A DNA stretch of 64,000 nucleotides from contig CABXZD010000004.1 of the NCBI GenBank assembly GCA_902516465.1, positions 22,489 through 86,488 on the forward strand, in the 5' to 3' direction. Numbering within the stretch: the stretch's first letter is position 1; each line of letters opens with the position of its first letter. The notes under the pieces are model-generated. The model saw nothing but the letters and a program-made list of their open reading frames with translations. It did not search any database and was not told the DNA's origin. Positions 1 through 64,000 of the stretch are shown one piece after another. The position numbers and the translations under genes are program-made. The DNA is from an uncultured Pelagibacteraceae bacterium (GTDB lineage Bacteria > Pseudomonadota > Alphaproteobacteria > Pelagibacterales > Pelagibacteraceae).

Positions 1-123
1 TTTTCTAGTTGTTAAAATTGTTTCTGATGGGCTTTTATAATTTTTTATCAATTTTGACATAATTTTATCTTTGCTGGATAAAAATTTTTTTGCTCTACGC
101 CAATAAAGTGGAGTTTTAGTCAT
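1..123 (-). CDS. N-terminal part of a protein running off the window edge; possibly DNA-3-methyladenine/HhH-GPD glycosylase
   Basis: Minus-strand ORF from ATG at 123: MTKTPLYWRRAKKFLSSKDKIMSKLIKNYKSPSETILTTRK, open at window edge; N-terminus resembles AlkA-like glycosylases. Confidence 0.5.
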   Translation of the reverse strand, partial: MTKTPLYWRRAKKFLSSKDKIMSKLIKNYKSPSETILTTRK

Positions 124-1000
124 TTAAGGTCTCTGAACCAATTATTTTTTTTTTATAAATTTCTCTTTTGAAAATTATTAACGTTGAAACAATTACTAAA
201 AGAGCTCCAATCAATGTTTTTATAGTTGGTATCTCATCCCATATAAAATAACCAAAAATTATTGCAAAAACTAAAGCTAGATATTTCAAAGGAGTAACTA
301 AAGAAACTTCTGAGTATTTATAAGATTGACTGAGCCATAAATTTGCAACACCACCAAAAATACCAACCAAACATAAAAGAATCGTATGACCTAAACTTGG
401 CAATACCCAGCCCTGCGGTATGGTAAAAAAACTTAATAAAGTTATTGATAATGAAAAATAAAAAGAAATTAACCACACTGGTTCAGTTGAAGATAGCTGT
501 CTAATAGTTATAGCTACATAAGAAAGGCCCAAACAAAATATTATTGGAAAAATATAGTATATATTTAATTCACTTATACCTGGCTCGGTTATAATTAAAA
601 TTCCAACAAACCCCACGATCACTGCTAGCCATCTAAAAATTCCAACCTTTTCACTTAATAAAAATATTGAAAAAATTGTTGTAAATATCGGAGCTGCAAA
701 GGATATGCTTACAACTGTTGCTAAAGGTAATTCTCTCAAAGCAATAAAAATTGAAACTAGTGCTATTAATCCTGAGATACATCTTAGAAAATGTAAACCT
801 GATCTTTTGGTCTTATAAAAGTTATGTAATCTATTTCTGGGAATTATAAAAAAATAAAAAATTATACCAAAAAAACCTCTAAAAAATAATACTTGTCCAA
901 TTGGGTAATCAACTGACCATTTAACTATAATATCCATTAGAGAAAACGCACAAATAGACATAAACATGTATAAAAAACCTAATTGATTTTTAGTAAGCAT
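116..1000 (-). CDS. EamA/DMT-family membrane transporter
   Basis: 294 aa, about ten hydrophobic segments, two EamA-like halves. Confidence 0.85.
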   Translation of the reverse strand: MLTKNQLGFLYMFMSICAFSLMDIIVKWSVDYPIGQVLFFRGFFGIIFYFFIIPRNRLHNFYKTKRSGLHFLRCISGLIALVSIFIALRELPLATVVSISFAAPIFTTIFSIFLLSEKVGIFRWLAVIVGFVGILIITEPGISELNIYYIFPIIFCLGLSYVAITIRQLSSTEPVWLISFYFSLSITLLSFFTIPQGWVLPSLGHTILLCLVGIFGGVANLWLSQSYKYSEVSLVTPLKYLALVFAIIFGYFIWDEIPTIKTLIGALLVIVSTLIIFKREIYKKKIIGSETLND

Positions 1001-1035
1001 ATGAATAATTTGTAAATTAATTTAAATCATAATCA

Positions 1036-1479
1036 ATGGAAATAGCAGTTTTAGCACTTGGATGTTTTTGGGGGCCTGAGATTAAATTTAGTAAAATTGA
1101 AGGAATAATAAAAACTGAAGTAGGATATTGCGGTGGCAATAGCCCAACTACTAATTACAAAGAAGTCTGTACAGGTAATACAAATCATGCTGAAGTTGTT
1201 AAACTAGATTTTGACGAAAAAATAATAACTTATGAAAAAATTTTAAAAATTTTTTTCCAAATTCACGACCCTACAACATTGAATTCACAAGGGCCAGATT
1301 TTGGAACACAGTATAGGAGTGAAATCTTTTATCTTAACAATAATCAAAAAATTATAGCAGAAAAAGTGTTAGAGGAAATGAATGAAAGATTGTCAGGGAA
1401 AGTTGTTACTAAAATTTCATTATTAAATAATTATTGCCCAGCTGAAGAGCACCATCAAAAATATTTGGAAAAAAGATAG
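1036..1479 (+). CDS. msrA: Peptide-methionine (S)-S-oxide reductase
   Basis: GCFWGPE catalytic motif, GYCGG, YRSEIF. Confidence 0.9.
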   Translation: MEIAVLALGCFWGPEIKFSKIEGIIKTEVGYCGGNSPTTNYKEVCTGNTNHAEVVKLDFDEKIITYEKILKIFFQIHDPTTLNSQGPDFGTQYRSEIFYLNNNQKIIAEKVLEEMNERLSGKVVTKISLLNNYCPAEEHHQKYLEKR

Positions 1480-1480
1480 G

Positions 1481-2296
1481 ATGTCACTAGTCGAAACAGA
1501 TTGGTTAGAAAAAAATTTAAATAAAATTAAAATTATTGATTGCTCGTGGCATATGCCACAAACAAAAAGAGATGGTTTTAGTGAATACAAAATGCATCAT
1601 ATTCCTGGTGCTATTTTTTTTAATCTTGATGAAAATTCCAAAAAAGATACAGGCCTTCCACATATGTTGGTTGATATAAACGATTGGGAAAAAATTGTAT
1701 CAAAAATGGGTATCAACAAAGATGATGAAATAATTGTTTATGATAATTCAGATGTAGTTAGTTCTTGTAGATGTTGGTTCAATTTTATCTACTTTGGGCA
1801 TGATCCAAAATTAATTCATGTTTTAAATGGTGGATATAAGAAATGGGCTGAAGAAAATAAAAAAATTACAAATATCATAACAAATGTTAAAGTGTCAAAT
1901 TATAAAGCCATTGAAAAAAAGGAACTCGTAAAAAATAAAAAATCAATTGAGGAAAATATAGAAGATCAGATATTCAAAGTTATCGACGCTAGAAGTAAGG
2001 AGAGATTTGAGGGTAAAGTTCCAGAGCCAAGAAAAGGTTTAAGGAGTGGAAGTATTAAAAATTCTCTTTGTATACCTTTTGATGAATGCTTAAACAAAGA
2101 TAAAACTTTTAAAAATAAAAAAGATCTTAAAAACGTTTTTAATTCTAATTTGGAAAATATAAATGACATAAATATAGTTTTTTCATGTGGTTCGGGAGTG
2201 ACTGCGTGTGTTTTGGCACTAGCTTATTCTTTAATTAATGATAAATATTTTCCCAATATTTATGATGGCTCATGGGCTGAATACGGCATAATTTAA
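1481..2296 (+). CDS. sseA: Thiosulfate/3-mercaptopyruvate sulfurtransferase (two rhodanese domains)
   Basis: CGSGVTAC active-site loop; HIPGAIFF; DARS..RF motifs. Confidence 0.9.
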   Translation: MSLVETDWLEKNLNKIKIIDCSWHMPQTKRDGFSEYKMHHIPGAIFFNLDENSKKDTGLPHMLVDINDWEKIVSKMGINKDDEIIVYDNSDVVSSCRCWFNFIYFGHDPKLIHVLNGGYKKWAEENKKITNIITNVKVSNYKAIEKKELVKNKKSIEENIEDQIFKVIDARSKERFEGKVPEPRKGLRSGSIKNSLCIPFDECLNKDKTFKNKKDLKNVFNSNLENINDINIVFSCGSGVTACVLALAYSLINDKYFPNIYDGSWAEYGII

Positions 2297-2303
2297 AAAG
2301 AAT

Positions 2304-3173
2304 ATGAATAAATCTAAGAAGATTATTTTAATAATATTAATTTTTTTTCTGATCATAGCTTTTGTGATTATTGGAAGAGCAATGATCAGTAATCATTTCA
2401 AAAAAAAATTTAGTAAACGACCACCTCCAGGAGTAATTGTTACAGAGGTAATACAAAAAGAATTTGCGGAAAAAATAGAAACATACGGAACAGCAGTTTC
2501 AAAAAGATCAAAAACTTTTAAAATTAAAAAAGACGATCTTTTTAAAGATTTAAATTTAAGAAATTTTGTTGAAAAAGGTGATATTTTGATAAAGTTAAAA
2601 AGTGGAGACATTACAGCGCCATTTAGTGGAGTTTTGGGGTATACAGGTCTTACAGAGGATATACTTCTGTCAAATAATATATTTATTATAACACTTGATG
2701 ACAACTCAACAATATACTCTGATATAAAAATACCTGAAAATTATTCTTCATTAATAGAAAAAGGCTTACCTGTAGAGGTAAAAATATCTAGCTATAAAAA
2801 CAAGGTTTTTAAAGGTGAAGTAGATTTTGTTTCAAGTAGAATTAATGCAGATACTAGAAGTTTGTTATCTAGAATAAAAGTAGAAAATAATAATTTAGAA
2901 TTAATTTCTGGATCTTTGTTAGAGGTAAGTGTTAAATTAAATTTGAGAAATTCTTTGGGTGTCCCAGATACAAGTGTAATAGTTGAAGGAGACAAATCAT
3001 ACGTTTACACAATTAGTAATGAAAATATTGTAAATAAAACAGAGGTAATTACTGGTCTAAGATCTAATAAAAATATTGAGATTATTTCTGGGTTAAAAGA
3101 GGGAGATATAATTGTAGCAGAGGGTTTAAAAAAAGTCAGACCCCTAGGAAAAATTAAACCTATAAGTAAATAA
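2304..3173 (+). CDS. RND efflux periplasmic adaptor (membrane fusion protein)
   Basis: N-terminal membrane anchor, HlyD-like barrel segments, directly upstream of an RND permease. Confidence 0.85.
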   Translation: MNKSKKIILIILIFFLIIAFVIIGRAMISNHFKKKFSKRPPPGVIVTEVIQKEFAEKIETYGTAVSKRSKTFKIKKDDLFKDLNLRNFVEKGDILIKLKSGDITAPFSGVLGYTGLTEDILLSNNIFIITLDDNSTIYSDIKIPENYSSLIEKGLPVEVKISSYKNKVFKGEVDFVSSRINADTRSLLSRIKVENNNLELISGSLLEVSVKLNLRNSLGVPDTSVIVEGDKSYVYTISNENIVNKTEVITGLRSNKNIEIISGLKEGDIIVAEGLKKVRPLGKIKPISK

Positions 3174-6100
3174 ATGTTTATCACTGAATTAAGTATAAAA
3201 AGACCTACTGTATCTTGGGTGATGTCTTTAATTTTAATTATTTTTGGTTTATTTGTTTTTTGGAAATTACCAGTGAGAGAGCTTCCAAATGGCATCCAGC
3301 CACCTGTTGTTCAAGTTCAAGTAGATTATAAATCAGCTGCTGCCTCTGTAGTAGATCAAGAAGTAACTCAAGTCGTAGAAGATGTTATCGGAGGAGCTGA
3401 GGGTATTAAAAACATTGACTCAAAATCTGAGAATGGCAGAAGTACGATAAATATAGAATTTGATACCAGTATAGATCTTGACAATGCCGCAAATGACATA
3501 AGAGAAAGAGTTGCCAGAGTTGTAGATAATTTGCCATCAGAGTCAGATCCACCTCAAATATTAAAAAGAGCTGCAGGTTTCACAACAACAATGTGGTTAT
3601 CTTTGTCTTCTTCTACTTGGAGTGATTTAGAATTAGGAGATTATGCAGAACGTTTCCTTGTAGATCAATTTTCAAGTGTTAAAAACGTAGGAAGAATTAG
3701 AGTTGGTGGATTAAGAGAATTAAGCATAAGAGTTTGGGTAGATCCAATTAAACTTGCAGCAAATAATTTAACAATCCAAGAGGTTGAGCTTGCCATAAGT
3801 AATGAAAATATAAGTCTTCCTGCTGGCACTCTTGAGGCAGACAATATTGATCTAACCCTTAATCTAGATAAGTCATACAATGATATTAACTCAATTAAAC
3901 AGCTACCAGTAAAAAAAACTGGCAATAAAGTTATTCTACTGTCAGATATTGCAAATATAGAATTTGGCCCGGTTTCAGAAAAAACACTCTTTAAAGCTCA
4001 AACGAAAGATCAAATAAATTTGAAGACAGTTGGTATTGGTATTTATGCTAGAAGTGGAGCTTCTACAGTAGAACTTTCAGATAATATCAAAAAAAGGATA
4101 ATTGAGGTTAAAAAATCTTTACCTGAGGAATTAGATTTAAGAGTTTCCTTCAATAGGGCTAATTATGTGGAGGCTGCAATAGAGGAAGTTTACAAAACAC
4201 TTATTATTGCATTTATTTTGGTTGTACTAATAATTTATTTATTCTTAGGAAATCTTAAAGCAGTAATTGTTCCAGCGATTGCTCTTCCAGTAAGCTTAAT
4301 TGCTTCTTTTTTAGGGCTATATATTTTTGGGTTATCAATTAATATTTTTGTTCTTTTAAGTTTTATCTTAGCAATAGGAATAATTACTGACGATTCTGTT
4401 ATTATGACTGATGCAATATATAGAAGAATAGAAAATGGTGAAAGTCCTTTAGTTGCAGCTTATAAAGGTTCTAAACAAATTTCATTTGCAATAATAGCCA
4501 CTACTTTAATTTTGGTGGCAGTTTTCATACCATTAATTTTCATTAAAGGAATATCAGGGACATTGTTCAAAGAAACAGCTATTGCATTATCTTTTTCAAT
4601 AGTTGTCTCCTCTTTTGTTGCTCTAACATTATCTCCTATGCTAGCTAGTAAATTTTTATATAAAAGGAAATCAAAAAAAACATTTATTTTAAAATTTGAG
4701 AAATTTTTTTTAAGTTTTGCTAATTTTTATAAAGAGTCACTAAGTAAAATTATTAATAGGACTAAATCTGTAAGTGTTTTTATTGTTTTAATTGTTGTTA
4801 CTTCAGTATTATTATTTAGTTTTTCAAAAAAAGAATTATTACCCATGGAAGACCGAGGCGCATATTTGATAATTGGTGCAACTGATGAAGGTAGTTCTTT
4901 TGAGTATACACAAAAACAAGCTCAAAAAGTTGAAGCAAGATTACTTCCCCTACTTCAAGCAGAAGATAGCCCATATTCAAGATTTATAATGAGGGTGCCT
5001 GGATTTGGTAGTTCAGCTAATTCGTATAATAGTTTTATTATTATTGCACTCTTAGACGATTGGAAAAATAGAAAAAAAGGGCAACAAGTTGTTTTAAGAG
5101 AAGCAATTGGAAAAATTGTTACTTTGCCGGAAGCTTTAGCTTTTCCAATATCACCTCAATCAATTAGAGTTTCTAACTATAACAAACCGGTACAAATGGT
5201 AATTTACGGAAACACCTATGAAGAACTTGAGATGATACAAAAAAAAGTAATTAGAAAACTTAGATCAAATAAAAATCTTTCTAGAATTGAGTCTGATTAT
5301 AATAGAAATAAACCAGAGGTTAAATTGATAATAAATAAAAACAAAGCTATAGATTTAGGTGTATCAACAAAAATAATAGGACAAACACTTGAAACTCTTT
5401 ATGGAGGAAAAAAAATAACAACTTTTAATAAACTTGGTAAAGAATATCCAATTGTTGTTCAACAATATTTGTCAGATAGAAGAGATAAGAGTGGAATATC
5501 GAAAATATATGTACGGTCAGAAACAAATGGAAAACTTATTTCTTTAGCAAATCTTGTTAGTTTTAAAGACGAAGGGTCAGCTAAACAACTTGCTAGATAC
5601 AATAGACAACGTGCAGTTACTATATCTGCAAATGTAAATGAAGGTTATACTTTAACTGAAGCAATCAAATTTTTTGAGAGGATAATGACTGATGAAGCTC
5701 CAAAAAACCAGATTACTTGGAAAGGGAAATCTGAAGAAATTAAAGAGACTAGTAATGAATTATTTATAATATTTGCTTTGGCTTTATTGACTGCTTATTT
5801 AGTAATGTCTGCAACTTTCAATTCTTTCTTACATCCCTTCATAATTATTTTGACTGTACCTTTGGCTATTTTTGGTGGTCTTATATTTATTTTATTCCTC
5901 AATAGTTCAATAAATATTTTTTCTCAAATTGCACTAATTATACTAATAGGTATCTCGACAAAAAATAGTATCCTAATCGTTGACTATGCAAATCAAATTA
6001 GAACTACTGGAAAGAACATTGAAACAGCTGTTAAAGACGCTTGTGCAGTAAGATTTAGACCTATTATCATGACTTCACTGAGTACAATGATAGCAATGAT

Positions 6101-6302
6101 GCCTCTTGTTATTGGGAATATTGGTCCAGGAGCGGGAGAAGGTTCGAGGCTTGCTGTAGGTTCAACAATCCTAGGTGGAATGATTATCTCTACTTTCTTT
6201 ACATTATATGTAACACCGTCTATGTATTTAGCACTAGCAAAAAATTCAAAAAGAATAGATACTGTAGATTTGGAGCTTAAAAAGGAATTATCTAAAAAAT
6301 AA
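3174..6302 (+). CDS. RND efflux permease (AcrB/MexB-like)
   Basis: 1042 aa, RND layout, GIITDDSVIMTDAIYRR and ISTKNSILIVDYAN motifs. Confidence 0.95.
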   Translation: MFITELSIKRPTVSWVMSLILIIFGLFVFWKLPVRELPNGIQPPVVQVQVDYKSAAASVVDQEVTQVVEDVIGGAEGIKNIDSKSENGRSTINIEFDTSIDLDNAANDIRERVARVVDNLPSESDPPQILKRAAGFTTTMWLSLSSSTWSDLELGDYAERFLVDQFSSVKNVGRIRVGGLRELSIRVWVDPIKLAANNLTIQEVELAISNENISLPAGTLEADNIDLTLNLDKSYNDINSIKQLPVKKTGNKVILLSDIANIEFGPVSEKTLFKAQTKDQINLKTVGIGIYARSGASTVELSDNIKKRIIEVKKSLPEELDLRVSFNRANYVEAAIEEVYKTLIIAFILVVLIIYLFLGNLKAVIVPAIALPVSLIASFLGLYIFGLSINIFVLLSFILAIGIITDDSVIMTDAIYRRIENGESPLVAAYKGSKQISFAIIATTLILVAVFIPLIFIKGISGTLFKETAIALSFSIVVSSFVALTLSPMLASKFLYKRKSKKTFILKFEKFFLSFANFYKESLSKIINRTKSVSVFIVLIVVTSVLLFSFSKKELLPMEDRGAYLIIGATDEGSSFEYTQKQAQKVEARLLPLLQAEDSPYSRFIMRVPGFGSSANSYNSFIIIALLDDWKNRKKGQQVVLREAIGKIVTLPEALAFPISPQSIRVSNYNKPVQMVIYGNTYEELEMIQKKVIRKLRSNKNLSRIESDYNRNKPEVKLIINKNKAIDLGVSTKIIGQTLETLYGGKKITTFNKLGKEYPIVVQQYLSDRRDKSGISKIYVRSETNGKLISLANLVSFKDEGSAKQLARYNRQRAVTISANVNEGYTLTEAIKFFERIMTDEAPKNQITWKGKSEEIKETSNELFIIFALALLTAYLVMSATFNSFLHPFIIILTVPLAIFGGLIFILFLNSSINIFSQIALIILIGISTKNSILIVDYANQIRTTGKNIETAVKDACAVRFRPIIMTSLSTMIAMMPLVIGNIGPGAGEGSRLAVGSTILGGMIISTFFTLYVTPSMYLALAKNSKRIDTVDLELKKELSKK

Positions 6303-6891
6303 TATATTTATTCTTGTTAAGAGAACTTTTGCACTTAGATAATTGTTTTTTGTAAATTTTAGATTGTTTTTCAACTTTTTTCGCTAATTTTATAACTCTT
6401 TTATTTTTTTTATAATATTTAAAATTTCCCCAGCCTTCATGATAAGCAAGGTACTGTTTAAATGCATCTTTTTTAGAAATTTTTAAAATATTTTCTGATT
6501 TATTTGTATACCATCCAATAAAATCAACACTATCTTTAAACCTCACTCTTGTCGCCAATTTATTTCCAGTTTCTCTTTTATATTGTTCCCAAGTTCCCTT
6601 AACAGCTTGGGAGTAACCAAATGAACTCGAGGGTCTTTTATATGGTATGACTTTAAAAATTTTTTTCCTTGCTGGTTTTGCTAACCAGTCAAAATCGGAT
6701 TCCATTTTTATTATAGCTAATTGAATATAAATAGGTGTTCCCCATTTTTGTTCGACTTTCTTGGTGTACTTATACCAAAAATATCTTTCGTTAAAAATTG
6801 AGCAGCTATTAGTTGTATTTGCTGGAATCGAAGAGCATCCAGTTAATACAAAAAAAAATAGAATTACTAATTTATTTTTTAAAAGTGTCAT
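6292..6891 (-). CDS. Lipoprotein with SLT-type lytic transglycosylase-like domain
   Basis: Lipobox LTGC; IIKMESDF and GYSQAVKGTWEQY resemble the SLT fold. Confidence 0.7.
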   Translation of the reverse strand: MTLLKNKLVILFFFVLTGCSSIPANTTNSCSIFNERYFWYKYTKKVEQKWGTPIYIQLAIIKMESDFDWLAKPARKKIFKVIPYKRPSSSFGYSQAVKGTWEQYKRETGNKLATRVRFKDSVDFIGWYTNKSENILKISKKDAFKQYLAYHEGWGNFKYYKKNKRVIKLAKKVEKQSKIYKKQLSKCKSSLNKNKYIIF

Positions 6892-7267
6892 TTTTATGTA
6901 TAAAATAATTAATAGATATTACAATTACCACTCCTAATAAATTGCCAAATAAATCCGACCATTCAAAAAATCTTTCGGGTATCATCAAATGAAACAATTC
7001 AAGAATTATTGCTATTAGGATTAAATAAGTTTTGAGATATTTTATTTGCTTTTGTTTTTGAAAAGTGAAAAAGCCGATAATTGATACTAATAAAAATGTA
7101 TAAAAGTGATTCGACGAAACAATAAAATCTGAGGTTATTTGTGGTTGTGCTTTTAAATCACCTTGTAATACCAAACCTATTAAACTGCCTGGAAAAATAT
7201 ATAAAAAAATCAAAAAAAAGTTGATGGAATAAAATATTATTTTATTGGTAGAAAAAAATTTTATCAT
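6872..7267 (-). CDS. VanZ-like small membrane protein
   Basis: 131 aa, four hydrophobic segments, D-x-x-x-N-x-x-G (DLFGNLLG) near C-terminus. Confidence 0.6.
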   Translation of the reverse strand: MIKFFSTNKIIFYSINFFLIFLYIFPGSLIGLVLQGDLKAQPQITSDFIVSSNHFYTFLLVSIIGFFTFQKQKQIKYLKTYLILIAIILELFHLMIPERFFEWSDLFGNLLGVVIVISINYFIHKNDTFKK

Positions 7268-7312
7268 TTAAATATATGGTTTTATTTATAAATATATTTT
7301 AGAAATAACAAT

Positions 7313-8026
7313 ATGAGTTTTTTAATATTAGTAAGACATGGCCAAAGTTTATGGAATATTGAAAATAGATTTACTGGCTGGGTTGATGTCGATCTAGCAG
7401 AAAATGGAATATTAGAGGCAAAAAAAGCTGGATTATTAATTCAGAATAGAAAAATTCAAATAGATTTTTACTATTCGTCTCTTCAATTAAGAGCGAATCA
7501 CACACTCAAAATAATACAAAAAGTTTTAAATGATAAAAAAGACTACACTAGAGCTTGGCAACTCAATGAAAGACATTATGGAGCTCTTACTGGTTTAAAC
7601 AAATCTGAGATGAGTAAAATACTTGGTGAAAATAAAATATTAGAATTTAGAAGATCTTGGGATACTAAACCAGATGATTTAAGTCGGGAAAGCCCCTTTC
7701 ACCCAAAAAATATTGAAACCTATAAAAAACTTCCAAAGGAAGTTATTCCAGATAGTGAGTCTTTAAAAGATACTTACGAAAGAGTTTTAAAATTTTTCAA
7801 TGAGGAAATTAAAGAAAAATTAATTAATAGAAATATCTTAGTTTCTGCACACGGAAACTCTATAAGAGCACTATGTAAATATTTATTGAAAATAGATAAC
7901 AATCAAATCTCTAAATTAGAAATTCCAACAGGTAATCCTTTGATTATTGAAATTGATGATAAATTTGAAATAAAAGCATGTGAGTATTTGGATAAAGAGA
8001 GAGCTAAAGATCTTTTAGTTTTTTAA
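7313..8026 (+). CDS. gpmA: 2,3-bisphosphoglycerate-dependent phosphoglycerate mutase
   Basis: LVRHGQSLWN, NERHYGALTGLNK, SAHGNSIRAL motifs. Confidence 0.95.
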   Translation: MSFLILVRHGQSLWNIENRFTGWVDVDLAENGILEAKKAGLLIQNRKIQIDFYYSSLQLRANHTLKIIQKVLNDKKDYTRAWQLNERHYGALTGLNKSEMSKILGENKILEFRRSWDTKPDDLSRESPFHPKNIETYKKLPKEVIPDSESLKDTYERVLKFFNEEIKEKLINRNILVSAHGNSIRALCKYLLKIDNNQISKLEIPTGNPLIIEIDDKFEIKACEYLDKERAKDLLVF

Positions 8027-8693
8027 AAATTTCTAAGTTTGTTAAATGATAAAATTTATTAAAACTTTTAAATCCATTTAATTGACCCTTCTTTAACAAT
8101 TCATTCCAAATTTTTGAGATTGAAAAATTATTTAATCTATGTCCTGTAAATAAACTTTTATTTAATATTTGACAACCAGTATAAATAAAATCTTTATTAT
8201 CGTTTTTTATTAGAAGATTGTTTTTAATTTCAAAATCTCCATCGAGGTCTTTATCAAAGCTGAGCTTTTTGTCGACAACTAATAAAATATTGCTCAAATT
8301 GTTAAAAAAATAAAAATTTTGCATGTTATTTATTTCACTAATATATTTCTCATTCCACAAAGTATCGGGATTAAAAATAAGATAACTTTCCTCATTAGAT
8401 TTATTAATCATATTTAATATCCCTCCACCAGTATCTAGAATTGTGTTTCCATCTTCAATTACTTTTATATCAATTGGAAAATTTTTATTTTTAATAAAAT
8501 TTGAAATCTGATCCCCTAAATAAAATGTATTTAGCAAAATTCTTTTTACACCTAATTTAACTACAATATTTATGCAATTTTCTAAAAGTGTTATCTTGTT
8601 AACTTTAATAAGTGGTTTAGGAGTGGTTAAAGTAAGTGGATTTAGTCTACTACCATATCCAGCGCATAATATAAAAGCAGTATTAATTTTCAT
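8004..8693 (-). CDS. Nucleotidyltransferase (MurU-like sugar-1-phosphate uridylyltransferase)
   Basis: AFILCAGYGSRLNPLTLTTPKPLIKV; next to AmgK-like kinase. Confidence 0.85.
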   Translation of the reverse strand: MKINTAFILCAGYGSRLNPLTLTTPKPLIKVNKITLLENCINIVVKLGVKRILLNTFYLGDQISNFIKNKNFPIDIKVIEDGNTILDTGGGILNMINKSNEESYLIFNPDTLWNEKYISEINNMQNFYFFNNLSNILLVVDKKLSFDKDLDGDFEIKNNLLIKNDNKDFIYTGCQILNKSLFTGHRLNNFSISKIWNELLKKGQLNGFKSFNKFYHLTNLEIFKKLKDL

Positions 8694-9631
8694 TTAATCT
8701 TCTCATTAAAATTTTGTTTTAAAAGTTTATATAAATTTAAAAAAACTTTGTTTTTATTTATTCTTGTATTGATTAAAGTCCAAGCGTACGGAATAAATTT
8801 TAAGTACTTTTTTTTACCATCACGGACAGCAAGACGTGTAAAAATTCCAATTATTTTTAGATTTCTTAGAACAGAAAGTATTTCAAAATCATTTTTAAAT
8901 TTATATTTATCCAGTTTTTTTTGTTTTTTTATATATAGTTGATAAAGTTTTTCTTTAAATGACTCAGAAGTTTGAAATCGAACATCATCAATCAAAGACG
9001 CTACATCATAAGCTTTATTTCCGATTAAAGCATCCTGACTATCTAATACACCTATTTTGCCTTTTACTAACATCAAATTTGAAATATGAAAATCTCGATG
9101 AACAAAGACATTGTTTTTTAATTTAAGATTTAAAGTTAAATCTTTTACAATTTTTTTAAAATTTTTAACAAATCGATTTCTTGAATTTTTTGATAAATTT
9201 TCTTTTATATACCAATCGCAAAATAAATCTGCTTCTTCAAGCAAAATTTTCGAATTATATTTAGGAATAGTATAATTTTTTTTCTTAAAGTTTTTAATAC
9301 TTTTATTTTTAATTGATTGAATTTTATTTAAAGTTTGAATTATCTTTTTAAAATAAATTAGATTATTATTTTTTTTTTTTTGTAAAATATTTAAAATTGT
9401 ATTATTACCAAAATCTTCAATTTCTAAATAATTCTTCAGATAATTTTGATTATATAAAACCGGTGCTAAAATTTTGTTTTTATTTAAAATTTTATTGATC
9501 GCATCGTATATAAGAAGATTTTTATTTTTTTCTTTTTTTGAATAGATTATAATCGAGTTGTAATTTTTGTTTTTTTTTCTGAAAAATTTTCTAAACGATG
9601 CATCACCTTTTATTTCCTTTATATTTTTCAT
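8690..9631 (-). CDS. Aminoglycoside phosphotransferase-fold sugar kinase (AmgK-like)
   Basis: VHRDFHISNLMLVKGKIGVLDSQDA kinase motifs; between tsaE and murU-like genes. Confidence 0.85.
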   Translation of the reverse strand: MKNIKEIKGDASFRKFFRKKNKNYNSIIIYSKKEKNKNLLIYDAINKILNKNKILAPVLYNQNYLKNYLEIEDFGNNTILNILQKKKNNNLIYFKKIIQTLNKIQSIKNKSIKNFKKKNYTIPKYNSKILLEEADLFCDWYIKENLSKNSRNRFVKNFKKIVKDLTLNLKLKNNVFVHRDFHISNLMLVKGKIGVLDSQDALIGNKAYDVASLIDDVRFQTSESFKEKLYQLYIKKQKKLDKYKFKNDFEILSVLRNLKIIGIFTRLAVRDGKKKYLKFIPYAWTLINTRINKNKVFLNLYKLLKQNFNEKIK

Positions 9632-9647
9632 TTCTTTATTTTATCAT

Positions 9648-10103
9648 TTACAAACTTAAACCTTTGATAAAAACAGATCTTTTTTTATAATCATTTTTGT
9701 ATTGAAACTCTAACTCTATCAAATGATTAGGTTTTTCTTTTATTATCTGAGGCCATTCAATTAAAGTTATTGAGTCTTGACTTTCCCCAAATAAATCCAA
9801 ATTTATCAATTCTTTATCAGATTTTATTCTAAATAAATCGTAATGATTTATTTTTATTTGATTTATTTTATACTCATTTAGTAAGTTAAATGTTGGACTG
9901 GTCACCTCTGTTATTTTAAGTTTATTTTTTTTTTGGAAGCTGTTTATCAAATATTTGATAAAAGTGGTTTTACCCACACCCATATCACCATATAGAAAAA
10001 TTATATCACCTAATTTAATTTTTTTTGAAATTTTTTTTGCTAACTCTTCTGTTTTTTTCTCTGAAGATAAGTCTATTTTATCATTGCTAGTAGCGATACG
10101 CAT
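9648..10103 (-). CDS. tsaE: tRNA t6A biosynthesis ATPase TsaE
   Basis: [12 protein letters not shown] Walker [18 protein letters not shown]. Confidence 0.93.
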
Positions 10104-11373
10104 CAGGTTTGTAAGGACCCTCTACTCCCACACTTATGTAATCTGCTTGATCTTTTGACAATTTTGTTAACTTTGCACCGACTTTTTTAAGATGAAGAGT
10201 TGCAACTTTTTCATCTAAATGTTTTGGTAGAACGTAAACTTTTTTTTCGTAATTTTTATAATTATTCCACAACTCTATCTGCGCAATAACTTGATTTGTA
10301 AATGATGCGCTCATAACAAAACTTGGATGCCCTGTTGCACAACCTAAATTTACCAATCTACCTTCAGCAAGTAATATAATTCTTTTTTTACTAGGTAAGG
10401 TTATCTCATGAACTTGTGGCTTAATTTCGTCCCACTTATAATTTTTTAATGCCTCAACTTGAATTTCATTATCAAAATGACCTATGTTGCATAAAATAGC
10501 TCTATCTTTCATTTCTCTCATGTGGTCGGCTGTTACAATATCTTTATTTCCTGTTGCAGTGACTACTATATCTGCTTGGCTAATCATGTCATCCATAGTC
10601 ACAACCTCATAACCTTCCATTGCAGCTTGTAAGGCACAAATAGGATCTGTTTCGGTTACCATCACTCTTGCACCTGACTGTCTTAAAGATGCTGCACTTC
10701 CTTTACCCACATCACCAAAACCAGCCACTATAGCTACTTTTCCAGACATCATTACATCAGTAGCTCTTTTTATGCCATCAACCAAACTTTCTCTACATCC
10801 GTACAAATTATCAAATTTAGATTTTGTTACAGAGTCATTAACATTGATTGCTGGCACTAATAATGTTTTTTCATTTTCCATCTTTTTTAATGCCAAAACG
10901 CCTGTGGTTGTCTCCTCAGACAATCCCTTTATATCACTCATTAAATTTTTATAATCTTTATGCATTAAAGCAGTTAGATCCCCTCCATCATCTAAAATCA
11001 TATTTGGTTTCCAATCCTTTTTACCCTCAATAGTTTTTCTAACGCACCACCAATATTCCTCCTCAGTTTCTCCCTTCCATGCAAAGACTGGTACTCCTGC
11101 TTTTGCGATAGCTGCAGCTGCGTGGTCTTGAGTTGAAAAAATATTACAAGACGACCATCTAACTTCTGCACCTAAGTTTACTAATGTTTCGATGAGAACT
11201 GCTGTCTGAATGGTCATGTGTAAACAACCAATAATTTTAGCACCTTTTAATGGAGACTTGCCGGCATATTCTTCTCTAAGAGCAATTAGTCCTGGCATCT
11301 CACTTTCGGCTATTGAAATTTCTTTTCGGCCAAATTCTGCTTGGGATATATCTTTTACCTTAAAGTCTTCCAT
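10087..11373 (-). CDS. ahcY: Adenosylhomocysteinase
   Basis: [34 protein letters not shown]-terminal KPDAYRY. Confidence 0.98.
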
Positions 11374-11416
11374 GGTGAGTTTTCTAACAATAAAAAATTA
11401 ATTAATCAATAAGACT

Positions 11417-12958
11417 TTATACTTTTGGAAATATTATTTCCATGCTTGCGCCCTTTTGATCAGTCCTATTAGATGCGTTTATTGAAGCATTATGTAAATC
11501 AACTAAATTTTTCACTATATTTAGACCAAGACCAGAATGTTGTCCGAATTTATCTGGTCTATTACTATAAAATCTATTAAATATTCTACTTGTATCTTTC
11601 TCTTTAAATCCCTGGCCTTCATCTAATATTTTTATTACAACTTTTCCGCTATCTAATTTTGAAACTTTTACAATTACATCTTGATTATCATTACTAAAAG
11701 AAATTGCATTATCTAAAAGATTTGCAACTATTTGTTCAATCCTGTTTTCTATACCATTAACAAAATATTTACTTTTTTTATCATTTTCATAAGAAATTTT
11801 TATTCCTCTTTTAAGAGTGTAAATATTGTTAAAATCGTCTACTACTGATTTGATAATTGGTTCAACGTCTAATTTTTTTATTTCTTCTTTACTTAAAGCC
11901 ACCTCATCTTTTAACATTTGGGAATAATCTGTAATTAATCTCTCAATTCTTTGTACATCGTGACTTAATATGCCAATTAACTTCATTCTTTGATTAATAT
12001 CATTCGTGTCATTTAAAATTTCAGAAGCGCTTTTTAATGACGCTAAAGGATTTCTTATTTCATGCACAAGATCAGTTGAAAAATTTTCAGCAAGAGTAAT
12101 TCTTTTTTGTAGTTGAAGTGTCATATCGTCTAAGGAATTCGAAAGTAAACCCAATTCATCATTTCTTAATTTTAATGCGTCGATATTTGTAGTTTTCGAG
12201 TTTTTATTTTTAATTGTATTTGTATAACTTACTAAATTTTTTATAGGCTTTAAAAAATATCGATTTAATACAAATGAAAAAATTAATATAACAATTCCTA
12301 CTGCAAATGCAGTTCGGATTATAAAAGTTTTTCTCTCATCAATTGCAGCTTTAACGTCATTTGCATTTTCAGTAATAGCTAAGTAGCCTTTATTGACCCC
12401 TTTATGCATCACATTCTTTATAGTTGTTAACTCAAATTTATTAAACCCTTCTTGGGTGAAAGTAAAATGGGTCCCAAAATTTTTAGACTCAGCATAATTA
12501 AACAGAATATCTTTCAATGAGACAGCCTTCTGTTTTCCAATATCAATATTTTTTTTTTCAACAATTTCCTTAGTTTTTTTTTCACTCAGAATTTCTAGTT
12601 CTATCGTATCTAATCTTGTCGAAAAAGATCTCGGATCAAGATCTAAGGTATCAGTATCGCCCACTAAATTAAGTTCACTGTCAAAAAAGATTACCCTATC
12701 AAGATTTTGAAAAAGGAATCTTGTTGAAAGCAAAAATTTTCTAATATCTTCTTCAACAAATTCAACATTATATCTGGTTAAATTTTCAATTGTATTATTG
12801 ATAACTTCTATATGATTAGATGATTTCTTTTTAATTAAATTAGGCTGAACATTCTTTAAATATAGAAATGTAAATAAACTAATAATTGTAAAAAAAATAA
12901 AGTTAATAAACAAAAATTTTTTTAAGATAGATTGATTTTTAAGAATACTGTTTAGCAT
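11417..12958 (-). CDS. chvG: Sensor histidine kinase, ChvG-like
   Basis: Two TM segments, HAMP, LVHEIRNPLASLKSA H-box, N/G boxes; overlaps chvI-like gene. Confidence 0.88.
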   Translation of the reverse strand: MLNSILKNQSILKKFLFINFIFFTIISLFTFLYLKNVQPNLIKKKSSNHIEVINNTIENLTRYNVEFVEEDIRKFLLSTRFLFQNLDRVIFFDSELNLVGDTDTLDLDPRSFSTRLDTIELEILSEKKTKEIVEKKNIDIGKQKAVSLKDILFNYAESKNFGTHFTFTQEGFNKFELTTIKNVMHKGVNKGYLAITENANDVKAAIDERKTFIIRTAFAVGIVILIFSFVLNRYFLKPIKNLVSYTNTIKNKNSKTTNIDALKLRNDELGLLSNSLDDMTLQLQKRITLAENFSTDLVHEIRNPLASLKSASEILNDTNDINQRMKLIGILSHDVQRIERLITDYSQMLKDEVALSKEEIKKLDVEPIIKSVVDDFNNIYTLKRGIKISYENDKKSKYFVNGIENRIEQIVANLLDNAISFSNDNQDVIVKVSKLDSGKVVIKILDEGQGFKEKDTSRIFNRFYSNRPDKFGQHSGLGLNIVKNLVDLHNASINASNRTDQKGASMEIIFPKV

Positions 12959-13671
12959 CAGCTAACATTCCACCTATATCCACTTCCATATCTTGTTTCT
13001 ATTGCTGAAAATTCAGGATCAACTTTTTTAAATTTTTTTCTAATTCTTTTTACGTGACTATCAATGGTTCTATCTTCAATGTCAGTATCTTCTCTATAAG
13101 CTATATCCATTAATTGAGATCTCTCTTTAATAATTCCTGGCCTTTTTGCCAGCTCTTTAACTAAAAGAAATTCAGTTGTTGTAAGTTTATCTGGTAATTG
13201 CTTACCCCCCCATTCACACTCTAGCTGCGAGGGATCTAATCTTAATTTGCCATGGGATATAATACTTTTTGTTTCTTCAATGATGTCCTTAGAGTCTTTT
13301 TTTCTAAGCTGCACTCTTATTCTTTCTATTAAAACTTTAATGGAAAAACCTCCTGACTTTTTTACAAAATCATCAGCTCCTAATTTTAAGCCAAGTAATT
13401 CGTCAATTTCGTCATCTTTAGACGTCAAAAAAATAATAGGCAAACTTGTTTTTTTTCTCAATTTTTTTAATAGTTCCTCACCATCCATTTTTGGCATCTT
13501 AATGTCAACTATTGCTAAATCTGGGGGTGTTCTGCTCAAACCAACTAGTGCGCTTTCACCATCAATGTAAGTTTGAACTTTAAATCCCTCTTTTTCTAGA
13601 GCTATACTCAAAGTTGTTAAAATATTTCTATCATCGTCTACTAGTGCAATTGTTTGTTTATTCATAATCAA
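12958..13671 (-). CDS. chvI: OmpR-family response regulator, ChvI-like
   Basis: Receiver domain (DDDRN, VDIKMPKMDGEEL, FLTSKDD) plus winged helix. Confidence 0.88.
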   Translation of the reverse strand: MIMNKQTIALVDDDRNILTTLSIALEKEGFKVQTYIDGESALVGLSRTPPDLAIVDIKMPKMDGEELLKKLRKKTSLPIIFLTSKDDEIDELLGLKLGADDFVKKSGGFSIKVLIERIRVQLRKKDSKDIIEETKSIISHGKLRLDPSQLECEWGGKQLPDKLTTTEFLLVKELAKRPGIIKERSQLMDIAYREDTDIEDRTIDSHVKRIRKKFKKVDPEFSAIETRYGSGYRWNVS

Positions 13672-13716
13672 ATATAAAAATACTAAATTGTCCTAATTTG
13701 GGCAAACAAATTAAAA

Positions 13717-16491
13717 TTAATGCATTACACCCCAGTTATCACCTGTATTCAAATCTACTGTCAAAGGTATAGTAAAGGAATGCTGATCGCTATTAGTAAC
13801 ACTTGTCATTTCATCAATAATTATTTTACTTATTTTTTTTACCTCTTCTTTTGGAGTTTCAAAAATCAATTCATCATGAATTTGAAGTAACATCTTTGTT
13901 TTTTGATTTTTACGTTCATTAAGCCTTTTATCTAACCGGATCATGGCCAGCCTCATAATTTCTGATGCAGAACCCTGAATTGGTGCATTAATAGCTGCTC
14001 TCTCTTGAAAATTACGTATATTGTAATTTTTATCATTAATATTAGTAAAATGTGATCTTCTACCAAAAATATTATTTACATAACCACTTTTTCTGCAGAA
14101 TTTAATTGTTTGATCCATATAAACTTTAATTTCTGGAAACTTTGCAAAGTAAGAATTTAAGAATTCCTCGGCCTCATAATTAGATACGTTTATTTGTTTC
14201 GCAAGTCCGTATTGAGAAATACCATAAATAATACCAAAATTTATAGCCTTTGCCTTCCTTCTTTGGTCTTGATTAACTTTTCTGATATCAACATTGAATA
14301 TTTGGCTGGCAGTTAATGAGTGAATATCCTCATTGTTCCTAAAAGCTTTTTTTAATCCTTTTACATCTGCTAAATCAGCTAAAATTCTCATTTCAATTTG
14401 ATTGTAGTCAGCAGAAAGTAAAACATGATTTTTTTCAGCAATAAATGATTTTCTAATTTCTCTACCTTCCTCAGATTTTATAGGAATATTCTGTAAGTTA
14501 GGATCACTCGAGGCTAATCTTCCAGTTGTAGTGGCAGCTAGTAAAAATGATGTGTGAACTCTTTTAGTTTCTGAATTGATATGCTCTGGTAAAGTATCTG
14601 AATAAGTATTTTTTAATTTTGAGACTTGCCTCCAATCTAAAACTAATTTTGGAAATTCATGGCCTTTAAAGGCAAGGTCTTCCAAAACTGAAGCACTTGT
14701 AGCAAAACTTCCCTTCTTAGTTTTTTTTAGACCAGCAATCTTAAGATCATTATATATGATCTCTCCAAGCTGTTTGGGGGAGGCTATATTAAATTCTTTT
14801 TTAGAAATTTCAAAAATTTTTTTCTGAATCTTTTCAATTTTATTATGAAAATTTAAAGATAAGATTTTAAGAAATTTATTATCTATTTTTATACCCTCTA
14901 TCTCCATGTAAGCTAAAATTTTTATCATTGGCTTCTCAAAAACTTCATAAATATTTATCATTTTTTCTTCTCTAAGACTTTTGTAAAATTTTTTGTATAA
15001 TCTAAAAGTTATATCTGCGTCTTCAGCTGCATAGTCTTTTGCCTTTTCGACATCTACTTGACTGAAATTGATCTCTTTTTTTCCAGATCCAACCAATTCT
15101 TTGAAAGATATTGTCTTGTGATTAAAATGAATTTCTGACAACGCATCCATGTTGTGTCTATTTTTTCCAGCATCTAGAACATAGGACATAAGCATTGTAT
15201 CTTCCATTGAGGAAATGGTAATGCCATTTTTATAAAATACTATAAAATCAAATTTAATGTTTTGACCTATTTTTTTAATACTTGGATCCTCTAGTAAGGG
15301 TTTTAATTTTTTAATGACTATCTCTTTATTTATACATTTTTTGGAATTGTGACCTATTGGAATATAACAAGCTTTACCAATTTTAGAGCTTAAAGAAACT
15401 CCAATTAAATCTGCTAGATGAGGATCTAATGAACTTGTTTCAGTGTCTACTGCTACCTCACCTGTCTCCTCTGCATCTTTTATCCAATTATCTATTTCTT
15501 TAGGGTCAGATATTAAAAAATATTCTTTTTTACTTATAGACTTTTGATTTTCTTTTTTATTAAAATTATCTTTATTATTGGCAAAATTAGGTTCACCATA
15601 AGCTGAGATTGCTGAACTCAATAATCTATTAAACTCCATTTCTCTCAGAAATTTATAAAGTTTATCTTTGTCAATTTCCTTCAATTTAAATTCAGATAAA
15701 TCTTTTTCTACTGGCGCGTCATGTTTAAGAGTAACCAACTTCTTACTGATTCTTGCCTTGTCTTTATTTTCTGTAAGTGTTTCCCTTCTCTTATTTTGCT
15801 TAATTTCATTTGTTGAGTCTAAAAGTTTCTCTAAAGTGCCATATTTGTTAATTAATTCTGCGGCTGTTTTAACTCCAATGCCAGGAACACCTGGAACATT
15901 ATCACTACTATCACCGGCTAAAGCTTGTACATCGATTACCTTAGATGAGCTAACACCAAATTTATTTTTAATATCCTCTTCAGTAATAAATTTATTTTTC
16001 ATAGGATCAAAAATTCGGACATTTTTTTTAAATAGTTGCATTAAATCTTTATCAGAGGACACAATTGTAACCTTTGCACCTTTTTCTAAAATTTGATCTA
16101 CATAAGTTGCAATTAAATCATCAGCCTCAAAGTTAACTAAATCTACTGAGGGTAAATTAAATGCTAAAACAGATTTTCTTATATATTCAAATTGTGGAGC
16201 TAAATCTTCAGGTGCATCTGTGCGATTAGCTTTATAATCTTTATAAATTTCATTTCTAAAAGTTTTTCTAGCTGAATCGAAAATTACAGCAAAATGAGTA
16301 GGTTTTTGTTTATTTTCATTTGATTTAGAATCTTCAAGAAGCTTAAATAACATACTACAAAAACCACTTACAGCCCCTGTCGGCAATCCATCACTTTTTC
16401 TAGATAATGGTGGTAAAGCATAATAGGCTCTAAATATATAACCTGAGCCATCAATAAGATAAAAATGATCTGTTTTTTGAATTTTGCTCAT
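13717..16491 (-). CDS. polA: DNA polymerase I
   Basis: 924 aa; 5'-3' exo domain, intact DTETSSLDP 3'-5' exo motif, SADYNQIEMRILA and QIHDELIFE polymerase motifs. Confidence 0.98.
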   Translation of the reverse strand: MSKIQKTDHFYLIDGSGYIFRAYYALPPLSRKSDGLPTGAVSGFCSMLFKLLEDSKSNENKQKPTHFAVIFDSARKTFRNEIYKDYKANRTDAPEDLAPQFEYIRKSVLAFNLPSVDLVNFEADDLIATYVDQILEKGAKVTIVSSDKDLMQLFKKNVRIFDPMKNKFITEEDIKNKFGVSSSKVIDVQALAGDSSDNVPGVPGIGVKTAAELINKYGTLEKLLDSTNEIKQNKRRETLTENKDKARISKKLVTLKHDAPVEKDLSEFKLKEIDKDKLYKFLREMEFNRLLSSAISAYGEPNFANNKDNFNKKENQKSISKKEYFLISDPKEIDNWIKDAEETGEVAVDTETSSLDPHLADLIGVSLSSKIGKACYIPIGHNSKKCINKEIVIKKLKPLLEDPSIKKIGQNIKFDFIVFYKNGITISSMEDTMLMSYVLDAGKNRHNMDALSEIHFNHKTISFKELVGSGKKEINFSQVDVEKAKDYAAEDADITFRLYKKFYKSLREEKMINIYEVFEKPMIKILAYMEIEGIKIDNKFLKILSLNFHNKIEKIQKKIFEISKKEFNIASPKQLGEIIYNDLKIAGLKKTKKGSFATSASVLEDLAFKGHEFPKLVLDWRQVSKLKNTYSDTLPEHINSETKRVHTSFLLAATTTGRLASSDPNLQNIPIKSEEGREIRKSFIAEKNHVLLSADYNQIEMRILADLADVKGLKKAFRNNEDIHSLTASQIFNVDIRKVNQDQRRKAKAINFGIIYGISQYGLAKQINVSNYEAEEFLNSYFAKFPEIKVYMDQTIKFCRKSGYVNNIFGRRSHFTNINDKNYNIRNFQERAAINAPIQGSASEIMRLAMIRLDKRLNERKNQKTKMLLQIHDELIFETPKEEVKKISKIIIDEMTSVTNSDQHSFTIPLTVDLNTGDNWGVMH

Positions 16492-16537
16492 TATAAATTA
16501 TTATAGATTATAGATTAAAATAAGAGTATTATTTTTT

Positions 16538-17089
16538 ATGGAACTTATAAAGCAAAATACTCAAAACCAGCTTATAAAATCATTGTTGATTATCTTTGTA
16601 GGTTCAATAGTTCTCACGATTTCTGCCAAAATCAAGATACCTTTTTATCCAGTTCCAATGACTATGCAAACGTTCATAGTTTTATTTTTAGGTATTAGCT
16701 TTGGATATAAAATAGCTCTAGCCACTGTAAGTTTATACTTATTAGAAGGTATATTGGGTTTGCCAGTATTTTCTAATTCTCCTGAAAGAGGAATTGGTTT
16801 AGCTTATTTTACAGGTCCAACAATGGGGTATTTAATTGGATTTCTGTCAGCATGTTTTTTAGCCTCATTCGTAAAAAATGACGATAACTATTTTTTAATT
16901 TTTCTTAAATTAATATTTTCAGTTTCAACAATTTATATTCTAGGTATTCTATGGTTAGGAACATTAATTGGTTGGGATAAACCTATTTTAAAATTAGGTG
17001 TAATGCCTTTTTTTGTTGCTGAAATTTTCAAAATTTGTCTACTTACTTTAATAGCAAAAAAAATTATAAAATTTAGAAAATTTATTTAG
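16538..17089 (+). CDS. bioY: Biotin transporter BioY
   Basis: KIPFYPVPMTMQTF, GPTMGYLIGF. Confidence 0.92.
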   Translation: MELIKQNTQNQLIKSLLIIFVGSIVLTISAKIKIPFYPVPMTMQTFIVLFLGISFGYKIALATVSLYLLEGILGLPVFSNSPERGIGLAYFTGPTMGYLIGFLSACFLASFVKNDDNYFLIFLKLIFSVSTIYILGILWLGTLIGWDKPILKLGVMPFFVAEIFKICLLTLIAKKIIKFRKFI

Positions 17090-17672
17090 GAGATCTCTTA
17101 GATAGAATTCTTTGAAGAGTTCTTCTGTGCATTTTTAATCTTCTAGCAGTTTCAGACACATTTCTATTGCAAAGTTCAAAAACCCTGTGAATGTGTTCCC
17201 ATTTTACTCTATCTGCAGACATTGGATTTTCAGGAGGTGCAGCTTTTTTTGATGGATCAGCTAAAAGTGCTTTTTCCACATCATCAGCATCTGCAGGTTT
17301 AGCTAAATAATCAATGGCTCCTTCTTTAATGGCAGCAACAGCTGTGGGAATATTTCCATAGCCAGTTAACATTATAATTCTACTTGAGGAATTAGACGAC
17401 TGAATTTGTTTAACTACTTCCAAGCCATTACCGTCCGCTAATCTAAGATCAACTACAGCGAATCCTGGTTTTTTGACTTTAACAGAATCGATACCCTTCT
17501 GTACACTTTCTGCTTGAATAACTTCAAACCCTTTTTTCTCCATTGCTCTAGCTAATCTTTCCCTAAATGGATTGTCATCATCCACGATTAATAAGGATTT
17601 ATTGTCAAAATCAGCCAGATTTTGTAATGAAGCTTGGTTTCTCATAGACCTAATATGATCACTTTTTCCCAT
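17082..17672 (-). CDS. ActR/PrrA/RegA-type response regulator
   Basis: Receiver (VDDDNPFRERL, VVDLRLADGNGLEV) and Fis-like HTH C-terminus HRRTLQRIL. Confidence 0.9.
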   Translation of the reverse strand: MGKSDHIRSMRNQASLQNLADFDNKSLLIVDDDNPFRERLARAMEKKGFEVIQAESVQKGIDSVKVKKPGFAVVDLRLADGNGLEVVKQIQSSNSSSRIIMLTGYGNIPTAVAAIKEGAIDYLAKPADADDVEKALLADPSKKAAPPENPMSADRVKWEHIHRVFELCNRNVSETARRLKMHRRTLQRILSKRSPK

Positions 17673-17733
17673 ATTTCAATAGGCCATTATTTACTTTACA
17701 TTGAATAACTATTTGATTAATTGCTCGATTATT

Positions 17734-17764
17734 AAAGTTTTTTTAAATAAAAGACTTTTTTTTT
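17734..17764 (+). promoter_or_regulatory. AU-rich hairpin with U-tract upstream of the polyamine operon
   Basis: AAAGTTTTTT-TAAAT-AAAAGACTTT, 10 bp stem with one U·G, followed by TTTTTT; about 28 nt before the decarboxylase ATG. Confidence 0.5.
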
Positions 17765-17792
17765 GTTAAATTTTTTTTAGGGGGCATTAAAA

Positions 17793-18977
17793 ATGCAAAA
17801 ATTTAAGTCAGTTGAGGAATTAGTTAACCAACTGAAACCAGAAAAACCTGTCTATTGTATAAGAAAGAATTCTATTCTTTCTGCTTCAAAGTTCTTTCAA
17901 AATAAATTTCCAGGAAAAATACTATATGCTGTAAAAACTAATCCCCATCCTGAAGTTATCAAAACTTTGATAAAAAGTAGAATTAATCAATTTGATGTTG
18001 CGTCTATCGAAGAAATCAAAACAGTGAGGCAATTTGATAATACTGCAAAATGTTCTTTTATGCATACAGTCAAAAGCAGAGAAAGTATTAAAGAAGCATA
18101 TTTTAATTTTGGAATAAAAACTTTCGCTTTAGATACTAAAGATGAATTAATAAAAATTATAGAGACAACGGAAAATGCTAAAGATTTAGAATTATTCATT
18201 AGAGTTGCTGTTTCCAATGAACATGCTGAAATAGATTTATCAAAAAAATTCGGTGCTTTGAATTCTGAGGCTTCAGGACTGTTAAGACTTGCAAAACTTC
18301 ACGCAAAAAAAATAGGCTTAAGTTTTCATGTTGGTTCCCAATGTATGCATCCAATTTCATATTCTAAAGGAATTAATGAAATGGGAAATATAATCAAAAA
18401 AACTAAAATAATTCCAGATTACATTAATATCGGTGGAGGCTTCCCAACAATTTATCCTGATCTTGTGCCTCTATCTTTAGAAAGTTATATGGAGGAAATT
18501 AAAAAAAGTTTAGAAAAATTAAATTTAAAGAATATCCCTCAAATAATTTGTGAACCTGGAAGAGCTTTAGTTGCAGAAAGTGGATCAACAATTGTGAGAG
18601 TTAATTTAAGAAAAAAACAAAAACTTTATATTAATGATGGTACTTATGGCACACTCTTTGATGCTGGAACACCAAATATAGTTTTTCCATCAAAATTGAT
18701 AAAAGAATCTTCAAGCAAGATTATTTCCAAAAAAATGACTGCATTTGATTTTTATGGACCAACATGCGACAGTATGGATTATATGAAAGGTCCTTTCCTA
18801 CTTCCGAATAATATTAAAGAAAATGATTACATTGAACTTGGTCAACTAGGATCATATGGTTTAACTTTTAGAACTCAATTTAATGGCTATTACTCTGATG
18901 AGATTTATGAGGTTGAAGATAAACCAATAATGTCTATGTATGATAAGAACTCAGACAAAGCTACTCTAGTTGCTTAA
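17793..18977 (+). CDS. Alanine-racemase-fold PLP decarboxylase, ornithine decarboxylase-like
   Basis: YAVKTNPHPEVI, FHVGSQC, EPGRALVAESG, INDGTYGT, YGPTCDSMD motifs. Confidence 0.88.
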   Translation: MQKFKSVEELVNQLKPEKPVYCIRKNSILSASKFFQNKFPGKILYAVKTNPHPEVIKTLIKSRINQFDVASIEEIKTVRQFDNTAKCSFMHTVKSRESIKEAYFNFGIKTFALDTKDELIKIIETTENAKDLELFIRVAVSNEHAEIDLSKKFGALNSEASGLLRLAKLHAKKIGLSFHVGSQCMHPISYSKGINEMGNIIKKTKIIPDYINIGGGFPTIYPDLVPLSLESYMEEIKKSLEKLNLKNIPQIICEPGRALVAESGSTIVRVNLRKKQKLYINDGTYGTLFDAGTPNIVFPSKLIKESSSKIISKKMTAFDFYGPTCDSMDYMKGPFLLPNNIKENDYIELGQLGSYGLTFRTQFNGYYSDEIYEVEDKPIMSMYDKNSDKATLVA

Positions 18978-20017
18978 TGTCGGAAAATAAAAATCTTGGT
19001 CACAACAGTAAAAAAGATTTCTTAAAAAAACCTGTAGAACATATTGATATTACATCTTTCGACTCTAGAAAAATCATCTCTTCCATGGAAAAAATGTCTT
19101 TTGTTTCAAGAGAAACGGCAAATGCAGCCAATATCTATAATGAAATGTTGAAAGACAAAGAATGTACAATTTTTTTAACATTAGCAGGATCTACTTCAGC
19201 GGCAGGGTGTATGCATATTTACAGAGATATGGTCAAATACAACATGGTAGATGCAATTGTTGCAACTGGAGCATCTATAATAGATATGGATTTTTTTGAA
19301 GCGCTTGGATTTAAACATTATCAAGGCTCACAATATCAAAATGATAATGAGCTCAGAAAAAATTACATAGACAGGATTTATGACACTTATATCGATGAGG
19401 AAGAGCTTCAATTGTGTGATAAAACAATCGGAGAGATAGCTGATAAACTTGAACCAAAAACTTATACATCTAGAGAGTTTATTAGAGAAATTGGTAAATA
19501 TTTAAAGTCAAATGCCAAAAAAAAGGGATCTTTGATTGAGACAGCATATGACAATGATGTTCCAATTTTCTGTCCAGCATTTACCGATTCGAGTGCAGGT
19601 TTTGGATTGGTAATGCACCAGGAGAGAAATCCAAAAAATCATATAACTATGGACTCAATAAGGGAATTTAGAGAATTAACAGAAATAAAAATTAAATCTA
19701 AAGGTTCAGGTTTATTTATGATTGGCGGTGGTGTTCCTAAAAATTTTATACAAGATACAGTAATTTGTGCTGAGCTTTTAGGAAAAGAAGTAGATATGCA
19801 CAAATATGCTATTCAAATAACAGTTGCTGACTCGAGAGACGGCGCATGTAGTAGCTCAACACTAAAAGAGGCAAGCTCATGGGGCAAGGTTAATACAACC
19901 AAAGAACAAATGGTATTTGCTGAAGCTACTAGTGTTCTTCCATTAATTGCAAGCGATGCTTATCATACTGGAGAATGGAAAAATAGAGAAAGAAAAAACT
20001 TCTCCAAAATCTTTTGA
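18977..20017 (+). CDS. Deoxyhypusine synthase-family protein (possible homospermidine synthase-type activity)
   Basis: TLAGSTSAAG, FCPAFTDSS, EASSWGKV with DHS catalytic Lys context. Confidence 0.85.
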   Translation: MSENKNLGHNSKKDFLKKPVEHIDITSFDSRKIISSMEKMSFVSRETANAANIYNEMLKDKECTIFLTLAGSTSAAGCMHIYRDMVKYNMVDAIVATGASIIDMDFFEALGFKHYQGSQYQNDNELRKNYIDRIYDTYIDEEELQLCDKTIGEIADKLEPKTYTSREFIREIGKYLKSNAKKKGSLIETAYDNDVPIFCPAFTDSSAGFGLVMHQERNPKNHITMDSIREFRELTEIKIKSKGSGLFMIGGGVPKNFIQDTVICAELLGKEVDMHKYAIQITVADSRDGACSSSTLKEASSWGKVNTTKEQMVFAEATSVLPLIASDAYHTGEWKNRERKNFSKIF

Positions 20018-20020
20018 TTA

Positions 20021-20902
20021 ATGATCAAAAAAATTAAAATTGGAATCATTCAAAGTAAAATCAAGAGTAATAATAAAGAAAATTTGGTTTCAGCAATTAA
20101 AAATATAAAAAAAGCTGCATCAAAAAAAGCAAAAATAATTTGTTTGCCAGAGCTATTTTTATCAAATTATTTTTGTCAAACAGAAAACCACTCAAATTTT
20201 AGACTAGCTGAAAAGATACCTGGAAAAACAACAAAAATATTTTGTGATTTAGCAAAAGAATTAAAAATAGTTTTAATTATTTCTTTATTTGAAAAAAAAA
20301 CACATGGTTTTTACCACAATACGAGTGTTGTGATAAATGATATAGGTAAAATATTATCAAAATATAGAAAAATGCATATTCCTGATGACCCTGGGTATTA
20401 TGAAAAATTTTATTTTACTCCTGGGGATTTAGGATTCAAATCTATCAAAACAAAGTTTGGTAAAATTGGACCTTTAATATGTTGGGATCAGTGGTTTCCT
20501 GAAGCTGCGAGACTAACAGCACTGAAGGGCGCACAAATAATTTTTTATCCTACAGCTATTGGATGGCATCCAAAAGAAAAAAGGAAGTTTGGGAAATCTC
20601 AATTAGATTCATGGATTACTATGCAAAAATCTCATGCTATCGCGAATGGGACCTATGTGGTTGCTATAAACAGAGTAGGAACTGAAAAGAAGGGTAAAAA
20701 GAAAATAGAATTCTGGGGAAATTCTATGATAATTGACCCCAACGGCCAAATAATTGGAAAACTAAGTAATAATAAAGAGCAAATTTTAATTCGGGAAGTT
20801 GATTACAAAAAAATAGATAAAGTTAGACAACATTGGCCTTTTTTACGTGATCGAAGAATTGATTTTTATAAAGGTATATTAAAGAATCCTGAAGATGAGT
20901 GA
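20021..20902 (+). CDS. aguB: N-carbamoylputrescine amidase (nitrilase superfamily)
   Basis: CLPELFLSNYFCQ (Glu), KYRKMHIPDDPGYYEKFYFTPG (Lys), GPLICWDQWFPEAAR (Cys). Confidence 0.9.
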   Translation: MIKKIKIGIIQSKIKSNNKENLVSAIKNIKKAASKKAKIICLPELFLSNYFCQTENHSNFRLAEKIPGKTTKIFCDLAKELKIVLIISLFEKKTHGFYHNTSVVINDIGKILSKYRKMHIPDDPGYYEKFYFTPGDLGFKSIKTKFGKIGPLICWDQWFPEAARLTALKGAQIIFYPTAIGWHPKEKRKFGKSQLDSWITMQKSHAIANGTYVVAINRVGTEKKGKKKIEFWGNSMIIDPNGQIIGKLSNNKEQILIREVDYKKIDKVRQHWPFLRDRRIDFYKGILKNPEDE

Positions 20903-21947
20903 AAAACTTAGTGGATTTAGAATGCCTGGAGAATGGGAGTCTCAAAAATCTGTCTGGATTGCGTGGCCATATAATAAAAACGATTGGCCTGGTTTATATA
21001 AATTTATTCCTGAAGTAATTTTAGAAATTATTTATAAAATATCAAAACATCAAAAGGTTAATTTGATTATTAACACTAAAATCAAAAGTATCAAAAAAAT
21101 TCTCAAATCAAATAAAATTGAGAATATTAGCTTCCATAAGATAAAAACCGATAGAATATGGTTGAGAGACTCAGGTCCAATTTTCTTAACTAATAAAAAG
21201 TATAAAAAAAAAATTATATTAAACTTTGTATTTAGTGGGTGGGCAAAATACAAAAATTACAAAAATGATAATAAAATTAATGATAAGTTAAGTAAAATTA
21301 TCAAATTAAAAAAAATTAATCCAATTATAAAAAAAAACGGGAAATTAAGAAAAGTTATAATGGAAGGTGGAGCTTTCGATGTGAATGGTGCCGGAACAAT
21401 TTTATTAACAGAGGAATGTTTATTAAGCAAAATTCAAGAGAGAAATAAAAAGTTTAATAAGAAAGACTACGAGGGAATATTTAGAAAATATTTAAATATA
21501 AAAAATTTTATATGGCTAAAAAAGGGAATTGTTGGTGATGATACGCATGGTCACGTTGATGATATTTCCAGATTTGTTTCAAGGAATACAATTATGACTG
21601 CCATTGAAAATAACAAAAGTGACAAAAATTACAAAAACCTTAGTAAAAATTTCAAAATATTAAAGAAATTTAGAGATGAAAGGGGTAAAAAATTTAAAAT
21701 CATTAAAGTACCTATGCCCTCACCCATATTTATAGATAATACAAGAGTTCCTGCTAGTTATATGAACTTTTACATTTGTAATAAAAAAGTGTTACTCCCT
21801 ATTTTTAAGGTTAAAGAGGATAATATTGCAATCAAAATTTTTAAAAATTATTTTAAAAATAGAAAAGTTGAAACAGTTGACTGCAGTAAATTAATATGGG
21901 GTTTTGGTGCAATACATTGCATGACACAACAAGAGCCTAACATTTAG
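20895..21947 (+). CDS. aguA: Agmatine deiminase
   Basis: FRMPGEWESQKSVWIAWPYN, RDSGPIFL, GDDTHGHVDDISRF, GFGAIHCMTQQEP. Confidence 0.95.
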   Translation: MSEKLSGFRMPGEWESQKSVWIAWPYNKNDWPGLYKFIPEVILEIIYKISKHQKVNLIINTKIKSIKKILKSNKIENISFHKIKTDRIWLRDSGPIFLTNKKYKKKIILNFVFSGWAKYKNYKNDNKINDKLSKIIKLKKINPIIKKNGKLRKVIMEGGAFDVNGAGTILLTEECLLSKIQERNKKFNKKDYEGIFRKYLNIKNFIWLKKGIVGDDTHGHVDDISRFVSRNTIMTAIENNKSDKNYKNLSKNFKILKKFRDERGKKFKIIKVPMPSPIFIDNTRVPASYMNFYICNKKVLLPIFKVKEDNIAIKIFKNYFKNRKVETVDCSKLIWGFGAIHCMTQQEPNI

Positions 21948-21960
21948 TTAGGCTGCTTTT
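21934..21960 (+). terminator. Terminator hairpin shared by the abutting 3' ends of aguA and the yhhQ-like gene
   Basis: AGCCTAAC-ATTTA-GTTAGGCT then GCTTTT; perfect 8 bp stem spanning both stop codons. Confidence 0.7.
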
Positions 21961-22496
21961 AAAGTACCTAACAATAATCTAAAAGGTATCAACATTACTA
22001 AGGCAACAAAAATTTTAACTGCCAAGTCACCTAGAGATAATGTTAGCCATGGTATTCCTGTTCCATAAAAAGATATGAAAAAAAACAAGAAAGTATCAAC
22101 CGTAGATCCAATCAAAGAAGATGTTAGAGGAGCGACAAACCACTTTTTTTGTCTTAATTGATGAAATATTTGAACATCTAAAAGCTGAGCAATTATAAAT
22201 GCAGTTCCTGAACCAATAGCAATTCTAACAGATATAAAATCTGCAAAATTTGTAGAAAATACTAATGTAAATAAAATTCCTATCAAGAAACCAATGTAAA
22301 CAATTTTTCTAGCAATCAATTTTCCAAAAGATCTGTTAGCTAAATCGGTTATTAAAAATGCAATCGGGTAGCTAAAAGCTCCGTATGTTAATATTTCTTC
22401 CAGTCCATAATATTTAATAGGAAATTGAACCAAATAATTAGAGGCTAGTACAACTAGCCCCATTAAAAATGAAAGTGTCAAAAATGCTTTATTCAT
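21948..22496 (-). CDS. Queuosine precursor transporter (YhhQ/VUT family)
   Basis: Hydrophobic, FLITDLANRSFGK, GSTVDTFLFF. Confidence 0.85.
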   Translation of the reverse strand: MNKAFLTLSFLMGLVVLASNYLVQFPIKYYGLEEILTYGAFSYPIAFLITDLANRSFGKLIARKIVYIGFLIGILFTLVFSTNFADFISVRIAIGSGTAFIIAQLLDVQIFHQLRQKKWFVAPLTSSLIGSTVDTFLFFFISFYGTGIPWLTLSLGDLAVKIFVALVMLIPFRLLLGTLKAA

Positions 22497-22810
22497 CAGA
22501 CAGTTTTAGATTGAACTGTTTTTTTTTGAAATGGAGATTTGATAATTATGTTTTTTTTTAGTTTCCTTAGCCTTGGAGATAAATTTTTACTCTTTACAGT
22601 TTTTAAAAATTCGTCAAAACTCCCTTTTTTGTCTACCGATCTTACGCCAGCATTACTAACTGTTAATTTTAAACTTCTTTTTAAAAGTTCACTCGTAAAT
22701 TTAACTTTTTTTAAATTAGGCAAAAATCTTCTTTTTGTCTTATTGTTAGCATGGCTAACGTTATGGCCTTTCATTGGATTTTTTCCAGTAAGTTCACATT
22801 TTTTTGGCAT
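22496..22810 (-). CDS. rpmB: 50S ribosomal protein L28
   Basis: [29 protein letters not shown]. Confidence 0.97.
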
Positions 22811-22821
22811 AATGTATCGTC

Positions 22822-22850
22822 TATATAATGTTAGATAATGATCCCGTCAA
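22822..22850 (-). promoter_or_regulatory. Sigma70-type promoter for rpmB
   Basis: Minus strand TTGACG -N17- TATATA, ending about 12 nt before the rpmB ATG. Confidence 0.7.
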
Positions 22851-22869
22851 GTTTATAAGATTTCAATAA

Positions 22870-23913
22870 CTATTTTTGACCTATTATTTCTGTGAAATTT
22901 TTGACACCATCGATTGTTAACAATTCTTTAAGCTCTTTTTTTATCATATTGACTATATTAGGACCTCTAAAAACCATTCCTGTATAAAGTTGAACATAAT
23001 TTGCACCAGCTAAAAATTTTTCATGTACACTTTTTCCTGAGTCTACTCCACCACAACCAATTATTTTTATTCTTCCATTTAGAATTTTATAGAACTTATT
23101 TATTAGTGTTGTAGATTTTTGTTTAATTGGTTTTCCTGATAAACCACCTTTTTGATGCCGTAAAATATTACTTAAATCTTCTCTAGAAGAGTCTGATGTA
23201 TTTGAAATTATTACTGCTTCAATATTATTACTTAAAAGAACTTCTGTAATTTTTTTAATTTCTTGGTCATCTATATCTGGTGATACTTTTACTGCTATTG
23301 GAATTTTAGAGCTTACATTTTTTTTCTCTTTGTCGATACTCTCAAGCAAATTGTTAAGTTTTGTTTGATCATGAAAACTTCTCAAGTCCTCTGTGTTTGG
23401 AGAAGAAATATTTATAGTAATATAATCAGCTACATCCTGAAAACACTTAAAACAATATAAATAGTCCTCAAGTCTATTAATTGAATCTTTGTTTGGCCCT
23501 ATATTAATTCCAAGTAAACCGATTTGTTTATTGGATTTAATTCTATCTAAAATATTCTTAGAACCTAGATTATTAAATCCAAGTCTATTTATTAAAGCTT
23601 TATCTTCAACCAATCTAAATACTCTTGGTTTAGGATTTCCATACTGTTTAAGAGGAGTAATAGTGCCAACTTCGACAAAACCAAAACCTAATTTAAATAA
23701 AGAATTATATACTTCAGCATTTTTATCAAAACCTGCAGCCATACCAATTGGATTTTCTAAATTTTTATTGAATAATTTTGTTTGAAATAAAGGATTGTTT
23801 TTATCCTCTTCCAAAAAATTAGGAACTAAATTAAATTTCAAAGACTTGATAGCTAAGTTATGGGCGGTCTCGGGATCTAGCTTGAAAATTAATGATCTTA
23901 GATTTGAAAACAT
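22870..23913 (-). CDS. pyrD: Dihydroorotate dehydrogenase (quinone)
   Basis: GMAAGFDKNAEVYNSL, FVEVGTITP, INISSPNTEDLR. Confidence 0.96.
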   Translation of the reverse strand: MFSNLRSLIFKLDPETAHNLAIKSLKFNLVPNFLEEDKNNPLFQTKLFNKNLENPIGMAAGFDKNAEVYNSLFKLGFGFVEVGTITPLKQYGNPKPRVFRLVEDKALINRLGFNNLGSKNILDRIKSNKQIGLLGINIGPNKDSINRLEDYLYCFKCFQDVADYITINISSPNTEDLRSFHDQTKLNNLLESIDKEKKNVSSKIPIAVKVSPDIDDQEIKKITEVLLSNNIEAVIISNTSDSSREDLSNILRHQKGGLSGKPIKQKSTTLINKFYKILNGRIKIIGCGGVDSGKSVHEKFLAGANYVQLYTGMVFRGPNIVNMIKKELKELLTIDGVKNFTEIIGQK

Positions 23914-25475
23914 TATTTAATTTTATTTAATATAAGATCTTTTGTTTCTTTAACACCAAAAAAACTTATAAAAAAACCCATTCGAGGACCATTTTCATTG
24001 CCGAATACAACCTCATAAATCAATTTAAACCAATCTCTAAGGTTATCTGAATACCCATTTTTTTTTCCTGTAGAATAAATTAAAGTTTGAATATCTTCTG
24101 GTGTCATTTGATCACTACATTTATCTAAAGTTTTTATTAGGGCCATTAATGCTAATTTCTCTGTTCTATTTGGTTTTTTATATTTCTTTTGTAATTTAAT
24201 TACATCATTAAAATATTTTATCGCATATCCAACCAGTTTATCAAATATAGGATGATCTTTTTCTGAGATATCGGTTTTGTATTTTTTAACAAATTTCCAC
24301 AGAAGACTTTTATCACTTGCATTACTTGTCTCCACTAGATTGAGTAACATAGAGAATGACATAATTGTATTTTCTTTTGGTACTTTAGTATTGTGAACAT
24401 GCCAAACAGGATTCATTAATAACTGCAATTCATTTTGAGTTTTTGCTTTTTCAATAAAATCTAAATACTCATCTACTGTTTTTGGAACTATTTCTTTATA
24501 GAGTTTTTTTGCTCTTTTAGGGTTTTGGTACATGTAAAGCGATAGACTTTCTGGAGACGCATAATCAAGCCACTGATCAATTGTGATACCGTTACCCTTA
24601 GATTTTGAAATTTTTTCACCCTTCTCATCTAAAAATAATTCGTAAGCAAAACCAGATGGATTTTGTTTACCAATTAATTTGATAATTTTTGATGATAAAA
24701 TTGCACTTTCAATTAAATCTTTTCCATACATTTCAAAGTCAATATCTAATGCATACCATCTCATAGCCCAATCTACTTTCCATTGTAATTTGCAATTTCC
24801 ATCTAAAATGCTTTTTTCTAATTCATTATCACCATTATCAAATATAATTTTAAAATTCTTTTTATCTATTTTTTTAACAGGAATTTCCAAAACATGGCCT
24901 GTTTCAGGACAAATTGGTAAAAATGGACTGTAAGTTTTCTGTCTCTCTTTGCCTAGCGTCGGTAGAATTATATTCATTATACCGTCATAGTTTTCTAAAA
25001 TAATTTTAAGTGCTGAATTAAAAAAACCTGACTTATACAAAGATGTTGAGCTCTTAAAACTGTATTTAAAGTTAAAGCTATCTAAAAAATTTTTAAGCAT
25101 CTCATTATTATGTTCTCCAAAACTTTTGAATTTACCAAATGGATCTGGAACTTGTGTGAGAGGTTTGTGTAAGTTTTTTTTTAATAATTCTTTTTGTGGA
25201 ATGTTCTCAGGAACTTTTCTTAAACCATCCATATCGTCTGAAAAAGTTATAATTTCTGTTGGTAAATCTGATAATTGACTTAAGGCATTTACCATCATTG
25301 ATGTCCTGGCAACCTCTCCAAAAGTGCCTATATGAGGAAGACCGCTTGGTCCATATCCAGTTTGCAGTATTATTTTGCCTTTTTTTTCAATTAATGATTT
25401 TCTTTCACGAAGCATTTTTTTGGCCTCAACAAAAGGCCAAGAACTTGTTTTGTCTAAATTTTCTTTTTTAATCAT
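23913..25475 (-). CDS. lysS: Class I lysyl-tRNA synthetase
   Basis: GPSGLPHIGTFGE (HIGH) and EKISKSKGN (KMSKS) of class I LysRS. Confidence 0.95.
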   Translation of the reverse strand: MIKKENLDKTSSWPFVEAKKMLRERKSLIEKKGKIILQTGYGPSGLPHIGTFGEVARTSMMVNALSQLSDLPTEIITFSDDMDGLRKVPENIPQKELLKKNLHKPLTQVPDPFGKFKSFGEHNNEMLKNFLDSFNFKYSFKSSTSLYKSGFFNSALKIILENYDGIMNIILPTLGKERQKTYSPFLPICPETGHVLEIPVKKIDKKNFKIIFDNGDNELEKSILDGNCKLQWKVDWAMRWYALDIDFEMYGKDLIESAILSSKIIKLIGKQNPSGFAYELFLDEKGEKISKSKGNGITIDQWLDYASPESLSLYMYQNPKRAKKLYKEIVPKTVDEYLDFIEKAKTQNELQLLMNPVWHVHNTKVPKENTIMSFSMLLNLVETSNASDKSLLWKFVKKYKTDISEKDHPIFDKLVGYAIKYFNDVIKLQKKYKKPNRTEKLALMALIKTLDKCSDQMTPEDIQTLIYSTGKKNGYSDNLRDWFKLIYEVVFGNENGPRMGFFISFFGVKETKDLILNKIK

Positions 25476-25562
25476 AAATAATTCAAAAAAAATCTAAATT
25501 TACGAATTAATTAATTCTTATAGAGTTGAAATTTATTTACCATAAAATAATGTTCTTTCAAA

Positions 25563-27002
25563 ATGTCTAATTATAAAACTGTTTTTTTTACACTAGGAAT
25601 TCTACAGATAATTCTTGGTATCTTTATGTTGATTCCAATAATTATACAATTTTTTTACAATGAAATTGACTCTTCTTTTTTTGGTGCATCAATTGTCACA
25701 ATAATATTTGGAACATTATTTTTCCTATCAAATTTAGACCATGATAAAAAATTAAATTTACAACAAGCATTTTTATTAACCTCTTTATCTTGGTTGAGTA
25801 TAGCAATTTTTGGGTCACTCCCTTTTATTTTTTCAAATATTGAGTTTTCTTTCACAAATGCTTTTTTTGAAAGTATGTCTGGGATTACAACGACTGGTTC
25901 TACAATTATTTCAAACTTGGAAAATATGCCTAAAGGAATTCTATTTTGGAGAGCTATACTTCAATGGCTTGGAGGAATAGGAATAATTATTATGGCAATT
26001 ACTTTAATGCCAATTATGAATGTTGGAGGAATGCAATTATTTAAAATTTCAAATAGCGACTCATCTGAAAAAATTCTTCCAAAATCCAAAGAAATTGCTC
26101 TTAGATTAGTTTATATTTATTCAGGACTGACAATATTGTGTGCCTTTTCTTATAAAATACTTGGAATGAACTTCTTTGATAGCATAACTCATTCAATGAC
26201 AACAATTGCAACAGGAGGATTTTCAAACTATAATGAGTCTATAGGATTTTTTAACAGTATCTCAATTGAAATTTCAGCGATGGTTTTTATAATTTTGGGA
26301 AGTTTACCTTTCATAGTATATATAAAATTTTTAAGCGGAAATAAAAAAATTTTTTTTTCAGATACTCAAATTAAAACATTCTTAAAAATCATATTTTTTA
26401 GTATCGTTATTTTATCAATTTATCTTATCTTAAATAGCTCAACTGAAACTAACTTAAGAGGTATTTTTTTTAATGTTATATCAATTCTAACTGGGACTGG
26501 TTATGTAAACGCACAATTTGATAGTTGGGGTGGATTTCCTCTAATTTTATTTCTTGGATTAATGTTTATAGGAGGATGTGCTGGATCCACTACATGTGGT
26601 ATAAAAATTTTTAGAATTCAAATTCTTTATTCTTTTGTTGTAAACCAACTTAAAAAAATTATTTATCCAAAAGGAATTTTTATTTTAAAATATAACCAAA
26701 ATGCTGTTGATAATAAATTTGTCGCCTCAATAATTTCATTTATTTATATGTATTTTGTAATATTTTTTGTCATTACGGCATTGCTATCATTAAGTGGTCT
26801 TGATTTTATTACTGCGATATCCGGAGCAGCTACATCAATCTCTAATGTCGGGCCGGGATTAGGGTCTGTTATTGGGCCAAATGGAAACTTTTCAACATTA
26901 CCTGATATTTCAAAATGGATATTAACCTTGGGAATGATTTTGGGAAGGCTTGAATTATTTGCTATATTAGTTTTATTCTTACCTTCGTTCTGGCGGAACT
27001 AA
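25563..27002 (+). CDS. trkH: Trk/Ktr-type potassium transporter membrane subunit
   Basis: SGITTTGSTII, TTIATGGFSNYN, GGCAGSTTCGIK filter-like loops. Confidence 0.92.
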   Translation: MSNYKTVFFTLGILQIILGIFMLIPIIIQFFYNEIDSSFFGASIVTIIFGTLFFLSNLDHDKKLNLQQAFLLTSLSWLSIAIFGSLPFIFSNIEFSFTNAFFESMSGITTTGSTIISNLENMPKGILFWRAILQWLGGIGIIIMAITLMPIMNVGGMQLFKISNSDSSEKILPKSKEIALRLVYIYSGLTILCAFSYKILGMNFFDSITHSMTTIATGGFSNYNESIGFFNSISIEISAMVFIILGSLPFIVYIKFLSGNKKIFFSDTQIKTFLKIIFFSIVILSIYLILNSSTETNLRGIFFNVISILTGTGYVNAQFDSWGGFPLILFLGLMFIGGCAGSTTCGIKIFRIQILYSFVVNQLKKIIYPKGIFILKYNQNAVDNKFVASIISFIYMYFVIFFVITALLSLSGLDFITAISGAATSISNVGPGLGSVIGPNGNFSTLPDISKWILTLGMILGRLELFAILVLFLPSFWRN

Positions 27003-27004
27003 AA

Positions 27005-28381
27005 ATGTTAGTAATAAAAAAACAAACTTTTTCAGATATGTTTTCGGTTTACTTAGATAAAAGAATGCTAAAAATTTTATTACTTGGTGTTATCTCTGGT
27101 TTTCCTTGGGTTTTAATCGGTAGCAGTTTAAGCTTATGGCTGAAAGAAGATGGTTTGAGTAGGTCAACTATAGGTTGGGCAGGATTAATTTTTAGTGTTT
27201 ATGCTTTTAATTATTTATGGGCACCTTTAATTGATAGAATTCAAATACCTTTCTTAACAAAGAAAATCGGACATAGAAGGGGTTGGATTGTCTTAATGCA
27301 AATATTAATTTTAATCTCTCTTTTAATATGGAGTATTATTAATCCTACTGAGAACTTAACCTTAGTGATTCTAGTTGGGTTAATTATTGCAATCGCTTCA
27401 GCTACTCAGGATATAACCGTTGATGCCTTAAGGATTGAGCAAATTGGTGAGAATGAGGGAAAATCTATGGCAGCGGGTGCAGCAATGGCTGTAGTTGGAT
27501 GGTGGAGTGGATATAAATTGGGAGGAGTACTATCTTTGTTTTCTGCTGAGCATTTACAAAATTTAGGATTTGAAAATTACTGGCAACTTACATTCTTAAT
27601 TTTGGGAGTACTAGTTATTTTTATGAATATAGGACTCATGTTTGTTGATGAAACAATGTACTCAAAAAAACAAAATGCTCATGAGGAGGCTGATAAAATT
27701 ATTTTAAATAAATTTGGAAAAGAAAATATATTTGCTCGATCTATATCTTGGATTGGTGGCACAATTAGTGGCCCTGTGATAAGTTTTTTTAAAAAAAATG
27801 GATTCTCTATTGCTATAGGTGTTTTAGGGTTTATCTTTTTATTTAAAATTGGTGAGGCATTTCTAGGTCGGATGTCTATAATTTTTTATAAAGAAATTGG
27901 GTTTAGTAAAAGTGATATCGCAATTTACTCAAAAACTTTAGGCTGGATCACTACAGTAATTTTTACTCTTTTAGGTGGTCTTTTTGTTATTAGATCAGGG
28001 GTGCTTAAAGCAATGTTTTTAGCTGGAATCTTAATGGCGGCCACTAATCTATTATTTAGTTTATTGGCATGGAGTGGAAAATCTGAAATCCTATTTGCAA
28101 TTGCCGTTATCTTTGATGATATGGCTGCATCCTTTGCAACAGTTGCTTTTGTAGCTTTTATATCTCTATTAGTTGATAGAAACTACACAGCTACTCAATA
28201 TGCTTTACTAGCATCAATTGGAACAGCTGGAAGGACTACTTTAGCATCCTCTTCTGGTGCGTTAGTAGATTGGTTAAATGGCGACTGGGGAATCTTTTTT
28301 GTTTTAACAGCTCTAATGGTAATCCCATCTCTTATAATTTTATGGATAATGAAAGACAAGCTTAAATTAAGTGAAAAGTAA
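27005..28381 (+). CDS. MFS transporter, AmpG-like
   Basis: 12 TM protein, GFPWVLIGSSLSLWLKEDGLSRSTIGWAG, APLIDR, SATQDITVDALR. Confidence 0.85.
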   Translation: MLVIKKQTFSDMFSVYLDKRMLKILLLGVISGFPWVLIGSSLSLWLKEDGLSRSTIGWAGLIFSVYAFNYLWAPLIDRIQIPFLTKKIGHRRGWIVLMQILILISLLIWSIINPTENLTLVILVGLIIAIASATQDITVDALRIEQIGENEGKSMAAGAAMAVVGWWSGYKLGGVLSLFSAEHLQNLGFENYWQLTFLILGVLVIFMNIGLMFVDETMYSKKQNAHEEADKIILNKFGKENIFARSISWIGGTISGPVISFFKKNGFSIAIGVLGFIFLFKIGEAFLGRMSIIFYKEIGFSKSDIAIYSKTLGWITTVIFTLLGGLFVIRSGVLKAMFLAGILMAATNLLFSLLAWSGKSEILFAIAVIFDDMAASFATVAFVAFISLLVDRNYTATQYALLASIGTAGRTTLASSSGALVDWLNGDWGIFFVLTALMVIPSLIILWIMKDKLKLSEK

Positions 28382-29123
28382 TTTTTTTAAATCATCTTTA
28401 GGAAATATAAACTCAAATCCATCGTCTAATTCGGTAATTACATCTCAAATTTTATATGGAGAACAATTTAAAATACTTTCTAAAAAAAGGGGGTGGTTTA
28501 AAATTAAAACAAATTTTGATAAATACATTGGATACATTAAACAAAATAAATATAATCATAATTTTAAACCCCAATATAAAATTTATAAGTCAAAATCCAG
28601 GATTTTCAGTAAAATAAATAATAAGTTTTTACCAACAAAAAATTTTCTTTTCTTTGCATCTGGAATTTCTGTAAAAAAAAGTAACAAGATCTATTTTGAA
28701 TTTGAAAAGAATAAATGGATAAAAAAAAAAGATGTAAAAAAGATTAACCATTATGAAAAAGACTTTGTTAAAATTTTCAAACTATTTATTGGGAGTAAAT
28801 ATTTATGGGGTGGAAAGACGTCAAAAGGTATTGACTGCTCAGCATTAATTCAAATGTATTTTTATTATAATAGAATTTTTTTTCCAAGAGACTCAAAAGA
28901 TCAGATAAAATTTTGTAAAAAAAAATTAAATAATAAACTAACGAAAGGTGATATTATATTTTGGAAAGGTCATGTAGGGGTTTGTATAGATAATTTAAAT
29001 TTTATACATGCATATGGTCCTAAAAAAAAAGTAATAATCATGCCAGTCAATCATACAATTGATCTTATTCGGAAAACTGCAAAATTAGTTGTAAAAAAAA
29101 TTAGCAATATAGAAAAAGTTTAA
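28371..29123 (+). CDS. NlpC/P60-family peptidase with SH3-like N-terminus
   Basis: GIDCSALIQ (Cys), KGHVGVCID (His), FIHAYGP. Confidence 0.85.
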   Translation: MKSNFFKSSLGNINSNPSSNSVITSQILYGEQFKILSKKRGWFKIKTNFDKYIGYIKQNKYNHNFKPQYKIYKSKSRIFSKINNKFLPTKNFLFFASGISVKKSNKIYFEFEKNKWIKKKDVKKINHYEKDFVKIFKLFIGSKYLWGGKTSKGIDCSALIQMYFYYNRIFFPRDSKDQIKFCKKKLNNKLTKGDIIFWKGHVGVCIDNLNFIHAYGPKKKVIIMPVNHTIDLIRKTAKLVVKKISNIEKV

Positions 29124-30016
29124 CTTCGTCCAAAATCTGGCTTATTTATATCAAGTTTGAGTTTAATAATTTTAGATCTAACTTTTTTAGTTTGAATTAA
29201 TTTTTTCAAAATTGATTTATTATTTTTCGAAGAAATATCTTTTTGAAAAGAACTCAAATTCTTTATAAATAAGTTTATTACTTTTGATATATTCTTTTTA
29301 TTATCAAAAAAAATATCTCTCCACATTATTTCGTTAGAAGCAGCTATTCTTGAAAAATCTCTCAAACCTCCTGCACTGAATTTTAACAAATCATATTTTT
29401 GCATTTTTTCAAAATCTTGAGCAGATTTAACTAAGTTATAAGCAATTAAATGTGGTAAATGGCTTGTTATTGAAAAAATTTTATCGTGTTTTTCAGCACT
29501 CATCAGCACTGTTTTCGAGCCCATTTTTCTCCAAAAAGAATTCAAAAACTTAATATGTTTTATTTTAGATCGTTTTTCTTTTATCAAAACGCACCATTTA
29601 TTTTCAAATAACGATTGCTTTCCATTTTCAGGACCACTAACTTCTGATCCAGTAATTGGATGACTTGAAGTCCAAGAAATATTCTTTTTTAAATTTTTTT
29701 TAATCATTTTAATCGACATTAGTTTTGATGAACCTACGTCAGTTATAATATGATTTGATCTAAGATGATTATTTATATTCATAATTACTTTTTTGTATTC
29801 ACTCATGGGTGTACAGAAAATAATTAACTCTGATTGTCTTACAGCATCCTCTGGTTTCTTGACTATAACCCCTGGCAATTTTAGTTTTTTAATTTTTCGA
29901 ATATTTTTTTTTGATTTTTCGTAAACAAATATTTTTGGACATAGTTTTTTTTTATGAATTCTTCTCAATAAAGAGGAGCCAAGTAACCCGCAGCCAATAA
30001 TAAATATATTTTTCAT
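29120..30016 (-). CDS. tyrA: Prephenate/arogenate dehydrogenase
   Basis: IIGCGLLGSSL, TDVGSSK, HPITGSEVSGPENG, HDKIFSITSHLPHLIAY. Confidence 0.93.
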   Translation of the reverse strand: MKNIFIIGCGLLGSSLLRRIHKKKLCPKIFVYEKSKKNIRKIKKLKLPGVIVKKPEDAVRQSELIIFCTPMSEYKKVIMNINNHLRSNHIITDVGSSKLMSIKMIKKNLKKNISWTSSHPITGSEVSGPENGKQSLFENKWCVLIKEKRSKIKHIKFLNSFWRKMGSKTVLMSAEKHDKIFSITSHLPHLIAYNLVKSAQDFEKMQKYDLLKFSAGGLRDFSRIAASNEIMWRDIFFDNKKNISKVINLFIKNLSSFQKDISSKNNKSILKKLIQTKKVRSKIIKLKLDINKPDFGRS

Positions 30017-31098
30017 TTCTTAAAAATACTTTCTACTTCACGCATAAACTTTAAACAATTAATTCTTGATCCTATGGTTAATCGCAGCATATTTTTTATT
30101 TTATATCCATACTCTGTAGATCTTAGGAGTATCCCTCTCATTTTAAGTTTTTCATAAAAATATTTTGCTTTGATTTTACAATTTGTAAAATCTAGTAATA
30201 GAAAATTTGCTGAAATATCGTTTGTTCTAATTTCGTATTGATTTAAAAAATTTTTTAATTTTGTAGCATATTGAGTATTGTGTCGAACAGAACGGGTAAT
30301 AAATTTTGTGTCTTTAAGAGACTCTATGGCTGCGAGTTGAGCAACCTCATTTATATTAAAAGGCGGCTTTATTAAATTTAAAGCACTAATTATTCTTTTA
30401 TCTCCATAGCCCCAGCCTACTCTTAAAGAGGCTAGACCATAAATTTTTGAAAATGTTCTTAAAACAAAGACATTATTATTTTTTTTAAATAAATCTAATC
30501 CAGATTTATAGTCTTTATTTTTCATATATTCTGCATAAGCATCATCAACAACTAATAATATATTTTTTCTTAGTTTTTTTCTCAAACTAATAATTTCAAA
30601 TTTATCTAAATAAGTTCCAGTAGGATTATTTGGATTAGCTAAAAAAACTATTTTTGTATTTTTAGTAACTTTTTTTAATATTTCGTTTATTGATATTTTA
30701 AAATTCTTTTCTTTGGCAAAAACAACTTTTGCACCGACTATTTTCGCGTAAATCCTGTACATTAAAAAACTAAATTGAGGAACTATTACTTCATCCTTTC
30801 GATTTAGAAAAAGTTGGCATAACATTTGAATAACTTCATCCGAACCAGCACCACAAATAATTTTGTCATTTTTACATTTAAACTTTTTTGATAGTTGATT
30901 TATTAATTTTTGTGATTTTCCATCTGGGTATACAGAGAAATTAAAATTTCTACTTGATATTATTTTTTTGGCTTTTGGGCTTACGCCTAATGCGGACTCA
31001 TTTGCTGAAAGCTTAATAGCTTTTTTTATTTTTTTAATACTAGATTTTCCTGGTATATAAGGCTCTATATCAATTTTTTTAAATCTTAATATCGTCAT
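30013..31098 (-). CDS. hisC: Histidinol-phosphate aminotransferase
   Basis: ANPNNPTGTYL, DDAYAEYM, RTFSKIYGLASLRVGWGYG. Confidence 0.94.
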   Translation of the reverse strand: MTILRFKKIDIEPYIPGKSSIKKIKKAIKLSANESALGVSPKAKKIISSRNFNFSVYPDGKSQKLINQLSKKFKCKNDKIICGAGSDEVIQMLCQLFLNRKDEVIVPQFSFLMYRIYAKIVGAKVVFAKEKNFKISINEILKKVTKNTKIVFLANPNNPTGTYLDKFEIISLRKKLRKNILLVVDDAYAEYMKNKDYKSGLDLFKKNNNVFVLRTFSKIYGLASLRVGWGYGDKRIISALNLIKPPFNINEVAQLAAIESLKDTKFITRSVRHNTQYATKLKNFLNQYEIRTNDISANFLLLDFTNCKIKAKYFYEKLKMRGILLRSTEYGYKIKNMLRLTIGSRINCLKFMREVESIFKK

Positions 31099-31173
31099 CT
31101 TTTTTAAATATTTAAGCTCTTTATAAATAAAATAACAATTATTTATATAGAATTAGTTAAAAAATTTTTAAAA

Positions 31174-31202
31174 TTGACATACTAAATAACATCTTGTACA
31201 TA
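31174..31202 (+). promoter_or_regulatory. Sigma70-type promoter for metX
   Basis: TTGACA -N17- TACATA; predicted start falls at the riboswitch P1 5' edge. Confidence 0.7.
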
Positions 31203-31205
31203 ATT

Positions 31206-31260
31206 CATGCGCTGATTTACCTGAATTGCGAGCGCTTTAAAAAAACCGCTAAAAAAGTTT
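31206..31260 (+). promoter_or_regulatory. SAM-II riboswitch upstream of metX
   Basis: GCGCTGATTTACC...TTGCGAGCGC...TTAAA...GCTAAA; P1 GCGCT(31209-31213)/AGCGC(31231-31235); matches SAM-II conserved boxes and the typical metX location. Confidence 0.92.
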
Positions 31261-31291
31261 TTTTTCTCTCAATTCATATTCAGCTTTAATT

Positions 31292-32407
31292 ATGAATATT
31301 AAAGAAAATATAAAAACGATTGTTGTTAAAAAACCTTTAAAACTAGATTGTGGCTTAACAATAAATGATTTCCCTCTAGCATATGAAACATATGGTTCAC
31401 TTAATATAAAAAAAGATAATGCAATTTTAGTTTGTCACGCTTTAACTGGTGATCAATTTGTTACAGGTCTTAATCCAATAACAAAAAAAGATGGTTGGTG
31501 GTCAAATGTTGTTGGTCCAAACAAATCTATAGATACAAACAAATATTTTGTTATTTGTATTAATGTAATTGGTGGATGTATGGGTTCGTTCGGCCCTAGC
31601 CATATCAATCCAAAAACAAAAAAAACATTTGGTACAGATTTTCCTGTAATTACAATTAATGATATTGTTAATGCTCAAATAAATCTATTAGATCATTTTG
31701 GAATAAAAAAACTTTTTTCTGTTGTAGGTGGTTCAATGGGTGGAATGCAAGTTTTGCAGTTTGTAAGTAATTTTCCAGAAAAAACAAAAACAGCTGTACC
31801 TATTGCTTGCACTTCTAGCCACTCAGCTCAAAATATAGCCTTCAATGAACTAGGAAGGCAGGCGATTACTGCTGATCACAACTGGTCTGAAGGTAAATAT
31901 TCATCTAACAACACTAATCCAGATAAAGGTTTAGCTGTAGCTAGAATGGCCGCACATATTACATATTTATCAAAAAAAGGTCTCCAAGAAAAATTTGGAA
32001 GAAAATTACAAGAAAGAGATGCTCTTAAATTTGGTTTTGACGCTGACTTTCAGATAGAAAGTTATTTAAGATATCAGGGTTCCGTATTTGTGGATAGATT
32101 TGATGCAAATAGTTATCTTTATATTACCAGAGCGATGGATTATTTCGATTTAGGTAAACAATTTGATGGTAATCTCTCTAATGCCTTCAAAAACTCTAAA
32201 ACTAAATTTTTTGTAATATCCTTTACTTCCGATTGGCTTTATCCTACACAAGAAAATAAAGATATAGTTATTGCTTTAAATGCTATTGGAGCAGATGTTG
32301 GTTTTGTTGAAATAAAGTCAGACAAAGGTCACGACTCCTTTTTATTAGATGTTCCTGACTTTTTAAAAACCCTTAAAAACTTTTTGGATAAATCTTATTT
32401 AAGGTAA
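31292..32407 (+). CDS. metX: Homoserine O-acetyltransferase
   Basis: LVCHALTGDQF, GGSMGGMQVLQF, SFTSDWLYPT, GHDSFLLD. Confidence 0.96.
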   Translation: MNIKENIKTIVVKKPLKLDCGLTINDFPLAYETYGSLNIKKDNAILVCHALTGDQFVTGLNPITKKDGWWSNVVGPNKSIDTNKYFVICINVIGGCMGSFGPSHINPKTKKTFGTDFPVITINDIVNAQINLLDHFGIKKLFSVVGGSMGGMQVLQFVSNFPEKTKTAVPIACTSSHSAQNIAFNELGRQAITADHNWSEGKYSSNNTNPDKGLAVARMAAHITYLSKKGLQEKFGRKLQERDALKFGFDADFQIESYLRYQGSVFVDRFDANSYLYITRAMDYFDLGKQFDGNLSNAFKNSKTKFFVISFTSDWLYPTQENKDIVIALNAIGADVGFVEIKSDKGHDSFLLDVPDFLKTLKNFLDKSYLR

Positions 32408-33021
32408 TGCTTATGAAACCGGAATATAAAATAATCTCAGATATAATAAATGAAAATTCTAGAGTATTAGATGTTGGGTGTGACGATGGAACTTTAATGG
32501 AATTTCTTAAACAAAATAAAGATGTTGATATCAGAGGCATTGAGATATCAAAAGAAAAAGTTCAAATTTGCGTATCTAAAGGATTAACAGTTATTGAGGG
32601 TAACGCAGAACTGGATTTAAAACAATTTCCAAATAAATCATTTGATTATGTTGTCCTTGGTCAAACTTTGCAAGCCTTCGTAAACCCAGAAATAGTCATA
32701 AAAGAACTTTTAAGAGTAGGGAAAAAAGCAGTTGTTACAATTCCTAATTTTGCGCACTGGAAAGTAAGACTAAATTTATTGGTGAAAGGGACTATGCCAG
32801 TAACTAAAACACTACCTAATGAGTGGTATAATACACCAAATCTTCACATGTGCACTATTAAGGATTTTTTTAAATTTTCTGAAAAAATAGATTTTAAAAT
32901 TTTTAAATCCTTAGCACTTATAAATGAAAATGTATCAACCATAAATAATTCTAATTTGTTTACAAAAAATTTATTTGCTGAACTCGGAATATTTTTAATT
33001 GAGAAATCATATGAAAATTGA
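32407..33021 (+). CDS. metW: Methionine biosynthesis protein MetW
   Basis: LDVGCDDGTLMEFL, DYVVLGQTLQAF, FAHWKVRL, LPNEWYNTPNLHMCT. Confidence 0.95.
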   Translation: MLMKPEYKIISDIINENSRVLDVGCDDGTLMEFLKQNKDVDIRGIEISKEKVQICVSKGLTVIEGNAELDLKQFPNKSFDYVVLGQTLQAFVNPEIVIKELLRVGKKAVVTIPNFAHWKVRLNLLVKGTMPVTKTLPNEWYNTPNLHMCTIKDFFKFSEKIDFKIFKSLALINENVSTINNSNLFTKNLFAELGIFLIEKSYEN

Positions 33022-33730
33022 GATAATAAAATGTCTTCAAGATAACTATAGTTATCTAATAATTGACGAGACAAATAATAATGCATGTGTTGTCGATCCT
33101 AGCGTGGCAAATCCAATAATCAATTTCATTAAAAATAATAATATAAAATTAAAATATATTCTCAATACTCATCACCATCATGACCATATTGGTGGTAATA
33201 TAGAATTAAAAAAAAAATATGGATCTAAAATAGTTGCATTTAAAGGTGATAAGGAACGTATTCCTGAGATTGATATTCTTGTTGAGGATAATCAGACATG
33301 GAAAGCAGGTAATTTTGAAGCAAAAATTTATCATACGCCAGGTCATACAAATGGACATATCGTATTCTATTTTTTTAAAGAAAAAAAAATTTTTACTGGA
33401 GACACTCTCTTTTCTCTTGGTTGCGGAAGAGTATTTGAGGGAACCAATGAACAGATGTTTTACTCTTTAGATAAAATTAAAAAACTTCCCAAAGAAACAA
33501 AAATATATTGTGGACATGAATATACACTGCAAAATTCAAATTTTTGTATTCATCTAGATCCTAAAAATTATAAACTTAAAGATAAGATAACAAAGATTAA
33601 AAAAAAACTTCAGGAAGATCTTCCAACAATACCAGCAGTTTTAAGTGAAGAGATGGAAACAAATATATTTCTCAAAGCTAAAAATATAGAAACATTTTCA
33701 AAACTTAGAGATTTAAAGGATAATTTCTAA
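33011..33730 (+). CDS. gloB: Hydroxyacylglutathione hydrolase (glyoxalase II)
   Basis: THHHHDHIGG, HTPGHTNGHI, FTGDTLFSLGCGR; ATG at 33011 preferred over the track's upstream TTG. Confidence 0.95.
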   Translation: MKIEIIKCLQDNYSYLIIDETNNNACVVDPSVANPIINFIKNNNIKLKYILNTHHHHDHIGGNIELKKKYGSKIVAFKGDKERIPEIDILVEDNQTWKAGNFEAKIYHTPGHTNGHIVFYFFKEKKIFTGDTLFSLGCGRVFEGTNEQMFYSLDKIKKLPKETKIYCGHEYTLQNSNFCIHLDPKNYKLKDKITKIKKKLQEDLPTIPAVLSEEMETNIFLKAKNIETFSKLRDLKDNF

Positions 33731-33740
33731 TTTATATAGC

Positions 33741-33768
33741 TTGACTAAAACTAGGCTAAGACTATATT
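33741..33768 (+). promoter_or_regulatory. Sigma70-type promoter for rplU operon
   Basis: TTGACT -N16- TATATT in the 65 bp gap before rplU. Confidence 0.65.
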
Positions 33769-33769
33769 G

Positions 33770-33788
33770 CCTTAATTAAAAATTAAGG
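33770..33788 (+). promoter_or_regulatory. Leader hairpin overlapping the rplU Shine-Dalgarno
   Basis: CCTTAATT-AAA-AATTAAGG, perfect 8 bp stem; AAGG SD 7 nt upstream of the ATG lies in the 3' arm. Confidence 0.55.
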
Positions 33789-33795
33789 TAGTACA

Positions 33796-34194
33796 ATGTC
33801 ATTCGCAATAATTCAAACAGGTGGAAAACAGTATAAAGTAAAATCTGGCGAAATTTTAAAAATTGAAAAATTACCATATTCAAAAGCTGAAAGTAAAATA
33901 GAATTTAAAGATATACTTGCTTATGGTGACGATAAAATAATTGAAATCGGAACACCAATGGTTCAGGGCTCAAAAGTTGAAGCAAATTTAATTAAAAATA
34001 GTAAAAATAGAACTATCTTAATATTTAAAAAAAGAAGAAGACAGAACTCAAGACGAAAGAATGGGCATAGACAAGAATACTCATTAATAAGAATTAATAA
34101 AATTTTCTCAAAAGACGGAAAAGTCCTGTCTGAGGCTCAAAAAATTTCTAAGCCCTCGAAGAAAGAAGTGGCTGAAAAAGAAAAAAGTAAGTAG
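33796..34194 (+). CDS. rplU: 50S ribosomal protein L21
   Basis: FAIIQTGGKQYKV; KKRRRQNSRRKNGHRQEYSLIRI. Confidence 0.97.
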   Translation: MSFAIIQTGGKQYKVKSGEILKIEKLPYSKAESKIEFKDILAYGDDKIIEIGTPMVQGSKVEANLIKNSKNRTILIFKKRRRQNSRRKNGHRQEYSLIRINKIFSKDGKVLSEAQKISKPSKKEVAEKEKSK

Positions 34195-34203
34195 GTACAA
34201 GTT

Positions 34204-34458
34204 ATGGCAACAAAAAAAGCAGGTGGATCTTCCAGGAACGGTCGTGATAGTGCTGGCCGAAGATTAGGCGTTAAAAAGTATGGTGGTGAGACAGTAGTAC
34301 CTGGAAATATAATTGTTAGACAGAGAGGTACTAAAATATTTCCTGGAGAAAATGTAGGAATGGGTAAAGATCACTCAATTTTCTCAGTGATTAAAGGTAA
34401 AGTAGTTTTTAAAAAGACTAAATCAGATAGAACTTTTGTTTCAGTAAAACCCAATTAA
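34204..34458 (+). CDS. rpmA: 50S ribosomal protein L27
   Basis: [27 protein letters not shown]. Confidence 0.98.
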
Positions 34459-34477
34459 TAGTACAACTTAAAATTAG

Positions 34478-36565
<2,088 letters not shown>

Positions 36566-36566
<1 letters not shown>

Positions 36567-37816
36567 TGAATAATTTACTTAAAAATATTGGCAAAAAATC
36601 AAAAAAAGCATTTTCTATTCAACTGGATACTAAAAAAAAAAATAAAGTCCTTAAAAATTATCTTCATTTAATATTAAAAAATAAAAAATTAATTTTAAGT
36701 GAAAACCTAAAAGATATTGAAAATGCTAACAAAAAAAAATTAAATGATAATTTGATAAAAAGATTGGTTTTAACCAACACAAAAATTTTGGATATTGTTA
36801 ATTCAATTAAAAATATAATTAAATTAAAAGATCCAACCAATATTGTTTTAGAAAAATGGAAACGGCCTAATGGTTTAAGTATTTCAAAAGTATCAATTCC
36901 CATAGGAGTAATTGGGGTCATTTATGAAAGCAGGCCTAACGTTACATCAGATGTTGCTTCATTATGTTTTAAGTCGGGCAATTCAGTAATCTTAAAAGGT
37001 GGTTCTGAAGCATTTTATTCAAATCGTATACTTTCGAAATTATTTAGAAGGTCTCTTAAAAAAAACAAAGTAGATGAAAATTTTGTACAATTTATAGATT
37101 TAAAAAAAAGGAAAGTAGTTGATTTACTTTTAACTAAAATGAACAATTTTATTGACGTAATTATTCCAAGAGGAGGGAAAAGTTTGGTAAAGAAAGTTCA
37201 AAAATTATCTTCAATTCCAACAATTGGACATTTAGAGGGTGTGTGTCACACATATGTAGATAAAGATGCAAATCTTAAGATTGCAAAAAAAATTATCTAT
37301 AACGCTAAAATGAGAAATACAGCTATTTGTGGCGCTACAGAAACAATTCTGTTACATGAAAAAATAGTTAAAAAATTTGTTAATCCTATATTTAAGGACC
37401 TAGAAAATGGTGGATGTAAAATTATTGGAGATAATAAAATTATAAAATCTTATAATGGTAAAGTACAAAAAGCCTCGATTAAGGATTGGTCTAAAGAATA
37501 TTTATCTCCAATAGTTTCTGTTAAGACAGTTAAAAATTTAAATGAAGCAATTAATCATATCAATAAATATGGAACAATGCATACTGACTCTATAATTACT
37601 CGAAACAAACTAACCGCTAGAAAATTTCTTAAAGAAGTAAAAAGTTCAATCGCCATGCATAACACCTCAACACAATTTGCTGATGGAGGAGAATTTGGTT
37701 TTGGTGGTGAGGTTGGAATATCTACAAATACATTACCCCCACGTGGTCCTGTGGGATTAAATCAATTAGTTTCTTATAAATACCAAATATCAAGTAGTGG
37801 GAAAATAAGGAATTAA
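36566..37816 (+). CDS. proA: Gamma-glutamyl phosphate reductase
   Basis: GVIYESRPNVTSDVA, IPRGGKSL, GHLEGVCH, CGATETIL. Confidence 0.96.
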
Positions 37817-37817
37817 T

Positions 37818-38339
37818 TTGAGATTAAAAAAAATTAAAATTGGAATTCTAGGTGGGTCTTTTGATCCCGCGCACAGAGGTCATCTTGCAATTTCTAAAGA
37901 GGCATTAAAAAGATATAAATTAAAAAAAGTAATATGGGCAATTACAAAAAAAAATCCATTTAAGAAACTCAGCAATGTAAGCCTTTTGGTTAGAGTTAAA
38001 CACTGTAAAAAAATTATAGGCAATAATAATTCTATAAAAGTTAAATTTTATGAGAAGAAAATAAAATCCAATAAGACAATTAATTTGATAAATTATTTAA
38101 ACAGAAATAAGAAAATTGAGATTTTCTTTTTAATGGGTGCAGATAATCTGATTAGCTTTCACAAATGGCATAAATGGGAAACTATTTCTGAAAAATGTAA
38201 GATTATAGTGTTTGACCGTTATGGGTACAAAAAAAAATCTTTAAATTCAACAACATTTAAAAGATTGAATAATAAAAATCTAAAGTTTATTGAGTTTAAT
38301 AAAGTTAATATTTCATCTTCTCAATTAAGGAAAATTTGA
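37818..38339 (+). CDS. nadD: Nicotinate-nucleotide adenylyltransferase (TTG start)
   Basis: GILGGSFDPAHRGHL, FLMGADNLISFHKW; SD AAGGA upstream of TTG. Confidence 0.93.
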   Translation: MRLKKIKIGILGGSFDPAHRGHLAISKEALKRYKLKKVIWAITKKNPFKKLSNVSLLVRVKHCKKIIGNNNSIKVKFYEKKIKSNKTINLINYLNRNKKIEIFFLMGADNLISFHKWHKWETISEKCKIIVFDRYGYKKKSLNSTTFKRLNNKNLKFIEFNKVNISSSQLRKI

Positions 38340-38356
38340 TAGGGTTAAATTAATTA

Positions 38357-38707
38357 ATGGATAATATTTTAAATTTAAAAGAAACCATCATTCAAACCTT
38401 AGATATAAATAAAGCTCTAGATATAGTTAGTATAGATTTAAAAGATAAGAGTTCTATGGCTGATTACATGATTATTGCTAGTGGTACATCCTCGAGACAT
38501 ATTCAATCATTGTCTGAACAAGTCCTTGAGAAACTAAAGAATAATGGTGTGAAAAATTCTAAGATTGAGGGAAAAGATAGTAGTGAATGGAAATTAGTTG
38601 ATGGAATTGATTTAATTATACATATTTTTCATCCTGAAAAAAGAAAGTTTTATGAACTTGAAAAGATTTGGTCTGAACTAATACCCAAAGAAAAATTAAT
38701 AATATGA
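38357..38707 (+). CDS. rsfS: Ribosomal silencing factor RsfS
   Basis: DYMIIASGTSSRHIQSL, WKLVDGIDLIIHIF. Confidence 0.94.
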   Translation: MDNILNLKETIIQTLDINKALDIVSIDLKDKSSMADYMIIASGTSSRHIQSLSEQVLEKLKNNGVKNSKIEGKDSSEWKLVDGIDLIIHIFHPEKRKFYELEKIWSELIPKEKLII

Positions 38708-39840
38708 TGAGAAAAAATTTAGGAATATGCTTTTTATTTATTTTTACTTTTATCCAGGGGGTAAATTCCTCTGAAAATGATATATATAAAAAAATAGATT
38801 TGTTTGGAGAAGTTCTTGAGAAGATAAACAAGGAGTACGTGGACGAAATAAATCAATCAGAAAGTATGGACTCTGCTATTAACGGTCTTCTACAATCATT
38901 AGATCCGTATTCTGCATATATGTCACCCGAAATTTTTAATGAGATGCAAACTGAGACCAGTGGTGAATTTGGAGGATTAGGTATAGAAGTAAGTATGGAG
39001 TCTGGAGTTGTAAAAGTTATAACTCCTATAGATGATACACCTGCCTCTAGAGCAGGCATTAAAGCAGGTGATTATATTATAAAAATAAACAACATTCAGG
39101 TTCAGGGAAAATCTTTAAGTGAAGCAGTGGATTTAATGAGGGGTCCTATCGGTTCAGGAATCGAACTGACAGTAAGGAGACGAGGAGTAAAAAAGGCATT
39201 AATATTTAATGTTATAAGGGAAATTATACAGGTTCAATCTGTTAAAGCTGATCTTTTAGAAACAAATATAGGATATATTAGATTAACTTCATTTAACGAA
39301 AATAGCGATAAACAAATAGAAAAAAAAATCATTGACTTTGAAAAAAATAAAGATGTGACAGCTTATATTTTAGATTTAAGGAACAATCCCGGAGGGCTAC
39401 TTTCACAAGCTATTAAGGTTTCCGACTTCTTTTTAAATAATGGAGAGATCGTTTCAACGAAAAGTAGGAAAGCTTCAGAAAATAGAAAATGGTTTGCTGA
39501 TCAGGGTGATTTAACTAATGGAAAAACATTAATTGTATTAATTAATTATGGATCTGCCTCAGCATCTGAAATTGTGGCAGGTGCTCTTAAGGACCACAAA
39601 AGAGCGATTTTAATAGGTGAAAATAGTTTTGGAAAAGGATCTGTTCAATCTATTATACCTCTAAATAATAAGGGTGCTATTAGATTAACAGTGGCCAAAT
39701 ATTATCTTCCTTCGGGTAAATCAATTTCAGAGGTTGGTGTTTCACCAGATATAGAAATTGATGAAGAAACAGATGATTTTATAATTAAAACAGAAACTGA
39801 TAATCAATTAAATTATGCCATTAAACTCCTTAATGGATAA
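38704..39840 (+). CDS. ctpA: C-terminal processing peptidase, S41 family
   Basis: PDZ domain and NYGSASASEIVAGALKD, GKGSVQ. Confidence 0.94.
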   Translation: MMRKNLGICFLFIFTFIQGVNSSENDIYKKIDLFGEVLEKINKEYVDEINQSESMDSAINGLLQSLDPYSAYMSPEIFNEMQTETSGEFGGLGIEVSMESGVVKVITPIDDTPASRAGIKAGDYIIKINNIQVQGKSLSEAVDLMRGPIGSGIELTVRRRGVKKALIFNVIREIIQVQSVKADLLETNIGYIRLTSFNENSDKQIEKKIIDFEKNKDVTAYILDLRNNPGGLLSQAIKVSDFFLNNGEIVSTKSRKASENRKWFADQGDLTNGKTLIVLINYGSASASEIVAGALKDHKRAILIGENSFGKGSVQSIIPLNNKGAIRLTVAKYYLPSGKSISEVGVSPDIEIDEETDDFIIKTETDNQLNYAIKLLNG

Positions 39841-40317
39841 ATGGAAAATAAATTCAAAAATCTACCTTTTAGAATTGGAGTGGGTATTATCGTTTTAAAC
39901 AAAAATAATAAAGTTTTTGTTGCTAAAAGAATAGACAATCCTAAAAATTTTTGGCAAATGCCTCAGGGAGGAGTTAATGAAGGAGAGGATTTTATAACAG
40001 CTGCTTATAGAGAATTAGAAGAGGAAACTAGCATAAAAAATGTGAAATTAATTAAAGAAATTGATGGTATTTTAACTTACGAACTTCCTGATCATTTATT
40101 AGGTATAGTATGGAAAGGTAAATATAAAGGTCAAAAACAAAAATGGTTCCTTATGCAATACTTGGGTGATGACAGTGATATAAATATAAAAACAGATAAA
40201 CCAGAATTTTTAGAGTGGAAATGGATTGATTTGGATATGATAACCACAGTAGTAGTCAATTTTAAGCTTCATATCTATGAAGAACTAAAGGAAAAAATAA
40301 AAAAAATAATTAATTAA
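39841..40317 (+). CDS. rppH: RNA pyrophosphohydrolase (Nudix)
   Basis: WQMPQGGVNEGEDFITAAYRELEEETS Nudix box. Confidence 0.93.
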   Translation: MENKFKNLPFRIGVGIIVLNKNNKVFVAKRIDNPKNFWQMPQGGVNEGEDFITAAYRELEEETSIKNVKLIKEIDGILTYELPDHLLGIVWKGKYKGQKQKWFLMQYLGDDSDINIKTDKPEFLEWKWIDLDMITTVVVNFKLHIYEELKEKIKKIIN

Positions 40318-40701
40318 TCGATTTTAAAACTTCAATTTTTTGATCGACTAAATATTTAAATTGATCATTGTTACTATCCTTATTTAAGTCTTCTTCAGCT
40401 TTTTCAAGCAGTTCCTTCAATTTATCTTTTTTTAGATCTCTTAAATTAAAAATAGAACTAGTCAAAATTGACAAGTTGTTGTTTTTAAATTCAACTATTC
40501 CATCCTCTACATAAAATTTTTCTTCTGTCGATTTTGTAAAAATTTTAATTATTCCTGGTTTTAGAAAAGATATTATAGAAATGTGATCTTTGAGTATTCC
40601 CATTTCACCTTCAAATGCGGGTATTACTACCTCCATCACGTCCTCTTTTGAAAGAAAAGATTTTTCAGGATTGACTATTTCAACGCTAAATTCTTCATTC
40701 A

Positions 40702-40702
<1 letters not shown>
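40310..40702 (-). CDS. atpC: ATP synthase epsilon subunit
   Basis: IPAFEGEMGILKDHISIISFLKPG; follows atpD. Confidence 0.94.
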
Positions 40703-42995
<2,293 letters not shown>

Positions 42996-43001
42996 ATCCT
43001 T

Positions 43002-44537
43002 TTAAGATTTTAAATTTCCTTTCAATTGGGTAATTATCTCTACAAGTGTTTTCTCTTTATCTTCATCAAGTTTTCCTGAGCTTTGAATTGCCTCAATTAT
43101 CTCTGGTTTCTCTGATTTACATCTGTCGATAATTTTATTCTCAAATTCAGCAACATCATTTAATTCAATATCATCCAAATAACCTTTTACGCCACAGAAG
43201 ACTGATATCACTTGTTCTGCAACAGTCATTGGTGAGTATTGTTTTTGTTTTAGTAGTTCAGTCAACTTTGAACCTCTATTTAAAAGTTGTTGAGTCGAAG
43301 CATCCAAGTCAGATCCAAATTGTGCAAACGCTGCCATCTCTCTATATTGTGCTAATTCTAATTTCATTGATCCAGAAACTTTTTTCATAGCTTTTGTTTG
43401 AGCTGATGATCCAACTCTAGAAACTGATAAACCAACATTTATTGCTGGCCTGATACCTTGGTTGAATAGTTCCGTTTCTAAAAAAATTTGGCCATCTGTT
43501 ATTGAAATAACATTAGTAGGGATAAATGCTGATACATCTCCACCTTGTGTTTCAATAATTGGTAGTGCTGTAAGTGATCCTCCGCCGTGTTCATCACTCA
43601 ATTTTGCAGCTCTTTCTAGTAGTCTGCTATGTAAGTAAAATACGTCTCCAGGATATGCTTCTCGGCCTGGAGGTCTCCTTAAGAGAAGAGACATTTGTCT
43701 ATAAGCAACTGCTTGTTTTGATAAATCATCATAGATAATTAATGCGTGCATTCCATTATCTCTAAAGTATTCGCCCATAGCACATCCTGTATATGGTGCT
43801 AAAAATTGTAAAGGTGCAGAGTCGGATGCTGTAGCTGCAACAATAGTTGTATAATCCATTGCACCTGCTTCCTCTAGCGTTTTTTGAATTTGTCTAACAG
43901 TTGATCTTTTTTGTCCAACTGCAACATATATACAATACAATTTTTGTTTTTCGTCACCAGACTCATTTATTTTTTTTTGGTTGATAATTGCATCTACTGC
44001 AACAGCAGTTTTTCCAGTTTGTCTATCACCAATAATTAATTCTCTTTGACCTCTACCAATTGGAACCAAACTATCAATTGATTTTAACCCAGTTTGCATA
44101 GGTTCACTAACTGATTGTCGAGGGATAATACCTGGTGCTTTTACTTCTACTCTAGTTTTTTTTACGCTCTTACTTAATGGCCCTTTCCCATCAATGGGGT
44201 TACCTAAGCCATCAACTACTCTTCCTAATAATTCTTTGCCTACAGGAGTGTCGACAATGCTACCAGTTCTTTTTACTACATCGCCCTCTTTTATATTTCT
44301 GTCATCACCAAAAATTACAACGCCAACATTTTCACTTTCTAAATTTAGAGCCATACCTTTTGATCCATCAGCAAACTCTACCATTTCTCCAGCTTGCACA
44401 TTGTCAAGGCCATAAATCCTAGCAATACCATCTCCGACTGACAAAACTTGTCCAACTTCTGTAACCTCAGCTTTATCACCGAAGTTTTTAATTTGTTCTT
44501 TTAATATCTTTGTAACTTCTGACGGATTAATTTCCAT
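43002..44537 (-). CDS. atpA: ATP synthase alpha subunit
   Basis: [18 protein letters not shown]. Confidence 0.99.
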
Positions 44538-45095
44538 TTAGACCTCTAACATTCTATTTTCAATTTGTTGTAATTTATTTTTAATTGAGGTGTCAAACAT
44601 GATACTACCAACTTGTATTATCAAACCCCCTATTAGACTTTCATCATGTTTATAGTTTAATTTTATTTTTGAACTAAAATTTTTAGTTAGCCCCTCTGTA
44701 ATTTTTGTTATTTCATCACTTGATAAATTTTTTGCTGATCTTAATTCAGCTTTTATTTCACCTCTTTTTTTTGAGCAAATTTCAATAAAGCTTTTAAGAA
44801 TACGCTCAAGGTAAAAAAAACGTTTTTTTTGAATTAAAAAATTTAAAAAATTTTTAAACAACGAATGAAATTTATTATTTTCCAAAATTTTGTTTATAAC
44901 TTTTGACAAGTCTTCTTGATTAATAGTTGGATCTTTAATTAAATTAAAAAAATCATCACTTTGATTTATTAAATTAAGTATAGATATAGACTGATCCTCT
45001 ATATTGCTTAACAAATTATTTTCTTCCGAAAGCTCATAAAGCGCAAGCGAATATCTTTCGGCTGATGTTATTGAAAATCCAGTATTTGTGCTCAA
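44538..45095 (-). CDS. atpH: ATP synthase delta subunit; likely TTG start
   Basis: SAERYSLALYELSEENN; TTG at 45095 preceded by AGGA with 6 nt spacing; the track's ATG start (45149) adds an atypical 18 aa. Confidence 0.92.
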   Translation of the reverse strand: MSTNTGFSITSAERYSLALYELSEENNLLSNIEDQSISILNLINQSDDFFNLIKDPTINQEDLSKVINKILENNKFHSLFKNFLNFLIQKKRFFYLERILKSFIEICSKKRGEIKAELRSAKNLSSDEITKITEGLTKNFSSKIKLNYKHDESLIGGLIIQVGSIMFDTSIKNKLQQIENRMLEV

Positions 45096-45203
45096 CTTAA
45101 TTCCTATGCATTGTTGAAGATTATTTAAAAACCAAGATTTAATTAACATATGACCATTATGTCTTCAAGTAGCACATTCATTCAAAAGTGTGATTTTTTA
45201 GGT

Positions 45204-47159
45204 TTAATTGAAGTTAATTGGATCAACATCAACTGAAAGTTTTACTCCTGGTTGAAATTTATAATTTGAGATTGCTGCTGCTAGGGAATTTTGCAATTTT
45301 AATGTTTTTGCTCCTCTTATTAGCAACCTTATTCTATATTTTCTTTTTAATCTAAAAATTGGAGCACTTACTGGACCAAGAATTTTTCCAGCTAATTTAT
45401 TTTCAATAAAAATCTTTAATTTGTATCCCTCTTTTTCTAGTTTTTCCTCATTTTCTCCAGTTAGGATTAAAGAGATAAATCTTTGAAATGGTGGTAACTT
45501 ATTTTTTTTTCTTATATTTAGTTCTCTATCTAAAAAAATGTCTGGATTATTATTAGTCAAATCTGAAATCATCTTAGTATTATGATTATAAGTTTGGAAA
45601 TATACTGTTGCAGGTTTGCCTGTCCTTCCTGCTCTTCCAGAAAGCTGATGGTATAATTGTAAATTTTTCTCTGCGCTTCTTAAATCGTGTCCTTGTGAAG
45701 AAAGATCAATATCAACTATAACAATACAATTTAAACTGGGGAAATGAAAACCTTTGGAAATTAATTGTGTGCCTACTAAAATTTGAACATCATTATTAAT
45801 TATTTTTTCTAATTTTATACTTGAGCCTTTTTTATTCATTGTGTCACTTGAAAAAATTTCGATTTTTTTGGATGGGAAATTTTTTTTTACTTCTTCAGAA
45901 ATTCTTTCAACACCTGGACCACAAAATATAATATCACACTCACCATCTTTGACACATGTTCTTTTTAAAGAGGATTTAAAACCGCAATAATGACATAATA
46001 AATTATTTTTATTTTTATGGTAAACTAAATTAATTGAACAATTTGGGCAAGAATAACTATTAAAACATTTATTGCAAACTACATGTGGAGAAAATCCTCG
46101 TCTATTTAAAAAAAATAATACCTGATCATTTTTATCAAGATGAAAATTTACTTTATCTATTATTTTTTTTGAAAGCCAAGACTGTTTTTCTAATTTTATT
46201 TTATTAAGATTAATTATTTCAAAATTTGGCATCGCAGCATTTTGATAACGCTGTTCTAGTCTAGAAATACTATATTTTCCTTTTTTAATATTTTCGAATG
46301 TTTCAATTGATGGAACAGCAGTCACTAAGTTGACAGGTATATTCTCAAATGATGCTCTTGAGATAGCCATATCTCTAGCATTATAAGTGATACCCTCATC
46401 TTGTTTGTAAGATTGGTCATGTTCTTCATCGACAACAATTAAACCTAACTTTCTAAATGGCAAAAATAAAGATGATCTTGCGCCGATCACAACTTTAATT
46501 TCTCCAGTTGCAACCCCACTCCAAATAACTTTTTTCTTTTTTTTAGAAATCCCAGAGTGCCAAACTGCTGGTACTATTCCAAAAAATTCTATGAATTTTT
46601 TTTCAAATTGGCTAGTTAAACCTATTTCAGGCAACAAAATTAAACCTTGCAAACCTCTGTTCATGATCTCTTTAAGAGCTGAAAAATAAACTATAGTTTT
46701 TCCTGAACCTGTTGTGCCTTGAAGAACATGTACCCTAAATTCATCATTAGAAATGTTCATTTTTTTTAGACATTTGTTTTGTTCTTCTGAAAGTATGGTT
46801 GAATTTTTTTTAATATTTCTGTCAAAAATTTCATAAGCATCTTTTTGAAGACTTTCGACTGCATTACTGTTTAATAAAAGTAGTTTTAAAACCATACCCT
46901 TTGGTGTCATGTTATATTCAGCAAACCAATTAAGAAATTTAATGGTTGTTTTCTTTAATGGAGAAACATCAAGTTTTTTTAAAACATTCTTTAGTTTAAA
47001 TTTTTTATTATTTTTTTTTTCAAATTCGTCCCAAACAACACCAGTAATTTTAGACTTACCAAAAGGTACAACGACATAATCTCCTATTTTTAATTTAAGC
47101 TGACTTTCATAGGTAAAGGGATGATTAAATATGTTTGGTAAGAGAATCGGTACTTTCAT
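45204..47159 (-). CDS. priA: Primosomal protein N' (replication restart helicase)
   Basis: GTTGSGKTIVYFSAL, DEEHD, zinc-binding Cys cluster CNKCFNSYSCPNCS. Confidence 0.97.
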   Translation of the reverse strand: MKVPILLPNIFNHPFTYESQLKLKIGDYVVVPFGKSKITGVVWDEFEKKNNKKFKLKNVLKKLDVSPLKKTTIKFLNWFAEYNMTPKGMVLKLLLLNSNAVESLQKDAYEIFDRNIKKNSTILSEEQNKCLKKMNISNDEFRVHVLQGTTGSGKTIVYFSALKEIMNRGLQGLILLPEIGLTSQFEKKFIEFFGIVPAVWHSGISKKKKKVIWSGVATGEIKVVIGARSSLFLPFRKLGLIVVDEEHDQSYKQDEGITYNARDMAISRASFENIPVNLVTAVPSIETFENIKKGKYSISRLEQRYQNAAMPNFEIINLNKIKLEKQSWLSKKIIDKVNFHLDKNDQVLFFLNRRGFSPHVVCNKCFNSYSCPNCSINLVYHKNKNNLLCHYCGFKSSLKRTCVKDGECDIIFCGPGVERISEEVKKNFPSKKIEIFSSDTMNKKGSSIKLEKIINNDVQILVGTQLISKGFHFPSLNCIVIVDIDLSSQGHDLRSAEKNLQLYHQLSGRAGRTGKPATVYFQTYNHNTKMISDLTNNNPDIFLDRELNIRKKNKLPPFQRFISLILTGENEEKLEKEGYKLKIFIENKLAGKILGPVSAPIFRLKRKYRIRLLIRGAKTLKLQNSLAAAISNYKFQPGVKLSVDVDPINFN

Positions 47160-47181
47160 ATCTAAATAATATGAAAATATA

Positions 47182-48582
47182 TTAAGAGTGTATTGCTCTT
47201 TTATCTACTGATAATGCTGCTTCTTTAACAGCTTCAGAGAAAGTAGGATGAGCATGGCAAGTTCTAGCTATATCCTCTGAACTAGCACCAAATTCCATCG
47301 CTACACCTATTTCAGCAATTAATTCTCCCACATGGGGACCGATTAAATGAGCTCCAAGAACTTTATCAGTTTTTTTATCAGCTAAAATTTTTACAAAACC
47401 CTCTGCATCATCAATTGCTTTAGCTCTGGAGTTTGCCATAAAAGAAAACTTACCTATTTTATAATTGATATTTTTTTCTTTTAGTTGCTCTTCAGTCTTC
47501 CCAATAGATGCAACTTCTGGAGTTGTATAAATTACTCCTGGAATAGTATCATAATTTACATGACCTGACTGGCCAGCAATGTTTTCCGCAACTGCAATTC
47601 CTTCATCCTCAGCTTTATGAGCCAACATTGGTCCTGCTATTACATCACCTATAGCAAAAACATTATCCAAATTAGTTTGAAAACTCTTGTTAGTTTTTAC
47701 TCTTTGTTTTTCATCTAGTTCAATTCCAACTTTTTCAAGGTTAAGTCCATTAATATTTGGTTTTCTACCAACAGAAATTAACACCTTATCACAGTCAAAA
47801 TCTTTTAAAGTACCATCTTTATCTTTCGTTGATACAATAACACCTGAATCGCTTTTACTAATTTTTTCAACTTTATGCTGCATGTGAAAATTGATTTTTT
47901 GCTTCTTTAGAATTTTCATAAACTCATTTGAAATTTCTTTATCCATACCAGGCGTTATGTGATCTAAAAATTCAATGACATGAACTTCTGAGCCAAGTCT
48001 TGACCAAACTGATCCCATTTCCAATCCAATATAACCACCTCCTACAACAATCATTTTTTTTGGTACTTTCTCGAATTTCAAAGCACCTGTAGAAGAAACA
48101 ATAACTTTTTCGTCAAAATCAATACCAGGTAGTGATACTGGTACTGATCCTGTTGCAATAATTACTTTATCGGCTTGAATAAAGATTTCATTTTTTTTAT
48201 CATCCATTATGGAGATTTCATTTTTTGATTTAAAGCTTCCAATTCCTTTAAAATAAGTCACATTATTTTTCTTTAATAAAAACTCCACCCCTTTGGTTAA
48301 AACAGTAACTGCTTTATCTTTGTTTTTCATCATTTTTGATAAATTGAGTTTTATTTCGCTAATTTCGATGCCTTTACTAGACAAATGTTGAGCTTTATGA
48401 AATTCCTCTGATAAATTTAACAAACTTTTAGAGGGAATACATCCAACATTTAAACAAGTTCCTCCTAGTGAACCTCTAGACTCAATGCAAGCAGTTTTAA
48501 GACCCAATTGCGCTAGTCTAATTGCACAAACATATCCTCCTGGACCACCACCGATAACTACTGCTTGAAATTTATCTGACAT
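47182..48582 (-). CDS. lpdA: Dihydrolipoyl dehydrogenase
   Basis: GGTCLNVGCIPSKSLL, HAHPTFSEA. Confidence 0.98.
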   Translation of the reverse strand: MSDKFQAVVIGGGPGGYVCAIRLAQLGLKTACIESRGSLGGTCLNVGCIPSKSLLNLSEEFHKAQHLSSKGIEISEIKLNLSKMMKNKDKAVTVLTKGVEFLLKKNNVTYFKGIGSFKSKNEISIMDDKKNEIFIQADKVIIATGSVPVSLPGIDFDEKVIVSSTGALKFEKVPKKMIVVGGGYIGLEMGSVWSRLGSEVHVIEFLDHITPGMDKEISNEFMKILKKQKINFHMQHKVEKISKSDSGVIVSTKDKDGTLKDFDCDKVLISVGRKPNINGLNLEKVGIELDEKQRVKTNKSFQTNLDNVFAIGDVIAGPMLAHKAEDEGIAVAENIAGQSGHVNYDTIPGVIYTTPEVASIGKTEEQLKEKNINYKIGKFSFMANSRAKAIDDAEGFVKILADKKTDKVLGAHLIGPHVGELIAEIGVAMEFGASSEDIARTCHAHPTFSEAVKEAALSVDKRAIHS

Positions 48583-49875
48583 TTAAATATCTAAAAATAA
48601 CCTTCTTGGATCCTCTAAATTTTCTTTTAACATTTTTAAAAATGAAACAGACTCTTTACCGTCAATAATTCTATGATCATATGAAAGTGCTAAATACATA
48701 ATTGGTCTAATCTTGATTTCTCCACCAATTACTATAGGTCTATCTACGATATTATGCATTCCTAATACTCCTGATTGAGGTAAATTTAATATTGGAGTCG
48801 AAAGCATTGAACCATAAACACCACCGTTACTTATAGTAAAAGTTCCTCCTTGTAGATCTTCAATTGATAGTTGACCATTTTTTGCTTTTTCAGAAGTTTT
48901 TTTAATATTCTTTTCTATGTCTGCAAAAGATAATTCATCTGCATTTTTAAGAACCGGAACCACTAAGCCCTTTTCAGTGCCAACTGCGAAACTTATGTTG
49001 TAATAATTTTTATAAATAATTTCATCACCCTCTATTTCGGCATTAACTGCTGGAAAGTTTTTTAAAGCTACAACACATGCTTTAACAAAAAATGACATTA
49101 ATCCTAATTTAATTCCGTATCGACTCTGAAAATCTTCTTGGTTTTCTTTTCTCATTTCGTTAATATTTGTCATATCAACTTCATTAAAAGTAGTTAATAA
49201 CGCTGCTCTCTCTTGAGCTTGTTTTAATCTTTTCGCAATAGTCTGTCTCAATCTTGTCATTTTAATTCTCTCTTCTTGACCATGCTTAATTTTTCTTTGC
49301 GAAGGAGGAGGATTGGACCCCATTAAACTAATTAAATCCCCCTTTAAAACTCTCCCATCCTTCCCACTACCTTTGATCGATTGAATATTAATTTTATTTT
49401 CAGTAACTATCTTCCTTACAGCTGGGGACAAAGTTTGATTAATTTTTTTATCTTCATCTTCTCTTTCATCTTCAATTTCGTTAGTAAGAACTAATGGTTT
49501 TTCCTCGTTTCTTTCTGTAATTTTTTCTTCAAAAATTTTAGGATCTTCTTTTTGTTTCTCAGTTTCTAAATTTATTACATTGTTATCAAGTATTGTTGGT
49601 TCAATTTTTTTTGTTACTTCACCTTGATTGCTTATAATCTTTTCAGATACTGATCCTAAAATAGAACCAACCTCAACAATTGAACCATCTTTAGAATTAA
49701 TATCTGATAATACCCCCGAAACTGGAGATGGGACCTCTAAGTTGACTTTATCTGTTTCTAATTCAACAATTGGTTCATCTGCTTCAACTTTGTCTCCTTC
49801 ATTTTTTAACCATTTTGAAACAGTTGCTTCAGTTATACTTTCTCCAAGTGCTGGCACTAAAATTTTTTCACTCAT
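48583..49875 (-). CDS. sucB: 2-oxoglutarate dehydrogenase E2 (dihydrolipoamide succinyltransferase)
   Basis: Lipoyl [29 protein letters not shown] catalytic motif. Confidence 0.97.
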
Positions 49876-49881
49876 TATTAT

Positions 49882-52755
49882 TTACTTAAAAACATCTTCA
49901 ATAATTTCTTTCTGTTGAGAGATATGTCTTTTCATATATCCTGTTGCGGGTGACGCATCCGGACTTCTTCCAATATAAGAAATTTTATTATTATTAGCCT
50001 TAATATTATCCAATGTCCATTGGATATAATCTCTGACCGAAAACCAAGCTCCCATATTTTTTGGTTCTTCTTGACACCAATAAAACTGAGCTGTTTTAAC
50101 ATAAGGTTTTAATTCTTTTGCTAAGGCTTTTGCGGGAAAAGGATAAAGTTGCTCTATTCTATAAAAAACAATGTCATCTCTTTTTAACTTTTCTCTAGCT
50201 TCAATCAAATCAAAATATATTTTACCTGAGCACAAAATTACTTTTTTTATTTCATTTATTTTTTTCAATTTTATAAACCCTTTTACCTTAGGATCAATTG
50301 CGTGATCCCATAAAACCCTATGAAATGAATTTTCTTTACTAAAATCCTCCAAGTCAGACACACAAAATTTATGACGTAATAAAGATTTTGGTGTCATTAT
50401 TATTAAAGGTTTTCTAAAGTCTCTGTGCATCTGTCTTCTCAATGCGTGAAAATAATTTGCAGGTGAAGTACAATTCATTATTTGCATATTATCGTTTGAA
50501 CATAATTGTAAAAATCTTTCTAATCTAGCCGATGAGTGCTCTGGGCCTTGGCCTTCGTATCCATGAGGCAACAACATAACCAGGCCTGAGGCTCTAGACC
50601 ATTTTCTCTCTCCTGATGCAATAAATTGATCTATAACAACTTGAGCACCATTTGCAAAATCACCAAACTGAGCTTCCCATAATGTAAGGGTATTTGGTTC
50701 AACTAAACTATAACCATATTCAAAACCTAAAACTGCTAGTTCCGATAAAAAACTATCTACAACTTCAAAATTTTTTTGGTTTGATGATATATTATTAAGA
50801 GGTACATACCTTGAGTTATCTAATTGATTTCTTAAGACTGAATGTCTTTGACTAAAAGTTCCCCTACCAGTATCTTGACCCACTAACCTAACTGGATATC
50901 CTTCCTCTAACAAAGAAGCAAAAGCAAGAGATTCGGCTGTTGACCAATCAATTTTTTTTTCATTAGAAACAGATAACTTCCTATTATCAAAAATTTTTGA
51001 TATAGTTTTATGAACATTTATTTCAATTGGAATCGTATTAATTTTATTAGAAATTTCTTTTAATTTTTTAGTGTTATAACCAGTTACACCTCTTTTATCT
51101 TTACCTTTTTCTGGTTTATAGCGAGACCAAGTACCCTCGAACCATTCTATTTTAGGTTTATAGTTTTTAGCATTTTTAAATTGGTCATCTAATAAAGCTC
51201 TAAATTTTTTAATTTCATTATTTAAAAATTCATTTGATATAGAACCTTCATTAACAAGTTTTTGACCATAAACTTTTATTGAAGATGGATGAGAGCGTAT
51301 TTTCTTATACATAAGAGGTTGGGTAAAAGAGGGTTCATCTCCCTCATTATGACCAAATCTTCTGTAACAAATTAAATCTATTACTACATCTCTGTTAAAT
51401 TTTAATCTAAAGTCTGTAGCTATTCTAGCAGCATAAACTACGGCCTCGGGGTCATCACCATTTACATGAATGATGGGCGCTTCAACCATTTTTGCTACAT
51501 CTGAAGGATAAGGAGAGGATCTGGCAAATCTCGGACTTGTTGTAAAACCTATTTGATTATTTATAATTATATGAATTGTTCCTCCTGTATTATGGCCAGG
51601 TAGACCTGACATAGCAAAACATTCTGCTACAACTCCTTGCCCTGCAAAAGCTGCATCACCATGAATTAATATTGGAATTACTTTTTTTCTCTCTTTGTCT
51701 TTATGGAAAAATTGCTTAGCTCTTGTTTGACCAAGAACAACGGGATTTACCGCTTCCAAATGAGATGGATTATCAGTCAAACTTACATGAACTAGATTTC
51801 CATCAAAATCTCTATTAGATGAAGCACCTAGATGATATTTAACATCTCCGGTATCATCTTCTGAGTCAGAATTAATTTCCCCCGAGAATTCATTAAATAT
51901 TCTTTTATATGACTTTTGCAGAACATTGGCCAATACATTCAATCTACCCCTATGCGACATTCCAATTTTTACTTCTTTAATTTTTGATTGACCGCCAATT
52001 TTGACTATTTGTTCAAGGGCAGGGATCAAGCTCTCACCCCCATCAAGACCGAATCTTTTTGTACCTACATATTTTGTATGTAAAAATTTTTCAAAACCTT
52101 CAGCTTGTATTAATTTATTAAGAATTGCTTTTTTTCCATTCTGAGTAAACTTAAAATCATCTGCTTTTTCAACTCTATCTCTAAACCATTTCCTCTCTGT
52201 AGGGTTAGCAATATGCATATACTCATATCCAATAGAACCACAATATTTTTCTCTTAAAAATTTAAGTATCTCTTTTATATTTGAATATTGTTTATTTATT
52301 ACTCCATCTAGAAAAATTTTTTTTAAATATTCGTCTTTGTTAAATCCATATGATTCTGGATGAAGTTCATCAAGATAATCTGCTTTAAGCATTTCTAAAG
52401 GATCTAATTTTGCAATTAGATGTCCTCTTTGTCTATAGGACCTAATCATAGCTACTGCCTTAATTGAATTTGCATTTGAATTTGCAATTTCTTGATCACT
52501 TGATTTGTTAATTTGATTAACTAATTTTTGATCTTTTTTTACAGAAATTTTTTGGGTAGGACTCCAGGATGGGCCGTTTAACTCATTTACAATAACGTCT
52601 AATTCTTCTCCAATTTCTTGGAAATATTTTTTCCAACTTTCAGGTAAATTAGGATCATTGGCAACAAACTTGGTGTACATTTCTTCTATGAAGGCACTGT
52701 TTGCTTTACTTAAAAATGCTGTTTTTTCAAATTCAAGATTTTTAATTGATGACAT
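49882..52755 (-). CDS. sucA: 2-oxoglutarate dehydrogenase E1
   Basis: 957 aa; GMSHRGRLNVLANVL, FSQRHSVLRNQ. Confidence 0.98.
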   Translation of the reverse strand: MSSIKNLEFEKTAFLSKANSAFIEEMYTKFVANDPNLPESWKKYFQEIGEELDVIVNELNGPSWSPTQKISVKKDQKLVNQINKSSDQEIANSNANSIKAVAMIRSYRQRGHLIAKLDPLEMLKADYLDELHPESYGFNKDEYLKKIFLDGVINKQYSNIKEILKFLREKYCGSIGYEYMHIANPTERKWFRDRVEKADDFKFTQNGKKAILNKLIQAEGFEKFLHTKYVGTKRFGLDGGESLIPALEQIVKIGGQSKIKEVKIGMSHRGRLNVLANVLQKSYKRIFNEFSGEINSDSEDDTGDVKYHLGASSNRDFDGNLVHVSLTDNPSHLEAVNPVVLGQTRAKQFFHKDKERKKVIPILIHGDAAFAGQGVVAECFAMSGLPGHNTGGTIHIIINNQIGFTTSPRFARSSPYPSDVAKMVEAPIIHVNGDDPEAVVYAARIATDFRLKFNRDVVIDLICYRRFGHNEGDEPSFTQPLMYKKIRSHPSSIKVYGQKLVNEGSISNEFLNNEIKKFRALLDDQFKNAKNYKPKIEWFEGTWSRYKPEKGKDKRGVTGYNTKKLKEISNKINTIPIEINVHKTISKIFDNRKLSVSNEKKIDWSTAESLAFASLLEEGYPVRLVGQDTGRGTFSQRHSVLRNQLDNSRYVPLNNISSNQKNFEVVDSFLSELAVLGFEYGYSLVEPNTLTLWEAQFGDFANGAQVVIDQFIASGERKWSRASGLVMLLPHGYEGQGPEHSSARLERFLQLCSNDNMQIMNCTSPANYFHALRRQMHRDFRKPLIIMTPKSLLRHKFCVSDLEDFSKENSFHRVLWDHAIDPKVKGFIKLKKINEIKKVILCSGKIYFDLIEAREKLKRDDIVFYRIEQLYPFPAKALAKELKPYVKTAQFYWCQEEPKNMGAWFSVRDYIQWTLDNIKANNNKISYIGRSPDASPATGYMKRHISQQKEIIEDVFK

Positions 52756-52789
52756 TATTTAGTTTAATATAGACTTAGATATAAATTTT

Positions 52790-53665
52790 TCAATTAGACA
52801 GTTTATTTATTAAAGTTTTCCCAATTATAGAAGGAGATTTAGCAACAGTAATTCCAGACTCTTCCATTTTTTTTATTTTATCATCGGCTCCACCTTTTCC
52901 ACCAGAAATAATTGCTCCTGCATGACCCATTCTACGTCCAGGAGGGGCGGTTATACCCGCTATAAATCCTACAATTGGTTTTTTTACTTTATGATTTTTT
53001 ACAAATTCAGAAGCTTCCTCTTCAGCTGTACCTCCAATTTCTCCAATCATTAAAATAGATTGTGTTTCTTCGTCATTTAAAAACAAATCCAAACAATCTA
53101 TAAAATTTGTCCCATTGATTGGATCTCCACCAATACCAATACATGTTGATTGACCTAAACCATTTTCTGTAGTTTGTGCTACCGCCTCATATGTTAATGT
53201 TCCTGATCTAGAAACTATCCCAACAGATCCTCTTTTATGAATATTTCCTGGCATTATTCCAATTTTACATTCCCCTGGAGTTATTATGCCTGGGCAGTTA
53301 GGTCCTATTAATCTACTTTTTGATCCATTTAGTTTCTTTTTAACTTTTAACATATCTAAAACAGGAATTCCTTCTGTTATACAAACTATAAGACTTATGG
53401 ATGCATCTATTGCTTCAATAATTGCTTCAGCAGCAAATTTTGCAGGCACATAGATCATCGTTGCATCAGCTCCAAGGTTATTTTTTGCTTCTAAAACAGT
53501 GTTAAATACTGGTCTGTCTAAATGTTTTTGTCCACCTTTTTTTGGTGTAACTCCACCAACTAAATTAGTGCCATACATAATGGCTTGTTCAGAATGAAAA
53601 GTTCCATGGGAACCTGTGAAACCCTGACAAATTACTTTTGTATTTTTGTTAACTAATACGGACAT
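52790..53665 (-). CDS. sucD: Succinyl-CoA synthetase alpha subunit
   Basis: [29 protein letters not shown]. Confidence 0.98.
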
Positions 53666-54826
53666 CTATTTAATAGCCTCAACTATTTTTTTTGCAGCAT
53701 CATCTAAATTTTCAGCTGATATTAATTTTAAACCAGAGTTATCAAGTATCTTTTTTCCTTCCTCAAAATTAGTTCCAGCTAATCTGACAATTAATGGTAC
53801 CCCAATACTAATTTCTTTTGCAGCATCTACCACGCCTTGAGCAAGAACATCGCATCTCATTATCCCTCCAAAAATATTAATTAAAATTCCTTTAACATTC
53901 TTATCTGAAAGAATTATTTTGAGTGCAGCTGAAACTTTTTCTTTTGATGCTCCACCTCCAACGTCTAAGAAGTTTGCTGGTTCTTCTCCATATAACTTGA
54001 TAATATCCATTGTAGCCATAGCCAAGCCAGCACCATTAACCATACATCCAATGCTGCCATCTAATTTAATATAAGAAAGATCATGTTTGCTAGCTTCTAT
54101 CTCTGCTGGATCTTCTTCGTTAAGATCTCTTAGTTCTAATATTTCAGGATGTCTAAATAATGCATTAGAGTCGAAATTCATTTTTGCATCTAAACATACA
54201 ATTTTTTCTTCTTTAGTTAATATCAAAGGATTCACTTCAACCATATTTGCATCTGTGCTAATAAACATTTTAAAAATTGATTTAATTAAAGAAATGACTT
54301 GCTTTTTAGCATTATCAGTTAAATCAAAGATTTTAATTATTTCATCACAATCTTTATCTGAAATTTCATTATCCATTTCAACTTTTGTTGTTATAATTTT
54401 TTCTGGAGAACTACTTGCTACTTCTTCAATATCCATTCCACCTTGGTCACTAGATATGAATGCAATTTTAGAACTAGCTCTATCAACTAAACATGATAAA
54501 TAAAATTCTTTACTAATATTAGAGGATTCTTCCACATATAATCGTTTAACTTCTCGTCCTTCTGGACCTGTTTGATGTGTTATTAAAGTTTTACCTAATA
54601 ATTCCTTTGCAGCGGTTGCTAATTCTTCAATAGTATTTAAAATTTTAACTCCACCTGCTTTACCTCTGCCTCCAGCATGAATTTGGGCTTTTAAGACATA
54701 TTTGTCTGTTTTTAGCGATTTTACCTTTTCTAGTAAGTCATCTACAGTTAAAGCAAAAACTCCCTCGGGTACAACTGCTCCATATTTCTTTAATATTTGT
54801 TTGGCTTGATGCTCGTGAATATTCAT
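53666..54826 (-). CDS. sucC: Succinyl-CoA synthetase beta subunit
   Basis: MNIHEHQAKQILKKYG, GSIGCMVNGAGLAMATMD, NIFGGIMRCD. Confidence 0.98.
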   Translation of the reverse strand: MNIHEHQAKQILKKYGAVVPEGVFALTVDDLLEKVKSLKTDKYVLKAQIHAGGRGKAGGVKILNTIEELATAAKELLGKTLITHQTGPEGREVKRLYVEESSNISKEFYLSCLVDRASSKIAFISSDQGGMDIEEVASSSPEKIITTKVEMDNEISDKDCDEIIKIFDLTDNAKKQVISLIKSIFKMFISTDANMVEVNPLILTKEEKIVCLDAKMNFDSNALFRHPEILELRDLNEEDPAEIEASKHDLSYIKLDGSIGCMVNGAGLAMATMDIIKLYGEEPANFLDVGGGASKEKVSAALKIILSDKNVKGILINIFGGIMRCDVLAQGVVDAAKEISIGVPLIVRLAGTNFEEGKKILDNSGLKLISAENLDDAAKKIVEAIK

Positions 54827-54828
54827 TA

Positions 54829-55794
54829 TTATTTTGAAAGATCAGGGTCTATTTTAGATGCCACTTCCCAAAGGGCTTTTACTGCGTCTATAGAGTGCAT
54901 AAATTCTTTTTTTTCTTTCTCATCTAGTTCAATCTGCTCTATTTTTTCAACTCCGTCTTTGCCCACAATTACTGGCACTCCAGCATAAACATTTTTAACA
55001 CCATATTCTCCATTTAGTTGTACAGCGCATGGTAATAATTTTTTTTCGTTATTCAAATATGCTTCAGCCATTTGAACCCCAGAAGCTGCTGGAGCATAAA
55101 ATGCTGAACCTTTTTCTAAATACTTAACAATTTCTGCACCACCATCCCTGGTCCTTTGATTTATTTCTTCTAATCTTTCTTTGGTAATTTTTCCTTGTTT
55201 AACTAAATCTAGCAAAGGCTTGCCTGAAACTTTTGTAAATCTTGGCATTGGAACCATTGTGTCTCCATGACCTCCCATTACCATTGCATCAATTTCTTTC
55301 ACAGGGATATTTAATTCTAATGATAAAAATAACTTAAATCGGGAACTATCCAAAATTCCTGCCATACCAACAATTTTATTAGCAGGAAGACCAGAGAATT
55401 TTTGAAGAGCCATGACCATGACATCTAGTGGATTAGTAATACATATTATAAATGCGTTAGGAGCATTTTCTTTTATTCCATTAGCTACTTGTTTAATAAT
55501 TTTTAAATTTATACCTAGTAGATCGTCTCTGCTCATACCAGGTTTTCTTGGCACTCCTGCTGTAATAATGATTACATCTGAATCTTTAATGTCTTTATAA
55601 TCATCAGTTCCAATAAATTTTACATTAAAACCGTCAACAGATGAAGATTGAGCTATATCTAAAGCTTTTCCTTTTGCAATTCCACTTGCGACGTCAAATA
55701 ATACTACTTCATCTACTAGTTCTTTTGTTCCAATTAAATGTGCTAGAGTTCCTCCTATTTGACCTGCTCCAATTAAAGAAATTTTTTTAGTCAT
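54829..55794 (-). CDS. mdh: Malate dehydrogenase
   Basis: [38 protein letters not shown]. Confidence 0.98.
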
Positions 55795-55854
55795 ATTTGA
55801 AATTATCTTTTATTGATAACTAATAATTATTCAATATAAATTTAAATTTTTATA

Positions 55855-56295
55855 TTAATTATCTTCAGTCAACTTTGAGCAGATAGCCATATCATCAGAT
55901 ATATATGAACCTTTAAAATGAGATTTGTTTTTTTCCCAATTCTTTTTGCCATCAGTTATGTAAATATTGAATAGCTCTTTTCGGCTTTGTTCTGCCTCCT
56001 CTTGAGCATCTTCTAATTTTTTTTTTTCATCAATAACCTTTAGTTCAACAGCTTTAAATAACAAATTATTTGAAATTTCTATGAAACTCTTTGAAGTCAC
56101 AGCATCCGATTTTAAAATAACACCTGAGGCATATGCGTAAACTGCACTACATCTTTTTAATAAATAAATTTGGGTTGTACCATCTTCTAAATCATTTTTA
56201 TCCAGGTATTCTTTCAGAGTAAAATTAAAATTCGCATAAACATTTTCAGTCAATAACAAGACACCAGCAAAAAAAATAGATATAATTTTTCTCAT
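55855..56295 (-). CDS. Small secreted protein of unknown function
   Basis: 146 aa, signal peptide MRKIISIFFAGVLLLTENVYA, two Cys residues; 6 bp downstream of the channel gene. Confidence 0.75.
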   Translation of the reverse strand: MRKIISIFFAGVLLLTENVYANFNFTLKEYLDKNDLEDGTTQIYLLKRCSAVYAYASGVILKSDAVTSKSFIEISNNLLFKAVELKVIDEKKKLEDAQEEAEQSRKELFNIYITDGKKNWEKNKSHFKGSYISDDMAICSKLTEDN

Positions 56296-56301
56296 CTTAA
56301 T

Positions 56302-57588
56302 TTAAGCTAAAAATATTACCCAATATCCAGCTGAGGCTGAAACAAATAATATCATTAATAAGATGATCCATGATATTTTTCTAAATTTTAAAAGCCCAGT
56401 TTTTTTATGTCTTGGTACTTTTAAAATATCTGTTTGACTGTACCCCATGAAGTGACCAATATAAATAGACTCTATAAACGTTATGATTAGAACTGAAATC
56501 GCATTTATATAAGCTGTGAAAATAAACCAATCAAATACATTCAGATAGGGCATATCTGGAATTTTTGATGCAGCAGCAACAAGATTGAATGCAACAAGGG
56601 ATAAAACTAGAGTAATACAAACTGAAATTCTATAAAATTCGAAAGGTACAAATATTGTAAAATAGGTAACCATTATTATCATAACTATTGGCATAATAAA
56701 TTTAAAAACAAAACTAATTGAATTTCTCTCTATCAGAAATTCAGTGGTAATAGAATGTTTTGCATAATCTGAATATGCATCAACTAAAGTTTCCATATAT
56801 GGATATGAAATAAATTTATTAATAGTCCAACCAGGAGATGATATATTAGTAAAATTTACTTCTCTCATTTCATCATTTAAAATTTTAAATTTATCTGATG
56901 CTCTAAAAGAAACTTTCTCAAAGATTTTTGAATAAATTACAAATTTAAAAGATTGTTCATCAAAAGGATACCTCTTGTAATCAAAGTCTGATATATTGTA
57001 TGAAGCAACTTCATCATAATAAATATATTCAATTGTTCCATCATAAAAAATTAATATTTTAGGTTTTACATTGGACTCTACCTTTTTGGAGTCTTGAAAA
57101 GTCATTTGAAAGTCAAAAAATTTTCCTTCTGAGATTGATTTATTTAAGTCGTACTCACATACTACGATTTTCTGTGTTTTAGCTTCAATTACTTTTTTAT
57201 TGATTGAGGACATTTCATCTGAGAAATCATCTGATAAACTATTAAAAATTATAAGATTTAATTTGGGCTCAGTATAAAAGAAAGATCTTTGATCTAGGAA
57301 AAGTGATAGAGTAGAATTTTGCTCATCTAAATCAATTCTTTTTAAATTAAAGTAATTTCTTAAAGTTATATCATCTTTAAGTTTTTTTACACTACCAAAA
57401 GTACTTTTATCATATATTTTTTCACAAATTCTTTTTGGAAATAATTCACTAAACTCTAATCTTTTTTCTGCTTCAAGAGAAGTTACCTCAATTGAAATTG
57501 CCCTAGAAAAAAAAATTGTAAGAAATATCAATACAAATCCTAAAAATCTAACCGTATTAATTTTTTTATAAAACTTAATTTGGTCCAT
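56302..57588 (-). CDS. Pentameric ligand-gated ion channel homologue (prokaryotic Cys-loop family)
   Basis: Signal peptide; Pro-loop FDYKRYPFDEQSFKF; M1 FKFIMPIVMIIMVTYFTIFV; M2 ISVCITLVLSLVAFN then PDMPYLNVFDWFIFTAYI. Confidence 0.85.
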   Translation of the reverse strand: MDQIKFYKKINTVRFLGFVLIFLTIFFSRAISIEVTSLEAEKRLEFSELFPKRICEKIYDKSTFGSVKKLKDDITLRNYFNLKRIDLDEQNSTLSLFLDQRSFFYTEPKLNLIIFNSLSDDFSDEMSSINKKVIEAKTQKIVVCEYDLNKSISEGKFFDFQMTFQDSKKVESNVKPKILIFYDGTIEYIYYDEVASYNISDFDYKRYPFDEQSFKFVIYSKIFEKVSFRASDKFKILNDEMREVNFTNISSPGWTINKFISYPYMETLVDAYSDYAKHSITTEFLIERNSISFVFKFIMPIVMIIMVTYFTIFVPFEFYRISVCITLVLSLVAFNLVAAASKIPDMPYLNVFDWFIFTAYINAISVLIITFIESIYIGHFMGYSQTDILKVPRHKKTGLLKFRKISWIILLMILFVSASAGYWVIFLA

Positions 57589-58942
57589 ATGCTACTTTTG
57601 GTAACCATGTAACAATTTCAGGGAAATTAAATACAATAGCAACTGCTATTACTTGCAGGATAACAAATGGAATTATTCCTTTATATATATTTGTTATAGA
57701 AATTCCTTGAGGAGCCACACCTTTCATATAAAAAAGAGCAAACCCAACTGGGGGGGTTATGAATGAAGTTTGTAAAACCACAGCAAACATTACAATAAAC
57801 CAAACCATATCAACTCCCAGATCCATCATTACTGGTGCCAAGAAGGGTAAAATAATTAATGTAATTTCAATCCAATCTAAAAAGAAACCTAATAAAAATG
57901 CCACAAACAATACAACTATTACAACTCCACTTGTTCCAAAAGGCAATGCCTTAAGCGCTCCTTCTATTAATTCATCGCCTCCCAAACCTCTTAAAATTAA
58001 TGCAAACATTGTTGCGCCAACAAAAAGTGCAAAAATATAAGCTGTAGTATGGGTTGTTTTTCTAATCACAATTTTTAAGTCTGAAAATGATAATCTTCCT
58101 CTAACTATAGCCAACAAAGATGCACCTAAAGCCCCAACTCCAGATGCTTCTGTTGGAGTAGCAATTCCCATGAATATACTTCCTAAAACAGCAAAAATTA
58201 ATAAAGCTGGTGGTATGATAGATTTTAAAACTCTTAAAACTATTTTTAAATCAACTGGTTCAGCATCTTTTGGAAGTGGTGCAGCTTTTGGATTCATGTA
58301 AGCATAAACAACGATAAAAATTGTGTATAATAACCCAAGTAATAGGCCTGGAAAAACAGCCCCCATAAATAAATCTCCAACTGAAATTCTTACTTGGTCC
58401 CCCATAATTACGAGCATAATACTTGGAGGTATAAGAATTCCTAAAGTCCCAGTCGCACAAACAACTCCACAAGCTAAATTTGGATTGTACTTATTCTTTA
58501 ACATTAATGGCACACCTAAAATTGTTAGAAGCACTACTGCTGCACCAATAATTCCTGTTGAAGCAGCAAGCAAAACTCCAATAAATACAATTGAGATTGC
58601 AAGTCCACCTCTTGTTTTACCAAACAATTTAGACAGATCAGTCATTAGATCCTCTGCTATACCAGATTTGTCCATCATTATTCCCATAAAAATAAACATT
58701 GGTAGTGCAACTAAAACCCAATTGGCCATTACACCATAAAGCCTGTAGACAACCATCGAGGCAAATCCGAAATCAACACCATAAAATGTGTCAAATAAAT
58801 TATCGGAAAGCATTGAGATAAATATAAACAGAACTCCTAAACCACCCATTGTCCAAGCTACAGGAAATCCATAAAATATTAATGTTATAAAACTAAAAAA
58901 GAGAGCGATTGCTAAAAAATATTCTGTAACTAGTGAAATCAT
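57575..58942 (-). CDS. dctM: TRAP transporter large permease DctM
   Basis: GFPVAWTMGGLGVLF, IPPSIMLVIMGDQ, FITPPVGFALFY. Confidence 0.96.
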   Translation of the reverse strand: MISLVTEYFLAIALFFSFITLIFYGFPVAWTMGGLGVLFIFISMLSDNLFDTFYGVDFGFASMVVYRLYGVMANWVLVALPMFIFMGIMMDKSGIAEDLMTDLSKLFGKTRGGLAISIVFIGVLLAASTGIIGAAVVLLTILGVPLMLKNKYNPNLACGVVCATGTLGILIPPSIMLVIMGDQVRISVGDLFMGAVFPGLLLGLLYTIFIVVYAYMNPKAAPLPKDAEPVDLKIVLRVLKSIIPPALLIFAVLGSIFMGIATPTEASGVGALGASLLAIVRGRLSFSDLKIVIRKTTHTTAYIFALFVGATMFALILRGLGGDELIEGALKALPFGTSGVVIVVLFVAFLLGFFLDWIEITLIILPFLAPVMMDLGVDMVWFIVMFAVVLQTSFITPPVGFALFYMKGVAPQGISITNIYKGIIPFVILQVIAVAIVFNFPEIVTWLPKVAYGPN

Positions 58943-59508
58943 TTTTTATCCTCTAATCCAAATCGCAGTGTTTCTATTATTCTTACAATCCTTGAGAAAC
59001 CAGAAATTAAGAGTAAGAAAAAACTGATTACTAAAAAACCTTTTACAAACCATCTAGCTGGTAATCCATTAGCTGATGTTGATCTTTCACTTGAAGCCCA
59101 CGATAATTCAAAGAAAGGGACTGCATAATAAAGAACGAGGATTACGAATGGTAAAAATAAAATCAAAATACCAAATAATTCAAACCATAGTTTTTTTCTA
59201 TAACTTAGTCTCTCACTTAAAACATCAACCCTTACATGAGAGTCCACTATATATGTTGAAGATAAACCAATTAACCAGCCTATACAATAAAGGTGCCATT
59301 GCAGTTCCTCCAGCTCAATCATTCCATTTCTAAAAACATATCTTAAGACTACATTTAGAATGATAACTGCAATTAATATTACCCAGAACCAATTAAAAAT
59401 TTCTCCTATCTGTAAAACAAAATTATCAATTTTCTTTGTGATAGGTGTGTGTCTAAGCTGTAGTTTTTTATCAAGAGAAGTTTTTACAGATGTAAATTCT
59501 TTAGACAT
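58939..59508 (-). CDS. dctQ: TRAP transporter small permease DctQ
   Basis: Four TM segments, ELEELQWHLYCIGWLIGLSSTYIVDSHVRVDVL. Confidence 0.93.
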   Translation of the reverse strand: MSKEFTSVKTSLDKKLQLRHTPITKKIDNFVLQIGEIFNWFWVILIAVIILNVVLRYVFRNGMIELEELQWHLYCIGWLIGLSSTYIVDSHVRVDVLSERLSYRKKLWFELFGILILFLPFVILVLYYAVPFFELSWASSERSTSANGLPARWFVKGFLVISFFLLLISGFSRIVRIIETLRFGLEDKK

Positions 59509-59520
59509 AATTTTTTCCTT

Positions 59521-59554
59521 AAAAACAAAAGCAGCCGGTGAAACCGGCCGCTTT
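59521..59554 (-). terminator. Hairpin plus U-tract between dctP and dctQ (attenuator / mRNA-end signal)
   Basis: Minus-strand AAAGCGGCCGGT-TTC-ACCGGCTGCTTT followed by TGTTTTT; one G·U pair in a 12 bp stem. Confidence 0.8.
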
Positions 59555-59587
59555 CATTATTATAATCAACTTTTTAAGTATTAAATA

Positions 59588-60652
59588 CTAAAAGTTTCGA
59601 GGTAAATATCCCCATTTTTGCCAAACATCATACTCCTTCATGAATGCTTGTTGAGAAGCCCATACTTTGGCAAAGTCAGCATCTTTAGCAGATTCTTCTT
59701 TCATTACTCTAGCACTAACTTTTTGTAGCTCTCTCAATACACTATCAGGCAATCTAGCTGCTGTTACACCTTTAGAAGGAAAAGTTCCGATTTGTTTTCC
59801 TTGTAAAAATTCACCAGTAGTAATTGCTCTCATAGCCGCTGCTGTACAAGCCATTTCGAATAATGCTTGGTCAGCTGCACCCATTTTTTTCCATAAATCT
59901 AGATTGATCATGAAATGAGTTGAGGTTGATACTTGGTGCCAACCTGGGAACAGGTTGAACTTAGTGATTTTATGAAAACCTAAAACCTCATCAATAGCAG
60001 GCATTGAATATTCAGTAGCATCTAGAGTTCCTTTTTCTAGCGCTGCAAAAATTTCTCCGCCAGCCATTAAAGTAGCTGAAGCTCCTATTTCATTTAAAAC
60101 CATTCCCCCTAAACCTGAGAAACGAATTTTTAAACCTTTAAGATCTGAAAGGCTAGTTATAGGGTTTCTATACCAACCAGCTGTTTCAGGCCCAATTGTA
60201 CTACATAACAAAACTTGAATATTTTGTTTGTTGTATATTTCATTAGCTAATTTAGCGCCTTCTCCTTCAAACCACCAAGCTGCATATTCCCATGGTTCCA
60301 TTCCAAATGGAACAGCTGCAAATAATACTGCTGCTGGTATTCTTCCTTGGTCATATGCCATATAGTTATAAGCTGCTGGCAAGTCACCTTTACTTATTGA
60401 AGGTGAGATTTCTAGTGGTGGAAGAATTTTTCCAGGCTCGTAAACCTTTAATTTAATTCTACCATCAGTCGCTCTATCTAATGTATCTGATAAACGTGCA
60501 ACAGGATCTCCTAATGCAGGCCAACCAGTATTAAAAGTAGATTGTACTTTCCATCTAATTTTTTCCGCTGCAGTAACTTGCTGTAATGAAAAAGTTACCA
60601 TTAAAGCAAACACCGCAAAGAAACTAACAGATGTTTTTATCAGTTTTTTCAT
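59588..60652 (-). CDS. dctP: TRAP transporter substrate-binding protein (TakP/DctP-like)
   Basis: Signal peptide MKKLIKTSVSFFAVFALMVTFSLQQVTAAE; start 60652 with strong SD GAGAGGGGAAA; GPETAGWYR..DLKGLKIRFSGLGG. Confidence 0.93.
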   Translation of the reverse strand: MKKLIKTSVSFFAVFALMVTFSLQQVTAAEKIRWKVQSTFNTGWPALGDPVARLSDTLDRATDGRIKLKVYEPGKILPPLEISPSISKGDLPAAYNYMAYDQGRIPAAVLFAAVPFGMEPWEYAAWWFEGEGAKLANEIYNKQNIQVLLCSTIGPETAGWYRNPITSLSDLKGLKIRFSGLGGMVLNEIGASATLMAGGEIFAALEKGTLDATEYSMPAIDEVLGFHKITKFNLFPGWHQVSTSTHFMINLDLWKKMGAADQALFEMACTAAAMRAITTGEFLQGKQIGTFPSKGVTAARLPDSVLRELQKVSARVMKEESAKDADFAKVWASQQAFMKEYDVWQKWGYLPRNF

Positions 60653-60706
60653 TTTCCCCTCTCTATTTTGAGTTGTTTTAAATTTAAAGAACATCCCCAA
60701 CTCATT

Positions 60707-61888
60707 TTAGAACGCTCTCCATGCTTTACCGTAAAGATCAACCATTTCATTTACAGTAGGCACTCTTGGATTGAGGTTAGGCGCTCCTGAAACTTCTGCA
60801 TCAGTAGCCATATTTTTAAGCTTTTCCTCAAAATTTTTTTCATCAATACCGAAATTTCTCATTGATGGTACATCAAAATCTTTATTCATCTTATAAAGAC
60901 CTTTAACCAACTTTTCACAAGCAGTATCGTCATCGTCATTTAGCTGAGCAAAATTTCCAGCTTTACTGCAATCAGCATATCTGCTTTTAGCATAATCAAT
61001 TGAAAACTCAGTAATAGTAGGTAATAACATTGCATTACTCAATCCATGCGGAACCTTAAAGTTACTCCCTAAAGGTCTACTCATCCCATGAACTAAACAT
61101 ATCGATGCGTTTGAAAATGCTAGACCTCCTAGAGTTGCAGCTAACATTAACCCCTCTCTTGCTTTTAAATCTTTGGGATCTTTATCGACAGCATAAATAT
61201 TTTGTCTTACAAGTCTTATTGTATCTAAGGCCATTCTATCTGAAAATAATGTAGCCTTTTTACTAATATAAGCCTCAATACCGTGAGTTAAAGTATCGAT
61301 AGCACTATCGATAGTTAGTCTTCTTGGTTTTGATAAAGTTAAATCATAATCGACGATTGCACAGGTTGGAACGAAACCTTCACCTCTACACGAAATTTTT
61401 TCATTATTTTTTGAATCTATAATTACTGCGTGATGAGTTACTTCTGAGCCAGTTCCAGCTGTTGTGGGTATAGCAATAATTGGTAAACCTTGTTTATCAA
61501 ACGTTGAAGGTGGTTTGTAGTCTTGTACATTCTTACTATACTTAGCCATTGCAGCAATAGCCTTAGCAGTATCAATCGGACTACCGCCTCCAAAACCTAT
61601 TACAGCCTCACTTTTAAATTTTTCTAAATGATTAATACCATTTAAAACTACCTTATCAGTTGGATCAGGGACAGTATCATCAAAAACATTAGATTTTAAT
61701 CCTGCTTTAGTTAAAATATTTTGAAGTTTTTTTACATAACCAAATTCAACCATCTGTTTGTCCGTAACGATCAGAAAAGATTTCACTGAATTTAAAGTTT
61801 TTATAATTTCTGGAAGTTGATTTAAACTGCCCTTGCCAATCTGCATATATCTTGGCACGCATATTCGGACATTGTCTCTTTTAATCAA
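60707..61888 (-). CDS. Iron-containing alcohol dehydrogenase
   Basis: GFGGGSPIDTAKAIA, PTTAGTGSEVT, HGMSRPLG, PHGLSNAMLLP. Confidence 0.93.
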   Translation of the reverse strand: MIKRDNVRICVPRYMQIGKGSLNQLPEIIKTLNSVKSFLIVTDKQMVEFGYVKKLQNILTKAGLKSNVFDDTVPDPTDKVVLNGINHLEKFKSEAVIGFGGGSPIDTAKAIAAMAKYSKNVQDYKPPSTFDKQGLPIIAIPTTAGTGSEVTHHAVIIDSKNNEKISCRGEGFVPTCAIVDYDLTLSKPRRLTIDSAIDTLTHGIEAYISKKATLFSDRMALDTIRLVRQNIYAVDKDPKDLKAREGLMLAATLGGLAFSNASICLVHGMSRPLGSNFKVPHGLSNAMLLPTITEFSIDYAKSRYADCSKAGNFAQLNDDDDTACEKLVKGLYKMNKDFDVPSMRNFGIDEKNFEEKLKNMATDAEVSGAPNLNPRVPTVNEMVDLYGKAWRAF

Positions 61889-62038
61889 GTCATCTCCTCT
61901 TTAAATTAATCTAATCTAAGCTTAAGTAAATTTAGGAGTCAACACCATAAAACCCTTAATTGATAATATTTTTCTCATTTAAGGAAACATGTTGCAATCA
62001 AAAAAAACGTGATATATTTTATTTATAAAATTATTTTA

Positions 62039-63532
62039 ATGAAAACAGTTAGTCACTTTATTAATGGAAAGATTTATTCGAATGGTAAATCTAGAAAAGG
62101 ACCAATATTCAATCCAGCTATTGGTGAGCAAATTGCTGAAGTTGAATTAGCTAGTAAGGTTACAGTTGAAATGGCCATTAAAAATTCCTCAGAGGCTTTT
62201 TTAAAATGGTCAAAAACTACACCAATAAATAGATCAAGAATTTTATCAAAATATAAAGACCTTCTCATAAATAATATGGAACAACTTGCAAATCTAGTGT
62301 CGGAACAACATGGGAAAACAATTGCTGATGCCAAAGGTTCAGTTCAAAGAGGAATAGAAGTAGTTGAATATGCGACAGGAATTACAGATTCTTTAAAAGG
62401 GGATCACTCAACAAGTGTTGGAACAAATGTCGACTCACATACATTGAGACAACCTCTTGGAGTTTGTGCTGGTATAACACCATTTAATTTTCCTGCGATG
62501 GTTCCAATGTGGATGTATCCCGTTGCTATAGCTTGTGGAAATACATTTGTGTTAAAACCATCTGAAAAAGATCCAAGCTGTCCAATTAGATTAGCAGAAT
62601 TAGCAATCGAAGCAGGTTTTCCTCCAGGTGTTTTAAATGTTGTTAATGGTGACAAAGAAGCAGTAGATACTTTGCTAGAAAATAAAACAGTTCAAGCAAT
62701 TAGTTTTGTTGGTTCGACACCTATAGCTGAGTATGTTTATCATACAGGCACAAAAAACAATAAAAGAGTGCAAGCTCTAGGTGGAGCAAAAAATCATATG
62801 GTTATAATGCCTGATGCTGACGTAAATAAAACTACAGACGCAATTATAGGTTCTGCTTTTGGTTCAGCAGGAGAGAGGTGTATGGCAATTTCGGTTGCTG
62901 TTTGTGTAGGAAAACAAACTAAAGAAAAAATAAAAACTAAATTGTTAGAAGAAACAGCAAAATTGAATGTAGGACCATATACTGATGAGAAAAGTGATTT
63001 TGGTCCTCTAAATAACAAAGCTCATTTTGAGAAAGTTTTAGGATATATTGATACTGGAGAAAAAGAAGGAGCTAAATTATTAGCAGATGGAAGAAATTTT
63101 AAAAAACAAGGTTACGAAAATGGTTACTTTGTTGGTCCAACAATATTTGATGATGTCAAGCCAGATATGAAAATCTATAAAGAAGAAATCTTTGGCCCAG
63201 TGTTAAGTATGATGACCACTAATACTTATGAAGAAGCACTAAACTTAGTTAATGACCATGAGCTTGGGAACGGAGCGGCTGTCTTTACTAAAAGTGGAAA
63301 TATTGCTAAACATTTTACTGAAAATGCAAAAATTGGTATGATAGGAGTTAATGTGCCTATTCCTGTGCCAGTTGCTTACCATAGTTTTGGTGGATGGAAA
63401 AGATCCTTATTCGGAGATCATTCAATGCACGGACCAGAAGGTGTTAGGTTTTACACTAAACTCAAAACCGCGACAGTGACTTGGGTAGAAGACAATGCAG
63501 GACCTGAGTTTACTATTCCAGTTTTATCTTAA
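62039..63532 (+). CDS. mmsA: CoA-acylating methylmalonate-semialdehyde dehydrogenase
   Basis: GITPFNFPAMVPMWM, GSAGERCMAIS; ATG at 62039 begins the usual MKTVSHFINGK N-terminus. Confidence 0.93.
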   Translation: MKTVSHFINGKIYSNGKSRKGPIFNPAIGEQIAEVELASKVTVEMAIKNSSEAFLKWSKTTPINRSRILSKYKDLLINNMEQLANLVSEQHGKTIADAKGSVQRGIEVVEYATGITDSLKGDHSTSVGTNVDSHTLRQPLGVCAGITPFNFPAMVPMWMYPVAIACGNTFVLKPSEKDPSCPIRLAELAIEAGFPPGVLNVVNGDKEAVDTLLENKTVQAISFVGSTPIAEYVYHTGTKNNKRVQALGGAKNHMVIMPDADVNKTTDAIIGSAFGSAGERCMAISVAVCVGKQTKEKIKTKLLEETAKLNVGPYTDEKSDFGPLNNKAHFEKVLGYIDTGEKEGAKLLADGRNFKKQGYENGYFVGPTIFDDVKPDMKIYKEEIFGPVLSMMTTNTYEEALNLVNDHELGNGAAVFTKSGNIAKHFTENAKIGMIGVNVPIPVPVAYHSFGGWKRSLFGDHSMHGPEGVRFYTKLKTATVTWVEDNAGPEFTIPVLS

Positions 63533-63554
63533 ATTTTAAAAAATTTAAATTTAG

Positions 63555-64000
63555 ATGACAGACACAAATAGCAGAACTTCTCCAAGAAGAATATTAAATA
63601 TATTAGAGGAAATCATAGTTGATCCTGATAACTTTACAGCAAAAAAAATTTCTCATAAGTTAAAGATACCTTTGCCTACTATTTATAGACATATTGAAAC
63701 CCTATGTGAGGAAAAATATTTAGTAGCAAATGGTTCAAAAAAATATCTTCCTGGACCAAAAATAAGAAATTTAATTTTAAAAAGCCTGCCCTATGAACCA
63801 AATTTTACTTTAAGAAGATCATACTTAAGAAAACTAACTAATGATATCGAGGAAACGGTTAGTTTGTCAATACCTATAGGTACTAAACTTGTTTATTTTG
63901 ACAGAATAGAATTTCATTGGCCAATGCAATTAAACTTGGAAGCTGGAGATCATCTTCCATTACATGCATCCGCATCAGGGAAATTATATCTATCATCAAT
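63555..64000 (+). CDS. IclR-family transcriptional regulator (truncated at window end)
   Basis: From ATG 63555: MTDTNSRTSPRRILNILEEIIVDPDNFTAKKISHKLKIPLPTIYRHIETL... LPLHASASGKLYLSS. Confidence 0.85.
   Translation, partial: MTDTNSRTSPRRILNILEEIIVDPDNFTAKKISHKLKIPLPTIYRHIETLCEEKYLVANGSKKYLPGPKIRNLILKSLPYEPNFTLRRSYLRKLTNDIEETVSLSIPIGTKLVYFDRIEFHWPMQLNLEAGDHLPLHASASGKLYLSS

Follow-up and report, generated by a model that had tools for sequence, protein, structure and literature searches.

Among the bacterial members of the pentameric ligand-gated ion channels (pLGICs), ELIC of Dickeya/Erwinia is gated by primary amines and GLIC of Gloeobacter by protons. How receptors of the nicotinic and GABA types gain new ligands is an open question. 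Recombination between the extracellular domains (ECDs) and transmembrane domains (TMDs) of paralogues has been suggested as a possible path to new receptors, one that could be detected as a conflict between the phylogenies of the two domains, and Pelagibacter was already named among the pLGIC carriers in the same study (Jaiteh et al. 2016, PMC4795631). With regard to gene context, pLGICs beside stand-alone periplasmic binding proteins have been reported as conserved neighbourhoods (Tasneem et al., PMC549065). Our literature searches found nothing relevant for SAR11 in combination with ligand-gated ion channels and, among sources largely outside the subscription journals, no later report of a pLGIC domain-tree conflict.

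The pLGIC gene considered here adjoins the genes of a TRAP transporter in a window of 64,000 nucleotides from an uncultured SAR11 bacterium (Pelagibacteraceae) whose genome assembly, G000, comprises 1.04 Mb in 20 contigs and is 87% complete. The window genes, their parts and the insert-edge repeats described below all lie on the minus strand.

Identity and predicted architecture of the window channel

The gene (56302..57588) is an intact ORF of 428 codons, and its product is identified by sequence similarity as a pLGIC subunit of the set of relatives that we refer to as "group A". Its best match in phmmer searches is ELIC (E 6e-12), followed by DeCLIC and GLIC, and the family profile matches ELIC with an E value of 8e-15, in agreement with the preliminary description of this DNA. 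The two Pfam channel models also match, with scores that stay below their cut-offs (17.5 bits against 26 for the ligand-binding domain and 16.8 bits against 28.1 for the membrane domain), so that routine annotation could overlook the gene. The homology to solved pLGICs spans residues 176-377, and the first half of the ECD is without a match.

A predicted signal peptide (residues 1-31, 57496..57588), which includes an 11-residue extension encoded at and past the end of dctM, precedes the periplasmic ECD (residues 32-289, 56722..57495; ELIC homology from residue 176). The Pro-loop YPFDEQ (residues 207-212, 56953..56970) aligns without gaps to FPFDRQ of ELIC. Placement of M1 (residues 291-313, 56650..56718), the M2 pore helix (residues 319-341, 56566..56634) and M3 (residues 348-374, 56467..56547) follows the ELIC alignment; they are succeeded by a putative M4 (residues 403-427, 56308..56382), which was assigned from the sequence alone as a hydrophobic stretch at the M4 position. 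The earlier readings of the Pro-loop and of Ser2', Thr6' and Leu9' in M2 proved correct by alignment; among the group A relatives Thr6' is invariant, position 2' is Ser, Thr or Glu and position 9' is Leu or Val. The animal-type Cys-loop pair (beta6-beta7) is absent, there being no Cys near YPFDEQ, and the invariant cysteines of the group A ECD are Cys55 and Cys144. Positions -1' and -2' of M2 carry no acidic residue in the window channel; in one relative, L008, position -1' is occupied by Asp. Phe133, the aromatic residue of loop B in ELIC, corresponds to Lys221 here and to K, Q, G, R or N-like residues in the relatives, and gating by amines is therefore not predicted for the window channel. 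An AlphaFold2 model built on an alignment of eight close homologues reached a pLDDT of 38 and a pTM of 0.22, too low for a usable model. The product is probably a homopentamer of the inner membrane, of the Pro-loop type and with an M2-lined pore.

The TRAP locus with and without a channel

Upstream of the channel lie dctP (59588..60700, PF03480; the longest ORF, with the true start probably downstream), dctQ (58939..59508, PF04290) and dctM, which encodes the TRAP large membrane subunit (57575..58942, PF06808). A GC-rich stem-loop (GCCGGTGAAACCGGC, 59534-59548) between dctP and dctQ could act as an attenuator within this operon. Downstream of the channel is SP146 (55855..56295), the gene for a secreted protein of unknown family, which directly follows dctM where the channel is missing. 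The latter arrangement, dctP-dctQ-dctM-SP146-mdh, is found in four other genomes of the genus, G258, G265, G272 and G281, whose DctM proteins are 90-98% identical and in which SP146 begins ~20 bp after dctM.

Some kind of pLGIC is present in 38 of 399 genomes of the genus, and 13 of these 38 carry group A channels. A channel beside dctM was detected among the 399 only in G000 and G337 (apparently the genome of L008), and one further record, L009, has the same arrangement. The preliminary description had named an adjacency restricted to its own genome as grounds for refutation; the adjacency was found in only three genomes, all from a single lineage and at a single site, and the conserved TRAP adjacency that would mark a TRAP-linked pLGIC system was not found. 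Relatives 64-89% identical to the window channel occupy other loci without TRAP genes, and group A as a whole is found at about eight such places. With neighbouring genes read from sequence unless matched by Pfam, the other group A channels follow an ATP-grasp gene (L002, L046) or a glutaredoxin gene (L006), adjoin tRNA-Leu and NAD kinase (L003, L004, L005), stand between autotransporter-like genes (L007) or occur at four more sites (L049; L028; L029/L050; L030). The loci have no neighbour in common. Such scattered sites fit the finding that SAR11 rearrangements concentrate at operon boundaries (PMC2217521). At L004:7885-9913, the channel is immediately upstream of tRNA-Leu(taa) and is flanked on both sides by partial repeats of the tRNA-Leu 5'-region, which makes the place a possible hot spot of integration; in L003 and L005 it is likewise just upstream of tRNA-Leu(taa).

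Insertion, replacement and a probable new start codon

The edges of the insert are marked by copies of AAATTAAG at 57574..57581 (5' edge) and 56296..56303 (3' edge), flanking repeats that may be due to chance since the DNA is so AT-rich. In the comparison with L008, the flanking DNA is 87-100% identical per 100 bp and the channel DNA mostly 62-88%, with a return to 96% at the 3' end. In a breakpoint scan, the window gene resembles L004 as far as residue 400 (256 sites versus 23) and L008 thereafter (1 versus 17 sites; p 0.0005), which assigns residues 401-428 and the stop codon (56302..56388) to an L008-type tail; third positions alone gave a borderline result for this breakpoint (p 0.05), with the optimum elsewhere. 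The simplest account is a single insertion that the window lineage has in common with L008, after which an allele from a different locus replaced the greater part of the gene. A search for a phage origin found no match in 50,697 phage records, viral contigs or PHROG families, and the window channel matched no defence model.

The channel ORF and dctM overlap by 14 bp (57575..57588), and the coordinates confirm that the channel ATG lies within dctM, as had been noted. The same start codon occurs only in L009, where, as in the window, TAT replaces TAC near the end of dctM and thereby creates the ATG; L008, at the same locus, has its own channel ATG 5 bp past the dctM stop and no overlap. The L004-type start codon (ATGACTAGA) is ACG in the window and ATA in L009, which leaves the overlapping ATG as the sole codon of a usual start type upstream of the signal-peptide core, and the only ordinary start that gives a whole signal peptide. 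Translation in the window genome and L009 thus most likely starts inside dctM. Co-translation with dctM, which the preliminary description thought almost certain, is likely in these two genomes as a derived state; L008 lacks the overlap. Its likely retention in at least two genomes counts against the account favoured below. An operon overlap that looks perfect can evidently be of recent origin.

These observations bear on the proposal that the channel and transporter form a dedicated system, with the channel either sensing what the transporter takes up or supplying an ion flux that aids Na+-coupled uptake. The 14-bp overlap, the common strand, the lack of any terminator-like site in the dctM-channel interval and the earlier reports of pLGICs adjoining periplasmic binding proteins (PMC549065) speak for this proposal, to which we assign very little likelihood: four orthologous TRAP loci are free of channels, close relatives of the channel reside at unrelated loci without TRAP neighbours and the overlap is missing from L008. 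Moreover, an open channel would dissipate the Na+ gradient and give it no support. A dedicated TRAP-channel system, and with it the functional coupling first suggested for this locus, is not supported; the window channel is a recent, mobile passenger of the TRAP operon that is probably co-transcribed with it.

Exchange of sensing and pore domains

The channel of L049 is 95% identical to the window channel in the TMD and 55% in the ECD, and compared with L030 it is 62% identical in the ECD and 34% in the TMD. The contrast is reversed when L028, L029, L030 and L050 are compared with the window channel (ECDs 53-60%, TMDs 31-34% identical; for L028, 60% and 34%). Breakpoints for L049 and L008, based on all sites, fall at residues 265-271, just ahead of M1 (p<=0.0005).

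Differences of this kind might arise without recombination if the pore were strongly constrained and the ECD evolved fast. Conservation in pLGICs is generally higher in the TMD, and a second SAR11 set, "group B" (~30% identical to the window channel in the matched part), shows a difference in the same direction, with 60% identity among its TMDs and 22% among its ECDs. We nevertheless consider constraint a very unlikely explanation. At the same junction dS falls from 1.31 to 0.57 (L049) and from 1.86 to 0.56 (L008), so that the difference is not explained by selection on the pore protein alone, and the reversed contrast of L028, L029, L030 and L050 runs contrary to it. The domain trees also conflict: the ECD data reject a grouping of L049 with the window type (AU p 3e-10), and the TMD data reject one of L049 with L030 (AU p 6e-4). 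The ECDs and TMDs of group A have different histories, and the domain-tree conflict foreseen in 2016 is documented here. Of two other candidate exchanges, a group B origin for one or the other group A pore type was rejected (the group A TMDs all lie on one side of a branch), and L028 as a window/L050 recombinant found no support (p 0.19-0.46).

Many of the SAR11 records were assembled from single cells or metagenomes, which raises the concern that the mosaics are chimeras of assembly or whole-genome amplification. That they are such artefacts is hardly credible, given that two genomes (those of L048 and L049) have the L049 type, that the 5' junction of the window recurs in L009 and that, with the divergences between the parental types, no identical donor is available. 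The low dN/dS values (0.07-0.29), together with the presence of the L049-type chimera in two genomes, make the genes look functional. The family consists of mobile channels that exchange domains, and the exchange of ECDs over a common pore suggests that the signal changes and not the output.

Group B channels and protease cassettes

Group B channels fall into two types by context. At ten SAR11 loci of one type (L037:5703-10384, L038, L039, L040, L105:4031-8756, L106, L107, L108, L109 and L111:3566-8350), genes for a secreted caspase-like protein, a secreted trypsin-like protein and a divergently transcribed phage-CII-related regulator precede a group B channel, in that order; in an eleventh (L110) the caspase is missing where the contig ends. 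The four caspase-like proteins that were scanned match Peptidase_C14 (E 5e-15 to 9e-23), and the caspase GHG and DSC motifs are conserved, as are the His/Asp/Ser motifs of the trypsin-like proteins. A close match to this caspase is present in ten of the 399 genomes, and nine of these ten also have the channel type of the caspase cassettes.

In the other type, a PrsW-family intramembrane protease gene abuts or overlaps the group B channel gene in 13 loci and is separated from it by one gene in three (PrsW-pLGIC loci: L034:8310-10979, L036:4323-7951, L092-L104), usually behind a CII-like regulator. PrsW is rare in SAR11 (3 of 41 relatives above the cut-off), and a literature search for PrsW together with ligand-gated ion channels found nothing relevant. 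In the channel of L036 a PDZ model scores 23.1 bits (cut-off 23.2), and a trypsin-like protease gene follows this channel. Three of the PrsW-pLGIC clusters (L033:6223-11898, L101:5819-11457, L102:4406-10100) add DUF805, a flavin amine oxidase, a further pLGIC that is closer to ELIC (PF02931, 35.9 bits) and a regulator-like gene for 168 aa; the amine oxidase is a suggestive neighbour, ELIC itself being gated by amines. A pLGIC preceded at a distance of 1 bp by a CII-like regulator (L091:375-2226) is also present in a different alphaproteobacterial family (G831), and the pairing of regulator and pLGIC is thus wider than SAR11.

The group B cassettes may resemble protease-activated, pore-forming immunity, and they provide a strong contextual lead on a possible purpose of bacterial pLGICs. 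They suggest a reading in which the mobile, ECD- and pore-swapping SAR11 channels would act in protease-linked envelope sensing or cell death, with the window gene as an orphan without proteases. We consider this reading rather unlikely. The window genome, 87% complete, yielded no PrsW, no caspase of the cassette family and no group B channel, and the cassettes accordingly do not directly explain the window gene.

Origin and meaning of the window channel

With considerable confidence, we regard the window gene as an accessory, mobile SAR11 pLGIC that was inserted by dctM, has recombined and belongs to a family exchanging ECDs and TMDs, the TRAP adjacency representing a site and an opportunity for expression and not a shared substrate. 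In the proposed history, a clean insertion placed an ancestral copy between dctM and SP146 in a single lineage, where the gene would now use the TRAP operon transcript. Homologous recombination with relatives from other loci replaced most of the gene, leaving an L004-type body and an L008-type tail; the start codons of both kinds of relatives were lost, and the ATG inside dctM most likely substitutes for them. A periplasmic solute would bind the periplasm-facing sensing domain and open a passive ion pore, and the exchange of ECD and TMD units near residues 265-272, seen family-wide, would let an existing pore acquire a different ligand sensor. SAR11, which is among the most abundant of ocean bacteria, thereby offers natural chimeras with a mapped junction.

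Comparison with known channels

The window channel shares with ELIC the Pro-loop, M1-M3 and the absence of the Cys-loop, and differs from it in an ECD that is ~65 residues longer, in the N-terminal half, in Lys221 at the position of the loop B aromatic and in an M2 -1' position without Glu. With GLIC it shares the YPFD Pro-loop and the M2 register at AFN; Ser at 2' and Leu at 9' replace the Thr and Ile of GLIC, and -2' lacks Glu. Like the pLGICs of the neighbourhoods described by Tasneem et al., it adjoins a periplasmic-binding-protein system, but its TRAP neighbourhood is not conserved. The closest parallel to the group A mosaics is provided by the laboratory pLGIC chimeras discussed by Jaiteh et al., in which the ECD of one channel is likewise placed on the TMD of another; the SAR11 chimeras differ in being natural, with a junction at about residues 265-272, and the exchange of sensing and pore halves that was made in the laboratory and proposed in 2016 is now seen to have a natural counterpart.
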